A stretch of DNA of 64,000 nucleotides from assembly GCA_903835685.1 (NCBI GenBank), contig CAILNX010000058.1, forward strand, positions 1 to 64,000, in the 5' to 3' direction. The position numbers were made by a program, and so were the translations under genes. Shown here one piece after another: positions 1 through 64,000 of this stretch (position 1 is its first letter; the number at the start of each line of letters is the position of its first letter). Origin of the DNA: an uncultured delta proteobacterium. GTDB lineage: Bacteria > Desulfobacterota > Desulfovibrionia > Desulfovibrionales > Desulfovibrionaceae. The notes beneath the pieces are model-generated. The model ran no database searches, was not told the DNA's origin, and saw only the letters and a program-made list of their open reading frames with translations.

Positions 1-85
1 ACCTTGCGCATCATTTTGAACGTGATCCCAATGATGGATTTGATGTTGAAAAGGAACCGGCTGCGAAGCCTGCCGGTCTTTAGCT

Positions 86-132
86 GGACTTTCAGTCCGC
101 TGTAACAAAACCCACCAGCTTTTAGCTGGTGG
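86..132 (+). repeat. Tandem hairpins, possible IS200/IS605-type end
   Basis: Two small-loop hairpins lie close together: GGACT-TTC-AGTCC (86-98) and a perfect 9-bp stem CCACCAGCT-TTT-AGCTGGTGG (112-132), followed by a T-rich stretch. Paired subterminal hairpins of this sort occur at ends of IS200/IS605-family elements; the second could equally be an intrinsic terminator. The sequence to the left (1-105) is open in frame 1 up to a TAA at 103-105 and in frame 3 up to a TAG at 81-83, so a gene may enter from outside the window, but neither tail is recognisable. The mobile-element reading is an inference. Confidence 0.3.
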
Positions 133-186
133 TTGTTTAGTTATCTTATTCTTGTTCTTAGCAGAGCGCCTTTTGGGGATTCAATC

Positions 187-915
187 TTAGTCCTTCTTCG
201 GTTTCTGGCCTGCGGGCCGATCTGCCCCGTCGTCCCCTTCATCCTCGTCCAGGGTGGTCCCGGTCTGGGCCTTGTACCGCCGGTACAGCCGTACGCCCAT
301 GAGGGAGGAGGCCGCGAACAGGGCCACGCTCACGGCCATGCGCTCCCAGGAGCCCACGTCCATGCCGCTGCCGAACAGGGCGAAGACCACGGTCTGGGGC
401 AGATAACCCAAAAACGAGCCCAGGATGAAGATAGGCGCGGACACGCTGCTCACCCCGGCGGCCAGATTGGTGATCAGGTTGTTGCCCACGGGAAAGAAGC
501 GGATGGCCACGGCCATGGTCAGGGGGTCGGAGCGCAGGAACCCGTCCAGCCGCCGGAAGCGGTGGCCGAAGCGCTGAAAGATGAAGTCCCGGCCCAGGAA
601 GCGCGCGCCGTAGACCCCCATGGCGCAGCTCACGCCCACGGCCACATTGGTCAGGATCGTGCCGTTGACAAAGCCGAAGGCGTATCCGCCCAAAAAAGCC
701 ACGATCTGGCGGGGCAGGCCCACGGCCGTGGCCAGCACCGCCGCGCCCAGGAACAGGGCCACGCCGTGCAGGCCGCGCCCCCGGACCTCGGTGTCGATCC
801 AGCCCTGGTCCAGGGCGTGGTCCAGGCCGGACCAGCGGGCCACGGCCACGGCCAGGCCGAGCAGGGCCAGAAAGAGGAGTCCCTTGAAAAGGGGCTTTAC
901 GGTCTTTTTGTCCAT
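187..915 (-). CDS. TVP38/TMEM64 (SNARE-associated/DedA-like) membrane protein
   Basis: A 242-residue integral membrane protein. A first hydrophobic helix lies at about 11-27, and a conserved core follows from about 51 to 180 with the family's GLPRQIVAFLGGYAFG stretch (66-81) and a re-entrant-like FFPVGNN segment (140-146). A last helix lies near 192-208 and the tail is acidic/lysine-rich. Members of this family are membrane proteins related to DedA lipid scramblases and undecaprenyl-phosphate flippases; the substrate of this one is unknown. It sits 17 bp downstream of a polyprenyl-phosphate-type glycosyltransferase on the same strand. The pair may act together on a lipid-linked sugar, which is inference from context. 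Confidence 0.85.
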   Translation of the reverse strand: MDKKTVKPLFKGLLFLALLGLAVAVARWSGLDHALDQGWIDTEVRGRGLHGVALFLGAAVLATAVGLPRQIVAFLGGYAFGFVNGTILTNVAVGVSCAMGVYGARFLGRDFIFQRFGHRFRRLDGFLRSDPLTMAVAIRFFPVGNNLITNLAAGVSSVSAPIFILGSFLGYLPQTVVFALFGSGMDVGSWERMAVSVALFAASSLMGVRLYRRYKAQTGTTLDEDEGDDGADRPAGQKPKKD

Positions 916-932
916 GGGTGTTCGGGGCCGGG

Positions 933-1655
933 CTATTTCTGTTCCTTGATCTCGGGCCGGATGGCCCGGGCGATGAGCCAGCGCACGCCGAAGAGGTCGT
1001 AGACCCCGGCCTTGAGCCGGTCCCAGGTCCCGTACTTGGACACCCCCCGGGTGCGGGGCCGGTGGTTGACCTTGATCTCGGCAATGCTCGCGCCCTGCAT
1101 GCGCATGAGGGCCGGGAGAAAGCGGTGCATGCCCTTGAACCAGGGCAGTCGCCGGGCCATGTCCGCGCGCATGACTTTCAGCGAGCAGCCCGTGTCCCGC
1201 ACCCCGTCCCGGGTCAGGCGGGAGCGCACGGCATTGGCGATCTTCGACCCGTAGCGCTTCATGAAGCTGTCCTTGCGCTTGGCCCGCCAGCCGATGACCA
1301 TGTCGAAGCCCTCGGCCTGCTTGGCCAGCATGGCCGGGATGTCCGCCGGGTCGTTCTGGAGATCGGCGTCCATGGTCACGATCCACTGGCCCCGGGCGGC
1401 CTCAAACCCCTTGGCAAAGGCCGCGGACTGTCCGGCGTTGGCCGCAAAGGCCAGATAGCGCACCTCGGGGTGGGCCTGGGCCATGCCCCGGATGAGGGCC
1501 AGGCTCTGGTCCGTGCTGCCGTCGTCGATGAAGAGGATCTCGAAGGGGCGGCCCAGGTCGCGGACGGCCATCTGGACCTGGGCCAGGAGGTCGGCCAGGT
1601 TCTCCTCTTCATTATAGACCGGGATGACCAGGGAAAGGGAGTCGTGGGCGTTCAT
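933..1655 (-). CDS. Family 2 glycosyltransferase (dolichol/polyprenyl-phosphate sugar transferase-like)
   Basis: A 240-residue GT-A fold glycosyltransferase. It opens with the family signature SLVIPVYNEEENL, then FIDDGSTD and the metal-binding MDADLQNDP. This order matches DPM1/GtrB-type enzymes that load a sugar from a nucleotide donor onto a polyprenyl phosphate at the inner face of the membrane. No C-terminal transmembrane pair is present, so it is the soluble, DPM1-like form. The ATG at 1655 was chosen because upstream in-frame codons run antisense through the tRNA gene and the methionine directly precedes the GT2 signature. It is followed by the TVP38-type gene and forms a two-gene operon. 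The sugar and acceptor cannot be told from sequence. Confidence 0.88.
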   Translation of the reverse strand: MNAHDSLSLVIPVYNEEENLADLLAQVQMAVRDLGRPFEILFIDDGSTDQSLALIRGMAQAHPEVRYLAFAANAGQSAAFAKGFEAARGQWIVTMDADLQNDPADIPAMLAKQAEGFDMVIGWRAKRKDSFMKRYGSKIANAVRSRLTRDGVRDTGCSLKVMRADMARRLPWFKGMHRFLPALMRMQGASIAEIKVNHRPRTRGVSKYGTWDRLKAGVYDLFGVRWLIARAIRPEIKEQK

Positions 1656-1698
1656 GTCCCGGGCAGTTAATGAATTTGGGACGCCCTGTAAATAGCTG

Positions 1699-1727
1699 TT
1701 GACATCCATCCGGCAGATGACTACATA
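1699..1727 (+). promoter_or_regulatory. Sigma-70 promoter of tRNA-fMet
   Basis: A perfect -35 TTGACA (1699-1704) is separated by exactly 17 bp from TACATA (1722-1727). A start near 1734 would leave only a short leader before the tRNA at 1741. It points away from the glycosyltransferase gene. Confidence 0.8.
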
Positions 1728-1740
1728 CACCTTTCCTTGG

Positions 1741-1817
<77 letters not shown>

Positions 1818-1825
1818 GTAAATTG

Positions 1826-1867
1826 AAGGGCTTGCAGCAGAAATGCTGGAAGCCCTTTTCTCTTTTT
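1826..1867 (+). terminator. Intrinsic terminator after tRNA-fMet
   Basis: AAGGGCTT pairs with AAGCCCTT, a G-G mismatch follows, then CAGCA pairs with TGCTG around a GAAA tetraloop. A T-rich run (1856-1867) follows. It also lies just beyond the end of the phosphatase gene on the opposite strand, and could act on both. Confidence 0.85.
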
Positions 1868-1889
1868 TGCGATCCGGTCCTCTTTTCGC

Positions 1890-2738
1890 CTACCCCCCGG
1901 CCAGGTATTCGGACCAGGTCACGGTTTTAAAATCCCGGGTCCGGGCGTACTCGGCGAACCGGGTCACAAAGGCCGCCCGCTCGTTGTACAGGGCTTCTTT
2001 CCATCCGGTGTGGGGCCTGTGCAGCAGGTCCACCCCGCCGAGCAGGTGCTGGCGCGCTGCCAGCTCCTCAAGGTCCAGGGCGCGTGCGTTGCGCAGCAGG
2101 TCGTGGAGGAGCAGGAAGGTGGTGGTCCGTCCATCCCCGGCGTGGCAGTGGAAATGGAGCCAGACGTCCGGGGCGAGATTCCGGATAAAGAGGATGAAGC
2201 GGTCCACGTCCGCATCCAAGGGGCGGGAATGGTCCGTCACCGGGATGCGCAGATATCCGAGCCCCAGGGAGCCTGCGGCCTGCTCCTCGCTTTGGGCCTG
2301 GTCGTAGATGATTTTCTCGGTGCTCACGGCGGTCAGGCGGCCCTCAATATCCTTGGCCGACACCCGGGCCACCAGGGCCGCGCCTGGGACGGGCAGGGCC
2401 TCGATGCGGCCTCGTTCGTCGGCCTTCACTTCGGCTAGGCTCATCCCCTTGTTGGCCCAATTCTTGACCCTGTACCAGCTCACCGGATGCCCGGCCAGGA
2501 GGGCGTGGGATTCCTGGCGCAGGTCCACGACCACCACGTTTTTCCTGAGTCCCCGGATGATTCCGGCCAGCTCGGACCACGAGGGCTGTTCGCTGCCCGA
2601 GGCCAGGAGGCTGTCCAGGCCAAGGCGCGAGGGCGGCCGGTCGATGGCCGTGTTCCAGGGGCCGGTCATGGTCCGGAAATGGTTGGGGGCGCCCTGTTCG
2701 CTGACAGAGTCGAAGATCAGGGTCAGGTCGCTTGGCAC
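1890..2738 (-). CDS. Cysteine-phytase-like protein tyrosine phosphatase
   Basis: A 282-residue phosphatase of the PTP-like phytase (PhyA/paladin) type. The catalytic P-loop HCHAGDGRT places Cys188 and Arg194 in the HC(X5)R arrangement. VDLRQESH (71-78), the PVSWYRVKNWANKG segment and a TDHSRP loop with likely general acid Asp149 are all family landmarks. Such enzymes dephosphorylate myo-inositol polyphosphates or phosphotyrosine through a cysteinyl-phosphate intermediate. The start is a GTG at 2738 supported by AGGAG upstream. No signal peptide is visible, whereas many bacterial homologues are exported, so this may be cytoplasmic. It lies 151 bp downstream of the MucR-type gene on the same strand. 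Substrate unknown. Confidence 0.85.
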   Translation of the reverse strand: MPSDLTLIFDSVSEQGAPNHFRTMTGPWNTAIDRPPSRLGLDSLLASGSEQPSWSELAGIIRGLRKNVVVVDLRQESHALLAGHPVSWYRVKNWANKGMSLAEVKADERGRIEALPVPGAALVARVSAKDIEGRLTAVSTEKIIYDQAQSEEQAAGSLGLGYLRIPVTDHSRPLDADVDRFILFIRNLAPDVWLHFHCHAGDGRTTTFLLLHDLLRNARALDLEELAARQHLLGGVDLLHRPHTGWKEALYNERAAFVTRFAEYARTRDFKTVTWSEYLAGG

Positions 2739-2889
2739 GAAACAATACTCCTGCGATCCGCACCGCTCGGTCGAGGCCGGAGGGGGCGCGTCTTGGCCCG
2801 CCCGCCTCCCGGCCGCTCACCGGGGAAAGAGGGCGGCCGCGTGTTCGACGCCGCCCCCGGCCGCCGGGAGTATTCTTAAAGGACTCGGA

Positions 2890-3294
2890 CTACTTCTTTT
2901 CAGCCTTGTTCTTGCCGCGGCGCTCCCACAGCTTCATTTCGGTCATCTTCTGCTTGCGAGCCCGGGCCAGGGCCTTGCAGGCCAGGGGCTGGCCCTTCTT
3001 GTACCCGCACTTGGCCCTGTACTCGATGGGGGTCAGGCCGTGGGTGCCAAGATGCTTCTTGGTCAGAATCTTGAAGGACTTCCCGCATTCGCAGCAGGTG
3101 ATGGATTTTTCCTTGATGGCCTTCTTGGGATCACAGGTGGCGGTGTCCGCTTCTTCCACGACTCCGCCCCCGGCGATGTCCCGGATGCCTTTGGCCAGCT
3201 TGACCACCATGGAAGTGATCTCTTCCTCGGTCATGTTCCGTACGCTGGCCTGGGCTTTGACGATCTCCAACGCTTCTTTCAGATAGTCATCCAT
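2890..3294 (-). CDS. MucR/Ros-family transcriptional regulator
   Basis: A 134-residue DNA-binding protein. The C-terminal half holds the prokaryotic zinc finger: Cys67-x2-Cys70, then His81-x3-His85 in CCECGKSFKILTKKHLGTH, followed by the diagnostic GLTPIEYRAKCGY. The N-terminal helix resembles the oligomerisation segment of MucR. MucR proteins bind AT-rich DNA at promoters and act as H-NS-like regulators of surface and virulence genes in alphaproteobacteria; deltaproteobacterial copies are less studied. AAGGAGA precedes the ATG. The unusually AT-rich 5' region (about 3300-3400) could be an autoregulatory site, which is inference. Confidence 0.9.
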   Translation of the reverse strand: MDDYLKEALEIVKAQASVRNMTEEEITSMVVKLAKGIRDIAGGGVVEEADTATCDPKKAIKEKSITCCECGKSFKILTKKHLGTHGLTPIEYRAKCGYKKGQPLACKALARARKQKMTEMKLWERRGKNKAEKK

Positions 3295-3614
3295 TGACGG
3301 TCTCCTTTGTCACTTGGTGGTATTGTATCCAAACGCTACGAAATATCTCTTGCCATATTCAAGAAAGAAGGCAAGCAAAAAAATGGGCGAGGCGAAAAAG
3401 GGGGCGCGCAAACTGCAACGGCGCTTCATGGTCTGATCTTGGGCGCAATGGTATATTCAATATCAGCGGGTGGCGGCTCTGTTCCATGCATTTCCCCCTG
3501 GCCACAGCAGAAATGATGGAGTCCCGGCCATCTGACGGTCCTGCCGGGCGGTGTTTGCCCTGGGGCGGGCCAGGGTGTACCATAGGTCATACGCGCCACC
3601 CCGGAGAAGAAGGC
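3295..3614. other. 320-bp intergenic region between mucR-like and HD genes
   Basis: Divergent regulatory region. The mucR-proximal part is markedly AT-richer than the surroundings. Reading toward the mucR-like gene there is a TACAAT -10-like hexamer without a convincing -35. A weak inverted repeat CTTGCC/GGCAAG (3349-3354 and 3370-3375) spans a 15-base loop. I saw no coding signal or RNA gene in the rest. Confidence 0.4.
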
Positions 3615-4160
3615 ATGGTCTGCAAGGTCCACACGAACGCGGGCATCCTGGATGTCCTGAACCCCGATCCCGAGCGCATCCGCATCGAGGATATCGCCCA
3701 GTCCCTGGCCTTTTTGTGCCGTTTCAACGGGCATGTGAAGTTCCATTATTCCGTGGCCCAGCACTCCCTGTTGGTGGCGGACCTGGTTTGTGCGCGGCAC
3801 GGCCCGGCCCTGGCCCTGACCGCGCTCATGCACGACGCGCCCGAGGCCTATCTGGGGGACCTGATCTCCCCGCTCAAGGCCGTGCTGCCCGAGTTTGGGC
3901 GCATGGAGGACATCCTGGCCCGGGCCATGGCCGCCAAATACGGTTTGGCCTTTCCGGAACCGGCCGAGGTCAAGGCTGCGGACCTGGCCATCCTGGCTGC
4001 CGAGCGGGATCAGGTCATCGCGCCCACGGATCGCACGGCCTGGCGTGAGCTTCCGCCTCCGCCGCCCGGCCTGGTCATTGGGCCCCAAGCCCCGGAAACG
4101 GTTCGGTCCCTGTTCCTGAAGCGGTTCAAGCTCCTGGCCTCGGGCCGGGGTCCGGCCTAG
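3615..4160 (+). CDS. HD-domain phosphohydrolase (YfbR-like)
   Basis: A 181-residue single-domain HD protein. Metal ligands are visible as His50 (SVAQHSLL), His73-Asp74 (LMHDAPEAYLGD) and a later Asp near 123 (KAADLAIL). This spacing resembles YfbR-type 5'-nucleotidases and related metal phosphohydrolases. Family members act on nucleoside monophosphates, but the substrate here is unproven. The ATG at 3615 follows GGAGAAGAAGG; upstream in-frame sequence lacks conserved features. It stands alone, diverging from the mucR-like gene. Confidence 0.82.
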   Translation: MVCKVHTNAGILDVLNPDPERIRIEDIAQSLAFLCRFNGHVKFHYSVAQHSLLVADLVCARHGPALALTALMHDAPEAYLGDLISPLKAVLPEFGRMEDILARAMAAKYGLAFPEPAEVKAADLAILAAERDQVIAPTDRTAWRELPPPPPGLVIGPQAPETVRSLFLKRFKLLASGRGPA

Positions 4161-4357
4161 CGCCGCATCCGTCCCTGGCCCTCTCCTGTCCGCAGCACCG
4201 GGTAAGCCTGCATTTTTTCGTGGGATTCCTCCTCCCGAGAGTTCCCTCTGGAAAAAAAATAAGATATGCAGGCCTCAACAACAGGGAAACCAGAATGCGT
4301 CCCTCGCCCGGCTGCCCGGCCGGGTCCGGGATTTCAAATTGAGGGGAAAGGCGGAAT

Positions 4358-5398
4358 ATGGCGCAAGAGGAAGGCCCGAAACACATCGTCGCCAAGCTGG
4401 TCTGCACCTCGACCTTCTTTGTCTTCGCCCTGGTCTGGTACTCGGCCGGGATCATCCCGGCGGTCATCATCGCCGGTCTCCTGTTCATCTGCGCCTTGAG
4501 CTACATGATCACCCGGGCCAAGGCCAAGGCCGTGAAATCCGTCACCGGCGAGGGGGATATCCGGTCTTCCCAGATCGACGCCATGCGGGAAATCTGGCTG
4601 AAGAAATACGGGTACATCTGCAAGGAGGGTTCGGCCGGATACAACATCATCAAATTCCTGCTGACCAATGAAAAGACCCGGCAGTATTTCGTGGCCTCGG
4701 AGGTGAAGTGGCTCACGGACTCGTTCAGCCTCATGGCCCCGTATGCGGTCATCCGGGTGCGCACCCGCCGCGACGAGGGCAAGGACGACCTGGAGACCGA
4801 GGAAATCCCGAGCCTGATCAAGTTCATCGCCGCAGGCATCTACAAGTACGCGCCGGTCACGTACCTGACCTACGACTCCATCCTCAAGGAGCAGAAGGTG
4901 GCCTTTCCCTTCTTTTTCATCTTCTATAACGTGCGCCAGTTCGCCAGGGCCGACGGCAGTCAATTTTCCGGCGTGGACAAGGAGATCACCCTTTCCGTGG
5001 AGGCTTTGGTCAAGGTGGAGCAGGGCTTCAACTTGAGCCAACTGCACAAGCTGGCCCGGGTGGATATCTCCCCGGGTCTGCCCATCCGCTCCGAGGCCAT
5101 GAGTTTTGCCGAGCGCAACACCCCGGGCCGTTTCAAGATCCGCGCCCCGGGCATGGCCGTGGAACCCGAGCAGAAGGCGGCCCTCATCGCCCAGGCCGGG
5201 GGGGCCTGCCAGGCCTGCGGGGCCAAGGCGGACGAGGGGGCTGCCCTGGACGTGGTCCAGGTCGAGGCCGGAGCGGCTGGCCCAGGGGGCCTCACGGTGC
5301 TCTGCGCCTCCTGCCGCAAGGCCCAGGCCGTAGCCCAGGCCCCGGACCCGGGCGCCGAGCCCGCTCCTTCCGCGCCCCCGGTCCCGGACCCCTTCTGA
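4358..5398 (+). CDS. Membrane protein with degenerate HNH/zinc-ribbon tail
   Basis: A 346-residue protein I cannot name. Two hydrophobic segments lie at about 13-29 and 31-52. A soluble alpha/beta-looking region follows (about 60-260). The tail carries Cys284-x2-Cys287 and Cys316-x2-Cys319 around LDVVQVEAGAAGPGGL. This layout copies the zinc-binding frame of HNH endonucleases (CxxC, DHV, GG, LCxxC), but the catalytic His of DHV is replaced by Val, so nuclease activity is unlikely. The last 20 residues are Pro/Ala-rich. It is probably anchored in the inner membrane with a cytoplasmic metal-binding tail. It is not obviously in an operon with its neighbours. Confidence 0.7.
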   Translation: MAQEEGPKHIVAKLVCTSTFFVFALVWYSAGIIPAVIIAGLLFICALSYMITRAKAKAVKSVTGEGDIRSSQIDAMREIWLKKYGYICKEGSAGYNIIKFLLTNEKTRQYFVASEVKWLTDSFSLMAPYAVIRVRTRRDEGKDDLETEEIPSLIKFIAAGIYKYAPVTYLTYDSILKEQKVAFPFFFIFYNVRQFARADGSQFSGVDKEITLSVEALVKVEQGFNLSQLHKLARVDISPGLPIRSEAMSFAERNTPGRFKIRAPGMAVEPEQKAALIAQAGGACQACGAKADEGAALDVVQVEAGAAGPGGLTVLCASCRKAQAVAQAPDPGAEPAPSAPPVPDPF

Positions 5399-5531
5399 TC
5401 CTGGATGTTCCGGTCTCCCCGAGAGGGCGTTTCGGGCAAGGCCAATGGCCGCCCCGGGATTGGGCCACTCCTCTTTCGCCTTTGCTGAATCCTTTCAGGC
5501 CCTTCGTCTTTGGCGCAAAAAGGATTGAATC

Positions 5532-7361
5532 TTGCCCGGCCTGGGAGTAATGAAGCAGATTGCAGCGCTTTGGACCCTTCAACCCCCCTGGCAGATCATG
5601 AACTCCCTTATTCGCTTCCTCTTTTCCTGGATCAATCCCCTTTTCGACACCCTGACCTTGAGCGTCAAGGACGTGTCCGGACACGACTACGCCAAGATCA
5701 GGCGCAAGATCATGATCTTTTCCTCCCTGGTGGTCCTGGCCCCTTTGTTCATCATCCTGGTGGTGGACTCCCAGCGGCTCAAGGAGGATCTGGTGGCCCA
5801 GGCCAAGGCCCCGGTTCGCTTCCTCTTTGACAAGCGCCAGGATCGCCTGGCCCATCTGCTGAACAAGAAGACCGAGGGCCTGCGCCTGTTTCTGTCCCTG
5901 TACTCGCTGGACGAACTGCGCGAGGAAAAGACCCTGGGCCGGATTTACCGGGCCTTGAACGAGGAGACCGGGGCCGTGGTGGACATCGGGCTGGTGGCTG
6001 GGAACGGGACCCAGGTGGCCTATCATGGCCCGTACAGCCTGGTTCGCGCCGATTATTCGGATCGGGACTGGTTTCATCAGGCCCGGGACCAGGGGGTCTG
6101 CGTGAGCCAGGTGTTCACGGGCCTGCGCCACACCCCGCATCTGGTCACGGCCGTGCGGCGTCTGGCCGAGGACGGCGCGCCCTGGGTGCTCAAGGCCACG
6201 GTGGACGCCTCGGCCTTAAACGCCCTCATGGTTCCGGTGGAGCCCGAGGTGGAGGCCCTGGTGGTCAACCGCCAGGGCGTGCTCCAGACCGATTCCGTGC
6301 TTTTCGGCCCGGCCCTTGCGCCCTTGCCCTTCGAGCTGCCCCTGCCCTCCCACGAGATGGCCTTCAAGACCGTGACCGGGCCGGACGGGCGGAGCTTCCT
6401 GGCCTGCACGGCCCTGGTGGCGGACACGGATTTCGTGCTGGTGACCCTGACCCCGCACCTGACTCCTTTAAGCGAGGTGCAGGCCTTCCGGTTCACCAAT
6501 CTGATCTTCTTCCTGCTGGCCGGGCTGGTGGTGCTTCTGGCCGTGCGCCGGGTGTCCGGCCGCATCGTGCTGAACATCAAGGACGCCCACGAGGCCCGGG
6601 ACAAGGCCGTGGGCGAGCGGCATTTCAAGCGCCTGTCCTTTGTGCGCACCCTGGCCACGGGCATCGGGCATGAGATCAACAACCCCCTGGCCATCATCAA
6701 CGAGAACGTGGGCCTGCTCAAGGACATGGTCGTCCTGTCCACGGCCATTCCCGAGACCGACAAGCACAAGTTCGAGGCCGTGGCGGGCAAGATCTCCCTG
6801 GCCCTGGACCGCTGCCGGAACATCACCCACTACCTGATCGGCTACCAGAACCTCTTTGACGAGAAGCTCGGGTTCCACGACATGAACGAGTTGGTCCGCC
6901 TGGCCTCGGGGGTCATCAGCAAGGAGGCCCTGGACAAGAACGTGCATATCAGCCTGGACCTGGACAGGAAGCTCCCCTCCATCGCCACCTATTCCCGCCA
7001 GTTGCAGGAGGTCTTTGTCAATGTCCTGTCCAACGCCGTGACCGCCTCCACCCCGGACCAGGCCGTGGTCATCCAGACCGGGCAGCGCGACGTGGATACG
7101 GTCTTCATGCGGGTCAAGGATCTGGGCAAGGGCATGAACGACGAGACCCTGCGCCACATCTTCGACCCCTTCTTCACCACCAAGAAGACCGGAAGCACGG
7201 GCCTGGGCATGTACATCACCTCCAGCATATTAAACCGCCTGGGCGGTGACATCCATATCGAAAGCCGCCTGGGCCAGGGCACCGTGGTGGATATCCTTCT
7301 GCCGGTTCGGGCCAAGAGCCTCATCGAAGAGGAGATGCGGCCCAAGGACGAGGACGGGTAG
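5532..7361 (+). CDS. dCache-type sensor histidine kinase
   Basis: A membrane-bound histidine kinase of about 600 residues. A first transmembrane helix (about 65-82) is followed by a periplasmic double-Cache-like sensor region (IGLVAGNGTQVAYHGPY, DRDWFHQA). A second helix lies near 325-340. The HisKA box is GIGHEINNPLA, with His at about 380, and the HATPase domain has N, G1 (DLGKGM) and G2 (TGLGMY) boxes. It resembles the kinase at 48644-50365 along its whole length, so the two are paralogues. No receiver gene is adjacent; its partner may be elsewhere. The start is uncertain: TTG 5532 has AAGGA upstream, ATG 5550 and ATG 5598 are alternatives. Confidence 0.9.
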   Translation: MPGLGVMKQIAALWTLQPPWQIMNSLIRFLFSWINPLFDTLTLSVKDVSGHDYAKIRRKIMIFSSLVVLAPLFIILVVDSQRLKEDLVAQAKAPVRFLFDKRQDRLAHLLNKKTEGLRLFLSLYSLDELREEKTLGRIYRALNEETGAVVDIGLVAGNGTQVAYHGPYSLVRADYSDRDWFHQARDQGVCVSQVFTGLRHTPHLVTAVRRLAEDGAPWVLKATVDASALNALMVPVEPEVEALVVNRQGVLQTDSVLFGPALAPLPFELPLPSHEMAFKTVTGPDGRSFLACTALVADTDFVLVTLTPHLTPLSEVQAFRFTNLIFFLLAGLVVLLAVRRVSGRIVLNIKDAHEARDKAVGERHFKRLSFVRTLATGIGHEINNPLAIINENVGLLKDMVVLSTAIPETDKHKFEAVAGKISLALDRCRNITHYLIGYQNLFDEKLGFHDMNELVRLASGVISKEALDKNVHISLDLDRKLPSIATYSRQLQEVFVNVLSNAVTASTPDQAVVIQTGQRDVDTVFMRVKDLGKGMNDETLRHIFDPFFTTKKTGSTGLGMYITSSILNRLGGDIHIESRLGQGTVVDILLPVRAKSLIEEEMRPKDEDG

Positions 7362-7582
7362 GGCCTTTGGATCGCCCATTGACACCGGCCCGGGCTGGTG
7401 GGAAACTTGGCCCTGGCTCCCGCTGGAGGATTAGGCAAGACCTTCAGAGTTTTGGGTCTTGTCTCCTCGGCCTTTCCCTCGCATAAGCTTGAGTCACGTC
7501 GTTGGTTCCGGCCTGGATGCGGGCCGGATTCGGGCGGGGGATTCCCCCGGGCCTCTTTTCCTGATCCGCTCAAGGAGGACGT

Positions 7583-8194
7583 ATGGTTCGCCGCCTTGCC
7601 CCCACCTTGGTCCTGGTCCTGGTCCTGGTCCTGGCCGCCTCGGCCCAGGCCGCCGGACCAGGAGCCCTTCAGTTCCGCCAGCAGCACGGCCTGGTCCCGT
7701 TCACCGCCCAACCGGCCTTCTTGTCCGGGGATTTTCTGGCCCGGGAGAACGAACCGAATTTTGTGTTCGGGACCGTGGCTGATTTCGCCGCCTCCCTGAC
7801 CTGCCCGGCCGCCTGGCTCATCGAGGAAGGGGAGCAGGAGCGCCTGGCCCGCTACAATCTGGCCGCCGATCCCCTGGAGTACACCCTGTACCTGGAAGAA
7901 GACTGCCCCCAGGCCGCCCGGGCCTATGTCTTCGTGGTCCAGGCCAACCAGGACGCCAAGAAGTGGCTGGAGTGGCGCAAGCAGTTCCACAAGAGCAAGA
8001 CCGACGGCTTTTACGGGGACACCATGGCCCGCCTGGAAAAGGCCGCGGCAGGCGGCGTGGTCCCCTCCTCCGAGTTGCGCTTCCTGGTCCTGGACGGGGA
8101 TTTGAGCGTGGCCGCGCCCGAGGACTATCTGCTCAAGACCCTGAAGTTCCCGCCCAAATATGACCTGAAGACGGACAAGCCCCTGGGCCGCTAA
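7583..8194 (+). CDS. Exported protein of unknown function
   Basis: A 203-residue protein starting with a classical Sec signal peptide: MVRR, a Leu/Val core and an ASAQA-A cleavage site near residue 23. AAGGAGG precedes the ATG. The mature part contains three Cys (CPAAW, EDCPQAA and no partner visible), is mixed alpha/beta in character and ends in a basic tail. I recognise no family. The signal-peptide core is encoded by four perfect TGGTCC repeats (7608-7631) giving Leu-Val repeats. It follows the kinase gene by 220 bp and is likely transcribed separately. Confidence 0.65.
   Translation: MVRRLAPTLVLVLVLVLAASAQAAGPGALQFRQQHGLVPFTAQPAFLSGDFLARENEPNFVFGTVADFAASLTCPAAWLIEEGEQERLARYNLAADPLEYTLYLEEDCPQAARAYVFVVQANQDAKKWLEWRKQFHKSKTDGFYGDTMARLEKAAAGGVVPSSELRFLVLDGDLSVAAPEDYLLKTLKFPPKYDLKTDKPLGR
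7608..7631 (+). repeat. TGGTCC x4 in a signal-peptide core
   Basis: Four exact tandem hexamers encode alternating Leu-Val in the hydrophobic core. Change in copy number would keep frame but alter the core length. Confidence 0.8.
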
Positions 8195-8370
8195 AGGTGG
8201 TTTTCAGAAACGGGTATTGACCCCGGCGGGCGCGATGATCACTTATGAAGAACAATAACTCTTCTCATTCTTCAGCCGGGCCAGGTTCTGTTTCCCGGTA
8301 GCGGTCCTCGGACGGATTCGGGTCCGGGACTTGGTTCTTTTCTGAACTGGCCCGGAGTCCTGGAGGAAAT

Positions 8371-9384
8371 ATGGCGCGGAGAAAGACGGCGGTCGGGCCG
8401 GGACAGAATTTTGCGGCCTGGTCGGTCCTGGCCGTCCTGGCCCTGTCCGCCCTGTGGGTGGGCCTGAAACAGGCGGACTTCAGCCCGGCCGTGCTCACGG
8501 CCCTTTCAGCCCCGGGCACGGCCCGGTCTTCCGCCGCCTCCTCGCCCCTGGGGGCCTTTCTCCCGGCCGGGGTGGAGGGCTTCTCCCCGGTGGGCGGTCC
8601 TGAGTTCTTCAGCCCCGAGACCCTGCCGGACAAGATCGACGGCAAGGCCGAATTGTACCTGGCCGCCAATTTCAAGGAACTGGCCTGCCAGCGGCTCACG
8701 GCCGGGGCGGGCGGGTTCGTGGAGGTCTTCCTCTACGCCATGGCCGAGCCCACGGACGCCTTCTCGGTCTTTTCCGCCCAGCGCCGTCCGGGCGGGACCC
8801 GCCTGGACCTGACCGAGCACGGATACCTGGCGGGCAACGCCCTGTTCCTGGCCTCGGGTCCCTATTACGCCGAGTTCGTGGCCGACTCCCAGTCCCCGGG
8901 CACGGCCGAGCGCCTGACCAGCCTGGCCAAAAATCTTCTGGACCGCCTGCCCAAGACCCAGGGGGTCAGGGACGACTCCTCCCTGTTTCCGGCCCAGGGA
9001 TTGGCTCCGGACACGGTCCAGCTCCTGGCTTCCGACGCCTTTGGCATGCAGGGTTTGGGCGGGGTGTACTGCGCCGCCTACCGCCTGGCCTCGGGCGAGG
9101 GCACGGCCTTCCTGTCCCGCCGGGCCAGCGAGGCCGAGGCCAGGGGCCTGGTCCGGGATTATGCCAAATTCATCCTGGACAACGGGGGCAAGGAACTGCC
9201 CCTGCCTGCCGGAGCCCCTCTTGGCGCACGGCTCCTGGACGCCCTGGGCGACATCGAACTGATCTTCGCCCAAGGTTCCTATCTGGCGGGGGTCCACGCG
9301 GCCTCCAGCCCGGAGGCGGCCTTGGAACTGGCCTTAAACGTCAGCACATCCCTGGGGGCGACCCCTCGGGAGGGCGGACAATGA
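8371..9384 (+). CDS. DUF6599-like membrane-anchored protein
   Basis: A 337-residue protein with one N-terminal hydrophobic segment (about 15-33) that looks like a signal anchor, so the bulk should face the periplasm. The body (about 70-330) matches my memory of the DUF6599 family, which often sits next to DUF362 and polyferredoxin genes; no catalytic residues are known. It is the first gene of a tightly packed operon: its TGA overlaps the ATG of the Tat-exported DUF362 gene. That context suggests a role in an extracytoplasmic redox process. Assignment to the DUF is from recollection. Confidence 0.65.
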   Translation: MARRKTAVGPGQNFAAWSVLAVLALSALWVGLKQADFSPAVLTALSAPGTARSSAASSPLGAFLPAGVEGFSPVGGPEFFSPETLPDKIDGKAELYLAANFKELACQRLTAGAGGFVEVFLYAMAEPTDAFSVFSAQRRPGGTRLDLTEHGYLAGNALFLASGPYYAEFVADSQSPGTAERLTSLAKNLLDRLPKTQGVRDDSSLFPAQGLAPDTVQLLASDAFGMQGLGGVYCAAYRLASGEGTAFLSRRASEAEARGLVRDYAKFILDNGGKELPLPAGAPLGARLLDALGDIELIFAQGSYLAGVHAASSPEAALELALNVSTSLGATPREGGQ

Positions 9385-10424
9385 AGTCCACGGAACACGG
9401 AAACGGGACGGCCCACGACCCCGATCTCCTGCTCAAGGCGGCCCTGACCCGCCGCGATTTCCTGACCCGGGCGGCCGTGGCCTCGGGCCTGGCCCTGGCC
9501 TCGGGCGGGGTGTTCGCCGCGCTCTACGACGGGTCCGGACCCTCGGCCCTGCCCCCGGAAAAAACCCTGGCCGGGCTGCCGGACTTCTCCCTGCCCGAGT
9601 TCGCCGGACCAAAGGCCCGGGTGGCCATTGTCCGGGGGCCGGACCGGGCCCAGACCTTGGGCCGGGGCCTGGACGCCCTGGGCGGCATCGGCCGGTTCAT
9701 TACCAAGGGCGACACCGTGCTCATCAAGGTCAACGCGGCCTTTGCCTCCCCGCCCAGCCTGGGGGCCACCTCCCACCCCGAGCTGGTGGTGGCCCTGGTG
9801 GCCCAGTGCAAACAGGCCGGGGCAGGGCGGGTGCTCATCACCGACAATCCCATCCACAATCCCGAGAGCTGTTTCGAACTGGCGGGCCTGGCCGAGGCCG
9901 CCCGGCAGTCCGGGGCCAAGATCCTTCTGCCCACGGAGAACCTGTTCGCCTCCGTGAGCCTGGCCGGGGGCCGGCTGATCCAGAATTGGCCGGTCCTGGC
10001 CAAGGCCTTTGACGGGGTGAACAAGGTCCTGGCCGTGGCCCCCATCAAGGACCACCACCGGGCCGGGGCCTCCATGATCCTCAAGAATTGGTACGGCCTG
10101 CTCGGCGGACGGCGCAGCGTGTTCCACCAGGACATCAACTCCATCATCGCCGAACTGTCCATGCTCATCCGGCCCACCCTGTGCATCCTGGACGGGACCA
10201 CGGCCATGCTCACCAACGGCCCCACGGGCGGGTCCATGGCCGATCTGGCGGCCACCAACACCATGATTGTGTCCACGGACCCGGTGGCCGCCGACGCGGC
10301 CGGTCTGTCCGTGCTCGGCCGCGCGCCCGAGGAGGTCCCCTATCTCCTGGCCGCCCAGGCCATGGGAGCCGGGACCGTGAACTACCAGGGCCTGGACCCG
10401 GTCCTGGTGGAGCAGGGAGGCTAG
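9381..10424 (+). CDS. Tat-exported DUF362-domain protein
   Basis: A 347-residue protein with a twin-arginine leader (LTRRDFLTRAAVASGLALA, about residues 28-46). The body carries the DUF362 pattern: KGDTVLIKVNAAF, an ATSHPELV segment and ITDNPIH, ending with an NTMIVSTDPVAADA region. DUF362 proteins are often encoded beside [4Fe-4S] proteins and are thought to belong to iron-sulfur redox systems; no reaction is established. The Tat signal implies folding, possibly with a cofactor, before export. It overlaps the upstream gene by 4 bp and is 1 bp from the polyferredoxin gene. Confidence 0.85.
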   Translation: MKSTEHGNGTAHDPDLLLKAALTRRDFLTRAAVASGLALASGGVFAALYDGSGPSALPPEKTLAGLPDFSLPEFAGPKARVAIVRGPDRAQTLGRGLDALGGIGRFITKGDTVLIKVNAAFASPPSLGATSHPELVVALVAQCKQAGAGRVLITDNPIHNPESCFELAGLAEAARQSGAKILLPTENLFASVSLAGGRLIQNWPVLAKAFDGVNKVLAVAPIKDHHRAGASMILKNWYGLLGGRRSVFHQDINSIIAELSMLIRPTLCILDGTTAMLTNGPTGGSMADLAATNTMIVSTDPVAADAAGLSVLGRAPEEVPYLLAAQAMGAGTVNYQGLDPVLVEQGG

Positions 10425-10425
10425 G

Positions 10426-12192
10426 ATGGCCCTGCGCATCGTCACCGCCCGGCGGGTGAGCCAGGGCTTCTTTTTCCTGCTCTTGGTCTGGTTCTGCGTG
10501 GTGGCCAGCCTGGGCGCGGCCTGGTACCAACTGCGCGGCTGGCCCATCAACTGGCTCCTGACCCTGGACCCCCTGCCCGCTATCGGCACGCTGCTGTCCA
10601 CCGGGACCCTGACCCCGGGCCTGTGGTGGGGCCTGGCCATCATCCTGCCCACCCTGTTTTTGGGCCGGGTTTTCTGCGGCTTTGTCTGCCCCTTGGGCGC
10701 GCTGAACCAGTTCACGGGCTGGCTGGCCCGTCTGGGCCAGGGCAGCGCCGAGCGCATCGCGGACAACCGCTACCGTCCGGCCCAGGTCATCAAGTACCTG
10801 CTGCTGGTCTTTTTTCTGGCCTCGGCCCTGGCCGGGTCCCTCCAGACCGGGCTGCTCGACCCCCTGCCGCTCATCCACCGCTCGGTGAACCTGGTCCTGG
10901 CCCCCATTTTCGACCGGCCCTTCCAGGTCCTGGCCACCAAGCCCCGGTTCTACGCCCACGCCTGGACCCTGGCCGCCCTGTTCGGAGCCGTGGTGCTCCT
11001 GAATCTGACCGTGCCTCGGTTCTTCTGCCGCATCCTCTGCCCCCTGGGCGCGCTGTTCGGGTTCATGAACCGCTTCACCCCCTGGCGCATCGGCAAGGCC
11101 AAGGACACCTGCGGGGACTGCCATCTGTGCGAGGCCCATTGCGAGGGCGGCTGCCATCCCTCGGGTGCGATCCGCACGGCTGAGTGCGTCCTGTGCTTCA
11201 ACTGCCTGGACGTCTGCCCGGCCAAGCGCATCGTGTTCGCGGGCCAGCCCTCGGCCGCCGGGGAGATCCCCCTGCCCGACACCACCCGGCGGGGGCTCCT
11301 GGCCGCCACGGCCGCCGGGCTCCTGGCCGCTCCGGCCTGGGCCCTTTCGGGCTTCTCCGGCCCGAACAACAACCCCCAGCTCATCCGGCCGCCCGGGTCC
11401 CTGGACGAGGACCGCTTCCTGGCCCGCTGCGACCGCTGCGGCCAGTGCATGCGGGTCTGCCCGGCCAATGTCATCCATCCCACCCTGACCGAGGCCGGGA
11501 TTCAGGGTCTGTGGACGCCCATGCTCAACTACCGTCTGGGGTCCAGCGGCTGCCAGCCCAATTGCGTGGCCTGCGGCCAGGTCTGTCCCACCTCGGCCAT
11601 CCGCCCTTTAAGCCTGGAGGAGAAACAGGGCCGGGGCGATTTCGCGGCCAAGGGGCCGGTGCGCCTGGGCACGGCCTTTGTGGACCGCACCCGCTGCCTG
11701 CCCTGGGCCATGGACCGGCCCTGCATCGTGTGCCAGGAATTGTGCCCGGTGAGCCCCAAGGCCATCTTCACCCGGGTGGTCTTTGCCCCGGTGCGCGGCG
11801 GCGCGGGCAAGGCGGCCTCGGTCCAGGGCCGGACCCTGGCCCTGACCGGCCTGACCCTGCCCCCGGTCAACCTGGCCTCCGGGGATTATTTCCTGCGCCC
11901 CTCGGCGTTACCGACAGGCGGGCTGGCGGCCGAGCCGGTCCAGGTGGCCGCCTTTTCCCCGGCCGGGCTGACCCTGGCCCGAGAACCGTCCAAGGATTTG
12001 GGCTGGCCCGCGCCCCTGGCCCAGGGCCAGGAGATGCAGGTGGTGGTCCGGCTCCAGCAACCCCATGTCGATCCCTCGCGCTGCATCGGCTGCGGTCTGT
12101 GTGAACACGAGTGCCCCATATCCGGCTTGCGTGGCATCCGGGTCACCAGCGAGAACGAGTCCCGTTCCCGCCGGACCAGGATGCTGGCTTAA
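10426..12192 (+). CDS. Membrane polyferredoxin (NapH/NosR-type 4Fe-4S protein)
   Basis: A 588-residue membrane iron-sulfur protein. Four or more transmembrane helices lie in the first third (10-35, 66-82, 122-142, 180-200). Two FCGFVCPLGA/FCRILCPLGA motifs are characteristic of NapH/RdxA/NosR proteins. Cluster-binding sets follow: CGDCHLCEAHC, CVLCFNCLDVCP, CDRCGQCMRVCP, CVACGQVCP, CIVCQELCP and CIGCGLCEHECP. NapH-like proteins pass electrons from quinol to periplasmic partners. An internal segment near 285 (TRRGLLAATAAGLLA) resembles a Tat leader, hinting at an ancestral fusion of NapH-like and NapG-like proteins. It lies in an operon between the DUF362 and aldo/keto reductase genes, making electron transfer to them plausible. 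Confidence 0.9.
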   Translation: MALRIVTARRVSQGFFFLLLVWFCVVASLGAAWYQLRGWPINWLLTLDPLPAIGTLLSTGTLTPGLWWGLAIILPTLFLGRVFCGFVCPLGALNQFTGWLARLGQGSAERIADNRYRPAQVIKYLLLVFFLASALAGSLQTGLLDPLPLIHRSVNLVLAPIFDRPFQVLATKPRFYAHAWTLAALFGAVVLLNLTVPRFFCRILCPLGALFGFMNRFTPWRIGKAKDTCGDCHLCEAHCEGGCHPSGAIRTAECVLCFNCLDVCPAKRIVFAGQPSAAGEIPLPDTTRRGLLAATAAGLLAAPAWALSGFSGPNNNPQLIRPPGSLDEDRFLARCDRCGQCMRVCPANVIHPTLTEAGIQGLWTPMLNYRLGSSGCQPNCVACGQVCPTSAIRPLSLEEKQGRGDFAAKGPVRLGTAFVDRTRCLPWAMDRPCIVCQELCPVSPKAIFTRVVFAPVRGGAGKAASVQGRTLALTGLTLPPVNLASGDYFLRPSALPTGGLAAEPVQVAAFSPAGLTLAREPSKDLGWPAPLAQGQEMQVVVRLQQPHVDPSRCIGCGLCEHECPISGLRGIRVTSENESRSRRTRMLA

Positions 12193-12228
12193 CCATTGTT
12201 CTTTCACCGTGAGACCAAGGAGGTCCCC

Positions 12229-13458
12229 ATGGCTGCACACGAAACCAAAACCCCGGGCTTGACCCGGCGTGGATTCCTCAAGACCGCCGGATTCGGCGCG
12301 GTGGCCGCCACCGGGATGGCCGCCGGACTGGGCGCTGTTCCGGCCCTGGCCCAGGACGCGGCCAAGCCCGCGACCATGCCCAAGCGCAAACTGGGCAAGA
12401 CCGGGGCCGAGGTGCCCATCCTGACCCTGGGCGGCATGTTCGACACCATCAACAACCAGCTCATGCTCAAACAGGCTGTGAACTGGGGTATCACCTACTG
12501 GGACACGGCCGAGGTCTACGGCAACGGCCAGAGCGAAGAGGGCATGGGCCGGTACTTCGGCAAGAACCCGGCGGCCCGCAAGGACATCTTCCTGGTGACC
12601 AAGCTGGTGGCTGGCAAGGGTGACTTCGAGACCCGCTTCGTGCAGTGCTTGAAGCGGCTCCAGACCGAGTACGTGGACCTCTTCTACGTGCACGGCATCT
12701 CAAGCTTCTCGGACATTACCCCGGACATCCTGGCCTGGATGGAAAAGGCCAAGGCCTCGGGCCGGATCAAGAACATCGGGTTCAGCACCCACTCCAACAT
12801 GGCCGACTGCCTTTCGGCCGCAGCCAAGTCCGGCTGGGTGGACGCGTGCATGTTCAGCTACAACTTCCGGATCATGGGCGAGGCCAAGATGCAGGCGGCC
12901 ATGGACGCCAGTCACAAGGCCGGGATGGGCCTGGTGGCCATGAAGACCCAGGGGCAGGGACCTCAGCTCCCGGAGAGCGCGGCCGAGGGCAAGATGCTGG
13001 ACGCCTTCTTGAAAAAGGGGTTCTCGGACAAGCAGGCCAAGCTTAAGGCCGTGTGGGCCGACGAGCGCATCGCCACGGTCTGCTCCCAGATGCCCAACCT
13101 CTCCATCCTCTCGGCCAACGTGGCTGCGGCCCGGGACCAGACCGCCCTGGCCGCCGGGGACTTCGAGCTGCTGCAGCAGTACGCCCATGAAACCAAGAGC
13201 GGCTATTGCGCCGGGTGCTCAGGGGTCTGCGACGAGGCCGTGGCCGGGCTGTCCGCCCCGGTGAACGAGGTCATGCGCTGCCTCATGTACTACCACGACT
13301 ACAAGGAGCAGGACCTGGCCCGGAACGTGTTCGCCGGACTGCCCGAGGAGTTCCGCCAGGGTCTGGACCGCCTGGACTTCAGCCAGGCCGAGAAGGCCTG
13401 CCCCCAGGGCCTGGCCATTGCCGAACTCATGCGTCAGGCCAAGGAGCTTTTGGCCTAG
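12229..13458 (+). CDS. Tat-exported aldo/keto reductase with C-terminal cysteine cluster
   Basis: A 409-residue protein. The Tat leader TRRGFLKTAGFGA lies at about 10-22 and an A-A/LAQ cleavage region near 40. The aldo/keto reductase barrel follows with the tetrad in WDTAEVYG (Asp, Tyr), LVTKL (Lys) and YVHGIS (His). The C-terminal part has GYCAGCSGVC plus later Cys residues, as in AKR proteins fused to a [4Fe-4S] domain. Export of a nicotinamide-type barrel is unusual, since free NADPH is absent from the periplasm; electrons could come from the polyferredoxin encoded just upstream. ATG 12229 was chosen for its AAGGAGGT. A strong hairpin follows the gene. Confidence 0.88.
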   Translation: MAAHETKTPGLTRRGFLKTAGFGAVAATGMAAGLGAVPALAQDAAKPATMPKRKLGKTGAEVPILTLGGMFDTINNQLMLKQAVNWGITYWDTAEVYGNGQSEEGMGRYFGKNPAARKDIFLVTKLVAGKGDFETRFVQCLKRLQTEYVDLFYVHGISSFSDITPDILAWMEKAKASGRIKNIGFSTHSNMADCLSAAAKSGWVDACMFSYNFRIMGEAKMQAAMDASHKAGMGLVAMKTQGQGPQLPESAAEGKMLDAFLKKGFSDKQAKLKAVWADERIATVCSQMPNLSILSANVAAARDQTALAAGDFELLQQYAHETKSGYCAGCSGVCDEAVAGLSAPVNEVMRCLMYYHDYKEQDLARNVFAGLPEEFRQGLDRLDFSQAEKACPQGLAIAELMRQAKELLA

Positions 13459-13464
13459 AATCGC

Positions 13465-13509
13465 GTGGCCCCTGTCCCGGCCCTCACAAAGAGGCCGGAC
13501 AGGGGCCAC
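13465..13509 (+). terminator. Strong stem-loop after the redox operon
   Basis: GTGGCCCCTGTCC(C)GGCC pairs with GGCCGGACAGGGGCCAC, 17 bp with a single bulged C. No T-tract follows, so it may terminate inefficiently or protect the mRNA 3' end before the CBS gene. Confidence 0.6.
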
Positions 13510-13558
13510 CTGCGTCCGAGCCAAAGCCCGGGCCACTTGGCTGCCCCAAGGAGGCTGC

Positions 13559-14023
13559 ATGAAGGTTTCCGAGATGATGCGCACCCAGTTGGTCCGGGTC
13601 CCGCCCCAGATGCCCCTGGCCGCGGTCATCAAGCTGTACAAAACCATCCCGGACAGCTCGCGCATGAGCTATGTGGTGGACGGGGCGGGCCGCCTCCTCG
13701 GGGTGGTCACCATCTTTGATTTCCTGCACCTCATCCTGCCCGAGGATATCCTGGACACCAAGGCCTATCAGCTCCTGGAGAGCAAGGAGAACGCCCTGTC
13801 CTACCTGCGCAAGGCCCTGGATTTCCAGAAGGACCGGCCCGTTTCCGAGATCATGTCCGCCAACTACGTGGCCATCGGGCCGGAGGATCTTTTCCTCAAG
13901 GCCAACCGGCTCTTTGTGGACAAGCGGGTCACGGCCATGCCCGTGCTGGACGAAAAAGGAATTCTGGTCGGGGAGATCACCCGACGCATCATCCTGAACC
14001 ATATCGCCGGGCATCTGGAATAG
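13559..14023 (+). CDS. Tandem CBS-domain protein
   Basis: A 154-residue protein made of two CBS motifs. CBS1 contains LVRVPPQMPLAAVIKLY and LLGVVTIFDFLHLIL; CBS2 contains SANYVAIGPEDLFLKA and ILVGEITRRIIL. Such Bateman modules bind adenine nucleotides and control partner proteins. No effector domain is attached, so it must act on another protein. AAGGAGG precedes ATG 13559. It is separated from the redox operon by a stem-loop and lies 16 bp before the M28 peptidase gene, with which it may be co-transcribed. Confidence 0.9.
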   Translation: MKVSEMMRTQLVRVPPQMPLAAVIKLYKTIPDSSRMSYVVDGAGRLLGVVTIFDFLHLILPEDILDTKAYQLLESKENALSYLRKALDFQKDRPVSEIMSANYVAIGPEDLFLKANRLFVDKRVTAMPVLDEKGILVGEITRRIILNHIAGHLE

Positions 14024-14039
14024 CCCGCACGGAGGCCTC

Positions 14040-15911
14040 ATGACCGCACGGCCGCGCGCCCAGGGTCTGTTCTTTTCCCGGGCCATGTCCCGGGCCTTGG
14101 TCCTTATTCTGGCCTTGGGCCTTTCCGGCTGGCTGGCCTCCTGCTGCGCTCAGCCGCCAGCGCCCCGGCCCGTACCGGTGGAGGCCCTGGCCCGGCCCCT
14201 GGCCCCCAATCTGGCCGCCCTGGCCGTGGACCCGGACCCCTGGATGCACCAGGAGGCCAATTCCGAGCAGCGCCAGCCCCTGTACCTGGGGGCCAGCCCC
14301 CGGGAGATGGCCCTGGGCCTGGCTCCGGCCGACCAGGGCGCGGCCCTGCTCCCGGATTTTATGAAGGAGCGCGGCGAACTTCAGTTCACCCTGCTGCGCC
14401 AGGCCCTGCTGCGTACCGGCCGCATCGGCCCGGCCGATCCGGTGGAGTTCGAGGTCTGGCCCGTGCGCGACGACACCGGGCGGCTGACCTGGGCCGCGCC
14501 CCGCTGGCGGCTTTCCGGCCAGCCCGAGACCGCCTGGCGCTGGACCCCGGCCGACCTCCTGCGCCAGGAGAGCCCGGACCCGGCCCCGCTCCTGCCCACG
14601 GTCTTGGACCCGTCCCGTCCCGAGGAGCATTTCCTGATTTTCGCCGACATCCTGGAGCTCCCGGGCCTGTACGACAAGCCCGCCTTTGGGGACTGCCTGT
14701 GGTCCGAGGCCGGCGACTCGGCCGCCCTGGCCCCGGACGCCCCGGCCTGGCTGCCCACCCTGCGCATGCCCGAACTGCGCCAGGCCGCCCCTCCGGCCCC
14801 CCTGTGCCGGATAGTGCCCCAGCCCGTGCGCGTCAGCGGTAAGCCCGCCGCCTGGCGGGTGACTGTCTCGGATTCCGGCCCGAATACGGGTGTGGCCTGG
14901 CCTGCCGATCTGGCCTGGAAGGCCTTCCCCACCACCCTCCCGGCCCTGGCCCGGACCAAGGTCGCGGTGCGCCGCTGGCCCGCTGATTTCCAGAAGGCCT
15001 ACCAACGCGACGTGCTTACCCTGGACGGCGAACGCGAGGCCGTGTTCCCCATCAGCAAGCGCACGGCCCGTTTCACGGCCAAGAACAACATCACCCCGGA
15101 CAACCAGCTCCCCCTCCTGGTGCAATACCTGGAGGAGCGTTACCAGACCCTGGGCCTGACCACCTTCCGCCAGGACTTCCCCTGGCGGGGCCACGCCCAG
15201 ACCAATCTCATCGCCGTGATCCCGGGCTCGGACCCGGTCCTGTCCCAAAAGCCGGTGCTCATGGGCGATCACATCGACACGGCCTTTTGCGAGGACGTGT
15301 ACGCGGCCACCGGGGCGCGCGTCTCGGCCCCCGGGGCGGACGACAACGTCTCGGCCACGGCCGCCCTCCTGCGCGCCGCCGTCATCCTGAAAGAGGCCAA
15401 GCCCCAGCGGGAAATCTGGCTGGTGCACTTCACCGGCGAGGAGTTCCCGGCCGACGACCTGGGCGCGCGGGACTTCCTGGCCCGGATCCTGGGCCAGAAA
15501 AAGGACATCGCCGGGCTGGTGCTCATGGATATGATCGGCTGGCGGGAAAAGGGCGACCGCGTGTTCCAGATCAACCCGGGCCAAGACCCGGCCTCCCTGG
15601 AGATGGCCGCCCTGGCCATGGACGCGGCCCATCACCTGGGCGCGCCCGGAAAATCCGGCCTCACCCCGACCTTGCGGCCCCGCTTTGACGACAAAAGCTA
15701 CCTGTACAACACCGACGGCCTGATCTTCTCGGACCTCGGCTATCCCGTGGTGCTCTTGAACGAGCACATGAACCGCCTGGAGAACCTGGACCGCTGGGGC
15801 TACCACCACACCGTGGACCACTCCATCATGATGAACTGGGACTCGGCCGCTCTTATCGCCAAAATCGCCATCGAAACCACCGCCCGCCTGGCCGGGGCTT
15901 CCGTCCGGTAG
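14040..15911 (+). CDS. M28-family zinc aminopeptidase, lipoprotein
   Basis: A 623-residue protein. A lipobox LASC (32-35, lipidation at Cys35) indicates a lipoprotein. About 330 residues of unrecognised N-terminal region precede the peptidase domain. Zinc ligands and catalytic residues appear in M28 order: GDHIDTAF (His411, Asp413), GADDNVSA (Asp434/435), TGEEF (Glu467, Glu468), LMDMIGW, and a final His in YHHTVDH. It should hydrolyse N-terminal residues of peptides at the cell envelope. It converges with the C11 peptidase gene, separated by 15 bp. Confidence 0.88.
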   Translation: MTARPRAQGLFFSRAMSRALVLILALGLSGWLASCCAQPPAPRPVPVEALARPLAPNLAALAVDPDPWMHQEANSEQRQPLYLGASPREMALGLAPADQGAALLPDFMKERGELQFTLLRQALLRTGRIGPADPVEFEVWPVRDDTGRLTWAAPRWRLSGQPETAWRWTPADLLRQESPDPAPLLPTVLDPSRPEEHFLIFADILELPGLYDKPAFGDCLWSEAGDSAALAPDAPAWLPTLRMPELRQAAPPAPLCRIVPQPVRVSGKPAAWRVTVSDSGPNTGVAWPADLAWKAFPTTLPALARTKVAVRRWPADFQKAYQRDVLTLDGEREAVFPISKRTARFTAKNNITPDNQLPLLVQYLEERYQTLGLTTFRQDFPWRGHAQTNLIAVIPGSDPVLSQKPVLMGDHIDTAFCEDVYAATGARVSAPGADDNVSATAALLRAAVILKEAKPQREIWLVHFTGEEFPADDLGARDFLARILGQKKDIAGLVLMDMIGWREKGDRVFQINPGQDPASLEMAALAMDAAHHLGAPGKSGLTPTLRPRFDDKSYLYNTDGLIFSDLGYPVVLLNEHMNRLENLDRWGYHHTVDHSIMMNWDSAALIAKIAIETTARLAGASVR

Positions 15912-15926
15912 GGGCAGGCCCGGGGC

Positions 15927-17573
15927 CTACTTCCTGGGCGCCAGCAGGGAGACGTCGCCCCAGCCGGTGCGGCGGCTGAAGGCCATGGAGCGGTAGAGGT
16001 ACGGCCCGGCCAGGCCGGTCGCCGGGTCTTTGGCCCGGTCCATGGATTCGGGCATGTCCGGGTACAGGACGATGCCCACCCCGTGCAGGAAGGGCGCGCC
16101 CTGGGTGTGGGCCTCGGCCACCAGGAAGCTGGAGTTGGGGAAGCGGTCGGCCACGAAATAGTCCTTTTCCCGGGAGAAGGTGGTGCGCCGGGTCTGGCCC
16201 TTGGCGTCGGTCTGGCTTTGGGAGAAGTACTGGGTCCCGGCCAGCCAGGGCCGGAAGTGAAAGGGATCGGTCAGGTTTCCGGTGACCACGAACTCCCGGT
16301 CCCGGCCCGAGGGGCTGGGGATGTCCACCAGGGAGAAGGACAGGGTCGGGGGCTGGGCCAGGCCCTGGTTGGCCTCGCTCCAGCGGGCCTTGATGTCCTC
16401 CAGGGTCTTGTTGCCGCTCACCAGCCCGTCGCTGTCCACGCGCAGTTCGAAGGAGCGTCCGCCCTGGGCCGGGTCCAGGACGCGGGTCTCGGCGGTCTGG
16501 GCCGAGATGTCCGCCGGATAGCCGATGCGGGAGAGCAGGGCGCGGGCGGCCTTGTCCACCCGGCGGTCCTGAACCAGGGCCGGGACCTGTTTGAGGAACT
16601 CCACCAAATCGGCGTTCTGGTCCAGGGGATCGGCCAGGGTCTTGGCCCAGTTCGGGTTTTCAGCCAACTTGCGGCGCATCCCGGCGGATTTCAGCAGGCG
16701 GGTGAGCGCGGCGAAGTCCCGGGCAAAGGGGTCCCATTTGGCCGTGTCCACGCTGGCCATGCAGGTCACGAAATAGAGGCCCTCCTCGGTGGTCATGATC
16801 CCATTGTGGGCATAGGCCTCCACGTAGCGGGCGGGCAGGATGCGGGCGAACTCCCGGGGGCTGGGGTTTTTTCCCAGCAGGGAGAGGAGTTGGTCATAGG
16901 GGAACCCGCTGTAGGGCATCTCCCGCTGGGAGAGGAGCAGCAGGGGGGCGGTACGCTTGAATTCCTCGATGCACTCCGTGGTGCCCAGCACGCAGGCGTC
17001 CAGCCACATGACTTCGGGCTTGAGCGCGCTCTTGGCCAGGGCCGTGGCAAAGGAGGACAGGGGCATCATGGAGTCCTTGCCCGGCGCGCCCGGCAGGGTG
17101 AAGTCCTGGATGATCCCCCGCCAGCCCCAGGAATGGGTGATGACCAGCAGGAGCTTTTTCTTGCCCCGGGCGTTTTTGGCCGCCCAGTCCAGGAATTCCG
17201 CGAAATGTTCCGGGGAGGCCGAGTCGGCCTCGGGCAGGGGGAAGAGCACGGGCTCGGCCGCGCCCTGGCGCAGGATGCGCTCCACCCCGTCGGGCTTAAA
17301 GGTGTCGCGCTCGGCGATGAACTCCAGGTTCCCGGGCAGGGGGGTGGCGAAAATCTGGGCGATGCGTTCGTCGTAGTTCTTGGCCAGGTCTTCCTCGTCC
17401 GTGGCGATGTAGGCGATGATGCTCCAGTCCGGCCGGGCCTCGGCGGCTTTCTGGCTGGCGCTCTTGGGCAGGGGGATGGCGCGGGTCAGGGGTTGCCGGG
17501 CCAGGGCCGGGCCAGGCAGGATCAGGGCCAGGGCCAGGGTGATGAAGGCCAAGGCCAGGAGGAGGCGTTTCAT
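15927..17573 (-). CDS. Clostripain-like (C11) cysteine peptidase, exported
   Basis: A 548-residue protein with a Sec signal (MKRLLLALAF..., cleavage near ALA-RQ at about 23). The peptidase core has His147 in THSWGWRG and Cys194 in LDACVLGTTE, the His/Cys dyad of family C11. C11 enzymes cleave after Arg/Lys and are often self-activated. About 250 residues beyond the core are unassigned and may be a beta-rich binding domain. ATG 17573 was preferred over the ATG six bases upstream because GGAG is then correctly spaced. It is 28 bp downstream of the P1 peptidase gene, so they form an operon. Confidence 0.85.
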   Translation of the reverse strand: MKRLLLALAFITLALALILPGPALARQPLTRAIPLPKSASQKAAEARPDWSIIAYIATDEEDLAKNYDERIAQIFATPLPGNLEFIAERDTFKPDGVERILRQGAAEPVLFPLPEADSASPEHFAEFLDWAAKNARGKKKLLLVITHSWGWRGIIQDFTLPGAPGKDSMMPLSSFATALAKSALKPEVMWLDACVLGTTECIEEFKRTAPLLLLSQREMPYSGFPYDQLLSLLGKNPSPREFARILPARYVEAYAHNGIMTTEEGLYFVTCMASVDTAKWDPFARDFAALTRLLKSAGMRRKLAENPNWAKTLADPLDQNADLVEFLKQVPALVQDRRVDKAARALLSRIGYPADISAQTAETRVLDPAQGGRSFELRVDSDGLVSGNKTLEDIKARWSEANQGLAQPPTLSFSLVDIPSPSGRDREFVVTGNLTDPFHFRPWLAGTQYFSQSQTDAKGQTRRTTFSREKDYFVADRFPNSSFLVAEAHTQGAPFLHGVGIVLYPDMPESMDRAKDPATGLAGPYLYRSMAFSRRTGWGDVSLLAPRK

Positions 17574-17601
17574 GGGCATCTCCAAGAAATAGATAGAAAA
17601 C

Positions 17602-18840
17602 CTAGCGGACCAGCCGGTTGTACTTGGCCAGGATGGCCCGCAGCCGGTCGTGGGGCAGGGCGTAGGCCACGTTGTCGTCAGCCCCCTCCATGGTTTCGGC
17701 GGCCACCAGGCCGTTGACAATGGCCTCTTCCACAGCCTCGACCACGGCGTCGAACAGGGCGTCGATCTTCTGGTTGGGGAGCATGCTTAAGGGACGCAGG
17801 CCGCTGGTCTTGCCCGCTTCCGGGTTGGCCGTGGAAAAGGCCAGGAAGAATTCCCCGGACCCGTTGTGGGCCGATGAGCCCACCCGGGCCATCCCCAGGG
17901 CCACGCGCCGGGCCAGGCGTTTGAGCTGATGGGGCAACAAGGGTGCGTCCGTGGCCACCACGCAGCACAGGGAGCCTTCCCCGGCCAGGGGGCGGTCCAT
18001 GGCGATGACCGGGGCCAGGTCCGGGACCTCGCGGCCCACGGGCAGCCCGGCCACCAGCAGGCGCGGGCGGCTCTCCCATCCGAAATTGGGCTGGAGCAGG
18101 ACGCCCACGGTGTACCCGCCCTTGTCCGGGGCGAGCTTGCGCGAGGCCGTGCCCATGCCGCTCTTGAACATGAAGGTCATGCACCCGGTGCCCGCGCCCA
18201 CGTTGCCCTCGGCCACGGGTCCGGCCGCAGCCGTGTCCAGGGCCTGGAAGACGTGCTCCTTCTTGACGTGGAAGCCCAGGATGTCGCTCAAGGTGTCGTC
18301 CTGGGTCTCGCCCACCAGGGGCAGCCAGGATTCCGGGTCCGGGGCGTCGGGCAGGTCCAGCTTGGTCCGGTTGCGCCAGGCCACCACCGCGTCCCGGACC
18401 AGGCCCACGCTGTGGGTGTTGGTCATGAGCACCGGGGTCTCCAGGATTCCGGTCTCCTCCACAAAGGCCGCCCCGGCCATTTCCCCGTTGCCGTTGAAAG
18501 TGGTGAATCCGGCGAACACCGGCATGAGATTGCCCTTGCCCCGGGGCAGGATGGCGGTCACGCCCGTGCGCACCGGCCCCTTGCCCACTTCCAGCTTGCC
18601 CTTGCCGGAGATGAGCGTGACCTGGCCCACCTCCACCCCGGGTACGTCGGTGATGGCGTTCAAGGGGCCGGGCGTCCCCTCGAAGGGCACGCCCAGGTCC
18701 CGGGCTCGGGGTTTGGCCTCGGCGGCCAGGCCGGGCCAGGGCGACAGCGCGGCCAGGATGGTCAGGCCGGTCAGGATCAGGAGGGCCAGGCCCAGGGTCA
18801 TGGGGAGGCGGGTGCGGGGGGAACGGATGACGGCGGGCAT
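17602..18840 (-). CDS. P1 (DmpA/BapA-type) aminopeptidase, exported
   Basis: A 412-residue N-terminal-nucleophile peptidase. Residues 12-35 form a signal peptide or anchor. The DmpA signatures are present: ITDVPGVEVG, an EGNVGAGTGCM loop, GTASRKL, and the self-cleavage region GEGSLCCVVATDAPL in which Gly289-Ser290 is the predicted scissile bond, releasing Ser290 as nucleophile. HNGSGEFFLAFSTAN follows. DmpA enzymes release D- or L-amino acids or beta-peptides. AGGAG precedes ATG 18840. It is co-directional with the C11 gene and diverges from the porin gene. Confidence 0.9.
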   Translation of the reverse strand: MPAVIRSPRTRLPMTLGLALLILTGLTILAALSPWPGLAAEAKPRARDLGVPFEGTPGPLNAITDVPGVEVGQVTLISGKGKLEVGKGPVRTGVTAILPRGKGNLMPVFAGFTTFNGNGEMAGAAFVEETGILETPVLMTNTHSVGLVRDAVVAWRNRTKLDLPDAPDPESWLPLVGETQDDTLSDILGFHVKKEHVFQALDTAAAGPVAEGNVGAGTGCMTFMFKSGMGTASRKLAPDKGGYTVGVLLQPNFGWESRPRLLVAGLPVGREVPDLAPVIAMDRPLAGEGSLCCVVATDAPLLPHQLKRLARRVALGMARVGSSAHNGSGEFFLAFSTANPEAGKTSGLRPLSMLPNQKIDALFDAVVEAVEEAIVNGLVAAETMEGADDNVAYALPHDRLRAILAKYNRLVR

Positions 18841-18911
18841 GGTCCTGCTCCTGGGGAACAAAGGATGGATTTGTGCCGGGCGACTCTTGCCAGATGATTG
18901 AGGATTAAGGC

Positions 18912-20519
18912 ATGGAGGGGGATATGGGCAAGTCAAATTCCAGCCGGGCGCGAAATACCCCTTGTTCAGGGCGGCCCGGGCGTTTTTTCCTCCTTCCGGA
19001 GCCTGGGTTGTTGGGGATTTGCCTCCTGGCCCTGCTGGCCGGGCTCTTCCCCCAGGCGGTCCCGGCCGCGGAACTGAAAACCTCCGGGGAGTTCCAGGTG
19101 TCCCAGAACCTGAACAGCCATTGGTCCTTCCAGTCCAGCCGCCAGGGCGCCCCCTACCAGGATGCGGACACCATCGACCAGCGCTTGCGGCTCTCCTTCG
19201 ACTTTGTGGCCAGCGACGACCTGAAAGCGGTCATGGAGCTCCAGTTCGGCACGAACTCCTGGGGTCAGGGCGGGCTGGCCCTGGGCCAGGGGGACGCCAC
19301 CACGGCCGGGAGTTTCGGGTCCATGGTCCGCCAGATTTACATCGATGCGGCCATCCCGGACACCCGGGCCAGGATCAAGGTCGGGTACATGGATTTCGCC
19401 TTGGCCTCGGGGTTTGCCGGGAGTCCCGTGCTGGAGGACAGTTCGGCCGGGGTGGCCATGCTCACCCTGCCCCTGGCCGGGGAGGATGTGGCGGCCACGG
19501 TCGGGTACCTGCGCCTCTGGGATACCTTTAACGCCACTGGTCATGTCCCGCCCCGGGACTGCCACATGGACGGGGCCTTCGCCACCCTGCCCCTGGTCCT
19601 GTCGCCCTCGGTCACGCTCACGCCCTACGCCCTGGTGGCCTGGGGCGGCCGCAACTCCTTGTCCACGGCCGTGCGGCTGTCCGAAGGGGAAGGGGACGCC
19701 GGCAAGGTCCAGGGCCTCTTGACCCCGGGGCTGACCCTGGTGGAGGAAGACAACGGCCTGGCCTTTGGCGGCTCGGTCTCGGCCTGGTGGGCCGGGCTGG
19801 CCGGGAAATTCAAGCTCACCGAGGACCTCTGGCTGGCCGCTGACCTGATCCACGGCCGCATGAACCAGGGCTGGCGGGTCAATGAGCGCCAGGGCTGGTT
19901 CACGGACCTGGGCCTGGGGGTCAAGGGGGCCACCCTGGCTGGCGCGACCTTTGACCCCATGGTCTTCTTCGCCTGGTCCGGGGGCGAGGACGCCAATATC
20001 GACAACGGGTCCGAGCGCATGCCCGTGCTGGACAACTACCTGAGCCTGGGCAGCTTCTATTTCACGGGTTCGGCCTTCGGGCCCGGGGACATGGGCAACC
20101 AGAACGACCAGATGGGCTTCTGGACCCTGGGCCTGTCCCTGAAACACATCACCTGGTTCGAGGGGCTGTCCCACGACGTGCACGTGCTCTACATCCGGGG
20201 GACCAACAGCCACGAACTGCTGGAGAACCCGGCCCTGCCCCACATCCGGCAGTGGGATGGGGACTTCTCCTACCTCATGGGCTCCCGGGGCGGGTTCCTC
20301 ACGGATCGCGATAGCCTGTGGGAGTTCGACCTGAACACGTCCTACAAGGTGTTCGAGAAGCTCACGGCCGTGCTGGAGCTGGGCTACATCAAGCAGGCCA
20401 TGAACCAGGAGACCTGGAACGCCTACTTCGCCCGGGGCGGCGCGCCGTCGGCGGACTCCCCGAGGTTCAAGGGCGTGGACGCCCAAAAGCTGGCCCTGGG
20501 ACTCATCTACGAATTCTAG
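18912..20519 (+). CDS. Outer-membrane homotrimeric-type porin
   Basis: A 535-residue protein typical of Desulfovibrio porins. A long, basic N-terminal region leads into a Sec signal (core about 32-48, cleavage at VPAA-E). Amphipathic beta strands follow, and the chain ends in LALGLIYEF with the terminal Phe needed for Bam recognition. It should form a trimeric diffusion channel; the solute is unknown. ATG 18912 and ATG 18924 are both possible starts, both preceded by purine-rich stretches. The stop codon overlaps that of the convergent cyclic-nucleotide-binding gene by 4 bp. Confidence 0.88.
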   Translation: MEGDMGKSNSSRARNTPCSGRPGRFFLLPEPGLLGICLLALLAGLFPQAVPAAELKTSGEFQVSQNLNSHWSFQSSRQGAPYQDADTIDQRLRLSFDFVASDDLKAVMELQFGTNSWGQGGLALGQGDATTAGSFGSMVRQIYIDAAIPDTRARIKVGYMDFALASGFAGSPVLEDSSAGVAMLTLPLAGEDVAATVGYLRLWDTFNATGHVPPRDCHMDGAFATLPLVLSPSVTLTPYALVAWGGRNSLSTAVRLSEGEGDAGKVQGLLTPGLTLVEEDNGLAFGGSVSAWWAGLAGKFKLTEDLWLAADLIHGRMNQGWRVNERQGWFTDLGLGVKGATLAGATFDPMVFFAWSGGEDANIDNGSERMPVLDNYLSLGSFYFTGSAFGPGDMGNQNDQMGFWTLGLSLKHITWFEGLSHDVHVLYIRGTNSHELLENPALPHIRQWDGDFSYLMGSRGGFLTDRDSLWEFDLNTSYKVFEKLTAVLELGYIKQAMNQETWNAYFARGGAPSADSPRFKGVDAQKLALGLIYEF

Positions 20520-20923
20520 GCCCCGCCCTTCAGTCTGCGGCTCAAGGACCGGATGATGGCCTTGGCCAAGTCCACGTCCTCGCTGATGAGGTCAAAGAGA
20601 TCCTCGTGCTCGATTTTTAAGAGCAGGCAGGGCTCCGTGGCCGTGGTGGTGGTGCTGCGCTCCCCGGGGTCCAGGGCGGAGCTTGCGCCCAGGGCCTGGC
20701 CCCGGCCGTATTCGGCCAGCACCCTGTCCCCGTCCTGGACCCGGGCCGAGCCCGTGACGATGGCGTACATGGTGGAGCACAGCTCCCCCTTGGCCATGAT
20801 GGTCTCACCCTCGGCCACTTCCATCTCCTCGGCCACGGCCGCGACCTCGGACAGGGATTCGCCCGAAAGCCCCCGGAAGATGTCCACCTCGCTTAAGATC
20901 AGGACTTTTTCAATGGTCAGCAT
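20516..20923 (-). CDS. Stand-alone cyclic-nucleotide-binding domain protein
   Basis: A 135-residue protein consisting of one CNB fold: IFRGLSGESLSEVAAVAEE at the N-terminus, GETIMAKGE, and a phosphate-binding-cassette-like LGASSALDPGERSTTTTA. In cAMP receptors this cassette has FGE...R-A/T; here Gly-Ala replaces Gly-Glu, so ligand affinity is uncertain. There is no DNA-binding domain. It is 42 bp downstream of the nucleotide-carrier-like gene and shares its strand, suggesting it regulates or senses on behalf of that membrane protein. Confidence 0.85.
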   Translation of the reverse strand: MLTIEKVLILSEVDIFRGLSGESLSEVAAVAEEMEVAEGETIMAKGELCSTMYAIVTGSARVQDGDRVLAEYGRGQALGASSALDPGERSTTTTATEPCLLLKIEHEDLFDLISEDVDLAKAIIRSLSRRLKGGA

Positions 20924-20965
20924 GGATTCTCCTTGGGTAGGCCTGTCTTTCAGTCAGAAAAGAGG

Positions 20966-23818
20966 TCAGACATCGACGGCCACCGTTGTCCCGGCCGTGA
21001 TCCGGGCCATGGCCCATCCGGCGGTTTCCCGCACCACGGTCGAGGCGTCGGTCAAGGCCCGGGTCAGGGCCGGGATGTGCCTGGGCAGGGCTTCCTGGCC
21101 CATGGCGTACAGGGCCAGGGACCGGGTCCAGGGGCCGAGCCGCCCCCGGCTCTGGTCCGCAATGGCCGCGAAGAGGTCTCCGGGGGCCAGGGGCGTGCGA
21201 GGGAACAGGCGGTCCAGCCGGGCCAGGCGTTCGCTGGCCGGAAGGTCTTCCAGCAGGGGGTGCATGAGCCGCCGGGTTTCCTCGGGGACCAGGGAGTCCA
21301 GAAGCTCCAGGGCGTAGGCCCCTTTTTCCCGACCGGCCTTCAAATTGATGCGCACGGCCCGGATGGAGTGGGGCGGGGAGAAAAAGGCGATGATGTTCAG
21401 CATGCGCAGGATGGACTCCTGGAAATCGTGGGCCAGGGCGGCCTTGAGTTGGACCAAATCCGAAGTCTGTTCTGGGTTCTGGTCCAGCAAAGCCAGGCCC
21501 TGGGTCAGCCAGGCGCAGAAGGCCCCCTCCTGGTTCAGGAGATTGTGCAACAGGGTCCGGTCGTGCTCGTCCTCGGCTTCAAAACCCTGCTGTTCCAGCT
21601 TGGCCAGGATGAGTCCCCGGGCGTTCACGTCCGGGTAGTACAGGTTCTCCAGGAGAAAGTCCGTGGCCGGGCGCGTTTGCAGTCGGGCGGCGGCCTTGAT
21701 GACCCCCAGGGCCTGCTCCTGGCTTATGCCCGGCCGGGACAGGGCCAGGTCCAGGTCGGGCAGGACCGCGTCCCCGCTCGAGGCCAGGGCGCGCACGGCC
21801 AGGAAACGGGTGGCGGCCTGGTCCAGAAAGGGCAGCAGGGTCGGGGTGAGCCGGGGGTTGCCCAGTTTTTCCGCAGCCAGGAGGGCGGCGCGCTGCACCA
21901 GGGGCGCGGGGTCCTGGAGGAGTTGACGAACCGGGCGGTAGAAGCCCTTGATCCCCGCTGCGGCCAGGACGCGGGCCGCCTCGACCCGGCGGCCCGCGTC
22001 CGGGGAGCGCAGAAGCTCCAGGAGTCGTTCGCCCGTGGACATGACCCCCTCGATGCCGCAGTGGAGCAACAGCCCGGTCATGGCCGCCCGGGCCACGGGC
22101 GCATCCGGGCTGTCCAGAAGGTCCATGGCCAGTTCCACGGCCTGGGCCTCGTCCAGGGAGCAGTAGGCCAGCACGGCCCTGGCCCGGGTCTCGGCCGGGA
22201 GGGCCGGGTCGGCGATGAGGGTGCGGACCTGGTCCGCGGCCCCGGCCGGGCGCAGGCGTTCGATGCCCTCCAGGGCGCTGGCGCGCACCTCGGGCGAGGG
22301 ATGGGCCAGGAGATCGGCCAGCCGGTCGTAGAGCAGGCTCGGCGCGTTCTGCTCCAGGAGCCTCATGGAGTAGATCACCTCGCCGGGGTGGCGGCTGTCC
22401 AGCCAGCCCAGGAGCATGGTCAGCCCCTGCCGGTCGTAGAGGGTGGCCGAGTCCAGGCCCAGGCGGCGGGTGCTTAAGGCCTCCATGAGGGACTTCAAAT
22501 ACTCGCTCTTGAGCAGGAAGGTCAGGCCGGTCTGCAGGCCCAGGATGACCAGCACGATGCCGCAGACGTTCACCGCGTCGATCTCTATGGACTGGCGGGC
22601 CAGGAGCAGCGCCCCGCCGCCGATGAGCGCGGCCGTGGGCTCGGCCCGGGTGAGCACCGAGGACTGCACGGCGAACCGCTTGGACAGGGGCAGGGGCTGA
22701 TACAGGATCTGGAAGGCCGGGTCGTGGATGGCGTTGCGCATGACGTAGTCGTACATCTTGATGCCCACGGCCAGGGCGAAGACCGTCAGGCTGATCCGGG
22801 GCACCACCAAGGGGCACACGGCCAGGGCCGCGCATCCGGCCAGGATGCCCAGGGGGAGAATGAACAGGGCTTTCAATATCCCGATCTTGTGCAGGACCCG
22901 GCCGGTGAGAAAGGTCTCCATGAGCATGTTGATGGCGCTGCCCACGGCGAAGAACACGCCCAGGAAGCTGGTCATGGCGTCGGCCGAATCCTTGTAGTGC
23001 CGCTCCACCTGGTTGCTGAAGGCCGTGTCCAGGAGGTAGAAACTCATGAGCGAGAGCAGCCAGAGCAGGTGCAGGAGCAGGGGATAGCGCTCGCGGAAAA
23101 TCTCCTTCACCGGCAGGGCGGCCGGTTCGGGTTCGCCCTTGTCCTGACTCTCCATGTGCTCGTGCCCGGCCCGGATGACCAGCACGGCGAACACGATCAT
23201 GAGGAACAGTCCTCCGGCCGCCACCAGGAGCAGGTTGTTCGCGCCCATGATCCAGACCAGGACCGGGGTCAGAAAGCCCGAGACGATGTCCGCCGCGAAT
23301 TCGCCCGCGCCGATGAGCCCGAAGAGCCGCTTGGCCTGGCGGGTGTCGAAGACCCGGCCGAAGAGGCCCCACAGGCTCATGTAAGTCAGGGTGGAATAGG
23401 CCACGGTCCACACGGCCAGAAAGGCTGCGGGCCATTTGGGTCCGGCCAGCATGAGCCAGAGGTGCGCGCCCAGCAGGGTGACCAGCAGCACGGCCAGGGT
23501 CCCGATGACCAGCTTGGTCAAATGGATGCGGTGCTGGAGGATCGAGAAGGCCCACCCGGCCAGGAGCACGGTGAAGGCCCCGCCGATGTAGGTGTAGGGC
23601 AGGTCCTGGGCCTCGAAATAGGTCAGGAACAGGGCGTGGGAGATGGAGAACAGGTAGATGCTGGACACCCCGTGGAAGAACGAGGCGCACAGGGCCATGG
23701 TGGTGATCTTGCCCTCGCCGGGCTTGACCTCCAGTAGGCGTCCGATCCGTAAGAGCCACGAGGAGCCCTGGGAGAGGATAGAAGACCAGGCAATGGGCGA
23801 GTTCGAGGGTTTTTCCAT
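20966..23818 (-). CDS. ATP/ADP-carrier-like (Npt/NTT) membrane protein with HEAT repeats
   Basis: A 950-residue two-part protein. Residues about 35-435 form some 10-12 transmembrane helices with the major-facilitator-like pattern of NTT nucleotide carriers (for example GLFGRVFDTRQAKRLFGLIG and MYDYVMRNAIHDP). Residues about 470-950 form helical HEAT-type repeats. Classical NTT proteins exchange ATP for ADP in intracellular parasites; in free-living bacteria the substrate is unknown. HEAT repeats suggest a cytoplasmic docking platform. AAGGA precedes ATG 23818, and a -35/-10 pair lies 48-76 bp upstream. The next gene encodes a cyclic-nucleotide-binding protein; some relatives, as I recall, carry that domain fused. 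Confidence 0.8.
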   Translation of the reverse strand: MEKPSNSPIAWSSILSQGSSWLLRIGRLLEVKPGEGKITTMALCASFFHGVSSIYLFSISHALFLTYFEAQDLPYTYIGGAFTVLLAGWAFSILQHRIHLTKLVIGTLAVLLVTLLGAHLWLMLAGPKWPAAFLAVWTVAYSTLTYMSLWGLFGRVFDTRQAKRLFGLIGAGEFAADIVSGFLTPVLVWIMGANNLLLVAAGGLFLMIVFAVLVIRAGHEHMESQDKGEPEPAALPVKEIFRERYPLLLHLLWLLSLMSFYLLDTAFSNQVERHYKDSADAMTSFLGVFFAVGSAINMLMETFLTGRVLHKIGILKALFILPLGILAGCAALAVCPLVVPRISLTVFALAVGIKMYDYVMRNAIHDPAFQILYQPLPLSKRFAVQSSVLTRAEPTAALIGGGALLLARQSIEIDAVNVCGIVLVILGLQTGLTFLLKSEYLKSLMEALSTRRLGLDSATLYDRQGLTMLLGWLDSRHPGEVIYSMRLLEQNAPSLLYDRLADLLAHPSPEVRASALEGIERLRPAGAADQVRTLIADPALPAETRARAVLAYCSLDEAQAVELAMDLLDSPDAPVARAAMTGLLLHCGIEGVMSTGERLLELLRSPDAGRRVEAARVLAAAGIKGFYRPVRQLLQDPAPLVQRAALLAAEKLGNPRLTPTLLPFLDQAATRFLAVRALASSGDAVLPDLDLALSRPGISQEQALGVIKAAARLQTRPATDFLLENLYYPDVNARGLILAKLEQQGFEAEDEHDRTLLHNLLNQEGAFCAWLTQGLALLDQNPEQTSDLVQLKAALAHDFQESILRMLNIIAFFSPPHSIRAVRINLKAGREKGAYALELLDSLVPEETRRLMHPLLEDLPASERLARLDRLFPRTPLAPGDLFAAIADQSRGRLGPWTRSLALYAMGQEALPRHIPALTRALTDASTVVRETAGWAMARITAGTTVAVDV

Positions 23819-23865
23819 GTCCAGTCCTTGGGGGCAAGCTGAAGGGCGCACTGAAAGATGAGGGA

Positions 23866-23894
23866 AATCTAGCCCGTTAACCCAGAATTGGCAA
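23866..23894 (-). promoter_or_regulatory. Sigma-70-like promoter for nucleotide-carrier-like gene
   Basis: On the minus strand TTGCCA (23894-23889), a 17-bp spacer, then TAGATT (23871-23866). The start of transcription would lie about 40 bp before the ATG at 23818. Confidence 0.55.
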
Positions 23895-24050
23895 GGGCCT
23901 CGGCTGGTTGCCGACGCAAATCCGGCCCGGGGCCGGTTGACGAAGGCCGGGCGGCCGGATACCTGCCCCGATGGACCCTGGCAGTCCAGGAAACATCCCG
24001 ATATTTTTCGTTCTGGTCTTTTTCGCGGAACGACAACACCCGGAGGCATC

Positions 24051-25070
24051 ATGTCAGCGCAGACCCGAAAAGGGCAGGTGGCGGTCTTCTACACCGGCGG
24101 CACCATCGGCATGCAGGCCCAGGACGGGGATGCGTCCGGTCACGGGGCCGTGCCCACCCAGGCCTTTCTGCCCCTCATGGCCGCGCTCTCCGAACGGCTG
24201 AAAGACGTCCCGGTGCGGCCCGTGCCCTGGGCCGACGTGCCCAGCCCGCACATGACGCCCGAGCGCATGTTCGAGCTGTCCGGCGACGTGGCCCAGGTCC
24301 TGGCCCTGCCCGAGGTGCGCGGGGCCGTGGTGGTGCACGGCACCGACGTCATGGAGGAGACGGCCTACATGCTCCACCTGACGCTTAACTCGAACAAGCC
24401 CGTGGTCTTCACCGGGGCCATGCGCACCCTGGACGAGCTGGGCTACGACGGCCTGCGCAACCTGCATTTCGCCATCCTGGCCTGTTGCCAGTGCCCGCCC
24501 GGGGCCGGGGTGGTCCTGCTCATGAGCGACCGGCTCTTTGCCGCGTCCGAGGCGGTCAAGATCCACTCCCTGGCCATAGACTCCTTTGACGCGCCCGGGC
24601 TCGGCCCCATCGGGTCCGTGGCTGGCGAGCGGCTGCATCTCTCCCGCTGGCCAGGCCGCCATCAGGTCTATACCCCCGAGGCCATCGAGCCCCACGTGGA
24701 CTTGATTCGCATCTGCCCGGGCATGGACGGCCGGTTCCTGGACTGCTCCCTGGCCCACGGCGCGGCCGGGGTGGTGGTGGAGGGCTTCGGGGCCGGGAAC
24801 GTGCCCCCTTCGGTGCTGGGGTCCCTGGAGGCCCTGCTGGGCAAGGGGGTGCCCGTGGTCCTGGCCTCGCGCTGCATCCAGGGCGGGGTCTGGCCCATTT
24901 ACGGATATCCGGGCGGCGCGGCGGGCCTGAAGGACAAGGGGGTCATCCTGGCCGGGGGCCTGCCAGGGCACAAGGCCCGCATCAAGCTCATGGTCGGCCT
25001 GGGGCTGACCCGGGACATGGCCAGGCTTAAGGCCATGTTCGAGGACGAGGGGGCGGGCGGTTCGGCCTGA
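24051..25070 (+). CDS. L-asparaginase-type amidohydrolase
   Basis: A 339-residue enzyme. YTGGTIGM contains the first catalytic Thr and VVHGTDVMEETAYML the second Thr-Asp pair; FTGAMR follows, all in family order. It converts asparagine (possibly glutamine) to aspartate and ammonia. No signal peptide is present, so it is the cytoplasmic type I-like form. GGAGG precedes ATG 24051. It diverges from the nucleotide-carrier-like gene and lies 260 bp before the FAD oxidoreductase gene. Confidence 0.9.
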   Translation: MSAQTRKGQVAVFYTGGTIGMQAQDGDASGHGAVPTQAFLPLMAALSERLKDVPVRPVPWADVPSPHMTPERMFELSGDVAQVLALPEVRGAVVVHGTDVMEETAYMLHLTLNSNKPVVFTGAMRTLDELGYDGLRNLHFAILACCQCPPGAGVVLLMSDRLFAASEAVKIHSLAIDSFDAPGLGPIGSVAGERLHLSRWPGRHQVYTPEAIEPHVDLIRICPGMDGRFLDCSLAHGAAGVVVEGFGAGNVPPSVLGSLEALLGKGVPVVLASRCIQGGVWPIYGYPGGAAGLKDKGVILAGGLPGHKARIKLMVGLGLTRDMARLKAMFEDEGAGGSA

Positions 25071-25330
25071 GTTCCAATCCTGCCCTGGTGCGGGAGGCCG
25101 GAACGCAGGCTGCGCGAAAGAAAAAATCATCGGTGTCCTCCCAGGGCTTGACCAGGCCCATCGGGCCGGGTTAGCCCCAAGCAAGAGCGGGCGGGCCTGG
25201 GAAGTTCGTCCTCCAAGGTTGCCGCAAACCACCGTAAACAGGTCCTCCCGCTCCCTTTTTCTCCCCGGCCCCGGCCTTGGTTCTGGCCCTTGGCCGGAGC
25301 ATCCTTTTTCAGCATGGAGCGCCCCTCACC

Positions 25331-26782
25331 ATGGTTCCTTCCAAAACCGCCCCGGAACATGACGTGATCGTGGTGGGCGCGGGTCCGGCCGGGCTGTTCG
25401 CGGCCTGGTGGCTGTGCAGCCACAGCGATTTGAAGGTCCTGCTCATCGACAAGGGCCGCCTGCCCTACAAGCGCAAATGCCCGGCCAAGGGCGGCCACGA
25501 ATGCGTGCGCTGCCGCCCCTGCAACATCTTAACGGGCGTGGGCGGGGCCGGGCTCTTTAGCGACGGCAAGCTCAATTTCATCCACAAGCTGGGCAAGACC
25601 GACCTGACCCAGTTCATGGACACCCCCTCGGCCGTGGCCCTGATCCGGGAGACCGAGGACATCTTCAATCATTTCGGCATGGACGGCCAGGTCTATCCCA
25701 CGGACATGGACAAGGCCCTGGCCATCCGCAAGCACGCCCGCACCTTTGGCATCGACCTGCTGCTCATCCGCCAGAAGCACCTGGGCAGCGACAAATTGCC
25801 CGGGCACATCACGGCCATGGCCGAGGCCATCCGTCAGGCCGGGGTGGCCATCCACACCTCCGAGGAGGTCCGCCGGGTCCTGGTGGAGAACGGCCGGGTG
25901 GCCGGGGTGGAGACCTCCCGGGGCGAGTACCGGGCCAAACACGTCATCCTGGCCCCGGGCCGGGTGGGCGCGGAATGGATGGGCCGCCTGGCCCAGGAGT
26001 TGGGCCTGGGGCTCACCCAGCGGGGCATTGAGGTGGGGGTCCGGGTGGAGGTCCACCGCGAGATTCTGGACGACCTCTGCTCGGTGATCTACGACCCGAC
26101 CTTTTTCATCCGCACCTCCAAGTACGACGACCAGACCCGCACCTTTTGCACCAACCACGGCGGGTTCGTGACCCTGGAGAACTACCAGGACTTCGTGTGC
26201 GTGAACGGGCACGCCTACATGGACCAGAAGTCCGAGAACGCCAACTTCGCCTTTTTGTCCAAGGTGGTCTTGAACGACCCGGTCACGGACAACCAGTCTT
26301 ACGGCGAGGCCATCGGCCGCCTGGCCACCTTGATCGGCGGGGGCCGGGCCATCCTCCAGCGCTTCGGGGATTTGAAGCGGGGACGGCGAAGCACCTGGGC
26401 CAGAATCCAGAACAGCTCCATCACCCCCACGCTGAAGAATGTGGTCTGCGGGGACATCGCCATGGCCCTGCCCGAGCGCATCCTGTCCAATGTCATCGAG
26501 GGCCTGGAGAAGCTGAACCTGGTGGTCCCGGGCGTGGCCAACCAGGAAACCCTGCTCTACGCCCCGGAGATCAAGTTTTTCGCCACCCAGGTGGTCACCA
26601 CCAACAACCTGGAGACCTCGGTGCCCGGGCTCTTCGTGGCTGGCGACGGCCCGGGCGTGGCCGGGAACATCGTGTCCGCAGCGGCCACGGGCCTCATCCC
26701 GGCCAAGGAGATCGTGCGCCGGACTCAGGGCCAAATCGGAGGCCAGGCCGGAGACCAAACTGGAGAACAGGCCAGGCCGTGA
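25331..26782 (+). CDS. FAD-dependent oxidoreductase (COG2509-like)
   Basis: A 483-residue flavoprotein. The Rossmann fingerprint VIVVGAGPAGLFAAW is near residue 12. It is followed by a family-typical cysteine segment CPAKGGHECVRCRPC and then GVGGAGLFSDGKL. The C-terminal FAD contact is GLFVAGDGPGVAGNIVSAA. COG2509 members are uncharacterised dehydrogenases; the cysteines suggest a redox or metal role. The tail from about 465 repeats Gly-Gln/Gln-Ala-Gly motifs (GQIGGQAGDQTGEQA) and looks disordered. Its TGA overlaps the GTG of the EamA transporter gene, so the two are translationally coupled. The start ATG has GGAG 10 bases upstream. Confidence 0.82.
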   Translation: MVPSKTAPEHDVIVVGAGPAGLFAAWWLCSHSDLKVLLIDKGRLPYKRKCPAKGGHECVRCRPCNILTGVGGAGLFSDGKLNFIHKLGKTDLTQFMDTPSAVALIRETEDIFNHFGMDGQVYPTDMDKALAIRKHARTFGIDLLLIRQKHLGSDKLPGHITAMAEAIRQAGVAIHTSEEVRRVLVENGRVAGVETSRGEYRAKHVILAPGRVGAEWMGRLAQELGLGLTQRGIEVGVRVEVHREILDDLCSVIYDPTFFIRTSKYDDQTRTFCTNHGGFVTLENYQDFVCVNGHAYMDQKSENANFAFLSKVVLNDPVTDNQSYGEAIGRLATLIGGGRAILQRFGDLKRGRRSTWARIQNSSITPTLKNVVCGDIAMALPERILSNVIEGLEKLNLVVPGVANQETLLYAPEIKFFATQVVTTNNLETSVPGLFVAGDGPGVAGNIVSAAATGLIPAKEIVRRTQGQIGGQAGDQTGEQARP

Positions 26783-27678
26783 CCGTCACCCTGAAACTGC
26801 TCGCCACCATGGTCATCTGGGGCGGGACCTTCATCGCCGGGCGGCTGCTGGCCCAGGACATGGGCTCGTTCTCGGCCGCCTTTCTGCGTTTCCTGGCCGC
26901 CTCGGTGTTCATGGCCCTTTTGACCTGCCGGGCCGAGGGCCGCTTTCCCCCCTTGCGCCGGAACATGGTCCTGCCCGCCCTGATCCTGGGGCTCACGGGC
27001 ATCTTTTTGTACAACGCCCTGTTCTTCACGGGCCTGCGCCAGGTGGCGGCCGGGCGGGCCTCGCTGATCATCGCGGGCACGCCCGGGATCATCGCCGTGC
27101 TCTCGTGGATATTTCTGCGCGAGGCCTTTCCCCTGCCCAAGGCCCTGGGCGTGGTCTTGGCCCTGGCCGGGGCCGTGGTGGTCATCACCAACGGGGAACC
27201 CTGGACCGTGCTCAGCGGCGGGGCCGGGATGGGCGAGCTGGCCATCCTGGGCTGCTCCTTGAGCTGGGCGGCCTATACCCTGGCCGGGCGCAAGGCCCTT
27301 CAATACATGTCCCCCCTGGCCTCGGTGCTCTGGGCCTGCATCGTGGGCGACGCCCTGCTCCTGCCCATGGCCCTTGCCCACGGCCTGGCGGCCGACCTGG
27401 CCCGCTCCACCCTCCTGGACTGGGGCAACATTCTTTTTCTGGGCGTGCTGGGCACGGGCCTGGGATTTAGCTGGTACTCCCAGGGCATCCAGGCCATCGG
27501 CACGAGCCGGGCCGCAGTGTACATCAACCTGGTGCCCATCTGCGCCATGCTCATGGGCTTTTTCTTCCTGGGCGAACCTTTGAGCCTGTCCCTGGGGGCC
27601 GGGGCCGTCCTGGTCTTCACCGGGGTCTGGCTGACCAACCGGCCCGTGGCCCAGGATTCCTCCCGCGCCCCGGCCTGA
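26779..27678 (+). CDS. EamA/DMT-family transporter
   Basis: A 299-residue permease with ten predicted transmembrane helices in two EamA repeats (about 4-135 and 150-285). Typical family features are IWGGTFIAGRLLA at the start and LVPICAMLMGFFFLGEPLS near the end of repeat two. DMT proteins export or import amino acids and other small metabolites; the substrate is not predictable. Translation begins at GTG 26779 within GTGA, overlapping the upstream stop. A sigma-28-like promoter lies just downstream for the next gene. Confidence 0.88.
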   Translation: MTVTLKLLATMVIWGGTFIAGRLLAQDMGSFSAAFLRFLAASVFMALLTCRAEGRFPPLRRNMVLPALILGLTGIFLYNALFFTGLRQVAAGRASLIIAGTPGIIAVLSWIFLREAFPLPKALGVVLALAGAVVVITNGEPWTVLSGGAGMGELAILGCSLSWAAYTLAGRKALQYMSPLASVLWACIVGDALLLPMALAHGLAADLARSTLLDWGNILFLGVLGTGLGFSWYSQGIQAIGTSRAAVYINLVPICAMLMGFFFLGEPLSLSLGAGAVLVFTGVWLTNRPVAQDSSRAPA

Positions 27679-27694
27679 TTTTTTCACCCGCCCC

Positions 27695-27721
27695 TAAAGA
27701 CTTTTGGAAAAAGGTCGATAC
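27695..27721 (+). promoter_or_regulatory. Sigma-28 (FliA)-type promoter
   Basis: TAAAGACT (27695-27702), exactly 11 bp, then GTCGATAC (27714-27721). The sigma-28 consensus is TAAAGTTT-N11-GCCGATAA, so 12 of 16 positions agree, including the TAAAG and CGATA cores. It lies 39 bp before the ATG of the small protein. Confidence 0.6.
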
Positions 27722-27759
27722 GTAATTCAGAAAACCCCAACAACGGTGAGGGTGGAAGT

Positions 27760-27963
27760 ATGGAAACCCAAATCAGCAGCGCACCGATTGCGCATGGGAT
27801 CCAGGCAGGACAGAAGATGGCCAGCGGGGGACTGATCGACAAAACCCTCCAGCATCTCAAGGATTACGCCCAGAGAGTGGAGCAGGCCCCGGCGCGGGAG
27901 TCTTACCAGCAGAGCGCCCTTGCGGCCAAGGGGATCGGAGCCAAGGTGAACAAGGCCATATGA
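27760..27963 (+). CDS. Small protein, possible flagellar-regulon member
   Basis: A 67-residue soluble protein I cannot assign. It is rich in Ala, Gln and Gly, with an amphipathic helix about 25-45 (IDKTLQHLKDYAQRVEQ) and a Gly-Lys tail. No signal peptide, Cys or membrane segment is present. GGTGGAAGT precedes the ATG. The matched sigma-28 promoter just upstream suggests co-expression with late flagellar genes, where small unannotated proteins are common. It is not FlgM-like: no anti-sigma C-terminal helix pattern is visible. Function unknown; real expression is likely given the promoter and ribosome site. Confidence 0.65.
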   Translation: METQISSAPIAHGIQAGQKMASGGLIDKTLQHLKDYAQRVEQAPARESYQQSALAAKGIGAKVNKAI

Positions 27964-28358
27964 TGGCTGGCGCTTCACCGCATCCTTTCCAGCAAGGGGA
28001 GCACAGGGTCAAGACCCTGGTCGGCCTTGCCTGGGACGCCATCCCGGGCCAGGCGGAAAGCAGGCCTTCCGGCTGACCTGGCCACAGGGTCTGGCCGCGC
28101 GTTCTTTTTTCGTCCGCTTACCCCCCTCCCTTGCCTTTGCCTCCATCCGACGTATTCCCAAAGAACCCAGGGCCATGACGCCGTCCTTTGCCCATCGGGA
28201 CAGGGGGCACATTGCACCTTACCCTCGGGCAGGCTTTGTGCTAGGTTCGCGCCCTTCAAAGCGGCCCGGCAGGCCATCTGAAGGCCTGGGCCAGGCCCCT
28301 GGACCTTGCGAGACAGGGGCGAGACAGGGGCGCGACAGGGGCAAGGAGTTCAAGTTCT
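27964..28358. other. 395-bp intergenic region before aldehyde dehydrogenase
   Basis: No convincing gene or RNA is visible. The last part holds three 11-bp direct repeats at 28308-28340 and the ribosome site AAGGAG at about 28343-28348. The rest looks like non-coding spacer. Confidence 0.5.
28308..28340 (+). repeat. Three 11-bp direct repeats
   Basis: GCGAGACAGGG occurs at 28308-28318 and 28319-28329, then as GCGCGACAGGG at 28330-28340. One-turn spacing fits a protein binding one DNA face, or simple slippage. It lies 18 bp before the aldehyde dehydrogenase ATG. Confidence 0.75.
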
Positions 28359-29717
28359 ATGCAGAGCGTCAATCCGGCCACGGGCCGGGTCATGGCCGAA
28401 TATCCGCCGCACAGCCCTCGGGCGGCCCAGGACGCGGTGACGGCCGCGTCCTTGTCCCAGAAGACCTGGGCGGCCCTGTCCGTGGCCGACCGGGCCAGGG
28501 GGCTTGTGGCCGTGGCCGAGGTCCTGGACCGGCGGCTGGCCGAATACGCGGCCCTCATCACCTCGGAAATGGGCAAGCCCGGGTCCGAGGCCCGGGCCGA
28601 AGTGGCCAAATGCGCGGCCGTGTGCCGGTTCTACGCCGAGCACGGGCCGACCATGCTGGCCGACCGGGCCGTGGCCACCGAGGCGGCCAGAAGTCTGGTG
28701 ATGCACGAGCCCCTGGGCCTGGTCCTGGCCATCATGCCCTGGAATTTTCCCTTCTGGCAGGTCATGCGCTTGGCCGCGCCCGCGCTCATGGCCGGGAACG
28801 GCTTTGTGCTCAAGCACGCCGAGAACGTGCCCGGCAGCGCCCTGGCTCTGGAGCAGTTGTTCCGGGAGGCCGGTCTGCCCTCTGATTTGGTACGCACCCT
28901 GCTCATCTCCGAGCCCGAAGTGGAGCCGATCCTGGCCCGGGCCGAGGTGCGGGCCGTGGCCCTGACCGGCAGCGCCCGGGCCGGACGGGCCGTGGCCGCC
29001 CTGGCCGGGGGCCTGCTGAAAAAATCCATCCTGGAGTTGGGCGGGTGCGATCCGCTCATCGTGCTGGAGGATGCGGACCTGACCGCCTGCTGCGCGGCCG
29101 CGCTTGAGTCCCGGATGAAGAACGCCGGGCAGACCTGCACTGCGGCCAAACGCCTGCTGCTGGCCGAGCCCCTGGCCCAAGAGTTCGAGGAGAGACTTCT
29201 GGCCCTGGCCCGGGGCCTGCGCCTGGGCGATCCCACGGACCCGGCCACGGACATGGGGCCTCTGGCCCGGGCGGACATCCGCGAGGCCCTGCACGACCAG
29301 GTGCAGCGCAGCCTGGCGGCCGGGGCGCGGCTGGTCCTGGGCGGCGTGCTGCCCGACGGGCCGGGATATTTCTATCCGCCCACCATCCTGGCCGGGGTCC
29401 GGCCGGGCATGGCCGTGTTCGAGGAGGAGACCTTCGGACCGCTGGCGGCCATCACCACCTTCAAGGATGAAGAAGAGGCCGTGGCCCTGGCCAACGCCTC
29501 GGCCTACGGCCTGGGGGCCAGCATCTGGACCGCCGACCCGGCCCGGGGCGAGGCCCTGGCCCGGCGCATGGAGGCGGGCACGGTCATGGTCAACGCCCAG
29601 ACCCGCTCGGATTTCCGCCTGCCCTTCGGTGGGGTCAAGGATTCCGGCTGGGGCCGCGAACTCTCCCACTACGGCATACGGGAGTTGTCGGCCGTGAAGA
29701 CGTTGTGGGTGGCCTGA
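28359..29717 (+). CDS. NAD(P)-dependent aldehyde dehydrogenase (succinate-semialdehyde type)
   Basis: A 452-residue enzyme at the short end of the family, as in the GabD/Sad2 group. PWNFPFWQ binds the cofactor, LELGGCDP holds the general-base Glu, and NAGQTCTAAKR holds the catalytic Cys. FEEETFGP and the C-terminal FGGVKDSGWGRE signature complete the fold. It should oxidise succinate semialdehyde or a related aldehyde in the cytoplasm. AAGGAG lies 10 bases before the ATG. It is single-gene, converging with the XRE regulator gene 14 bp beyond. Confidence 0.9.
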   Translation: MQSVNPATGRVMAEYPPHSPRAAQDAVTAASLSQKTWAALSVADRARGLVAVAEVLDRRLAEYAALITSEMGKPGSEARAEVAKCAAVCRFYAEHGPTMLADRAVATEAARSLVMHEPLGLVLAIMPWNFPFWQVMRLAAPALMAGNGFVLKHAENVPGSALALEQLFREAGLPSDLVRTLLISEPEVEPILARAEVRAVALTGSARAGRAVAALAGGLLKKSILELGGCDPLIVLEDADLTACCAAALESRMKNAGQTCTAAKRLLLAEPLAQEFEERLLALARGLRLGDPTDPATDMGPLARADIREALHDQVQRSLAAGARLVLGGVLPDGPGYFYPPTILAGVRPGMAVFEEETFGPLAAITTFKDEEEAVALANASAYGLGASIWTADPARGEALARRMEAGTVMVNAQTRSDFRLPFGGVKDSGWGRELSHYGIRELSAVKTLWVA

Positions 29718-29731
29718 GGATCACGCTTCGG

Positions 29732-30064
29732 CTACAGGAAGGCCTTGTAGGGCATGTCCAGGGCCTTGCCCAAGCGCTTGGCCATTTCCTTGCCAATGGG
29801 CCGCAGCCCGCGTTCCATTTCCGAAATATTGGGCACATGCACCCCGATGGCCCCGGCAAGCGTGGCCTGGGTCATCCCGCGCAGCCCGCGCGCGCCGCGC
29901 AGAACGGTTCCGGGCGTGGAGTCCGGAAACACCTGATCCGCCGGAATATTCGGTTCAGCGGCCTCGGCGATGGCCCGGGCCACGGCCTCGCCGCGCTCCT
30001 GCGGCACCACGGCCAGGATTTCCACCATGCCGTCAATACGGGGCTTTCTCGTGAGTTTTAACAA
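29732..30064 (-). CDS. XRE-type helix-turn-helix regulator (orphan antitoxin-like)
   Basis: A 110-residue protein. The C-terminal HTH is LRGMTQATLAGAIGVHVPNISEMERG, a standard XRE fold, followed by MAKRLGKALDM. The N-terminal half (about 1-45) is a small variable domain as in antitoxin-like regulators. I place the start at TTG 30064: GGTGGAG is well spaced, and a promoter (30094-30122) overlaps and lies downstream of the earlier ATG at 30115, which would therefore not be in the transcript. Upstream sequence is AT-richer than neighbouring genes, hinting at transfer. No toxin gene is adjacent. Confidence 0.8.
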   Translation of the reverse strand: MLKLTRKPRIDGMVEILAVVPQERGEAVARAIAEAAEPNIPADQVFPDSTPGTVLRGARGLRGMTQATLAGAIGVHVPNISEMERGLRPIGKEMAKRLGKALDMPYKAFL

Positions 30065-30093
30065 AGGAACTCCACCGTCCACTGCATGGAAAG

Positions 30094-30122
30094 CATATAA
30101 CCATAAATTGGTCATAGGTCAA
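30094..30122 (-). promoter_or_regulatory. Sigma-70 promoter with palindrome, upstream of XRE gene
   Basis: On the minus strand TTGACC (30122-30117), 17 bp, then TATATG (30099-30094). The spacer holds the palindrome ACCATAAATTGGT (30100-30112; arms ACCA/TGGT). Binding there would occlude polymerase, fitting autorepression by the XRE protein. Confidence 0.7.
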
Positions 30123-30184
30123 GGCGTTTCCAAGGCTGCGCCATTGCACTCTTTTAATGAATTTTCGGGGGATGGCCCAGGAGC

Positions 30185-32064
30185 CTAACGTGAAGAAGTA
30201 GAGGAATCGCTGGTAGGCTTTGCCTGGTACAAATACCCCTCGGCCTCCACACAAGCGTTCAGCACGAACAGCGAGGTGGCCACCGGGCTGCCCACGATGA
30301 TCCGGGTGGGGTAGCGCACCAGGGTCCATTCGTAAGCCTTGTACGGATTCTTTCGGCCGCCCTCGCCCAGGCGGTCCACCAGGACCTTCAAGGCCTGGCC
30401 GATGGTCCCGTCCTGGCGCGGCTCGTAGCGCAGCAGCACCAGGGCGGTCACGGCCAGGGCCGCGTCAAAGGGGTTCATGGTCCGAGCGGCCAGGTCGTTC
30501 TTGCAATAGGTGAGGGCCATGGCCCGAATCTCCTCCACCTGTCCGGCCGGGTCCAACAGGGCCTTTTCCTCTTCGGACAGGGTCAGAAAGGTCTCGTACA
30601 TCCTCCCGGCATAATAGACATAGGTCTCGGGCCGGTAGAAGCGTACCGAGCGTTCGTCCTTAAAGTTCCCGCTGACAAAGGCCCGGTGGTGGAATTCCAG
30701 GAACCGCTTGGTGATGGCCAGGTTTTCCCCTTCCAGGGAGTTCCACTGGGCGCGGTTGAGCAGGATGGTCTCCAGGATGTCCATGTTGTGGCCCGCGCAG
30801 ACCTCGTTGCCCAGGGCCTCGCGCACCACGCTCCCGTCGGGCTGGGGAAAGGGTTTGTCCCACCAGAGGTTCACCGATCCATAGAGGTCCAGGGGATTGC
30901 CCATGCGGATGGTGGGTGGATGGGAGGCGTTCCCGCCCCCGGCCTGGTACTCGCCGATGATTTCCACCCAGGGATGGTCCAGCATGGCCCGGCATTCGTC
31001 CAGCAGGGCCGGGTCGGCCGGAATCTTGCGCTCGCTCACCAGGTCCAGCCATTTGCGGGCCATGCACAGGCCCAGAAAGGTGGTGTCCACGTCCGGCACG
31101 TAGTCCCCGAAGCCCAGGTCCTTCTTCATCTTCCAGTCCTTGGCGGACATGGCGCACAAGGGATTCCCGGCCTCGTCCTTGGGCAGGCAGGTGATGGCCG
31201 GATGGCGTCTGCCGGAGAGCGGGGCCGTGAGCCATTCCCGGCTGGTGACCAGGATGAAGCGCAGCAGGCTCTCCAGGATGGCCAGCAGGCGGCCGTATTC
31301 GACCAGGCCCGGGCGGCTCTTGGTGATCCGGCCGAGCAGGTGCTCGAAGAAGATCACGTCGTAAAAGGCCGTGCGGTGGGAAATCCAGGACACCGGGAGG
31401 TTCAGCGGCTCGCTCAAGCCCTTCCAGGGCCGCCGCAGGAGGGCCAGCTTCCTGGGGTTGGCCAGGAGAAAGCAGCGGATGAGCCCGAAAAGCAGGGTGA
31501 TGTTCTGGTATTCCACGGACCCCAGCCCGGTGAGCACCTCCAGGAAGCGCTCCCCGGTCATCTGCTCGTCCCCGGCCAGGACCACCTGGGCGGCCCCGGG
31601 AAATGGGGCTCCTTGGGGTTCTTGTCCCAGGTGCGCAGGATGTGGCCGAGCACGGCCTGGCGCACGCGGGCCAGGTCCTGGGCCGAGGGCCGAACCGGGG
31701 CCGGGGGCAGGTCCTCGCGCCGCTTCCACTCCTGCTCGGGGCTCACGTCCATGAGTTGGGCCACGGGCGCAAAGGTCTCTCGGACCCAGGCCGGGTCCCG
31801 CCACTGGCCCGGCTCGGCGTTCATGGCCTGGCCCATGGCCCGGCGCAGGGAACTGACCAGGGGGCTGGTCTGGGACAGGGGCAGGGCCGGGTGGGTGCAG
31901 TGTTTGAGCAGAAGGTATTTGAGCCAGGGGTTTCCGGCCAGGGCGCGGTAGAGCAGGCGCAGGTTCTGGCCCGGGGTCTGGCCCTGGGTCTGTTTCGTGG
32001 CGGCCAGTTCGCGGCCCAGGATGGCCCTGTCGCAAAGGTCGTAAAGAGTGGCCAGCTTTTTCAT
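30185..32064 (-). pseudogene. Frameshifted gene for a ~626-residue protein of unknown family
   Basis: Two reading frames together form one protein: residues 1 to about 158 (from ATG 32064) end in ...KEPHFPG, and the other frame resumes GAAQVVLAGDEQ near 31590-31600 and runs to 30185. A single missing G in a G4 run, or an assembly error, explains the switch. Sequence is helix-rich without signal or membrane segments. YVPDVDTTFLGLCMA recalls the DxDDT acid motif of class II terpene cyclases and the alpha-toroid fold, but the rest is too divergent to assign. The ATG overlaps the kinase stop (ATGA), so it is in an operon with the hybrid kinase upstream. Confidence 0.65.
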
Positions 32065-35018
32065 GGGGTTGTGGCCTCCGCTGTGAGTTCCTGGGGTTCA
32101 GCGGGCGAGGAGGTCTGAATCCGGATGGTTTCCAGGAGCAGGGCCTTGCGCACCGGTTTGGACAGATAGGCCGTGCAGCCCGCGTCCAGGCACTTGCCCT
32201 CGTCCTCCTTCATGGCGTTGGCCGTGAGCGCGATGATGGGCGTGGGCCGCAGGGAGTTTTCCTCCTCCCATTTGCGGATGGCCCGAGTGGCCGAATACCC
32301 GTCCATGACCGGCATCTGCATGTCCATGAGCACCAGGTCGTAATCCCGGTGGATGAAGCGCTCCAGGGCCACTTCCCCGTTCTCGGCCGCGTCGATCTGG
32401 TACGGGGTTTTTTGGAGGTAGAACTCCACCAGCATGCGGTTGTTCTCCGAATCCTCGGCCAGCAGGATGGTCAGGGGCTTCAAGGCCTGGCCCGCGGCCC
32501 GGGCGGCCTTGACCCGGGGCACCGGGGGTATGCCCCGCAGGGCCTTTTGCACCGCGTTCTTGATGTCCTCGGGGCTCACGGGCTTGATGAAGAACCCGGT
32601 GAGCCCGAGCTTTTCGGTCAGGCCCAGGTCCCCGGGCCGGTGGTCGGCGGTGAAGAGCATGTAGGTCAGGTGCGCGCTTCCGGGGTTGTTGTAGAGGTAT
32701 TCGGCCACCTTGAACCCACCCATGCCGGGCATGCGGCAGTCCAGGAGGAGCAGGCCATAAGGCGCGTCGTTCTCCCGGGCCTGCTTGAGCCGGGCCAGGG
32801 CCTCCACCGCGTCCGTGGCCTCGAACACGTCCGCGCCCCAGGCGGTCAGGGCGGTGTTCAAGAGGCGGCGCTGGGTGGCGTTGTCGTCAGCCACCAGCAC
32901 CCGCAGGCCGCGCAGGCCGTCCTGGCCCTGGGGCGCGGCAATCTCGGCCTTGGGCCTGACCCGGAACCGGGCGGTGAAAAAGAAGCTGGTGCCCACGTCG
33001 GGCTTGGACTCCAGCCAGATGCGGCCGCCCATGAGCTCCACCAGGCGTTGGGTGATGGTCAGGCCCAGGCCCGTGCCCCCGTATTTGCGGGTGGTGGAGG
33101 AGTCGGCCTGGGTGAAGCTCTGGAAGATGGTGGGCTGCACCTCCTCGGGGATGCCGATGCCCGTGTCCCGGACGCAGAACAGCAGCTCCTCGTACTGGTC
33201 GCCGGGCACGGTCCCGGGGGCGTCCTCCAGGGCGCCGTCGTCGTGGAGTATCCGCTCCACGCTCAAGACGATCTCGCCGCTGTCCGTGAATTTGACCGCG
33301 TTGCCCACCAGATTGATGAAGATCTGACGCAGGCGCACCGGGTCGCCGATCAGGTGCTGGGACACGTCCGGGGCAATGGAGCAGATGAGCTCCAGCCCTT
33401 TCTCGTGGGCGCGCAGGGCCATGATCATGCTGGTCTTGTCCACGATGCGGGACAGATCGAACTCCGTGGCCTCCAACTCCAGGCGTCCGGCCTCGATCTT
33501 GGACAGGTCCAGGATGTTGTTGATGATGCTGAGTAACCCCTCGCCCGAGGAGTGGAAAATCTGGACGTACTTCTTCTGCTCCTTGGAGAGCTGGGTCTCG
33601 CTCAAGAGGTCGGCCATGCCGATGATGGCGTTCATGGGCGTGCGGATTTCGTGGCTCATGGAGGCCAGGAATTCGCTTTTGGCCCGGTTGGCCACCTCGG
33701 CCTGCTCCTTGGCCACCTTGAGCTGTTCCTGGGCCTCGAAGCGGTCGGTGATGTCCAGGAGGCTGGCCACGCTCTGCAAGGTCCCGGGGATGACCCCCAC
33801 GGTCATGGTCATGATCCGGCGCAGGCCGAAGCGGTCCAGAAAGGTGAATTCGTGGTTCCTGGGCGGCTGGGGGGCGTGGTCCCGGCGCTGGCGGTGGAGG
33901 TGGAGCAGGCGGTCGCGGTCCTTCTCCTCCACGAAATCAAGAAAGGCCTTCTGCCACTCGATCTCCTGCTTGCTGTAGCCCGAGAGGTTGGCGAACTCCG
34001 TGTTGGCCAGGGAGATGGTCCCGTCGCCTTCCACGATGATGGTGGCCGCGCCCGTGGTCTCGAAAATGGTCCGGTAGCGGTTCACGGACCTCCGCAGGGC
34101 CATTTCCGTGTTCACCCGGTCGGTCACGTCCAGAAAGGAGAGCACGGACTTGTCCGTGCCCGGCAGGGCCGAGAGGGTGAGCGAGAGGTGGCGCAGTTCG
34201 CCGTCCCGGGTCAGGATGCGGCATTCGGCCCGGCTTAAAGGGGCCTCGGGCCGGTTGGACAGGGAGGCCATGAGGTCCGAAAGCATGGCTTGGTCTTCGT
34301 GCAGGACCAGGGAGGGGACGCGTACCCCGTGTTCCTGGTCGGCCAGGGTGTACCCGGTCATCTCCCGGAAGGTGGCGTTGCTCAAGGAAATGGTCAGGTC
34401 CGGCTCCACGATGATGGTGGCCGCTCCGCTGGTTTCGAACAGGGAGCGATAGCGGTCCTCGGACTGGCGCAAGCGGTTCTCCACCGCCACCCGATCCGTG
34501 TCGTCGCGGATGATGAGCACGGCCTCCTCCTGGTGCAGGAGGAGCCGGGCCTCGAAGGTGCGCGGGCCAAGGACCGGGCCAAGGACCGGGCCAGGGACCG
34601 GGTCGGTTTGGGTGAACTCCAAAGTGACCGGGGTGCGGGTCCGGTGCAGGTCCAGGACCCCCCGGGTCAGCAGGGTGCAGACGTCGGGCGGAAAGATTTC
34701 CGAGAGGTATTTGCCCTTGGGGATGTCCTGGCAGAAGGTGTTGCAGGGTCCGGCCTCGCCCCGGCAGCCCTTGACCCGGCCTTCCTGGTCCAGGCGCAGG
34801 AAGAAATCCGGCACGGCCTGGAAAAAGGCCTGCATGTCCGCCGAGGCCTGGGAGACCTCGGCCCGCAAACGGTCTTCGGACTGGTCCAGAAGCTCCAAGG
34901 CGGCCTGGGCCTGCTCCGGGATGCTCTCGATATCCTCAAGAAATCTCTTGTACTTCTGGGGGACGGCCTGGATTCCGCCAAAGTGCTGGATGAGCAGTTG
35001 CTGCAGCAGGCTGTGCAT
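32061..35018 (-). CDS. PAS-containing hybrid sensor kinase with two receivers
   Basis: A 985-residue soluble hybrid kinase. Domain order: N-terminal helix (1-70), three PAS-type sensor domains (about 75-430), HisKA ([13 protein letters not shown]), HATPase with DTGIGIP and GTGLGL boxes, then two receivers (ADDNATQR... DCRMPG and AEDSENNR... DMQMPV). It has no transmembrane segment and no Hpt domain. It should sense an intracellular redox or ligand signal, with phosphotransfer between its receivers. ATG 35018 was chosen because the downstream MHSLLQQLL helix looks genuine; an in-frame start at 35081 is possible. It overlaps the frameshifted gene by 4 bp. Confidence 0.9.
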
Positions 35019-35127
35019 GTCCAGGGCCGTTGGGGACAAAGGTGTTTGATTCGTGAAAGGCCACCCGTGGGAGGCCAACATGCCAGAGTTTCAGGAGGAG
35101 TTCAAAGGTTTTCGCCCGGGAGAGGAA

Positions 35128-35162
35128 GCCCGGGGCCGCTTGGGTCAGAAGCGGCCCCGGGC
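35128..35162 (-). terminator. Terminator of the hydrogenase operon
   Basis: A perfect 14-bp GC stem, GCCCGGGGCCGCTT/AAGCGGCCCCGGGC, with a 7-base loop. It lies 6 bp after the alpha-subunit stop. There is no strong T-tract, so termination may be partly factor-dependent. Confidence 0.7.
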
Positions 35163-35168
35163 CGGGGA

Positions 35169-36545
35169 TCAGCTTTTGCGCAGGAAGTGGACGAAGCGGC
35201 CGGGCTTGACCTCCCCGGTCTCCAGCACGTGGGTGGAGCAGGAGATGCAGGGGTCGTAGGCCCGCACCAGCATGGACAGGGTCAGCTCGATCTCGGGCTC
35301 GGGCAGGCCCGAGAGCGTCGGGGCCAGGGCCTCCAGGTCCTTCTGGATGTTGGCGTGGTTCTGGGAGGTGGGGATGACGCAGTCGGCCGCGAACATGTTG
35401 CCCTGCTCGTCGTATTCGTAGCAGTGGTAGAGGATGCCCCGGGGCACTTCCACGGCCCCGGTGCCCTTGCCCGGGCGCAGCCGGACCTCGGTGGGCTTCT
35501 CCAGGCGCAGGCCCCGGGCCAGCAGGTGGTCGATGAGTTCAATGGACTCCTGCACGGACTGGAAGCATTCCACCAACTGGGCGATGGTGTTCATGAACGG
35601 GTTGGTGCAGCCCTTCTTCAGGCCCAGCTTGGCCGCGGCCTTGGTGGCCAGGGGGTACAGGTTGTCCGCGTTCAAGTTGAAGCGGGCCAAGGCCCCGACC
35701 ATGAAGGAGTCGGTCAGGTGCTTGGACCACTTGGCCGTGGACTGGGGCAGGCAGTACTCCCGGGTCATGGCCTTGTAGGCCGAGGAGGGTTGGCGTTCCC
35801 CGTGGGTGGAGCCCAGCTCTCCCCAGTACAGGGGGTATTCGCCCGGGGAGACCAGGGCGATGTATTCCGTGGGGCGCGAAAAATCCGGGATCTTGTCCGC
35901 CAGGGAGGCCAGCAGGTCAGCGGCGAACTCCAGGTTGGGCAGGCTGGCCACGAGCATGGCCCGCAGCTTGACCAGGTCCTCCTTGGTGGGGATCTGGACC
36001 CAGCCGCCTGGGGTCATGCTCTGGGGATGGACCGTGCGTCCGGCGATCAGCGTGCTGAAATCATTGGCCATGCGCCGGGCGGCGATGAGTTTGAGCAGGG
36101 CCTCTTTGTGGGTCTTGGCCAGGGGGATGACCGAGTCCACGCCCAGGAGGTCGGGCAGGACCAGATAGCCGATGTGCAGCAGATGGCTTTGCAGGTTCTC
36201 GGCGTGCAGGGCCAGTTTGCGCAGCACGGTGGTCTGCTCCGAGACCCGGATGCCCAGGGCGTCCTCGGTGGCCTGCAAAGAGGCCAACTGGTGGCCGATG
36301 GAGCAGATCCCGCAGATGCGCGAGACGATGTGGTGCACGTCCAGATAGCTGCGGCCGAGCACCATGGCCTCGAAGAAGCGCGGGGCCTCGGGCACCTCCC
36401 AGCGGCAGGCCGAAACTCGGCCGTCGGCCTCGATCTCCACCACGATGTTGCCGTGCCCCTCCACCCGGGTGAGGTAGTGCACGTCGATCCTCTTGCCCCC
36501 GGCGGCCGGGGGAGCCGTTTGCGCGGTCGCCTTTTGCTTGGCCAT
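35169..36545 (-). CDS. hydA: NiFe hydrogenase alpha (large) subunit, group 3b-type
   Basis: A 458-residue catalytic subunit. Ni ligands are RICGIC (Cys78, Cys81) and DPCISC (Cys433, Cys436). Nineteen residues follow the terminal His of DPCISCSTH, the normal maturation peptide removed after nickel insertion. Together with the three upstream genes in order beta-gamma-delta-alpha this matches cytoplasmic group 3b NAD(P)-linked hydrogenases (sulfhydrogenase type), which reduce NADP with H2 or reverse it. AGGA precedes the ATG. It is the last gene of the operon, 45 bp after the delta gene, ending before a strong hairpin. Confidence 0.9.
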   Translation of the reverse strand: MAKQKATAQTAPPAAGGKRIDVHYLTRVEGHGNIVVEIEADGRVSACRWEVPEAPRFFEAMVLGRSYLDVHHIVSRICGICSIGHQLASLQATEDALGIRVSEQTTVLRKLALHAENLQSHLLHIGYLVLPDLLGVDSVIPLAKTHKEALLKLIAARRMANDFSTLIAGRTVHPQSMTPGGWVQIPTKEDLVKLRAMLVASLPNLEFAADLLASLADKIPDFSRPTEYIALVSPGEYPLYWGELGSTHGERQPSSAYKAMTREYCLPQSTAKWSKHLTDSFMVGALARFNLNADNLYPLATKAAAKLGLKKGCTNPFMNTIAQLVECFQSVQESIELIDHLLARGLRLEKPTEVRLRPGKGTGAVEVPRGILYHCYEYDEQGNMFAADCVIPTSQNHANIQKDLEALAPTLSGLPEPEIELTLSMLVRAYDPCISCSTHVLETGEVKPGRFVHFLRKS

Positions 36546-36590
36546 GATCGTGTCCTATCGGTCGAATAAAGGTAAATATTTCTTTTTGCG

Positions 36591-37334
36591 CTACAGGGTG
36601 GCGGCCGTATGCCCCAGGAAGAACCGCAGGAGGTTCTGGGCCTCCTTGCGGCCGAATCCGGCCCGGTCCATGACCAGCCGGGCCGCGTCCAGGTTGGCGT
36701 GGGGGGAGAGCCCCCGGCAGCCCCAGCAATGCGCCCCCTGGGTCACGCACACGGCCCCGCATCCGGCCCGGGTGATGATGCCCAGGCAGGGCCGTCCTAG
36801 GTCGTAGCGGCAGATGTTCCCGGCCTTTTTGCAGTCCACGCAGACCGGATAGTCCGGGTTCGAGGGGGCTTTGCCCAGGAGCAGCTCCTTGACCTGGCGG
36901 GCGAAGTCATTGGGATCGATGGGGCAGCCGTGGATCTCGGCGTCCACCTTGACCACGGCCGAAAGGGGCCGGGCCGCGTAGGTCCCGTACCAGCGGGCGT
37001 ACTGCCCGTAGACCTCCTCGCGGTAGACGTTCTCGGCCAGGAAATTCTTCAGGCAGTTGATGCCGCCGATGCAGGCGCAGGCCCCTAGGGCCACCAGGAT
37101 CTTGGCCTGGGCCCGGATGCCGCGCAAACGGTCCTCGTCCTGGAGCCGGGTGATGGAGCCTTCCACAAAGGCGATGTCGTAGTCCTCCCCGCGCCGGGAG
37201 GAGACCTCCCGGAAGGAGACCACGTCCAGGTGCTCCAGAATGTCCAGGAGCCTCTCCTCCAGATTGGCGATCTGGAGCTGATCCCCTTCGCAACTGGCGA
37301 AGTCGAAAAAGGCGACCTTGGGTTTCTTGGCCAT
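36591..37334 (-). CDS. hydD: NiFe hydrogenase delta (small) subunit, group 3b-type
   Basis: A 247-residue iron-sulfur subunit of the NADH:ubiquinone oxidoreductase 20-kDa family. Cys residues for the proximal cluster appear in FASCEGD, GACACIGG and HGCPID. Later CVDCKKAGNIC, RPCLG, RAGCGAVC and HCWGC supply further clusters, giving three in all. It carries electrons from the NiFe site to the gamma/beta electron-transfer subunits. It has no Tat leader, consistent with a soluble cytoplasmic enzyme. It is 11 bp after the gamma gene. Confidence 0.88.
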   Translation of the reverse strand: MAKKPKVAFFDFASCEGDQLQIANLEERLLDILEHLDVVSFREVSSRRGEDYDIAFVEGSITRLQDEDRLRGIRAQAKILVALGACACIGGINCLKNFLAENVYREEVYGQYARWYGTYAARPLSAVVKVDAEIHGCPIDPNDFARQVKELLLGKAPSNPDYPVCVDCKKAGNICRYDLGRPCLGIITRAGCGAVCVTQGAHCWGCRGLSPHANLDAARLVMDRAGFGRKEAQNLLRFFLGHTAATL

Positions 37335-37345
37335 GCCCGCGCCTC

Positions 37346-38182
37346 CTAGATGGCTTCCTGGTAGGCTTCGATGTCCGTGTAGCGGAACACTGGGCCGTCC
37401 ATGCAGGTGTTTAAGTCATTGATCATGCAGTGGCCGCATTTGCCCACGCCGCATTTCATTTTGCGCTCCAGGGAGACGAAGATGTTGTTGGGGTTGATGC
37501 CCAGCTTGCGGCATTCGGCCAGCACGAAACGGTACATGATGGGCGGGCCGACCATGGCCACCGAGGTGTTGGTCGGGTCGATGGGGATCTTGGGGAACAG
37601 GGTGGTGATGACCCCCACGTTGCCCTTCCAGGCCGCGTCGGGGATGTCCACGGTCTCCAGGACCTCCACGTCCTTGCGCGCGGTCAACTCCTCGATCTGG
37701 TCCGTGAAGATGCGCTCCTGGGGATTGCGGCAGCCCACCAGCACGATGATGCGGCCGAATTCCGAGCGGTGCCGCAGCTGGTAGTGCAACAGCGAGCGCA
37801 GGGGGATGTAGCCCAGGCCCCCGGCCACGAACAGGGTGTCCTTGCCCACGAAATCGAGCACCGGAAAGGAGGTGCCGTAGGGTCCCCGGATGGCCACCTT
37901 CTGGCCCGGGGCCATGGCGTGCAGGCTCTGGGTCACGGCCCCGATCTTGCGCACGGCCAGCTCGAAGGTCTGCTTGGACGGGTCCGGGGGGGAGCTGACC
38001 GAAAAGGGGGCTTCCCCCACCCCGAAGATGGACAACTGGATGAACTGGCCCGGGCGGTGGGCCAGGGCCTTGCCGTTGTCCAGCTCGAAGGTGAAGAGGG
38101 TGACCAGCTCCGAGAGCTTCTTCTTCTCCTTGAGCGTGGCCGGCCTGGGGACGTAGGGTGAGAAGTCCTTTTTAAAAGGCAT
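37346..38182 (-). CDS. hydG: Hydrogenase gamma subunit (FAD/NAD(P)-binding)
   Basis: A 278-residue flavoprotein of the ferredoxin-NADP reductase fold. RPGQFIQLSIFG is the FAD site, GPYGTSF the flavin or nicotinamide loop and VAGGLGYIPLRSLL the NAD(P) loop. CGVGKCGHC near the C-terminus, with a later Cys in LNTCMDGP, binds a [2Fe-2S] cluster. It exchanges hydride with NAD(P)H. It overlaps the beta gene by 11 bp and is followed by delta. Confidence 0.88.
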   Translation of the reverse strand: MPFKKDFSPYVPRPATLKEKKKLSELVTLFTFELDNGKALAHRPGQFIQLSIFGVGEAPFSVSSPPDPSKQTFELAVRKIGAVTQSLHAMAPGQKVAIRGPYGTSFPVLDFVGKDTLFVAGGLGYIPLRSLLHYQLRHRSEFGRIIVLVGCRNPQERIFTDQIEELTARKDVEVLETVDIPDAAWKGNVGVITTLFPKIPIDPTNTSVAMVGPPIMYRFVLAECRKLGINPNNIFVSLERKMKCGVGKCGHCMINDLNTCMDGPVFRYTDIEAYQEAI

Positions 38183-39218
38183 GCGTGGATTCCTCCCACA
38201 AAGCGTTGAACACGGCCAGGGGGTTGGCGATGTTGGCCGTGCAGGCCCGCACGCAGCGCCCGCAGCCCACGCACCCCAGTTCGCCGATCTTGTCGTAGAT
38301 GTATTTGCCCTTGCGGAAATACCGGTGGCGGTAGCGGTCCAGGGCCTTGGGCCGGAAATTGTGGTCCCCGGCCACCAGGGCAAAGGAGGTGAGCATGCAC
38401 CCGTCCCAGGAGCGCGAGCGGGTCCCGGTTTCCAGCTTGTCGTCCACCTCGTCCACCAGGTCGAAGCAGTAGCAGGTGGGGCAGACCAGGTTGCAGGAGC
38501 CGCAGGCCAGGCAGGTCTCGGAATTCTTGCGCCACAGGGGCGAGTCCCAGTTCTTGGCCAGCAGCCGGGGGGTCTCCTCCCAGTTGTAGAGGAGCTGTTT
38601 GCGCCGGGCGAACTGGTTGACCTTGATCTTGGCCCGACGGGCGGCCTCTTTTTCGCTCACCGTGGCCCGGGTCGGGGGTGCGGCCGCATGCAGAAGCTCC
38701 TCGCCCTTCTTGGAGCCCACTTCCACCAGGAAGGAGGCCGGGCCGATCTTGGTCCAGTACAGGTCGAAGCCGTGCTGCACCTCTTCGGCCCCCACCGAGG
38801 CCCAGAAGGCGGTCTCGGCCACGCTCTGGGGGGTCAGGGCCATGATCACCGTGGCCTCCCGGCGCTTCAGGTAGTTCTGGTCCGGGATGCCCAGCTCCAT
38901 GAGCTGATCCAACTGGCTGATGGCCTTCACGTCATAAGGATGCATGCCGAAGACGATCTGGGCCGGGGCCTCGAACACGGGCTTGGCCTGGAGGTCTTTC
39001 AAATCAAAGGAGATCAGGGTCTCCTTGGCCGGCATGACGAACCGCTTGGGGGGATTGTAGATGAGGTCATAGTCCCAAGCGATTTCCGCCTCCCCGTTCC
39101 AGGGGATGAACTCGTAGAACCCCTCGGGCGTGGCCGAGGGCACGGAAAGGGCGCTGTCTTTGGCCCAGGCGTTGAACAGGGCCGGGAGCCGCTCCAGATG
39201 CACGATGTAGGCGTCCAT
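38172..39218 (-). CDS. hydB: Hydrogenase beta subunit (4Fe-4S ferredoxin type)
   Basis: A 348-residue protein. Two cluster motifs lie in the second half: CLACGSCNLVCPTC and CVGCGRCVRACTANI. The N-terminal 200 residues match the beta subunit of group 3b/anaerobic sulfite-reductase-like complexes. It passes electrons between gamma and the small subunit. It is the first gene of the operon. The upstream 266-bp divergent region includes a TTGACC-like sequence reading this way but no convincing -10. Confidence 0.85.
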   Translation of the reverse strand: MDAYIVHLERLPALFNAWAKDSALSVPSATPEGFYEFIPWNGEAEIAWDYDLIYNPPKRFVMPAKETLISFDLKDLQAKPVFEAPAQIVFGMHPYDVKAISQLDQLMELGIPDQNYLKRREATVIMALTPQSVAETAFWASVGAEEVQHGFDLYWTKIGPASFLVEVGSKKGEELLHAAAPPTRATVSEKEAARRAKIKVNQFARRKQLLYNWEETPRLLAKNWDSPLWRKNSETCLACGSCNLVCPTCYCFDLVDEVDDKLETGTRSRSWDGCMLTSFALVAGDHNFRPKALDRYRHRYFRKGKYIYDKIGELGCVGCGRCVRACTANIANPLAVFNALWEESTHAF

Positions 39219-39396
39219 GGTCTCCTCCGGGAAAAAGGCGCGCCGGGACTTTGCCCTGAAACGGCCGGGTCAGGCCGTGGGGCGAAGGTTTTTGGCGACA
39301 AACCCCCGTACACCGCACTTCAACAATAAAGCAACCCCTGTGAAAAAAAGGTCAAGGTCAAAAAAGCCTTGGGGGTCGGGATGGGAATTTTCCTGT

Positions 39397-39425
39397 TTGC
39401 GCCCCGGGGTGAAATCCCGTATTCT
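39397..39425 (+). promoter_or_regulatory. Weak sigma-70-like promoter for mltA
   Basis: TTGCGC, 17 bp, TATTCT. Only a partial match in both boxes (3/6 and 4/6). It is placed 60 bp before the ATG. Confidence 0.3.
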
Positions 39426-39484
39426 TCCCCCCTGGCTTGTCCCGAGCCCCAGGGTATTTTTCAAGGTATTTCCGGAGGTAAGAC

Positions 39485-40729
39485 ATGTTTGTTCGCGTGG
39501 TTGCGGTCCTTTTCCTGCTGGTGGCGCTGTGTTCGGCCTGCGTGCCGCCCAAGAAGACCGCGGCCCCGGCCGCGCCTGTGGACAAGGCCAGCCAGAAGAC
39601 CGAGGCCCAACTGGCCGAGCGTCCACCCTTCGGATACGAGGAGGCCGATCCGGCCGAGGTGGAGACCCTGGCCGCGCGCCTGTCCCCCAAGGCCCAGGGG
39701 CTCAAATCCTGGAAGGACCTGGAAGCGGGCCTCACGCAGAGCCTGCGCTACGTCAAGACCAAGCCCCCCCAGACCCAGGCCGTGGGACGCCCCGACCTGC
39801 CCATCACCTGGGCCAAGGTGGGGGCCACCATCGAGCATTTGATCGAGGTCCTGCCCGCGCTGGACAGCGACCCCAGCCTGCTCAAATCCCAGTTCACCTG
39901 GCTCAAGATCAGCCCGGCCACCCTGCTCACCGGATATTACGAGCCCTGGCTGGCCGCGAGTTTGAAGCCCCGGGGCGACTACACCATCCCCCTGTACGGG
40001 ATCCCCGAGGACCTGCGCAGTGTGGACCTGGGCAAGTTCCAGCCCCAGTACGCGGGCCAGAGCCTGGTCTACCGCCAGGCCAAGGGCGGACTCATCGAGC
40101 CCTACCCGGATCGGGAGGCCATCGATCACCAGGGCGTGCTCAAGGGCAAGAAGGCCGAGATCGCCTGGGCCAGGGACCCGGTGGACGTGTTCTTTCTCCA
40201 GGTCCAGGGCTCGGGCCGCCTGATCCTGCCCGACGGCAAGGTCAAGCACGTGCTCTACGCGGGCAAGAACGGCCGCCAGTACGTGTCCCTGGGCAAGTTC
40301 CTGGTGGACCGGGGAGCAATGAACAAGGACGAGGTGACCATGCAGTCCCTCAAGAAATACCTGCTGGACCGGCCCGCCCAGATTCCCGAGTTGTTGAGCG
40401 CCAATCCCAGCTACGTGTTTTTCCGGCTGTCGGACCAGGGACCGTTTGGGTCCACGGGCGCCCTGCTCACGCCCATGAGCAGCTTTGCCGTGGACCCGGC
40501 CATCATGCCCCTGGGCGGAGTGCTGGCCATGAGCGCGGACCTGCCGGGCGCGGACGGCGCGCCCAAGTCCTTTGCCGGGATCGGCCTGGCCCAGGACGTG
40601 GGCGGGGCCATCAAGGGCAACCGGGTGGACCTGTTCTGCGGGTCCGACCCCGAGGCCGAGCGCCTGGCCGGGAACTTGAAGCACGAGGGCGTCTTCTACC
40701 TGCTGGTGAGCAAGAGGCCGGGAAACTAG
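39485..40729 (+). CDS. mltA: MltA-type membrane-bound lytic murein transglycosylase
   Basis: A 414-residue lipoprotein (lipobox CSAC, Cys19). The MltA core contains LLTGYYEPWL, FFLQVQGSGRL and a C-terminal 3D domain with AQDVGGAIKGNRVDLFCG holding the catalytic Asp. It cleaves peptidoglycan between MurNAc and GlcNAc, leaving 1,6-anhydro ends, from the inner face of the outer membrane. Purine-rich GGAGGTAAG precedes the ATG. It diverges from the hydrogenase operon. Confidence 0.92.
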   Translation: MFVRVVAVLFLLVALCSACVPPKKTAAPAAPVDKASQKTEAQLAERPPFGYEEADPAEVETLAARLSPKAQGLKSWKDLEAGLTQSLRYVKTKPPQTQAVGRPDLPITWAKVGATIEHLIEVLPALDSDPSLLKSQFTWLKISPATLLTGYYEPWLAASLKPRGDYTIPLYGIPEDLRSVDLGKFQPQYAGQSLVYRQAKGGLIEPYPDREAIDHQGVLKGKKAEIAWARDPVDVFFLQVQGSGRLILPDGKVKHVLYAGKNGRQYVSLGKFLVDRGAMNKDEVTMQSLKKYLLDRPAQIPELLSANPSYVFFRLSDQGPFGSTGALLTPMSSFAVDPAIMPLGGVLAMSADLPGADGAPKSFAGIGLAQDVGGAIKGNRVDLFCGSDPEAERLAGNLKHEGVFYLLVSKRPGN

Positions 40730-40786
40730 ACAACGCACGGACCCCTAGGTCCGATGACGATATCTGCTGACGATAAAGGAGCGACT

Positions 40787-41275
40787 ATGAATCCGTGTCC
40801 CTGTGGCTCGGGCCTGGACCTGACCGCCTGCTGCCAGCCTTACATCAAGAACGAGCGCCCGGTCCCCACGGCCGAGGCCCTCATGCGTTCGCGCTATACG
40901 GCCTACACCCTGGGAGAGATCGACTACCTGGGGCAGACCCTGGCCCCGGACAACCGGGAGGGCTATGACGAGGACGGGGCGCGCACCTGGTCCCAGAAGG
41001 CCGTGTGGAAGGGCCTGGACGTCGTGTCCGTGGAAAAGGGCGGGGAGAAGGACGCCGAGGGTCTGGTGGAGTTCGTGGCCCGCTACGACATGAACGGCGC
41101 GGCCCAGGAGCACCACGAGCGGGCCGTGTTCCGCCGGGTGGACGGGGCCTGGATGTACGCCGACGGCGAGGTCCGGCCGGACAAGCCCTTTGTGCGGGAG
41201 ACGCCCAAGGTCGGGCGCAACGAGCCCTGCCCCTGCGGTTCGGGCAAGAAATACAAGAAGTGCTGCGGCGGCTAG
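40787..41275 (+). CDS. YchJ-family SEC-C motif protein
   Basis: A 162-residue protein with zinc-binding SEC-C motifs at both ends: [13 protein letters not shown] and [13 protein letters not shown]. The central region ([14 protein letters not shown] through an NTF2-like fold) matches the YchJ/UPF0225 family. Function unknown; SEC-C units bind zinc and can contact the ribosome or SecB. ATG 40787 was chosen over an earlier one because AAAGGAG is spaced for it. It follows mltA by 57 bp. Confidence 0.9.
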
Positions 41276-41349
41276 CCCCGGCGCAGGACTCGTGTCGGGT
41301 CTCAGAGCGTGTGTGTGGAGCGTGACACTGGGGACCGGGAGGGGCTTGG

Positions 41350-41838
41350 GTGAGCATGTTCTGTCCCAAATGCGGCGCCAAGAACGACCACGACGCCAAG
41401 TTCTGCAAGGGCTGCGGCTTCAACGTGGAATTCGTCAAGGACAAGGTGCCCCCGCCGCCGCCGCCTGCCCCGCCCCCGCCCGGCGCGGTCAAGAAAGTCA
41501 AAGACAAGACGGTCAAGACGGCCAAGACCCTGCGCCGGGTGGCCCCGGTCTACGAACTCGGCCTGTTGCTGCTCTTCATCCTGCTCTATCTGTATGAGGA
41601 CGGCCGGGACGTGCGCCTGCGTCTGGGCGTGGCCCTGGTGCTTACCGGGGCCTTTCTGGCGGCCAGCCTGGTGGTCTACCTGATCCTGTCCATCGCCTCG
41701 CGCCGCACCCGGGGCAAATGGATCGAGCCCCTGCCCTCGGCGGTCATCATCGTATTCACCAGCTTCTATTTCCTGCTCTTCAAGGGGTTCTTCGTCATCA
41801 AGCTCAAGCCGCTTTTGGGGAAGCTGGGTCTCGGCTGA
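41350..41838 (+). CDS. Zinc-ribbon membrane protein
   Basis: A 162-residue protein. An N-terminal zinc ribbon (FCPKCG...FCKGCG), a proline-rich linker (PPPPPPAPPPPG), then three hydrophobic segments (about 67-82, 92-112, 130-150). The cytosolic ribbon may act as an adaptor. Function unknown. Translation starts at GTG 41350 or ATG 41356, both after GGGAGGGG. A terminator follows. Confidence 0.75.
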   Translation: MSMFCPKCGAKNDHDAKFCKGCGFNVEFVKDKVPPPPPPAPPPPGAVKKVKDKTVKTAKTLRRVAPVYELGLLLLFILLYLYEDGRDVRLRLGVALVLTGAFLAASLVVYLILSIASRRTRGKWIEPLPSAVIIVFTSFYFLLFKGFFVIKLKPLLGKLGLG

Positions 41839-41871
41839 AATCACATTTCCAGGCCAAAATTGACCAAGAAA

Positions 41872-41903
41872 AAGAGTAAGAAAAATAATTATTTCTTACT
41901 CTT
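41872..41903. terminator. Bidirectional terminator between convergent genes
   Basis: AAGAGTAAGAAA pairs perfectly with TTTCTTACTCTT around an 8-base AT loop. It is flanked by A-runs and T-runs, so it can terminate both the zinc-ribbon gene and the FAH-family gene. Confidence 0.8.
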
Positions 41904-41945
41904 GTCTGTTCGGTGGGCTTGTATCGATGAGCGGTAAACGCCCGC

Positions 41946-42725
41946 CTATTGCAACGGCACCCCGTCGCTCCCCGCGCTCTCGGCCTCCACCGAATTGATC
42001 AAGAGGCCCACGCCTTCGATCTCCACCCGCACCTCGTCGCCATGGCGCAGGGGGCCTACCCCGGACGGGGTTCCGGTGAGCACCACGTCTCCGGGCAGCA
42101 GGGTCATGACCTTGGAGATGAAGCTGACCAGCTCGAAAGGTTTGACGATCATGGTGGAGGTGTGCCCGTTCTGGCGCACCTCGTCGTTGACCAGGCAGCG
42201 CACGGACAGGGCGGCCGGGTCCGGAACATCGGTCTCGATCCAGGGACCAAGGGGTGCAAACGTATCGAATCCCTTGGCCCGGGTGAACTGCACGTCGCGG
42301 CGTTGCAGGTCCCGGGCGGTCACGTCATTGGCGCAGGTGTAGCCGAAGATGCAGCCCGGGGCCTCTTCCGGGGTGATGTTCCGGCAAACCTGGCCCATGA
42401 CCAGGGCCAGTTCGGCCTCGTGGTCCACCTGGCCGGACTGGCCGGGCAGGACAATGGCCTGGCCGTTGCCGATGATGGCCGAAGGGGGCTTGAGGAAGAG
42501 CAGGGGCTCGGCGGGCACGGCTTTGTCCATTTCCTGGGCGTGCTCCCGGTAGTTGACTCCCACGCAGACGATTTTGGTGGGCCAGACCACGGGCAGGAGC
42601 GTCACCTGGGACAGGGGGATGGGCGCATCCAGGCCCAGGGCCTTGTTCAGGCAGAGCACGGCCTCGGAGTCCACCAACTGGGCGTAAAAGGTCTTGTCCA
42701 GGTATTTGACGCGGATGACTCGCAT
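41946..42725 (-). CDS. Fumarylacetoacetate hydrolase-family protein
   Basis: A 259-residue enzyme. The FAH fold is marked by FLKPPSAIIG, DHEAELALVMG (metal-binding Glu) and YTCANDVTARDLQ. Related enzymes hydrolyse or decarboxylate beta-keto acids such as oxaloacetate or acylpyruvates. Substrate here is unknown. ATG 42725 has AAGGA six bases upstream. The gene is single and diverges from the HDOD gene. Confidence 0.88.
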   Translation of the reverse strand: MRVIRVKYLDKTFYAQLVDSEAVLCLNKALGLDAPIPLSQVTLLPVVWPTKIVCVGVNYREHAQEMDKAVPAEPLLFLKPPSAIIGNGQAIVLPGQSGQVDHEAELALVMGQVCRNITPEEAPGCIFGYTCANDVTARDLQRRDVQFTRAKGFDTFAPLGPWIETDVPDPAALSVRCLVNDEVRQNGHTSTMIVKPFELVSFISKVMTLLPGDVVLTGTPSGVGPLRHGDEVRVEIEGVGLLINSVEAESAGSDGVPLQ

Positions 42726-42882
42726 GACTGATCCTTGGTGAGAAGTGCGCGACCCTTTTTTCACCTACCAGCCTCGGGCCGGCCTGTCCATGCCAGCCCC
42801 CCGGTTCAGAGGGCGATTATATTGATTGTGCCAAACCAAAGGCCGATATACATTGGAACCAAAGCCGATCCGGGAGGACCAT

Positions 42883-43950
42883 GTGGCTGATGCCGAACCG
42901 ACGCCACGGGCGGCGGACAGGACGCAAACCATCGAGCGACTCCGGCTCCGCTTCGCAGGCGTGAAAAACGGCGGGACGGTTCTGGAGGACATCCTCGGCG
43001 CTGCCGTGGCCTTCTGTTCCGGGGAGATGGCCGCTTATCCCGGACTGTGCGTCCTGCTCCCCCCGGTGGGCGAGGTCCGGTTCGGGCGCGAGGAACATCC
43101 CCGGGCGGCCTGGCGGGGCGATCTGGCCGATTTTCTGAAGGCGGCCAACCTCCCGGCCATGCCCCAGGTCGGCCTTGAGCTCAAGCGCATGCTGGACAAT
43201 CCCAACAGCACGGCCGACGAGCTGGCCCAGGTGGTGCTCAAGGACCAAAAGCTTACCGCTGCGGTGCTCAAGCTGGTCAACAGCCCCATGTTCATGCTGC
43301 CCTCCAAGGTGGACACCGTGACCCGGGCCATCACCGTGGTGGGGCGCAAGCACGTGTCCCACCTGGCCCTGGGGGCCATTCTCATGACCATTTTCGATGC
43401 TTCGCCCAAGGACGCCATACAGTTGGGGAATTTCTGGCGGCACAGCCTGGCCGTGGCCCTCATCGCCCGCAACGTGGCCCGGGTGGTGGGCAAGAAGGTT
43501 CCCGAGCGCTATTTCGTGGCCGGGCTCCTGCACGACATCGGGCAACTGGCCATCCTGTACAGGCTCCCGGCTGCGGCCCAGGCCATCTTCGCCCTGTCCT
43601 CGGCCGAGCACCTGGACCATTTTCAGGCCGAACAGGAACTGCTCGGCTTCACCCACGCCGAAGTGGGCGAGGCCCTGCTGGCCGGGTGGCATTTCCCGAC
43701 CCACCTGGTGGCCTCCATCGCCTTCCACCACTGTCCGTCCCACGACCTGGAGCAGGACGTGGCCCGCATCGTCCACGTGGCGGACGTCCTGGCCCAGGCC
43801 CTGGGCCTGGCCACCTGCCCGGATTTCTACGTCAGCTCCCTGAACTGCGAGGCCTTCACGGCCCTGCGCCTGGACCGCAAAACCCTGGACCTGGCCCTTG
43901 AGGGCCTGGGGCAGCAGCTCGATTCGGTCTATTCCATTCTCGCGCGCTAG
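42883..43950 (+). CDS. HDOD-domain signalling protein
   Basis: A 355-residue protein with an HDOD core (about 75-290): LPAMPQVGLELKRML, VLKDQKLTAAVLKLVNSP, then HSLAVALIA and YFVAGLLHDIGQLAI. HDOD proteins are HD-related regulators of chemotaxis, motility or c-di-GMP signalling and often lack hydrolase activity. The HD pair HD-x-G is kept here. GTG 42883 was chosen: GGGAGGA is correctly spaced. The N-terminal 70 residues are low in conservation. No operon partners. Confidence 0.85.
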   Translation: MADAEPTPRAADRTQTIERLRLRFAGVKNGGTVLEDILGAAVAFCSGEMAAYPGLCVLLPPVGEVRFGREEHPRAAWRGDLADFLKAANLPAMPQVGLELKRMLDNPNSTADELAQVVLKDQKLTAAVLKLVNSPMFMLPSKVDTVTRAITVVGRKHVSHLALGAILMTIFDASPKDAIQLGNFWRHSLAVALIARNVARVVGKKVPERYFVAGLLHDIGQLAILYRLPAAAQAIFALSSAEHLDHFQAEQELLGFTHAEVGEALLAGWHFPTHLVASIAFHHCPSHDLEQDVARIVHVADVLAQALGLATCPDFYVSSLNCEAFTALRLDRKTLDLALEGLGQQLDSVYSILAR

Positions 43951-43955
43951 GACTG

Positions 43956-45212
43956 CTATTCCGGAGGGTTGCGGCGGCTGATGAGCCGCACGTGGCGCTC
44001 GTGGAACAGATAATCCAAGGCCCAGTTCATGAGCACGAAAAAGCGGTTCTTGAACCCGATCAGATGGCGCAGGTGGATGAACAGCCAGAGCAGCCAGGCC
44101 AAATAACCGCTCACGGCCAGGCCCCTGATCTGGACCACGGCCGAGTTGCGGCCAATGGTGGCCATGCTGCCCATGTCCCGGTAGATGAAGGGAAAAAGTT
44201 CCTGTCCACGCAGGAAGTTGCGGGCGTTTCTGGCTGCCGCGACCCCCATCTGCATGGCCGGGGGCGCGGTCATGGGCAGGGGGCGTCCGTCCTGCAGGAA
44301 GCGGCAGAGATCCCCGGCCGCGAACACCCCGGGATGGCCCGGGACCTGCAGGGTGGGCTCGACCAGGAGGCGGCCGTCCGGGCCCGAGGCCAGTCCCCAG
44401 CCCTGGGCCGCCGGAGCGCCCTTGATCCCAGCGGTCCAGATCACCGTCTCGGCAGCCATGAGGCGGCCGTCCCCAAGCCGGGCGCCCTGGTCTGTGATCT
44501 CCTCCACCTGGGCGGACAGGATCACCTCCACCCCCATGCTGGCCAGCTTGGTCCGGGCGTAGCGGCGTAGCCGATCCGCGAACCCGGTCAGCAGTCCGTC
44601 CCCGGCCTCCAGCAGGAGGACCCGCACCTGGGTGAAATCCAGGGAGGGGAAGTCCTTGGCCAGGGGGCCGCTGACCAGTTCGGCCAGGGCCCCGGCCAGC
44701 TCCACCCCGGTGGGACCGCCGCCCACCACGGCAAAGGTCAAAAGACCCTTGCGCACCGCCGGGTCTTGCTCCAGGGCCGCCTTTTCGAAGCAACTCAAGA
44801 TGTGGTTGCGCAGGATCACGGCGTGGTCCAGGTTCTTCAGGCGCAAGGCCCGCTCGGACGCGCCCGGCACCCCGTAGAAATGGGTCACGCTGCCCGGGGC
44901 CAGGATCAGGGCGTCGTAGGGGATGTCCGCCCCGTCCGTGAGCAGGAGGCGGCGCTCATAGTCCACCCCCCGGACCTCGGCCATGGCGAAGCCCACATGG
45001 GGGCTGCCCCGGAAGATGGCCCGCACCGGGTAGGCCACGTCCATGGGCTCCAGGGCCGAGGTGGCCACCTGGTAGAGCAGGGGCAGGAAGGTGTGGAAGT
45101 TGTAGCGGTCCACCAGGATGACCTCCACCTCGTCCTTGGCCAACTCCCGGGCCGCGAACAGCCCGGCGAATCCGGCCCCCACGATGACCACCCGGGGACG
45201 AAGAACAGCCAT
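43956..45212 (-). CDS. Type II NADH dehydrogenase (NDH-2)
   Basis: A 418-residue flavoprotein. FAD-binding VVIVGAGFAGLFAA at the N-terminus, NADH-binding FAVVGGGPTGVELAGA near 167, and FAAGDLCRF near 305. A C-terminal amphipathic or hydrophobic helix (about 370-410) anchors it to the membrane. It should pass electrons from NADH to quinone without pumping protons. AAGGAG precedes the ATG. It converges with the HDOD gene by 5 bp and diverges from the HsdR-N-like gene. Confidence 0.88.
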   Translation of the reverse strand: MAVLRPRVVIVGAGFAGLFAARELAKDEVEVILVDRYNFHTFLPLLYQVATSALEPMDVAYPVRAIFRGSPHVGFAMAEVRGVDYERRLLLTDGADIPYDALILAPGSVTHFYGVPGASERALRLKNLDHAVILRNHILSCFEKAALEQDPAVRKGLLTFAVVGGGPTGVELAGALAELVSGPLAKDFPSLDFTQVRVLLLEAGDGLLTGFADRLRRYARTKLASMGVEVILSAQVEEITDQGARLGDGRLMAAETVIWTAGIKGAPAAQGWGLASGPDGRLLVEPTLQVPGHPGVFAAGDLCRFLQDGRPLPMTAPPAMQMGVAAARNARNFLRGQELFPFIYRDMGSMATIGRNSAVVQIRGLAVSGYLAWLLWLFIHLRHLIGFKNRFFVLMNWALDYLFHERHVRLISRRNPPE

Positions 45213-45319
45213 GTATGCTCCTTTTTCCGAACGGGGATTTCAGGCCCGGGGGATTGGCAGAGCCCCGCGTAAGTCTTACATGAGTCCGAAGGACCAGACA
45301 GTCAACAAGGAAGACCCCC

Positions 45320-45874
45320 ATGCATGAATGCAGCCTCGGCCACACCATCCGCGACTATCTCTCGGGACAGGACATCGACGAGACCACCTACGAGTGCTTC
45401 CGCCAGGCCCTGGCCCGGCTCCTGGTGGAGGAGCGGGGATACCCAGCCGACCGGGTCCGGGCCAAGGTGGAGTTGCCCTACGAGGTGGACGGGGAGCGGT
45501 CGTCCCGGACCATGGACTTGGTGGTGTACGACCGAGAGGACCGGCCGATCCTGGTGATCATCTTCTGCGCTGGCGAGATCGGGACCTACGAGCGGGAATG
45601 CGTCTCGGCCGCGCGGCTTTTTCCGGGCGGCCCGGTGCCCCTGGCCCTGGCCACGGACTCCCGGGAGGCCTCGCTGCTCGATTCCCGCACCGGGGACTGT
45701 CTGCGCCGGGGCATGGCCGCCGTGCCCTTCTGGTCCGACCTCCTGGCCCTGACCAAGGACGTTGCCCGCACCCCGCTCACCCCGGAGCGCCGGGCCAAGG
45801 AAACGCGCATCTTCCACACCTATTGCGGATTTCTCTTTGGGACCTGCTGCCAGGAAGGGAAGTGCCGGGTGTAG
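45320..45874 (+). CDS. HsdR-N-like protein with degenerate nuclease site
   Basis: A 184-residue protein resembling the N-terminal domain of type I restriction HsdR (HSDR_N_2): it has RTMDLVVYDREDRPILVI, where the motif normally continues as VECKAP. Here it reads IIFCAGE, so the Glu and Lys of the PD-ExK site are replaced by Phe and Ala. Nuclease activity is unlikely. The tail CGFLFGTCCQEGKC is rich in Cys and may bind metal. No methylase or specificity gene is near, so this is not a restriction system. AAGGA precedes the ATG. Confidence 0.7.
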   Translation: MHECSLGHTIRDYLSGQDIDETTYECFRQALARLLVEERGYPADRVRAKVELPYEVDGERSSRTMDLVVYDREDRPILVIIFCAGEIGTYERECVSAARLFPGGPVPLALATDSREASLLDSRTGDCLRRGMAAVPFWSDLLALTKDVARTPLTPERRAKETRIFHTYCGFLFGTCCQEGKCRV

Positions 45875-45886
45875 TGACCGGGCGGA

Positions 45887-47002
45887 TCAGGAAGCCTCAT
45901 CCGGCCGGGGCAAGGGCAGGCGCACGGTGAGCGTGGCCCCCTGGCCGGGTTCGCTTGCGGCCGTGATCTCGCCGTCCAGGCCGCTGACGATGCCGAAGCA
46001 GATGGACAGGCCCAGGCCCATGCCCTGGCCCACGTCCTTGGTGGAGAAAAAAGGTTCGAAGACGCTCGGCAGGTCCGAAGGCGCGATGCCCGGGCCGGTA
46101 TCCGCCACCTCGGCCACCAGGAAGCCTTCCTGGACCAGGGTGCGCAGGCGCAGGGTCCTGTCCTCGTCGGCCGTGGCGGCCAGGGCGTCCAGGGCGTTGT
46201 CCAGCAGGTTGCCGAAGAGGTGGTCCATGTCCGCCGGGGCCAGGAGCAGTTCGGGCAGGTCCTGGGCCAGGTCCTGGGCCAGGTCCACGCTTAAGGTCTG
46301 GATGCGCTCGGCGCGCTCGGCCAGGCATTTGTGCAGGATCTCGTTCAGATTCACCGGCCGGACCCGGGGATCGTTGTGCTTGCCGAAGCGCAGGAGCTTG
46401 GCCGTGATGGCCCGGCAGCGCTTGGCCTGAACCTTGATCTTGTCCACGGACCGGGTCATTTCCTCCCGGCCGAGCAGGCCCCGGCACTCCTCTTCTTCGA
46501 GAAGGTCGCCGATCCAGCCCGCTTCCTGGACCATGATGTTGACCGGATTGTTGATCTCATGGGCCAGGCCCTCGGACAAGCGGCCGAGTGCGGCCATGCG
46601 CACGAGTTCCTCCATGCGCGCACGTCCCAGGCGGCGGTCCTGGTGGGTCTTGGCCTGGCGCACGGCCTGGGCCAGGACATCGACGTCCACGGGCTTTTGC
46701 AGATAATCCGAGGCCCCGAGCTTCATGCCCTTGACTGCGGTGCCCACGTCCGAGGCCCCGGTGAGCATGATCACCTCGGTCTGGGGCTTGAACTCCTTGA
46801 TCTCCCGGAGCACGTCCACCCCGGAGCGGCCGGGCATGTTCACGTCCAGGACCACCACCGGGGCGTCGTGGGCCTTTAAGTAGGCCACGGCCTCGTTCCC
46901 GTCATGGGCGCAGGCCGTGGCAAAGCCGCGCAGGGCCAAACGTTTGGCCAGGGCCAGGACGAATTCCCGTTCGTCGTCAACCAGGAGCACGTCGATCTTC
47001 AT
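45887..47002 (-). CDS. Receiver-histidine kinase hybrid
   Basis: A 371-residue soluble protein. A receiver at the N-terminus (phosphoacceptor Asp53 in VVLDVNMPG) is followed by HisKA (EGLAHEINNPVN, His149) and HATPase with GPGIAP and GMGLGL boxes. It lacks a sensor domain, so phosphorylation of the receiver probably controls the kinase. It ends the nine-gene operon, 100 bp after the receiver gene; that gap carries two small GC hairpins. Confidence 0.92.
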   Translation of the reverse strand: MKIDVLLVDDEREFVLALAKRLALRGFATACAHDGNEAVAYLKAHDAPVVVLDVNMPGRSGVDVLREIKEFKPQTEVIMLTGASDVGTAVKGMKLGASDYLQKPVDVDVLAQAVRQAKTHQDRRLGRARMEELVRMAALGRLSEGLAHEINNPVNIMVQEAGWIGDLLEEEECRGLLGREEMTRSVDKIKVQAKRCRAITAKLLRFGKHNDPRVRPVNLNEILHKCLAERAERIQTLSVDLAQDLAQDLPELLLAPADMDHLFGNLLDNALDALAATADEDRTLRLRTLVQEGFLVAEVADTGPGIAPSDLPSVFEPFFSTKDVGQGMGLGLSICFGIVSGLDGEITAASEPGQGATLTVRLPLPRPDEAS

Positions 47003-47102
47003 GTCCCGCCCTTGCCTGGTGGTCCGGACTGACTCGGATTGGCCCGGATTGGCCCGGGCAGTGTCCGCCCGCTTTCGCCCGTTCCCGGGCGGCGCTGGCC
47101 CG

Positions 47103-47576
47103 CTATTTGCCGACCTTGTCCTTCAAGCCCTCGTTGAGCATGTGGTCATCGGCCGAGGAAAAGTCCCCGGCTTCGGCAAAGGTGGCGGCCACCATCACGT
47201 CTTCCAGCTTCTTCCGGTAGGCGTTCTTGATGCTGAACACCAGGTCGTCGATGTCCACGGGCTTTCTGTGGTATTCATAGGCCCCGATGCGGGAGGCTTC
47301 TTCCCGGTCCTGTTCCGTGCCATGTCCGGTGAGGATGATGACCTGGACCTGGGGATGGGACTTTTTCACCCGGCGCAGAACTTCCATGCCGTCGATGCCG
47401 GGCATGCGCAGATCCAGCACGATGACGTCCGGGGTCTCCTTTTCCAGGGCGTCCAGGCCCTCTTCGCCGTTTAAGGCCACCTTGGGGCGGAAATCCCGCA
47501 GTTGCAGGCGTTCGGCCAGGGCGCTGACAAAATTCTCCTCATCGTCCACCAGCAAGAGCTTTATCTTCTTCATCAT
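47103..47576 (-). CDS. Single-domain response regulator
   Basis: A 157-residue receiver (Asp55 in VIVLDLRMPG; conserved Asp11/Asp12, Thr in ILTGHG and Lys in RKPVD). A 30-residue tail extends beyond the fold, with no output domain. It should relay phosphate inside the module. Two adjacent ATGs are present; the second has better AAGGAG spacing. It is 21 bp after the DHp-only gene. Confidence 0.92.
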   Translation of the reverse strand: MMKKIKLLLVDDEENFVSALAERLQLRDFRPKVALNGEEGLDALEKETPDVIVLDLRMPGIDGMEVLRRVKKSHPQVQVIILTGHGTEQDREEASRIGAYEYHRKPVDIDDLVFSIKNAYRKKLEDVMVAATFAEAGDFSSADDHMLNEGLKDKVGK

Positions 47577-47597
47577 GGTCTCCTTGTCGAGGTATGT

Positions 47598-48245
47598 TCA
47601 CGCGCCCTGGCCCTGGCCGCCCAGGCCAGGGTCATGGGCGGGAAACGTCAAAATGAGTTCCATGTCCGCCACCAGACAGTCCACCCCGGCCGGAAGCTGC
47701 CGGGCCAGGACCAGATCCGGCACCGGGGCCAGATCACTGTTCGCGGCCTGGTCGCAGGACAGCCGCAGGGCCGGGCGTCCCTTGAAGGAATCCACCCGGA
47801 CGTTCACTATGGAGCACTGGGGCAAAAGCTCGGTGAGCTGCTCCATGACCAAAAAAAGCGAGCGCATGGCCTCCAGCACGGTGAGCCCGGCCTGTATCTG
47901 CCCCCCTGGGATCAGGACGAAGTTCATGCGCCGGGTCTGGGTGATGCGATAGGCCAGGAAGATGGTCCGCCGGGCCACTTCGGCCAGGTCCACGGGCACG
48001 ATCTCGGACTGGGAGGCGTGACCCAGGCGGTTGACCTCGCTGGACAGCCGCACCCCCCGCTCCACCAGCTCCTGGATGGAGGAGAGCACCTTGCGGAATT
48101 TGTCCCGGTTGGGGCAGTCCTTCTCCTTGGTCATGGCCAGGAGGTCGTCCATGAGCCCGGCCGATTCCTTGACGCCAGCCAGCACGTTCTGGATCTCGTG
48201 CATGGCCGATGCGGTCAGGCGGCCCATGAATCCGACCTTGGCCAT
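47598..48245 (-). CDS. Histidine-domain protein lacking a kinase ATPase core
   Basis: A 215-residue protein. The N-terminal helix carries an H-box, SAMHEIQNVLAG with His16, typical of HisKA. The following segment SEIVPVDLAEVARR recalls the start of a HATPase domain, but N, G1 and G2 boxes are not seen. It could be a phosphotransfer or dimerisation protein relaying between the receivers beside it. GGGAG precedes the ATG. It begins 1 bp after the upstream receiver gene stop. Confidence 0.75.
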   Translation of the reverse strand: MAKVGFMGRLTASAMHEIQNVLAGVKESAGLMDDLLAMTKEKDCPNRDKFRKVLSSIQELVERGVRLSSEVNRLGHASQSEIVPVDLAEVARRTIFLAYRITQTRRMNFVLIPGGQIQAGLTVLEAMRSLFLVMEQLTELLPQCSIVNVRVDSFKGRPALRLSCDQAANSDLAPVPDLVLARQLPAGVDCLVADMELILTFPAHDPGLGGQGQGA

Positions 48246-48246
48246 G

Positions 48247-48639
48247 TCAGGCTCCCTTGATCTGGGCCGCGGCCGTGACGGCCTCGCCGATCTTGCCGAT
48301 CAGTGCGTCGATGTCGATGGGCTTCATCATGTAGTCGAAAGCCCCTTCGTGCATGCCCTCGATGCCGTCCCGGGCCGTGCCCTGACCGGTGAGCAGGATG
48401 ATCTGCACCTCGGGGTTGCTCCGGCGGATGCGCCGGAGCACTTCCAGCCCGCGCATGCCCGGCATCATCACGTCCACCACGGCCACATTGGGGCAGTTCT
48501 CGGCCACCCGGGCCAGGGCCTGTTCGCCGTCCAGGGCCACCCGGGCTCTTATGCCCCGCAGGGAGAGGCGTTCGGCCAGGGTGGCCACGAAATCCTCTTC
48601 GTCATCGACGAGAAGAACGTTCCACTGGGTCATATCCAT
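48247..48639 (-). CDS. Single-domain response regulator
   Basis: A 130-residue receiver with Asp12/Asp13, phosphoacceptor Asp56 (VAVVDVMMPG), Thr in LLTGQG and Lys in MKPID. No output domain. It is very similar to the receiver at 47103-47576, and lies between the dCache kinase and the DHp-only gene, 4 bp after the kinase stop. Confidence 0.92.
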   Translation of the reverse strand: MDMTQWNVLLVDDEEDFVATLAERLSLRGIRARVALDGEQALARVAENCPNVAVVDVMMPGMRGLEVLRRIRRSNPEVQIILLTGQGTARDGIEGMHEGAFDYMMKPIDIDALIGKIGEAVTAAAQIKGA

Positions 48640-48643
48640 GCTC

Positions 48644-50365
48644 TTACATCGCTCCTTCCGGGGGTTTCTTGGGCAGGAACATGGTGAAGGTCGTTCCCTG
48701 GCTCACCTTGCTCTGCACGGTCAGCTCACCGCCCAGGCGTTTGATGATGCCATAGGTGATGGACAGACCCAGGCCCGTGCCCTGGCCTTTCTTGGTGGTG
48801 AAAAACGGCTCGAAAATGTGGCCCAGGGTCGCTTCGGACATGCCGCAGCCGTTGTCCTGGATGGACACGCCCACGGTGTCCAGGTCCTTCTCCCAGGTGG
48901 TCATGGAGATGAACCCGCCGTCGGCCACGGCGGCCAGGGCGTTGTTCACGATGTTTAGGAACACCTGCTGGAGCTGGCCCCGGTCGGAAGCGATGTGGGG
49001 CAGGTTGTCGCCCAGGTTCAGGCGGATGTCCACGTTGCGGTAGGAGGCCTCCTTGTTCAGGAACTCCAGCGTCTCGGTGATGATCTCGTTCACGTCCAGG
49101 ATCTCGATCTTCACCTCCATGCGCTTGGCGAAACCGAGCATGCGGTGGGTGATGCCCCGGCAGCGTTCCACGGCCTTGGTCACCGCGTCGGTGAGACCCA
49201 GGAACTTGTCCCGGTCCGGGAACTCGGCTTTCAGCCGGATCAGGTCGCGCATGAGCCCGGTCTTCTCGTTGATGATGGCCAGGGGGTTGTTCACCTCGTG
49301 GGCCAGCCCGGCGGCCAGCCGCCCGATGGAGGACAGCTTCTGGGTGTGCTCCATCTGCTTGAAGGCCATCTCCCGTTGCATCTCGCTGTCACTCATGCGC
49401 TTGAGCAAAAGGTCGGTGATCTTGTAGGCCACCAGGAAGATGAGCACCAGACCGGACAGGAAGATGAAGGCCAGGTCCGAGCGCACGGTGTACCAGGTCT
49501 GGGTGAAGGAGGCCCGGGGTTTCATGGCCATGATCACGAAGTCCGAATCCGAGGAGAAGATGTAGCTCATGAACAGGTCCCGGCCCGCGGGGTCCACCAG
49601 GGGGCGCACCGTGGATTCGTAGGTGGCCGGGGGCATGTCGATGGGCAGTTTTTCCAGGACCTTGCCGTAGTAGTTGGACGGGGTCTGGAGCACGCCTTCG
49701 CGGTTCAGGATGAAGGCGTCGCTGTCCGGCTCAAGGCTCATGGCCGCGATGAGCTTGTCGAACTGCCGGGTGTCCAGGGTGACCCTGAGTATCCAGGACT
49801 CGCCCGAGTCGGACATGTGCTGCACGGCGATGACCACGTGGGGGAACATGCGGAAACCCAGGAACACGTCGGAGATGTACTTGCCCTTGATGCGCACCTG
49901 GTTGAACCAGGCCTGCTCGGAATAGTTCTTGCCCTTCAGGTTGTACGGCCCGGCGTAACTGACCTGGGTCCCGCTGGAGTCGATGAGGCCTAAGTCCACG
50001 AAGCCCTCGAACTCCTGCTTCATGACCCGGAAGATGCGGTTCAAGGCCTTTTCGTCGGAAAGCTCCTGAAAGGGATAGGCATTGACGATGAAGCTCACGG
50101 CCGAGGTGCGCTCGGCCAGAAACAGCTCGAGCGAGGTCTTGGTCTTGCCCAGCATGGCCCGCAGGGGGTTCTGCACCTCCCGGTTGAGCGCGGTTTGGGT
50201 CTGGTGGTAGTTGATGATGGCCATGACCAGAAGGGGGAGTGCGGCCACCACGGCCATGAGGCCCACCAGCTTGGTGCGCAGGACCTTGTAGCGCTCCGGG
50301 GACATGGAGTCGTCCATGCCGCCCTGGATGTCGCGCAGATGGTGGGAGAGAATCTTTTTAAACAT
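48644..50365 (-). CDS. dCache-type sensor histidine kinase
   Basis: A 573-residue membrane kinase. Transmembrane helices lie at about 32-51 and 305-324, enclosing a periplasmic double-Cache sensor (IDSSGTQVSYAGPYN, SEQAWFNQVRIKG). The cytoplasmic part has GLAHEVNNPLAI (H-box), N-box, QDNGCGM and GTGLGL. It is a paralogue of the kinase at 5532-7361. The sensor domain fits small organic or inorganic ligands. It overlaps the NifX-like gene by 8 bp. Confidence 0.92.
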   Translation of the reverse strand: MFKKILSHHLRDIQGGMDDSMSPERYKVLRTKLVGLMAVVAALPLLVMAIINYHQTQTALNREVQNPLRAMLGKTKTSLELFLAERTSAVSFIVNAYPFQELSDEKALNRIFRVMKQEFEGFVDLGLIDSSGTQVSYAGPYNLKGKNYSEQAWFNQVRIKGKYISDVFLGFRMFPHVVIAVQHMSDSGESWILRVTLDTRQFDKLIAAMSLEPDSDAFILNREGVLQTPSNYYGKVLEKLPIDMPPATYESTVRPLVDPAGRDLFMSYIFSSDSDFVIMAMKPRASFTQTWYTVRSDLAFIFLSGLVLIFLVAYKITDLLLKRMSDSEMQREMAFKQMEHTQKLSSIGRLAAGLAHEVNNPLAIINEKTGLMRDLIRLKAEFPDRDKFLGLTDAVTKAVERCRGITHRMLGFAKRMEVKIEILDVNEIITETLEFLNKEASYRNVDIRLNLGDNLPHIASDRGQLQQVFLNIVNNALAAVADGGFISMTTWEKDLDTVGVSIQDNGCGMSEATLGHIFEPFFTTKKGQGTGLGLSITYGIIKRLGGELTVQSKVSQGTTFTMFLPKKPPEGAM

Positions 50366-50714
50366 GTGCCGCCCCCTGGCCGCGTCCGTAGAGGATGTCC
50401 CCGGACTTGAGCTGGCCCCGGGCCAGACGTTCCAGCACCAAGTCCACCGGTCCCATGATGGAGTCCAGGACCTCCACCCGTTTCCAGCGCAGGTAATGGT
50501 AATACTCTTCTTCGATGCCGTTGCACACCACGCAGGTCACGCCCCGGGACAGGGCCAGGTCGCACAGCCCGTCGGCCGAGGGCTGCTCCAGGACCAGGGT
50601 GGTGGTCAGGGCCGCGCCTTCCTCGGGCAGGGTGGCCAGCATGACCGCCTGGGCCAGGTCGAAGCGGGGGGCCACGTCATTGGCCTGCAAGGGGATGAGG
50701 ATGGTTCGGGCCAT
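50358..50714 (-). CDS. NifX/NifB-C-type cofactor-binding-fold protein
   Basis: A 118-residue protein with the dinitrogenase iron-molybdenum cofactor fold (ARTILIPLQANDVAPRFD; GVTCVVCNGIEEEYYHYLRW). Such proteins bind metal clusters or act as small regulators. No nif genes are nearby, so a role in nitrogen fixation is unlikely; sensing of a metal or sulfur species is possible. It lies 7 bp after the AAA+ gene and overlaps the kinase. Confidence 0.78.
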   Translation of the reverse strand: MARTILIPLQANDVAPRFDLAQAVMLATLPEEGAALTTTLVLEQPSADGLCDLALSRGVTCVVCNGIEEEYYHYLRWKRVEVLDSIMGPVDLVLERLARGQLKSGDILYGRGQGAAHV

Positions 50715-50721
50715 GGCGCGC

Positions 50722-51951
50722 CTACCGGGCCTTGGCCCTGGATTTGCCCCGGCCCGCTTCCAGGGACAGATGCGCGGGCAGGTGTTCGGGCAGGATGGCC
50801 TCGCCAGGGCAGACCATGACCGCATAGTCCACGATGTTCTTCAGCTCCCGGATGTTGCCCGGGAAGGAATAGGAGGCCAGGGCTCGCCGGGCCTCTTCGG
50901 AAAAGGCCGTGACGTTCTTTTTCAGCTTGCGGGCAAAGGCGCGCAGGAAATGGGTGAGCAGGAAATCCACGTCCTCCCGGCGTTCCCTCAAAGGGGGCAG
51001 GTGGATGCGGAAGGCGGACAGGCGGTGAAAGAGATCCTCGCGCAGACGCCCGGAAGCCAGCAGGGCCTCGGGCGAGGTCCCGGTGACCGCGATGACCCGG
51101 GCATTGACCCGCACCGGCTTGTCCCCGCCCAGGGGCAGGACCAGGCGTTCGTCCAGCACGCGCACCAGCCGGGCCTGCTGGGCCAGGGGCAGGTCCGCGA
51201 TCTCGCTCAGGCAGATGGTCCCGGCCCCGGCGGCCTGGAGCTTGCCCGGCTTGTCCTCCTCGGCCCAGGGGGCCGCGCCCTTGACATGGCCGAAGAGCTC
51301 GGACTCAAGCAGGGCCTCGGGCATGGGGCTGCAACTCACGCGCACAAAGGGCTGGCGGGAGCGCGGGGATTGCCGGTGCACGGCCTCGGCCAAGAGGTCC
51401 TTGCCGGTGCCGGTCTCCCCGGTGATGAGCAAAGGGGCCTCGCTCTGGGCCAGGATGGGGATCAGGGCCAGGATGCGCTGCATTTCCGCGCAGCGGGCCA
51501 CCAGGGTGTGCAGGGTCCCGATCTCCGGAACATCCTGGCCGCCCACCGACGGGGTTTTCAGTTCCTCCACCACGTCCAGGCGGAAGAGCAGCTCGCCGCC
51601 CCGGTCCCGGACCTGGATGGGCGTGACCCGCACCGGCAGCCTGCGCCGGTCCCGGGACAGGCAGTCGCCCTCCACCGAGGCCTGAAGGCCTTCGGACAGA
51701 TGCGGGCAGCGCCGCAGGCAGGTGGAGGCCCGCAAGACCTGGCCGCAGGGCGCGCCCATGGCCTCGCTCCGGGAAAACCCGGTCAGGGCCTCCAGGGCCT
51801 TGTTCAGGAACAGGATGCGCCGCTCCTTGTCCAGGACCACCACGCCCACGGGCAGGCCGTCGAGCAGGGCCGCGAAGTCCATGCTCGAGGCGTCCAGGCC
51901 CGAAATGTGCGGGGCGGAGAGGTCCAGGGTGGGGAGGTCCGGGATGATCAA
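50722..51951 (-). CDS. PAS-AAA+ protein, degenerate sigma-54 activator
   Basis: A 409-residue protein. A PAS domain (about 24-110) has Cys69, Cys78 and Cys82, a set that could bind a cofactor. The AAA+ core keeps Walker A GETGTGK (168-174) and the arginine-finger region GRLREDLFHRL. The sigma-54 contact loop, GAFTGA in active proteins, reads HVKGAAPWA (212-220), and Walker B DE becomes LSE (238-240). The C-terminus lacks a Fis helix. It is therefore probably not a promoter activator but a PAS-driven regulator. The TTG start at 51951 has AAGGAG upstream; residue numbers count from it. Confidence 0.75.
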   Translation of the reverse strand: MIIPDLPTLDLSAPHISGLDASSMDFAALLDGLPVGVVVLDKERRILFLNKALEALTGFSRSEAMGAPCGQVLRASTCLRRCPHLSEGLQASVEGDCLSRDRRRLPVRVTPIQVRDRGGELLFRLDVVEELKTPSVGGQDVPEIGTLHTLVARCAEMQRILALIPILAQSEAPLLITGETGTGKDLLAEAVHRQSPRSRQPFVRVSCSPMPEALLESELFGHVKGAAPWAEEDKPGKLQAAGAGTICLSEIADLPLAQQARLVRVLDERLVLPLGGDKPVRVNARVIAVTGTSPEALLASGRLREDLFHRLSAFRIHLPPLRERREDVDFLLTHFLRAFARKLKKNVTAFSEEARRALASYSFPGNIRELKNIVDYAVMVCPGEAILPEHLPAHLSLEAGRGKSRAKAR

Positions 51952-51985
51952 GGGGGGGGCTCCTTGGCGGCTCGCGTGACCGGGC

Positions 51986-52405
51986 CTAGTGGGCTCCGCC
52001 GCCGACGATGCCAGAGGCGGCGAAGGACAGGACCAGGATTTCAAGAACAGCGATCAGGGCGTAGATCGGCCTTTTTTCCTTGATATAGGCCGGGATCAGC
52101 GGAATGAAGCAGATGATGGTCATTCCGGCCAAAATGGCCAGGCCCCCGAAATTGAGGAAATCGCCCGTGTTGAGCAGATACACCCAGCCCCAGCCCTGGG
52201 GCGCATGGCCTTGGACCATGTATTCATGGGCACTTTTCTCCCACAGGACTATGACCTTGTCCAGGGGGATGTGCGGGGCCAGGATGCCCGTGACGTAGAT
52301 CGTGTAGGTCAGGGCCAGGAGGGCCAGGGAGCCCCAGCTCCCGTAGAAGAGCAGGTCGGCGTAAATGATCTGTTCCTTTGGGGTCTTGCTCATGCTCGTG
52401 GACAT
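51986..52405 (-). CDS. Three-helix membrane protein (DUF1634-like)
   Basis: A 139-residue membrane protein with three hydrophobic helices (about 15-40, 75-105, 115-135). The layout resembles DUF1634 proteins, which accompany TauE/SafE exporters, but the assignment is by recollection. AAGGAG precedes ATG 52405. It follows the TauE gene by 47 bp and may be its partner subunit. Confidence 0.65.
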   Translation of the reverse strand: MSTSMSKTPKEQIIYADLLFYGSWGSLALLALTYTIYVTGILAPHIPLDKVIVLWEKSAHEYMVQGHAPQGWGWVYLLNTGDFLNFGGLAILAGMTIICFIPLIPAYIKEKRPIYALIAVLEILVLSFAASGIVGGGAH

Positions 52406-52452
52406 ATTCGCGCTCCTTGTGAAGGAATGGATGGTTGGGACAGGATCGTAGG

Positions 52453-53433
52453 CTAGATGCCCAGGCCTTTGAGCAGGGCCTTGCCGCCGGCAAACAGGAG
52501 CACGCCGATGACCATGTAGCGGATGAACTTCGGCTTGGCCTTGGCCAAGAGGCGCACGCCCATGAACGAGCCGAGCATGAGCCCGATGATGGAGGGGATG
52601 GCCATGAGCGGGATGACGCAGCCCTGGTTTAAGTAGACCCAGGCCGCCGAGGTGTCGGTGATGGACAGGAGGAATTTGCTGGTGCCCACGGCCACTTTGA
52701 GCGGCGCGCCCATGAGCATGTTCAGGACCGGGACGTTGGCCCAGCCAGCGCCCAGGCCGAACATGCCGGCCATGACCCCGATGACGATGAAGAGCAGCAT
52801 CCCTTGGAGGGTGCGGTGGGTCTTCCACTCCACGGCCTCGCCCGTGGACTCCTCCATGTACACCCCGCTCATGCCCAGGGCCAGGCTGATGGCGTCCTGC
52901 TTCTCCACGTGGGGCCGGACCACGTTCTTGGAGGTGAGGAGCAGGATGGCGATGAACATGATGGTGCCGCCCAGGCAGAGCTGAACCACGTTGGTGGGCA
53001 GGGCCAGGCCCAGAAAGGCCCCGCCGATGGCGCAGGTCGAGGCGATGAGGGCCACGGGTAGGGCCAGGCGCAGGGAGGCCAGGTTGCGGCGGAGTAAGCC
53101 CGGCCCGGCGGCGAGCGCCCCGGCCAGGGCCACCAGCAGACCCGCGCCGCGCACGAAGTCCAGGTGGAAGGGGAAGAACCCGCTCACCAGGGGCACGTAG
53201 AGCACGCCCCCGCCCACCCCGGCCAGCACCGCGATGATGCCCAGGATGAAGCAGAAGAACAGAAGAATGAGCGGCCAGCCCCACCAAGGCATGCTGGAGT
53301 TGCCGGTCATCATGGCCGCTTCCTTGGCCACGGCCACGCCGCCGTCGGCCCCGGCCCAGGCAAATACCCCGGCCAACAGACAGATGCAGACCGCCGTGAA
53401 AAAGATGATTTTTGTATTCTTCGCCCTCAGCAT
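52453..53433 (-). CDS. TauE/SafE-family anion exporter
   Basis: A 326-residue membrane protein. An N-terminal signal-like helix (8-27) is followed by eight or so transmembrane helices. GVGGGVLYVPLVSGFFPFH and a second GLGAGWANVPVLNML are the duplicated family signatures. TauE/SafE proteins export sulfite, sulfoacetate or related organic anions. In a sulfate reducer sulfite or thiosulfate is plausible but unproven. It is the first gene of the operon, preceded by a sigma-54 promoter and operator palindromes. Confidence 0.88.
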   Translation of the reverse strand: MLRAKNTKIIFFTAVCICLLAGVFAWAGADGGVAVAKEAAMMTGNSSMPWWGWPLILLFFCFILGIIAVLAGVGGGVLYVPLVSGFFPFHLDFVRGAGLLVALAGALAAGPGLLRRNLASLRLALPVALIASTCAIGGAFLGLALPTNVVQLCLGGTIMFIAILLLTSKNVVRPHVEKQDAISLALGMSGVYMEESTGEAVEWKTHRTLQGMLLFIVIGVMAGMFGLGAGWANVPVLNMLMGAPLKVAVGTSKFLLSITDTSAAWVYLNQGCVIPLMAIPSIIGLMLGSFMGVRLLAKAKPKFIRYMVIGVLLFAGGKALLKGLGI

Positions 53434-53510
53434 GGTGGTTCATTCTCCTCGAGTGTTGGACTTTGGAAGGAAGGGGACCGCCCGGCCACGGGCCAGACAC
53501 CTCTCCCCTC

Positions 53511-53526
53511 ATCAATTCCCGTGCCA
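53511..53526 (-). promoter_or_regulatory. Sigma-54 (-24/-12) promoter for the exporter operon
   Basis: Minus-strand TGGCACG-GGAA-TTGAT matches TGGCACG-N4-TTGCW with one mismatch. The -24 GG and -12 region have standard spacing. Transcription would begin near 53500, about 65 bp before the exporter ATG. Confidence 0.75.
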
Positions 53527-53579
53527 ACCCGGCAGGCCGCGGAAACCCTCGCTTGACCTTGCGGGGGGGGAGGCGTATG

Positions 53580-53595
53580 CGGCAAGAACTTGCCG
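53580..53595. promoter_or_regulatory. Operator copy 1: CGGCAA-N4-TTGCCG
   Basis: Perfect inverted repeat with GAAC between the arms. It lies about 80 bp upstream of the expected exporter start, where sigma-54 activators bind. Confidence 0.75.
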
Positions 53596-53600
53596 GTGTG

Positions 53601-53616
53601 CGGCAAAATGTTGCCG
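53601..53616. promoter_or_regulatory. Operator copy 2: CGGCAA-N4-TTGCCG
   Basis: Perfect inverted repeat with AATG between the arms. Its centre is 21 bp from copy 1, two helical turns, so dimers could bind cooperatively on one face. Confidence 0.75.
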
Positions 53617-53702
53617 TTTGCGCCTTTTTGCCCATGCTGGGAGACCGTGTCAGGGATGGAAGAACTATGATTTGCTGCAATTATATAAAATCATGAAGTA
53701 AT

Positions 53703-54740
53703 ATGGAATTCAAAGACAAAGAAAGCGGCAATTTTTTGCCGCATCCCTCCCGGGGTCTTTTGCCCGTTGAACCGGAATTCATTTTCCGCTCGGCCTCCAT
53801 GCGCGCCCTGTGCGACCTGGCCGCCCAGGTGGCCCCGTCCGACGCCCCGGTGCTCATCAGCGGCGAGTCCGGCACGGGCAAGGAGCTCTTCGCCCGGCTC
53901 CTGCACACCTTGAGCAACCGGGGGGAGAAGCCCTTTGTGCCGGTGAACTGCGGGGTGCTCAAGGGCGAGCTGTTCGCGGACAAGTTTTTCGGGCACGAGA
54001 TGGGGGCCTTTACCGGGGCCAACCGCCGCCAGAAGGGCAGTTTCGAGCTGGCCGAGGACGGGACCCTGTTCCTGGACGAGGTGGGGGAGATTCCCCAGCC
54101 CAACCAGGTGGATTTCCTGCGCGTACTGGAGGAGAAGCTGTTCAAGCGCCTGGGCGGGGAGCGCGACCAGCCCTTCCAGGCCCGCATCGTGGCCGCCACC
54201 AACCGGGTCCTGCCGGAAATGGTCCGGGAGGGGACCTTTCGGGCCGACCTGTTCTACCGCTTGAACGTGGTCCCGGTGTCCCTGCCCCCCTTGCGCGAGC
54301 GCCAGGAGGAGATCCTGCCCCTGGCCGAGCATTTCCTGACCCATTTCTGCCACCGCTACCACAAGCATGGGCTGTCCATGGGGCCGAGGACCGTGCGGGT
54401 CCTTATGCGCTACGACTGGCCGGGCAATGTGCGCGAACTGAAGAATCTGGTGGAGCGGCTGGTGCTGCTTTCCCGGGGCGGGGCCATCCGGGCCTCGGAC
54501 CTGCCGCTCGAGATGCAGATGGGGGCCACCACCGAGGCCTCGCCCCGGGACAGCGCCTGCCACACCCTGGAGACCGCCGTGCGCGAGGCCGAGATACGGG
54601 CCATCTTAAGGGCGTTCAAGGCCGCGCACGGGAACAAGCCCGAGATCGCCCGGCTTCTGAACATCAGCCCGCGCACCCTGCGCCTGAAGGTCGCCCAGTA
54701 CGATTTGAAGGAGCGGCTCTCCCGCCGGGCTGCGGGCTAG
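53703..54740 (+). CDS. Sigma-54-dependent activator, AAA+ with Fis-type HTH
   Basis: A 345-residue activator. A short N-terminal region without receiver or PAS precedes the AAA+ core. Walker A is GESGTGK (54-60), the sigma-54 contact loop GAFTGA is intact (101-106), Walker B is LFLDEVGEIP, and the R-finger region FRADLFYRL follows. A Fis-type helix-turn-helix (EIARLLNISPRTLRLKV) closes the protein. Its lack of an input domain means control by another protein or by expression. Three identical palindromes nearby, one within its own first codons, are the likely binding sites. It diverges from the exporter operon. Confidence 0.9.
   Translation: MEFKDKESGNFLPHPSRGLLPVEPEFIFRSASMRALCDLAAQVAPSDAPVLISGESGTGKELFARLLHTLSNRGEKPFVPVNCGVLKGELFADKFFGHEMGAFTGANRRQKGSFELAEDGTLFLDEVGEIPQPNQVDFLRVLEEKLFKRLGGERDQPFQARIVAATNRVLPEMVREGTFRADLFYRLNVVPVSLPPLRERQEEILPLAEHFLTHFCHRYHKHGLSMGPRTVRVLMRYDWPGNVRELKNLVERLVLLSRGGAIRASDLPLEMQMGATTEASPRDSACHTLETAVREAEIRAILRAFKAAHGNKPEIARLLNISPRTLRLKVAQYDLKERLSRRAAG
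53726..53741. promoter_or_regulatory. Operator copy 3: CGGCAA-N4-TTGCCG, intragenic
   Basis: Perfect inverted repeat with TTTT between the arms, lying over codons 8-13 of the activator gene. Occupancy would block transcription or looping near its start, suggesting autorepression or DNA looping to copies 1 and 2. Confidence 0.7.
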
Positions 54741-54749
54741 ACCCCAATC

Positions 54750-54956
54750 CTAGTCTTCTTGATCGACAAAGATGATGGCCTGGCCCGGGCAACTGGTCAT
54801 GGCCAGGTTGACCTCCTCGGGCGTCACCGGGTTCTTGATGATCCGGATGCGGTTTAAGGTCTCGTCAAAGTCGAAAATTTCCGGGGCCAGGTCCAGGCAC
54901 CCCATGCACAGGTTGCAGTCCGGGGCAAAGATGGTGATTTCGCGGGGTTTGCTCAT
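54750..54956 (-). CDS. [4Fe-4S] ferredoxin
   Basis: A 68-residue single-cluster ferredoxin with Cys14-x2-Cys17-x2-Cys20 (DCNLCMGC) and Cys56-Pro (SCPGQ). Acidic side chains fit a soluble electron carrier. Its ATG overlaps the stop of the solute-binding protein gene (ATGA), an unexpected pairing. Confidence 0.9.
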   Translation of the reverse strand: MSKPREITIFAPDCNLCMGCLDLAPEIFDFDETLNRIRIIKNPVTPEEVNLAMTSCPGQAIIFVDQED

Positions 54957-55822
54957 GGGGTCTTTTTTCCTTGGCCCTGTTCAGCCGATGATTTGGTTGC
55001 CGGTTTGGCCGATGGTCTGGCCGATGGCGCGGGCGCCTGCTTGACCGGCTCCCGGACCGAGACAGTGAACCAGTCTTCCAGGATGCGCTGGATGGTTCCG
55101 TCCCGCCTCATGTCCGCCAGGGTCGCGTCAAAGGCCTCGCGCAAGGCCCCGAGGTTGCGTTTCCGGGAAAAAGCCAGGTGGCTGGGCACGGTCTCCAGGG
55201 GTGGGGAAAGCTCCGTGACCTCGTCGGATCGGCCCAGGCGGGTGAGGATGTCCATGGCCCCGTACCGGTTGCTCACGGCCAGGTCCACGCGTCTGTCCAG
55301 AAGGGCGCGGATGTTTTCCTCGCCGCTGGCAAAGACCTGGACCCGGGGCAGATGTCCCTCCTTCATGGCCCGGTCAAAGACCGGCCCGTAGCTCACCCCC
55401 GGCACCACCCCGAAGGTTCTCTCGCTCAGGGCGGCCAGGGCGGTCAGGTCCGTGGCCGTGAGCCCGGAGTCCTGCCGGGCCAGAAGGACCATGACCTGCT
55501 CGGCCAGGACTTCCTTGGAGAAGTCCAGGAACTCCTCCCGCTCCGGGGTGCGGAAAATGGTGAACAGACCGTCCGTCTCCCCGCTCCGGGCCTTGGCCAG
55601 GGCCTGGTCCCAGGGCAGGATTTCCAGGGTCACCTGGTGGCCCAGGCGGGCGAAGGCCGCGCGCACGGTCTCGGCTGCCAGTCCGGTCACGCCTTGGGCC
55701 GAGCGCACGGAGTAGGGCGGGTAGTCCAGGGTGGCCAGCCGGAAGGTGTCGGCCAGGGCTGGGGCGGCCCCGAGGACCAGGGCCAGAAGAGCGGCCATGA
55801 GCCGGATGCCGGGGTGGTTCAT
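54953..55822 (-). CDS. Periplasmic solute-binding protein (family 3)
   Basis: A 289-residue protein with a Sec signal (cleavage near ALA-D at 24). The SBP_bac_3 fold begins FRLATLDYPPYS and includes GVVPGVSYG. The C-terminal Lys/Pro-rich tail (about 260-289) is probably disordered. It would bind an amino acid or small anion, but no permease or ATPase gene is near. It is followed by the ferredoxin gene with a 4-bp overlap. Confidence 0.85.
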   Translation of the reverse strand: MNHPGIRLMAALLALVLGAAPALADTFRLATLDYPPYSVRSAQGVTGLAAETVRAAFARLGHQVTLEILPWDQALAKARSGETDGLFTIFRTPEREEFLDFSKEVLAEQVMVLLARQDSGLTATDLTALAALSERTFGVVPGVSYGPVFDRAMKEGHLPRVQVFASGEENIRALLDRRVDLAVSNRYGAMDILTRLGRSDEVTELSPPLETVPSHLAFSRKRNLGALREAFDATLADMRRDGTIQRILEDWFTVSVREPVKQAPAPSARPSAKPATKSSAEQGQGKKTP

Positions 55823-55871
55823 GCCAACCTCCTGGGCTGTCCGGCTCGGTTTTCCGGACAGCGGAACAGGA

Positions 55872-56885
55872 TCAGACGTTGAAGCGGAACTCGATGATGT
55901 CCCCGTCCTGGACCAGGTATTCCTTGCCTTCCAGGCGAGACAGGCCCAGTTCCTTGGCTTTCTTGAAATCCTTGGCCGTCAGAAAATCCGCGTAGCCCAG
56001 CACGTCGGCCCGGATGAAGCCCTTCTGGATGTCCGAGTGGATCACCCCGGCCGCCTCGGGGGCCGGAGATCCGGCCTTGACCGCCCAGGAGCGGACCTCC
56101 TTGTCCCCGGCCGTGAGAAAGGAGATGAGCCCGAGGAGGAAATAGGTCTTGGAGATGACCCGTTCCAGGGCCGACTCGGTGAGGCCCAAATCCGTGAGGA
56201 ACATGGCCCGCTCCTCGGGGTCGGTGATCTCGGCCAACTCGCGTTCGAGCTTGGCTGAAACCGCCAGGTGGGCCAGGCCCACGGCCTCGGCAGGCGGCAC
56301 AAAGGAGGCCAGCTCCATCTCTTTCAGGTTCCAGGCGTAGAGGATGGGCTTGGCCGACAGGAACCGAAACCCGCGCATCTCGGGCAGATCGCAGAGGCCT
56401 GGGTCCGTGCGCAGGGGCTTTTCGGACTCCAGGACCTCCCTGGCCCGGGCCAGGGCCTGCTCTTCCTTGGGACTCACCAGGGCGCTGTTCTTCTTCTTGT
56501 CCAGGGCCATGCGCTCCATGCGCTTCTCCACCACGGCCAGGTCCGAGATGATCAGGTCGGCCTCGATGGAGGAGCACTGCTCGGCCGGATTGGACAGGCC
56601 GGAAAAGGCGTCCAGGACAGCCAGCAGGCAGTCGAAGGGCCGCACTTCGTTTAAGACCCGCTCGCCCAGGCCCCCGGACTTGCCCCCGCCTCCGGGGATG
56701 TCCAGGTACTCGATCTCGCTGTAGGTGACTTTCTTGGGGGTATACAGGGCGATCAAGGGGTCGAGCCGGGGCTCGGGAACCTTGACCATGGCCCGGTTGC
56801 CCGCGGCTGCGGCCGCAGGTCCGGCCAGGGCCGCGAAAAGGTCGGTCTTGCCGCTGGCGGAAAATCCAATGATGGCCGTCTTCAT
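55872..56885 (-). CDS. YchF/DUF933-like GTPase
   Basis: A 337-residue P-loop protein. GFSASGKT (7-14) forms the P-loop, YLDIPGGGG the G3-like motif, and KPILYAWNL replaces the usual NxxE specificity loop of YchF. The C-terminal TGS domain (SDIQKGFIRADVLGY; GKEYLVQDGDIIEFRFNV) is retained. YchF uses ATP and binds ribosomes; this divergent paralogue may be a stress ATPase. It lies alone between the solute-binding and thioesterase genes. Confidence 0.82.
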   Translation of the reverse strand: MKTAIIGFSASGKTDLFAALAGPAAAAAGNRAMVKVPEPRLDPLIALYTPKKVTYSEIEYLDIPGGGGKSGGLGERVLNEVRPFDCLLAVLDAFSGLSNPAEQCSSIEADLIISDLAVVEKRMERMALDKKKNSALVSPKEEQALARAREVLESEKPLRTDPGLCDLPEMRGFRFLSAKPILYAWNLKEMELASFVPPAEAVGLAHLAVSAKLERELAEITDPEERAMFLTDLGLTESALERVISKTYFLLGLISFLTAGDKEVRSWAVKAGSPAPEAAGVIHSDIQKGFIRADVLGYADFLTAKDFKKAKELGLSRLEGKEYLVQDGDIIEFRFNV

Positions 56886-56973
56886 GCATATGCTCCGGAA
56901 AGGTGATGTCCGCGTGGGCGGGGGGCTTCCATAGCAGGAGACCGGACGGGATGCAAACGCGGGTTCGAGGGCT

Positions 56974-57384
56974 TCACCCGACCATGAACGAGGCGTCGGC
57001 CCGGGCCACGGGTTCGTCCTTGGAATTGACCACCTCGCCCTCCACGAACACGATGCGTTTTCCGGCCTTGACCACCCGGGCCTGGGCCGTCAGGGTGTCG
57101 CCCTTTTTCACCGGCGCGAAATAGCGCACGGACAGCTCCACCGTGGCGCAGCGCTGGGTTTCGGTCAGGGTGGGGAGGATGGCGTGGGCCATGGCCTCGT
57201 CCAGGATGGTGGCCAGGATGCCGCCCGCGGCCACGCCCGCGCCCTGGATGAGCTCCGGCCGCACTTTCAGGCTGAGCACGGCCCGGCCCGGCTCCAGGAC
57301 CTCCACAATGACGCCCAAAAAGGCGAACAGGGGGTTCACGGTCTGCCCGGGCTGGCCCACCTGGCTCAAGTAGTGCTGGTACAT
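56974..57384 (-). CDS. PaaI-type hotdog thioesterase
   Basis: A 136-residue hotdog protein. GAGVAAGGILATILDEAMAHA carries the family helix and the catalytic Asp-Glu region; FAPVKKGDTLTAQARV is the strand pair. It should hydrolyse an acyl- or aryl-CoA. GGAGG precedes ATG 57384. It overlaps the HD-GYP gene by 19 bp, so the two are co-transcribed. Confidence 0.88.
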   Translation of the reverse strand: MYQHYLSQVGQPGQTVNPLFAFLGVIVEVLEPGRAVLSLKVRPELIQGAGVAAGGILATILDEAMAHAILPTLTETQRCATVELSVRYFAPVKKGDTLTAQARVVKAGKRIVFVEGEVVNSKDEPVARADASFMVG

Positions 57385-58679
57385 GTCGCCTCCGCTTCCG
57401 GCAGGGAGACCTGGTTGAACTCGGCGATGGCCTGCTCCTGGGCCTCGATGCGGAGTTCGTTGAACTCCTCCATGTTGTCCAGCAGGAGTTCCACCAGGTC
57501 CGCGTCCAGGGCGGTCCCGGAGAATTGCTCCAGAACCTTCCGGGTCCTCTTCGCATCCATGCCCGCCCGGTAGGGGCGGTCCTCGGTGATGGCCGTGAAC
57601 ACGTCCGTGGCCGCCACCACCCGCGACCCCAGGGGGATGTCCTGGCCCGCGAGCCCGTCGGGGTAGCCCTTGCCGTCCATGCGTTCGTGATGGGAGGAGG
57701 CCCACAGGCACACGTCCTCCAGCCCGGCGATGGCCGAGAGCACCTGGCGGCTGTGTCCGGGATGGGACTTGATCATGGCCCATTCGTTCGCGTCGGGCGC
57801 TCCGGGCTTGTTCAGGATTTCCCTGGACACGGCCAGCTTGCCCAAGTCGTGCAGATTCCCGGCCACGCGCATGCGCTGGGATTCGTGGTCCGAGAATCCG
57901 GCCAGCTGGGCCAGACGCTCGGCCGTGTGGGCCACGCCCCGGGAGTGGGTGGCCGTGAACCGGGTGCGGAAATCGATGATCAGGGAAAAAAGCCGGGAGA
58001 ATTCCCGGACCTCGGCCAGGGGCAGGGCCTCTGTTTCCAGGCGTTCGGGGGCCAGGGTGTGCAGGTGCTCGGCCGGTCGGGCGGCCTGATCCCAGAAGTC
58101 CGGGGAGGCGGAGATGTCCAGAAAGGCCTGGACGTAGAGCGGGGAGAAGGTGGACCCGGATTTGGAGGCGATGCGCCTGCGGATGCCTTCGGCCTGTTCG
58201 CCCAGGGGGCGATTCCGGCTGATGAGGGCGTCCACCCGGTCGGCCAGGGCCAGAATGTTCCCCTCGGGCAGGGCCTCGGGAGAGGTCTTGGTCAGGCAGT
58301 CGAAGCGGCGGTGGTGGTGGCGCACCAACTCGGCCACCCGGTCCAGCCGGGCAAAGGTGCGGATGAGCCGGAAGCCTGCCTGGGCGTGGACCGCGCCGTC
58401 GCTTTCGAATTGCAGGGCGTCCAGGCGGCTTTTCAAGGACAAGGCCCCGGAGTCGTGCATGAGCCCGGCCAGGAGCAGGTCGCGCTGTCCGGCCGCAGGC
58501 AGGCCCAGAGCGGCGGCCAGGCGGGAGGCCAGAAAGCCCACCCGGTTGTGGTGATTGACCACGGCCGGGGAGACCAGGTCCAAGGCCCGGGAGAGCCCAC
58601 CCACCAGGTCGATGAGGGAGACCAGGCCCTGGGGCTTGAGGCAGGGTGCGGGCGTGGCCTCGGAAGCTGCGCAATCCAT
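57366..58679 (-). CDS. HD-GYP phosphodiesterase
   Basis: A 437-residue protein with two HD units. The N-terminal one (about 30-200) has LMHDSGALS and is probably structural. The C-terminal HD-GYP has [28 protein letters not shown] and a later [14 protein letters not shown], all intact. It should hydrolyse cyclic di-GMP. The start ATG 58679 has no clear Shine-Dalgarno. The gene lies in an operon with the thioesterase and diverges from ileS. Confidence 0.88.
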
Positions 58680-58909
58680 GGGGAGGATATAGGGATAAAA
58701 CCCATGGCAGGCTAGGGGCGCAACGGAATGATTGTCTTCAACTTCATGGAAATAATGGACAAATATATTCGGGCAGCCTCCGGTCCACCCCTCCCCTGAT
58801 CCGGCCCCAGGGGGCTCCTCGGCCCGTGGCCCAGGGCCTTCTTGACTTCCCGGGGCGCTTGGCCCAAAGTGTCGCCGCATTGCACGATTTTGCCCAAAAA
58901 GGACGTTCC

Positions 58910-61750
58910 ATGAGCGATTACAAGAAGACCCTGAAGCTGCCCCAGACCTCCTTTCCCATGAAGGCCGACCTGGCCCGGCGCGAGCCCGAGATGCTCAAGT
59001 TCTGGGGAGAAATCGGGGCCTATAAGGCCATGACCCAGGCCTCCACGGGCGAGACCTACGTGCTGCACGACGGCCCGCCCTATGCCAACGGCCACATCCA
59101 TCTGGGCACGGCCCTGAACAAGATTCTGAAGGACATGGTGGTCAAGACCCGCAACTTCATGGGCCGTCCGGCCCAGTACGTGCCGGGCTGGGACTGCCAC
59201 GGCCTGCCCATCGAGCACAAGGTGGCCCAGGAACTGAAAGCCAAGGGCAAGGTCCTGCCGCCGCTCATCGTGCGCAAGCTCTGCCGGGACTACGCCACCA
59301 AATTCGTGGACATCCAGCGCAAGGAGTTCAAGCGCCTGGGCGTGTTCGGCGACTGGGACAACCCCTACCTGACCATGCGCCCGGCCTACGAGGCGACCAC
59401 GGCCCGGGAGTTGGGCCGGTTCATGGAAAAAGACTCGGTGGTCCGGGGCAAGAAGCCCATCCACTGGTGCTGCTCCTGCAAGACCGCCCTGGCCGAGGCC
59501 GAGGTGGAGTACGAGGACCACACCTCGCCCTCCATTTACGTGCGCTTCCCCCTGGCCGACACCAAACTTCTGGATCTTCTCCCGGCCGAAGTGCGCAGTG
59601 GCGTGGACCTGGCCAAGACCTTCATCGTCATCTGGACCACCACGCCCTGGACCATCCCGGACAACATGGCCGTGGCCGTGCATCCCGAGTTCGAATACGC
59701 CCTGGTTCAGGCCGGGGACTCTTTCTACATCCTGGCCAAGCGCCTGGCGGCCGTGTGCGCCGAGACCTTTGGTTGGGAGTCGCACACAATCCTGGCTGAC
59801 CTCGAAGGCGCGAGCCTGGAAGGCCTGAAGGCCAAGCATCCCATCTACGACCGCCCCTCCCCGGTGGTCCTGGCCGACTACGTGACCCTGGACTCGGGCA
59901 CGGGCTGCGTGCACACCGCGCCGGGCCACGGCCGGGAGGACTTCGACACCGGGAACCGCTACGGCCTGGAGATCCTCTCGCCCATGGACGACGAGGGCCG
60001 CTTTTTCGCCGATGTTGAGTATTTCGCCGGGCTCACGGTGTTCGAGGCCAATCCCAAGGTCATCGAGAAGCTCACGGAAATGGGCGCGCTCCTGGCCAAG
60101 GCCAAGATATCCCACTCCTACCCGCACTGCTGGCGCTGCAAGGAGCCGGTCATCTTCCGGGCCACCACCCAGTGGTTCATCGCCATGGACCGGAACGACC
60201 TGCGGGCCAAGACCCTTGAAGCCATCAACACCAAGGTGGAGTGGATTCCGGCCTGGGGCCGGGAGCGCATCCATCAGATGATTGAACACCGGCCGGACTG
60301 GTGCATCTCCCGCCAGCGCACCTGGGGCGTGCCCATCGTGGCCCTGGTGTGCAAGGACTGCGACGAGTCCTGGTTTGACCCCAAATGGGTCATGGCCGTG
60401 GTGGATCGCTTCGAGACCCACGAGCGCGGCTGCGACTGGTGGTTCGAGGCCGAGATGGAGGCGCTCTACGCGCTCACGGCGGACGGCAAGGCCCCGGTCT
60501 GCCCGCGTTGCGGCGGGTCCCATTGGCAAAAAGAGGACGACATCCTGGACGTGTGGTTCGACTCGGGCACCAGCTTCGCGGCCGTGCTGGAACAGCGTCC
60601 CGAGCTGTCCTGTCCGGCGGACCTCTATCTGGAAGGCTCGGACCAGCACCGGGGCTGGTTCCACAGCTCGCTTCTGGCCAGCATGGGCACGCGCGGGGTC
60701 CCACCCTATCGCACGGTGCTCACCCACGGCTACGTGGTGGACGGCCAGGGCCGCAAGATGTCCAAATCCATCGGCAATGTGGTGGCCCCCCAGGAGATCA
60801 TCGACCGCTACGGGGCCGAGGTTTTGCGTTTGTGGGTCTCGGGCGTGGATTATCAGGAGGACGTGCGCATCTCCGAGGAGATACTCTCCCGCCTGGTGGA
60901 CGCCTATCGCCGCATCCGCAACACCTGCCGGTTCCTCCTGGGCAATCTGTACGATTTCGACCCGGCCGCGCACAGCGTGGCCCAGGCCGACCTCCTGCCG
61001 CTGGACCGCTACGCCCTGTCCCTGGTGCGCGAGCGGCACACGGCCATCTGGAAGGCCTACGAGCGCTTCGAGTTCCACAAGGTCTCCCACTCCCTGCACA
61101 ACCTGTGCATCACGGACCTCTCGGCCTTCTACCTGGACATCGTGAAAGACCGGCTCTACGTGGCTGGCGAGAACAGCCTGGAGCGCCGCTCGGCCCAGAC
61201 CGTGCTGCACCAGGTGCTCCTCATCATGCTCCAGGACATGGCCCCGATCTTGAGCTTCACGGCCGAGGAGGCCTTCCAGGCCCTGCCCGAAGCCGCCCGG
61301 CCCAAGGTCCCGACCATCTTCGCCCTGCGTCTGCCCTTGGAAGAGGCCCCGGTCCTGTCCGAGGCCGAGGCCGCCCGCTGGGCCTTTCTCTCGGTCCTGC
61401 GCGCGGAAACGACCAAGGCCATCGAGCCCCTGCGCAAGGAGGGCAAGATCGGCCATTCCCTGGACACCCATCTGCACTTTTACGCCGACGAGGAGTCCCG
61501 GGCCGCGCTCAGCGCTCCGGGCCTGGACCTGCTGGAGCTGTTCATCGTGTCCAAGGTCAGCGTGTCGCCGCTCACTTCAGCCCCGGCCGAGTCCGTGGCT
61601 GCCGAGGGCCTCTCCGGGGTGCGCTTGACCGTGACCTCGGCCCCGGGGGCCAAATGCGGCCGCTGCTGGCGCTATGACGAGAATCTGGGCACGGACCCGG
61701 AGCATGCGGACGCCTGCCCGCGCTGCACGGAAGTGCTTCGTGGGGCTTAA
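58910..61750 (+). CDS. ileS: Isoleucyl-tRNA synthetase
   Basis: A 946-residue class I synthetase. [10 protein letters not shown] is the HIGH motif and [10 protein letters not shown] the KMSKS motif; editing and anticodon-binding domains lie between and after. A C-terminal zinc motif CGRCWRY...CPRC is complete. AAAGGACG precedes ATG 58910. No T-box is seen upstream. It overlaps lspA by 11 bp, a common ileS-lspA arrangement. Confidence 0.97.
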
Positions 61751-62246
61751 AGGCGACTGCCGCTTCCGGGCGGCCGGGATTCTGGCCATCCTGGTCCTGA
61801 TCCTGGACCAGGCCAGCAAATGGCAGGTGGCCAAGAGCCTGGCCCTGTGGTCCGTGACCCCGGTCATCCCGGGGTTCTTCAACCTGTCCCACATCGTGAA
61901 CCGGGGCGCGGCCTTTGGCTTCCTGAACCGGGCCGACAGCTCCTGGCAGGTGTGGTTCTTCGTGGCCGCCTCAGTGGTGGCCCTGGCCATCATCCTGAAA
62001 ATCCTGGCCAGCACCGGCCCGAATGACCGAGTCCTGCGCCTGTCCCTGGGCCTCATCCTGGGCGGGGCCTTGGGCAACCTGGCCGACCGGGTGCGCCTGG
62101 GCCAGGTGGTGGATTTCCTGGACTTCTACCTGGGCTCGTCCCATTACCCGGCCTTCAACGTGGCGGACATCGGCATCACCCTGGGCGCTGTCGGCCTGGC
62201 CGTGTCCCTGCTACGGAAAAAAGATCATGTGTCCGGTCCTCTTTGA
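61740..62246 (+). CDS. lspA: Lipoprotein signal peptidase II
   Basis: A 168-residue four-helix protease. [10 protein letters not shown] and [20 protein letters not shown] with FNVADIGIT provide the two catalytic Asp residues. It cleaves diacylated prolipoproteins. GTG 61740 was chosen because GGAAG is spaced for it and it sits within the ileS end. It overlaps ileS by 11 bp and lgt by 20 bp. Confidence 0.93.
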
Positions 62247-62988
62247 ACTCGGCCCTCTGACCGTCCACGCCTACGGGGTGTTCGTGGCCGCCGGGTACCT
62301 TCTGGCCCTGGGCTGGACCCTGGCCGAGGCCCGGCGGCTGGGCCTGGACCAGGGAAAAGTCCCGGACCTGGGCCTGTGGGTGCTTCTGGGCGGGTTCCTG
62401 GGGGCCAGGCTCCTGTACGTGGCCATCCATCCCCTGTATTTTTGGGCCCACCCCCTGGAGATCGTCATGGTCTGGAAGGGCGGGCTGGTCCTTTTCGGCG
62501 GGGTCCTTTCGGGCGCTTTACTTGGGCTCGTCTTCATGCGAAAAATGGGCCTGCCGTTGCGGCCCTGGCTGGACGCCCTGGCCCCTGGCCTGGTCCTGGG
62601 CCAGGGCGTGGGGCGGCTGGGCTGCCTGTCGGCCGGGTGCTGCTACGGTGAGACCACGGACCTGCCCTGGGGCCTGGTCTTTACGGACCCGGACAGCCTG
62701 GCCCGGCCCCTGGGCCTGGCCCTGCATCCGACCCAGGCCTATCACGCGGCCTCAGATCTGGCGGTTTTCGCCCTGTTGGTGGCCGTGCGGTCCAGGGTCA
62801 AGGTGCCCGGCCGGCTCATGGGCCTGGGCCTTTTCCTGTCCGCTGCCTTTCGTCTGCTGATCGAGTGCTTCCGGGCCGATTTCCGGGGAGAGCTTGGCCC
62901 GTTCACCGTGACCCAGGTCCTGGCCCTGGGGATTCTTGGGCTTGGGGCCGGACTCCTGGTCCATAAGCCGAAGGAAAAGAAGGCATGA
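62227..62988 (+). CDS. lgt: Prolipoprotein diacylglyceryl transferase
   Basis: A 253-residue, roughly seven-helix membrane enzyme. [29 protein letters not shown] and LHPTQAYHA are family signatures, although GCCYG differs from the classic NFINxE. It attaches diacylglycerol to lipobox Cys. It partners directly with lspA. It is followed by a 4-bp-overlapping small gene. Confidence 0.9.
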   Translation: MCPVLFELGPLTVHAYGVFVAAGYLLALGWTLAEARRLGLDQGKVPDLGLWVLLGGFLGARLLYVAIHPLYFWAHPLEIVMVWKGGLVLFGGVLSGALLGLVFMRKMGLPLRPWLDALAPGLVLGQGVGRLGCLSAGCCYGETTDLPWGLVFTDPDSLARPLGLALHPTQAYHAASDLAVFALLVAVRSRVKVPGRLMGLGLFLSAAFRLLIECFRADFRGELGPFTVTQVLALGILGLGAGLLVHKPKEKKA

Positions 62989-63212
62989 ATATTCTCGGGT
63001 ATGTCATCTCCCCCATGGAGCTGGTCGGGTGCGGGATCCTGCTCCTGGTGTTCGTGAGCATCAGCTTTGCGGCCATCTGGGACGCCTGGGGCCGGGAATT
63101 CCCCAGCCCCATGGAAAAGGTGGCCTGGGTCCAACTGGCCGTGCTCTTCCCCTTTGTGGGCGGGATCGGCTACTTCATTTTCGGAAAAAAAAGGGGGCGC
63201 AAGACATCATGA
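62985..63212 (+). CDS. PLDc_N (cardiolipin-synthase N-terminal-like) membrane protein
   Basis: A 75-residue protein with two transmembrane helices (about 10-32 and 48-65) and the YFIFGKKRG end typical of phospholipase D nuclease N-terminal domains. Such short proteins have no known activity. The ATG overlaps the lgt stop and its own stop overlaps cpoB. Confidence 0.85.
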   Translation: MNILGYVISPMELVGCGILLLVFVSISFAAIWDAWGREFPSPMEKVAWVQLAVLFPFVGGIGYFIFGKKRGRKTS

Positions 63213-64000
63213 ACAGCACCACCACTTCCTCACGTCGTATTCCGGCCCTGGTCCTGATCCTGGCCGCCTTGGCCGCCTTGACCGCCTTGACTATGTCCGG
63301 ATGCGCCAGCAAGGGCGATTTCGAGGCCCTGCAGCGCCAGGTGCGCGCCAACCGGGTGGAGACCGACCACCGGCTCACGGACATGGACCAGCGCCTGGGC
63401 GAGAAGGTGGAGCCGGTGCAGGCCCGCCAGGCCGAGTCCTGGGCCGAGGTGGAGCAGATGAAGACCCGCCTGGGTCAGCTCCAGAACCAGGTGGACGGCG
63501 TCAGCGCCGCCCAGCAGAGCACCAAGGCCGTGAACCTCCCGGAAATGTCCCGCCAGATCGAGGCCATGCGCCTGGCGCTCAGCTCCCAACTGGGCATTGA
63601 CATCGCCGCTCCGGAAACCCCCGAGGGCGGCGCGGCCAAGGCGGCCATCGCCACGGACCAGAAGACCGCGGCGTTCACGCCAGCGGCCCCGGCCCAGACA
63701 GCGCCCATGGCTCCGGCAGCTTCGGCGGCCCAGGCGGCTCAGACCTCGGCCAAGGCCGATTCCGGGGACGCAGCCCAGACCCTCTACGACCGCGCCCTGG
63801 AGGCCTTCAAGAACAAGAAGTACGACGAGTCCCAGAGCTTTTTCGAGGAGTTCTACACCTCCTTCCCCAAGCATCCCAACGTGTCCAGCGCCATGTTCTG
63901 GCGGGGCGAGGCCTTTTATCAGATGGGCCGCTTTTCCGAGGCCGCCCTGGAATACGAGAACGTGAAGAGCAAGTTCCCCAAGAGCAACAAGTACCAGTCG
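63209..64000 (+). CDS. cpoB: Tol-Pal system protein CpoB/YbgF-like, cut at window edge
   Basis: 264 codons are present; the end is outside. A lipobox MSGC at about 29-32 makes it a lipoprotein, whereas E. coli CpoB is periplasmic. A coiled coil (about 38-100) precedes an Ala/Pro linker and TPR repeats (LYDRALEAFKNKKYDESQ; MFWRGEAFYQMGRF). CpoB links peptidoglycan synthesis with Tol-Pal constriction. No tol genes are visible. Confidence 0.85.
   Translation, partial: MNSTTTSSRRIPALVLILAALAALTALTMSGCASKGDFEALQRQVRANRVETDHRLTDMDQRLGEKVEPVQARQAESWAEVEQMKTRLGQLQNQVDGVSAAQQSTKAVNLPEMSRQIEAMRLALSSQLGIDIAAPETPEGGAAKAAIATDQKTAAFTPAAPAQTAPMAPAASAAQAAQTSAKADSGDAAQTLYDRALEAFKNKKYDESQSFFEEFYTSFPKHPNVSSAMFWRGEAFYQMGRFSEAALEYENVKSKFPKSNKYQS

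What the first reader, a model, noticed from the sequence alone, without database searches (positions are those of the whole stretch)
27695..27963. 67-residue unknown protein behind a sigma-28 promoter
The promoter matches 12 of 16 consensus positions with exact N11 spacing, in an otherwise GC-rich region. This ties an unannotated small protein to the flagellar late regulon.
Basis: partly seen in the sequence, partly recalled or inferred. Interest (0 to 1): 0.6.

Follow-up and report, generated by a model that had tools for sequence, protein, structure and literature searches.

The report
Small flagellar-regulon protein family
A tiny gene in a sulfate-reducing bacterium turns out to belong to a large, uncatalogued family of small proteins, most of them sitting right behind the genetic switch that turns on late flagellum genes, so it is probably an unrecognised accessory part of bacterial swimming.

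Summary
Window 27695-27721 is TAAAGACT-N11-GTCGATAC (12 of 16 against the sigma-28 consensus), the only such site in 64 kb, 38 nt before a 67-codon ORF (27760-27963). The protein is real. The same genome has three diverged paralogs at scattered places, each behind its own sigma-28-like site (13-15 of 16). Profiles built from them find the family in 133 of 227 genomes of the taxonomic family, and more thinly elsewhere in the phylum. Of 71 family genes read, 54 have a site of at least 12 of 16 within 150 nt upstream, against 1.6-2% by chance. Close orthologs are under purifying selection. No Pfam, NCBIfam or PHROG family covers it. So the tie to the late flagellar regulon is supported. Mechanism is inferred: a small, cysteine-free, two-helix, S/T/G/A-rich protein made with the filament, probably exported by or bound to the flagellum. 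Closest known kind: the uncharacterised YjfB small motility proteins, similar in size, ends and promoter; homology not proven. Against it: the site is missing in some members (Nitratidesulfovibrio-type; most of another family of the order), FliA dependence is untested, and the link with flagellin is confounded by phylogeny.

The parts
27695..27721 (+). sigma-28-type promoter: TAAAGACT-N11-GTCGATAC (-35 27695-27702, -10 27714-27721)
   Evidence: read directly; only such site in the window; counterpart sites before the three paralogs
27748..27755 (+). probable weak ribosome-binding stretch GAGGGTGG, 4 nt before the ATG
   Evidence: inspection only
27760..27963 (+). 67-aa protein gene, founding member of the family described here (stop codon included)
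27808..27858 (+). codes for conserved segment 1, GQKMASGGLIDKTLQHL (family core KQtFGAqvVtKTLDyMN)
   Evidence: alignments
27898..27939 (+). codes for conserved segment 2, ESYQQSALAAKGIG (family core DYdFQKsVLxAxxGxG)
   Evidence: alignments

Best explanation
The locus is a one-gene transcription unit of the late (sigma-28) flagellar regulon that makes a 67-aa member of an uncatalogued small-protein family centred on the Desulfovibrionaceae. Shown here: the gene is real, has three paralogs in the same genome, the family is widespread, conserved as protein and mostly preceded by a sigma-28-type promoter. Inferred: FliA transcribes it together with filament genes once the hook is complete. Inferred and less sure (about 0.35): the protein, small, without cysteine, with no long hydrophobic stretch, poor in R/E/W/H, with a loose N-terminus, two short helices joined by an S/G/N-rich linker and a conserved C-terminal GxGxxxN/D tail, is exported by the flagellar type III apparatus or binds flagellum parts and acts as an accessory of the filament or hook; several diverged paralogs would be variants of the same accessory. 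In function it would be a counterpart of the uncharacterised small sigma-28/sigma-D proteins of the YjfB kind.
For: Paralogs: 3 other copies in the genome, with sites 15/16 N12 (C2), 14/16 N12 (C15), 13/16 N11 (C26). Family: 133 of 227 genomes of the taxonomic family, 29 of 44 genera; 108 of 199 in the order. Promoter: 54 of 71 loci at 12/16 or better, 48 of 71 also 30-60 nt before the ATG, null 4 of 244 windows, 2.0% Markov, 1 of 71 opposite strand; half-site test; five of the low scorers have 13-16/16 sites further up because the ORF starts earlier with an extra module. Selection: across 120 ortholog pairs differences by codon position 1810/1605/3857; 19 of the 20 closest pairs have dN/dS between about 0.03 and 0.22. 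Same promoter type in own flagellin genes: L160 14/16, L161 12/16. Composition: 0 cysteines in 4959 residues of 70 members against 1.3% in six window proteins; correlation with flagellin composition 0.83 against 0.58 with the window proteins. No family genome lacks flagellin: 133 of 133.
Against: Export is inferred from composition alone; 19 of 31 flagellins examined do contain cysteine, so absence of cysteine is not a clean marker. The flagellin link is phylogenetically confounded: several genera with flagellin-less genomes also lack the family in their flagellate members, and at genus level the association is not significant (hand calculation, p about 0.11). 62 of 195 flagellin-positive genomes show no family member. 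No sigma-28 site in four Nitratidesulfovibrio-type loci and in most loci of one other family of the order. Fold predictions are poor (pLDDT 56 and 59). The fliA gene itself was not looked for.
Confidence: 0.65

Rival explanations
1. It is a divergent member of the YjfB_motility family (PF14070), the small sigma-D/sigma-28 motility proteins, i.e. homologous and not merely analogous.
For: Similar size, MD start, one helix with K[KT]xLD, and a Gly-x-Gly-x-N-[LI]-[DN]-like end; YjfB hits in the same phylum (6 of 297 genomes, 2 over the cut-off) also carry sigma-28-like sites (L113 15/16, L114 and L115 13/16 with N12). Profile comparison scores exceed all 150 column-shuffled controls in both modes and the reversed control.
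Against: hhalign probability only 4.7% local and 7.9% global; the best Pfam match among 42 members is E 0.38 for one member; PF14070 finds nothing in the own genome or 58 relatives; the YjfB proteins read here lack the DYDFQKSVL segment. The YjfB alignment had 6 sequences only.
Confidence: 0.35
2. It is a cytoplasmic regulator of the flagellar system (an anti-sigma-28 or export-chaperone-like adaptor) that feeds back on late gene expression.
For: Small, sigma-28-type promoter, partly helical, likely folding on a partner; FlgM-type regulators are themselves in the sigma-28 regulon (recalled).
Against: No FlgM, FliT or FlgN model among the matches up to E 10 in Pfam or NCBIfam scans; up to four diverged paralogs per genome and tandem modules suit a structural accessory better than a single regulator.
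Confidence: 0.2
3. The promoter drives a small regulatory RNA and the ORF is incidental.
For: Sigma-28-dependent small RNAs exist in enteric bacteria (PMC10578931, seen as search listing and abstract start).
Against: dN/dS well below 1 in close orthologs and conserved amino-acid cores across diverged DNA; homologs were found by protein profile.
Confidence: 0.04
4. Chance promoter-like match and spurious ORF.
For: A 12 of 16 site occurs in 2 of 8 shuffled windows.
Against: Recurrence before paralogs and homologs and purifying selection.
Confidence: 0.01

Closest known systems
YjfB_motility, Pfam PF14070 (B. subtilis YjfB)
   Same: About 60-70 aa, MD start, one K-x-LD helix, G-x-G..N-[LI]-D-like C-terminus, sigma-28-like promoter in part of its Desulfobacterota members; described in PMC11607428 as an uncharacterised small protein in a flagellar gene module (passage read).
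   Different: The family here has a second conserved segment DYDFQKSVL, core FGAQVVTKTLDYMN, and 1-4 scattered genes; the window copy is not in a flagellar cluster; Pfam match not significant.
sigma-28 (FliA) class 3 flagellar regulon
   Same: Promoter sequence and spacing, position relative to start codon.
   Different: The window copy sits between an EamA transporter and an aldehyde dehydrogenase gene; FliA dependence not tested.
FlgM anti-sigma-28 factor
   Same: Small, late flagellar (recalled).
   Different: No profile match.

Membership tests
sigma-28-dependent late flagellar genes | TAAAGTTT-N11/12-GCCGATAA-type promoter a short distance before the start | tested here: met
   Window 12/16 N11, 38 nt to ATG; 54 of 71 family loci at 12/16 or better.
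sigma-28-dependent late flagellar genes | Transcription lost in a fliA mutant | not testable with these tools
   Needs RNA data; the rows listed by the searches show no fliA-mutant transcriptome of a Desulfovibrio.
YjfB_motility (PF14070) | Pfam score above the curated cut-off of 27 bits | tested here: not met
   One of 42 members matches at E 0.38; 0 of 59 genomes incl. own.
YjfB_motility (PF14070) | Homology by profile-profile comparison | tested here: inconclusive
   Probability 4.7-7.9%, yet above 150 of 150 column shuffles.
FlgM anti-sigma-28 | Match to the FlgM profile | tested here: not met
   Not among matches up to E 10 in Pfam and NCBIfam for 42 members.
Flagellar type III export substrates | Secretion through the flagellum shown for the protein | not testable with these tools
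   Only composition and a loose N-terminus in low-confidence models point that way.
Family described here | Core [KQ]xxxGaxxVxKTLDxxN ... FQxxVLxAxGxG | tested here: met
   The two nearest paralogs score 24-30 bits, E 1.6e-4 and 2.9e-6, in the single-sequence search; the window protein scores 76.8 bits against profile A2, which contains it; identity to other members 14-45%. Its cores are among the more diverged.

The most novel reading that the evidence does not exclude
An unrecognised, often multi-copy class of small flagellum accessory proteins common across the Desulfovibrionales, exported through the flagellum and coating or modifying filament or hook, forming with YjfB one ancient group of sigma-28 small proteins whose function nobody has assigned.
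Probability: 0.3. Interest if true: 0.75.

Novelty: new variant of a known kind. Interest (0 to 1): 0.58.

Why it matters
It adds a large family, absent from Pfam, NCBIfam and PHROGs as searched, to the probable late flagellar regulon of sulfate reducers. Because the promoter suggests when it is made, and because cultured relatives carry it (Nitratidesulfovibrio and Desulfovibrio strains among the records), the open question of what the small sigma-28/sigma-D proteins of the YjfB kind do becomes directly testable by deletion and localisation.

Tried and rejected
Single-sequence searches of the window protein found only its own paralogs: 1 of 59 genomes; 84 candidate stretches of genome contigs held no relative. 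Pfam, NCBIfam, PHROGs gave chance-level matches. Plasmid and phage searches found nothing credible. PDB by profile: best E 0.43. AlphaFold models were too poor for a fold search, so none was run. Sigma-54 sites were looked for in 17 stretches upstream of family genes, mostly ones without a sigma-28 site: none reached 9 of 10. The link to flagellin presence looked very strong per genome but I discount it because of phylogeny. Literature: six searches on Desulfovibrio/FliA, YjfB and on core peptides of the family listed no description of these proteins; on cysteine in flagellar proteins gave nothing useful.

Full report
What was claimed and what is there. The window holds TAAAGACT, 11 nt, GTCGATAC at 27695-27721 and a 67-codon ORF at 27760-27963. 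Against the sigma-28 consensus TAAAGTTT-N11-GCCGATAA (recalled) that is 12 of 16. It is the only site that good with N11 on either strand of the window; in eight Markov shuffles of the window the counts were 0,0,0,0,1,2,0,0. Upstream lies an EamA transporter gene, downstream an aldehyde dehydrogenase gene, both on the same strand, so the gene has no flagellar gene as a direct neighbour. No sigma-70-like promoter was found in 27640-28360.

A family appears. The single protein finds itself and two more places in its own genome and none in 58 relatives. These two copies, on contigs C2 and C15, share 45 and 44% identity with it in the alignment, and each has its own sigma-28-like site: TAAAGTTT-N12-GCCGAAAA (15/16) and TAAAGATT-N12-TCCGATAA (14/16). 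A profile of the three (A1) searched in 199 genomes of the taxonomic family gave weak hits; reading 17 of these by eye, I kept 11 that looked like the same protein and dropped the others (L015, L017, L021, L022, L024, L028). I had already seen the upstream sites when I made that choice, so those 11 are not blind; the later searches used protein profiles alone. The 14-row profile A2 then found the family in 133 of 227 genomes at E up to 0.001, 29 of 44 genera, and a fourth own copy on C26, with TCAAGTTC-N11-GCCGAAAA (13/16) upstream. With the 42-row profile A3: 108 of 199 genomes of the order and 8 of 345 in the phylum, four of these outside the order, in two other families. One genus, g52, shows none although most of its genomes have flagellin. 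Named carriers include Desulfovibrio, Nitratidesulfovibrio, Solidesulfovibrio and Humidesulfovibrio records.

The protein. Of 70 distinct sequences most are 61-78 aa, four are 84-113 aa with modules in tandem. The common plan is a variable S/T/A/G-rich start, core KQtFGAqvVtKTLDyMN, an S/G/N-rich linker, DYdFQKsVLxA and a GxGxxxN/D tail. None of the 70 has cysteine (0 of 4959 residues, against 1.3% in six proteins of the window); the composition correlates with that of 31 flagellins at 0.83 and with the six window proteins at 0.58; but 19 of those 31 flagellins do have cysteine. There is no long hydrophobic stretch (maximum 19-residue mean 1.36). In one genus, 120 ortholog pairs differ at codon positions 1/2/3 by 1810/1605/3857 in total, and among the 20 closest pairs dN/dS is about 0.03-0.22 in 19 and 0.47 in one. 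AlphaFold gives two helices at low confidence, mean pLDDT 56 for the window protein and 59 for a relative.

The promoter goes with the protein. I read 71 loci (of the roughly 150 places that one search lists; L058 with an in-frame stop was left out): 54 of 71 have a site of at least 12 of 16 with N11 or N12 within 150 nt of the assigned start, 48 of them 30-60 nt before it; random windows reach that in 4 of 244, Markov sequences in 2.0%, and the opposite strand of the same stretches in 1 of 71. Many of the 71 are close relatives, so they are not 71 independent events. In a test that picks only the -35 half, the -10 half stands at N11 in 30 of 50 and N12 in 8 of 50 loci, and at the 17 other spacings tested in 0-3 of 50 (the 50 are the loci of the 71 with a -35 half of at least 6 of 8). 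Of 17 low scorers, five (L082, L090, L091, L094, L095) have 13-16/16 sites further up, where the ORF starts earlier with an additional module. Outside the Desulfovibrionaceae the link fades: of 20 further loci (18 from three other families of the order, 2 from the same family) 6 have 13/16 or better within 500 nt, one of these (L205) 441 nt from the start and two from the same family, against 3.7% of 600 windows; most loci of one family (f5) have none. Sigma-54 sites do not explain the exceptions.

Positive control. Of four flagellin-type genes in the own genome, two have a sigma-28-like site of at least 12 of 16 (L160 14/16, L161 12/16) and two do not; over 34 flagellin-type loci 9 reach 12 of 16 within 250 nt. 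So the consensus seems to be in use here, and the small genes carry it more regularly than flagellin genes do.

Co-occurrence. All 133 family genomes are among the 195 of 227 with flagellin; none of the 32 without flagellin has the family (Fisher 1.4e-14). I give this little weight: of the 20 flagellin-less genomes that one search lists (12 more are not listed) all fall in genera g7, g13, g26, g35, g52 and g54, and the flagellate members of g7, g35, g52 and g54 lack the family as well; by genus (29 of 44 and 42 of 44) a hand calculation gives p about 0.11. Also 62 flagellin-positive genomes show no family member.

Relation to known kinds. Pfam, NCBIfam and PHROGs gave no model for it. The nearest is YjfB_motility, PF14070. 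It rings in B. subtilis among the controls and in 6 of 297 genomes of the phylum, where three of the six carry good sigma-28-like sites (L113 15/16; L114, L115 13/16 with N12; the others 11 or less) and four end in G[VI]GxN[LA]D[VL][RK]A tails that resemble tails in this family (for example GVGGNLNIKA in L054). Profile comparison gives 4.7% (local) and 7.9% (global) probability, which is not significant; yet none of 150 column-shuffled controls reaches the observed score in either mode. With six YjfB sequences this stays open. PMC11607428 calls YjfB an uncharacterised small protein in a flagellar gene module (passage read).

How it most likely works. Shown: a real small protein gene in a conserved family, mostly behind a sigma-28-type promoter. 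Inferred from established flagellar biology (recalled): FliA becomes free when the hook is finished, so the protein is made with the filament. Inferred with less certainty: it is an accessory of filament or hook, possibly exported. A cytoplasmic regulator is the main rival on function; membership in YjfB is the main rival on descent and is compatible with either.

Noticed in passing
L004:4241-4477 (- strand), downstream of the C2 paralog: A 79-aa ORF (MNPIGKPATATVYMENSREHF...) follows the C2 copy closely, so it may share its sigma-28 promoter; no relative in the loci held and no Pfam or NCBIfam match.
   Followed up: partly
L130 and L132 (sites at G000:C14:28674-28700 and G000:C43:148801-148827): Two further strict sigma-28-like sites in the own genome precede a 425-aa open-ended ORF that starts like a secreted protein and a 416-aa open-ended ORF rich in A/S/T.
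   Followed up: partly
L081, L096, L100, L101, L128, L194, L195, L211: Family proteins with the core module in tandem, mostly with the DYDFQ segment only once: the module seems to be duplicated repeatedly.
   Followed up: no
genus g52 of the taxonomic family: Its flagellate genomes show no member of the small-protein family: a natural comparison group for motility differences.
   Followed up: no
L122, L123, L124, L126 (Nitratidesulfovibrio-type): Two-module family genes without any recognisable sigma-28 or sigma-54 site upstream.
   Followed up: partly

Follow-up and report, generated by a model that had tools for sequence, protein, structure and literature searches.

A degenerate PAS-containing paralog of sigma-54 activators as a possible regulatory subunit of the sensor-less DVU2956-type activator in Desulfovibrionales

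Partners of sigma-54 activators that lack an HTH, such as FleT, and activators working as hetero-oligomers, on record for HrpR/S and the VnfA paralogs (PMC9542535), are already known. FleT of Rhodobacter has no DNA-binding domain, is produced from a FleQ-driven operon and is inactive alone, and its hetero-oligomers with FleQ activate later promoters (PMC11999139, PMC7277832). In D. vulgaris Hildenborough, DVU2960 carries GAFPGA and was regarded as a doubtful activator with no regulon (Kazakov et al. 2015, PMC4641369). In the same study, DVU2956 bound the DNA upstream of DVU2957 in gel shifts and DVU2960 did not, and the authors suggested partners for proteins that, like DVU2956, have no N-terminal domain (PMC4641369). 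Biofilm is repressed by DVU2956 (review, PMC8586430). A partial search of the literature retrieved no PAS-bearing partner devoid of the sigma-54 loop and obligately tied to a sensor-less activator.

The locus described here lies in a window of 64,000 nucleotides, the whole stretch of DNA analysed, and resembles each of these systems in part. Like DVU2960, its degenerate activator paralog occupies the same position in a sigma-54 operon divergent from a DVU2956-type gene and has a non-GAFTGA loop, DVU2960 having shown no DNA binding; unlike DVU2960, which has GAFPGA and an annotated HTH, the present protein and its orthologs in more than ten genera are without the loop, the HTH and the Walker-B Asp. 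With FleT of Rhodobacter (Cereibacter) sphaeroides it shares, judged here from sequence, the condition of an HTH-less paralog encoded in the operon of its DNA-binding partner; FleT, however, acts as a hetero-oligomer and positive co-activator and has no N-terminal domain (PMC9542535), whereas the degenerate protein carries PAS at its N-terminal side, its sigma-54 loop is destroyed and its Walker-B Asp is missing. In Pseudomonas syringae, HrpR/HrpS form a hetero-hexamer of two activator paralogs, an association of the kind that we propose here, but they are joint co-activators at the hrpL promoter and include no PAS-bearing degenerate subunit. VnfA1/VnfA3 and VnfZ of Azotobacter vinelandii likewise combine interacting activator paralogs with an adjacently encoded small metal-linked protein, although the paralogs carry GAF domains and VnfZ, a homologue of substrate-binding proteins, is not NifX-like (PMC9542535). 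In the PspA-PspF pair, too, a sensor-less activator is restrained in trans by a protein that its own operon encodes, PspA not being an AAA+ paralog. We propose that the pseudo-activator is a regulatory subunit of the activator encoded divergently at 53703, a reading to which we give an even chance of being right.

The degenerate gene and its operon

The degenerate gene, the DVU2960 ortholog, occupies 51951-50722 on the minus strand and encodes 409 amino acids, starting at TTG with AAGGAG 8 nt upstream. Pfam assigned a PAS domain, Sigma54_activat (PF00158, E 6e-51) and an AAA lid, which makes the protein a bEBP by descent, but found no HTH_8, the chain ending 17 amino acids past the lid. The sequence SELFGHVKGAAPWA stands where activators have the segment ending in GAFTGA; by sequence and alignment, the altered L1 loop GHVKGAAPWA lies at approximately 51260-51289 (minus strand), with GAAPWA at the GAFTGA position. 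The sequence-only reading had reported GAFTGA and the Fis HTH as missing, and both absences were borne out, here and in the orthologs from more than ten genera. It was equally right that Walker A (GETGTGKD) and the arginine-finger region (LREDLFHRL, with both arginines) are kept, as is sensor II (GNIRELKN). Its statement that LSE replaces the Walker-B DE was half correct, since in ICLSEI the Asp has given way to Ser while the Glu is retained. Compared with a functional bEBP, the protein therefore has Walker A, the arginine fingers and sensor II, and lacks the GAFTGA loop, the Walker-B DE pair and the Fis-type HTH. This triple loss of loop, Walker-B Asp and HTH was seen in none of the 26 other activators read in the source genome (one of them cut off by a contig end before the HTH; one further activator was left unread), and a scan of genome contigs returned distant activators only. 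In the AlphaFold model the AAA+ domain has pLDDT >90, and the nearest solved structures are those of NtrC1, including its ATP-bound Walker-B mutant.

The PAS part carries a Cys motif, PC-x8-C-x3-CP (window 51686-51765, minus strand), possibly a metal or redox site. The motif is common to the degenerate and full-length clades and missing from a few members. The Cys-containing PAS domain invoked as the controlling element was recovered as a triad in 28-30 of 34 degenerate proteins, but it is neither universal nor distinctive, full-length relatives being alike in this respect (20/22, by motif match).

The intact activator (DVU2956 ortholog; 53703-54740, plus strand) has GAFTGA, LDE and a Fis HTH; Pfam found PF00158 and HTH_8 in it and no sensor domain. 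The divergent operon begins with a TauE/SafE (TSUP) permease gene (52453-53433, minus; PF01925) and continues on the same strand with a small membrane protein of 139 amino acids (51986-52405), the degenerate gene and a gene for a NifX-like protein of the Nitro_FeMo-Co family (50361-50714, minus; Pfam match in 10 of 12 orthologs). Downstream follow a dCache sensor histidine kinase (48644-50365, minus) and the rest of a phosphorelay, namely a receiver, a DHp-only kinase-like protein, a second receiver and a receiver-kinase (45887-48639, minus). The kinase-like protein (47598-48245, minus) matches HisKA weakly and lacks an ATPase domain; in most operons read it sits between two receiver proteins and resembles a phosphotransfer step. 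The order of divergent activator, tauE, small protein, degenerate gene, NifX-like gene, dCache kinase and receivers matches DVU2956 and DVU2957-2967; beyond DVU2956, DVU2957 and DVU2960 the gene-by-gene correspondence is in part presumed.

The operon promoter proposed at 53511 proved to be real: a sigma-54 -24/-12 element, TGGCACGGGAATTGAT, lies at 53526-53511 on the minus strand, where 0.04 matches would be expected in the window, and it is conserved solely where the activator is present. Two palindromic putative enhancer sites, GGCAA-N4-TTGCC, are located at 53581-53594 and 53602-53615, 21 bp apart, and a third at 53727-53740, inside the activator gene, at the 5' end of its coding sequence (none with an assigned strand). 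The third site is perhaps autoregulatory, and a comparable distal site occurs in most loci. The promoter scored 0.86 in 38 loci with the activator against 0.72 in 35 without it (Mann-Whitney p 1e-11, a value that overstates independence because the counts share ancestry and the tauE tree needs just two changes), and palindromes with at most one mismatch averaged 2.6 per locus against 0 in the same sets. A wider enhancer regulon was considered and rejected, as nine further exact sites elsewhere in the genome each stand alone, lie mostly within ORFs and have no convincing promoter.

These data bear on whether the degenerate subunit is instead a positive partner, needed for activation or retargeting it, as in FleQ/FleT. 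The operon topology is the same in both systems and FleT sets the precedent, but the genome scan showed the enhancer motif clustering at this locus only, with no second set of target promoters, and the sigma-54 loop of the degenerate protein is destroyed; we regard this alternative as improbable.

Ancestry, conservation and co-occurrence

The proteins encoded in the operon group as a single clade (SH-aLRT 99). Its sister group consists of full-length PAS activators that have GAFTGA, an HTH and LTE at Walker B. The degenerate gene belongs to the DVU2960 orthologous group by its operon slot and by its monophyly with the GAFPGA/HTH form of genus g50 (SH-aLRT 99). Genus g50, which the shared GAFPGA and HTH would identify as that of D. 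vulgaris, is the earliest branch of the clade and has GAFPGA, LTE and HTH; loop and HTH are lost in all other in-operon members, a single change on the tree. To guard against circularity the tree was rerun with the loop masked, and the result was unchanged. Loop intermediates are GAFPWA, GSYPWA, GGLPWV and GAAPWA, and in many other members the loop is shortened. That the protein might still activate sigma-54 or another RNA polymerase through its altered loop is very improbable: a changed loop is compatible with activity in some activators, DVUA0100 with GVATGV having been thought active (PMC4641369), but here the loop is unconserved in the clade and often shortened, no HTH is present, and no binding to the promoter region was seen with the ortholog DVU2960 (PMC4641369).

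Loss of the Walker-B Asp came first and is common to the GAFTGA-bearing relatives, and is therefore not by itself the mark of a decoy. In the full-length relatives with intact GAFTGA and HTH (L015-L037), the Walker-B Asp is replaced by Thr and the sensor I Asn by His or Leu. Among 35 degenerate orthologs the Walker-A Lys and the sensor II Arg are invariant (35/35 each), the Walker-B Glu is kept in 33 and the two arginine-finger residues in 29 and 32, whereas neither the GAFTGA Thr nor the Walker-B Asp survives in any (0/35 each). Genus g25 (L054, L061, L106) has lost the arginine-finger residues too, which argues against a conserved role for them in that genus. Mean column identity is about 0.7 in the AAA+ core against 0.36 in the loop, and the PAS part evolves faster.

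With several motifs gone, a variable loop and a faster-evolving PAS part, the gene has some traits of a decaying, functionless relic, but a frame open in more than ten genera, a conserved AAA+ core and a dN/dS of 0.07-0.36 in within-genus pairs, indicating that the gene is maintained, leave that reading with hardly any credibility. Frameshift, pseudogene and chance were dismissed on the same open orthologs and dN/dS values.

The small membrane protein served as locus marker and was found in 118 of 297 genomes of the order, from which loci were retrieved for 96 informative cases. Wherever the activator is present (61 of 61 loci), the degenerate and NifX-like genes accompany it, and both are absent from all 35 loci without it. 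The NifX-like gene, directly downstream, is thus a third obligate partner, overlooked in the sequence-only reading. The permease gene and the small protein persist in all loci, and 12 of the 35 activator-less ones still have the kinase cluster, so the mid-operon pair was lost jointly with the divergent activator. In L088, L089, L092-L097, L101 and L116-L118, tauE, the small protein and the kinase cluster are kept, and the activator, the degenerate and NifX-like genes and the enhancer sites are gone. The joint loss spans two non-adjacent stretches, the divergent activator and the mid-operon pair, and extends to the promoter and every GGCAA-N4-TTGCC site. On the tauE tree the pattern takes two changes (two independent pairs, p 0.5), and the co-occurrence, though strong as a pattern, is therefore statistically weak, the independent events being few. 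A presence of the module beyond the order was rejected, activator orthologs being confined, in a sample of 395 phylum genomes, to the family of the window itself.

The NifX-like gene raises a further possibility, a stand-alone ATP-dependent PAS switch that has the NifX-like protein or else the phosphorelay as its partner, outside the activator's ring. In every degenerate locus the NifX-like gene follows immediately downstream, and it adjoins the full-length relatives in all eight whose surroundings were read, so the NifX-like partnership is older than the link to the activator. The evolutionary rates of activator and degenerate protein covary slightly (partial r 0.26, p 0.012; activator and histidine kinase 0.51), and covariation with other operon genes is of similar size, in keeping with such a switch; as proof of contact, rate covariation was rejected for want of specificity. 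A stand-alone switch, however, leaves unexplained both the joint gain and loss of the divergent activator and the ring-interface arginines retained in most members, and we hold it to be rather unlikely.

A proposed sensor and feedback brake

The obligate pairing, the sensor-less activator, the retained ATP-binding and ring-interface residues and the shared operon lend support, in outline, to the earlier idea of a regulatory decoy; its Walker-B Asp argument fails, as full-length GAFTGA-bearing relatives lack that Asp too. Taken together, the data suggest that in many sulfate reducers the degenerate protein is sensor and feedback brake of a sensor-less activator. As the sites and promoter indicate, the activator would bind GGCAA-N4-TTGCC and drive the operon from the -24/-12 promoter. 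The operon would yield the degenerate protein, which probably binds ATP and hydrolyses it poorly. Through its arginine fingers, which may work on the ATP site of a neighbouring subunit, the protein could enter the AAA+ ring of the activator, giving mixed rings. A subunit without sigma-54 loop or HTH but with a PAS domain would then let ring activity be set by the state of that domain, in whose control the NifX-like protein may take part. Since the operon driven by the activator also encodes the degenerate protein, the action of that protein would amount to feedback on the activator, most likely negative, as a brake.

Work on PspF gives this scheme a biochemical footing. The D107A variant has a near-normal Km, but its Vmax drops to 0.23 per min, from 39.5, and subunits defective in Walker B complement arginine-finger variants in trans (PMC3419264). 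On these data, a subunit with Walker A and arginine fingers but without the Walker-B Asp and L1 loop is predicted to join rings and alter their behaviour. More tentatively, and with less than even confidence, the locus may encode a split activator in which sensing sits on a catalytically dead AAA+ paralog, blind to DNA and sigma-54 and made only once the ring has fired, with output on separate subunits and with the NifX-like protein as possible ligand carrier.

DVU2956 controls biofilm formation, has been connected with sulfide production in sulfate reducers that cause corrosion, and has neither a sensor domain nor a known input; its disabled obligate partner is the strongest candidate for supplying one. 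The stepwise series from GAFTGA with HTH, through GAFPGA with HTH, to loss of both loop and HTH would represent an activator turning into a regulator of another activator.
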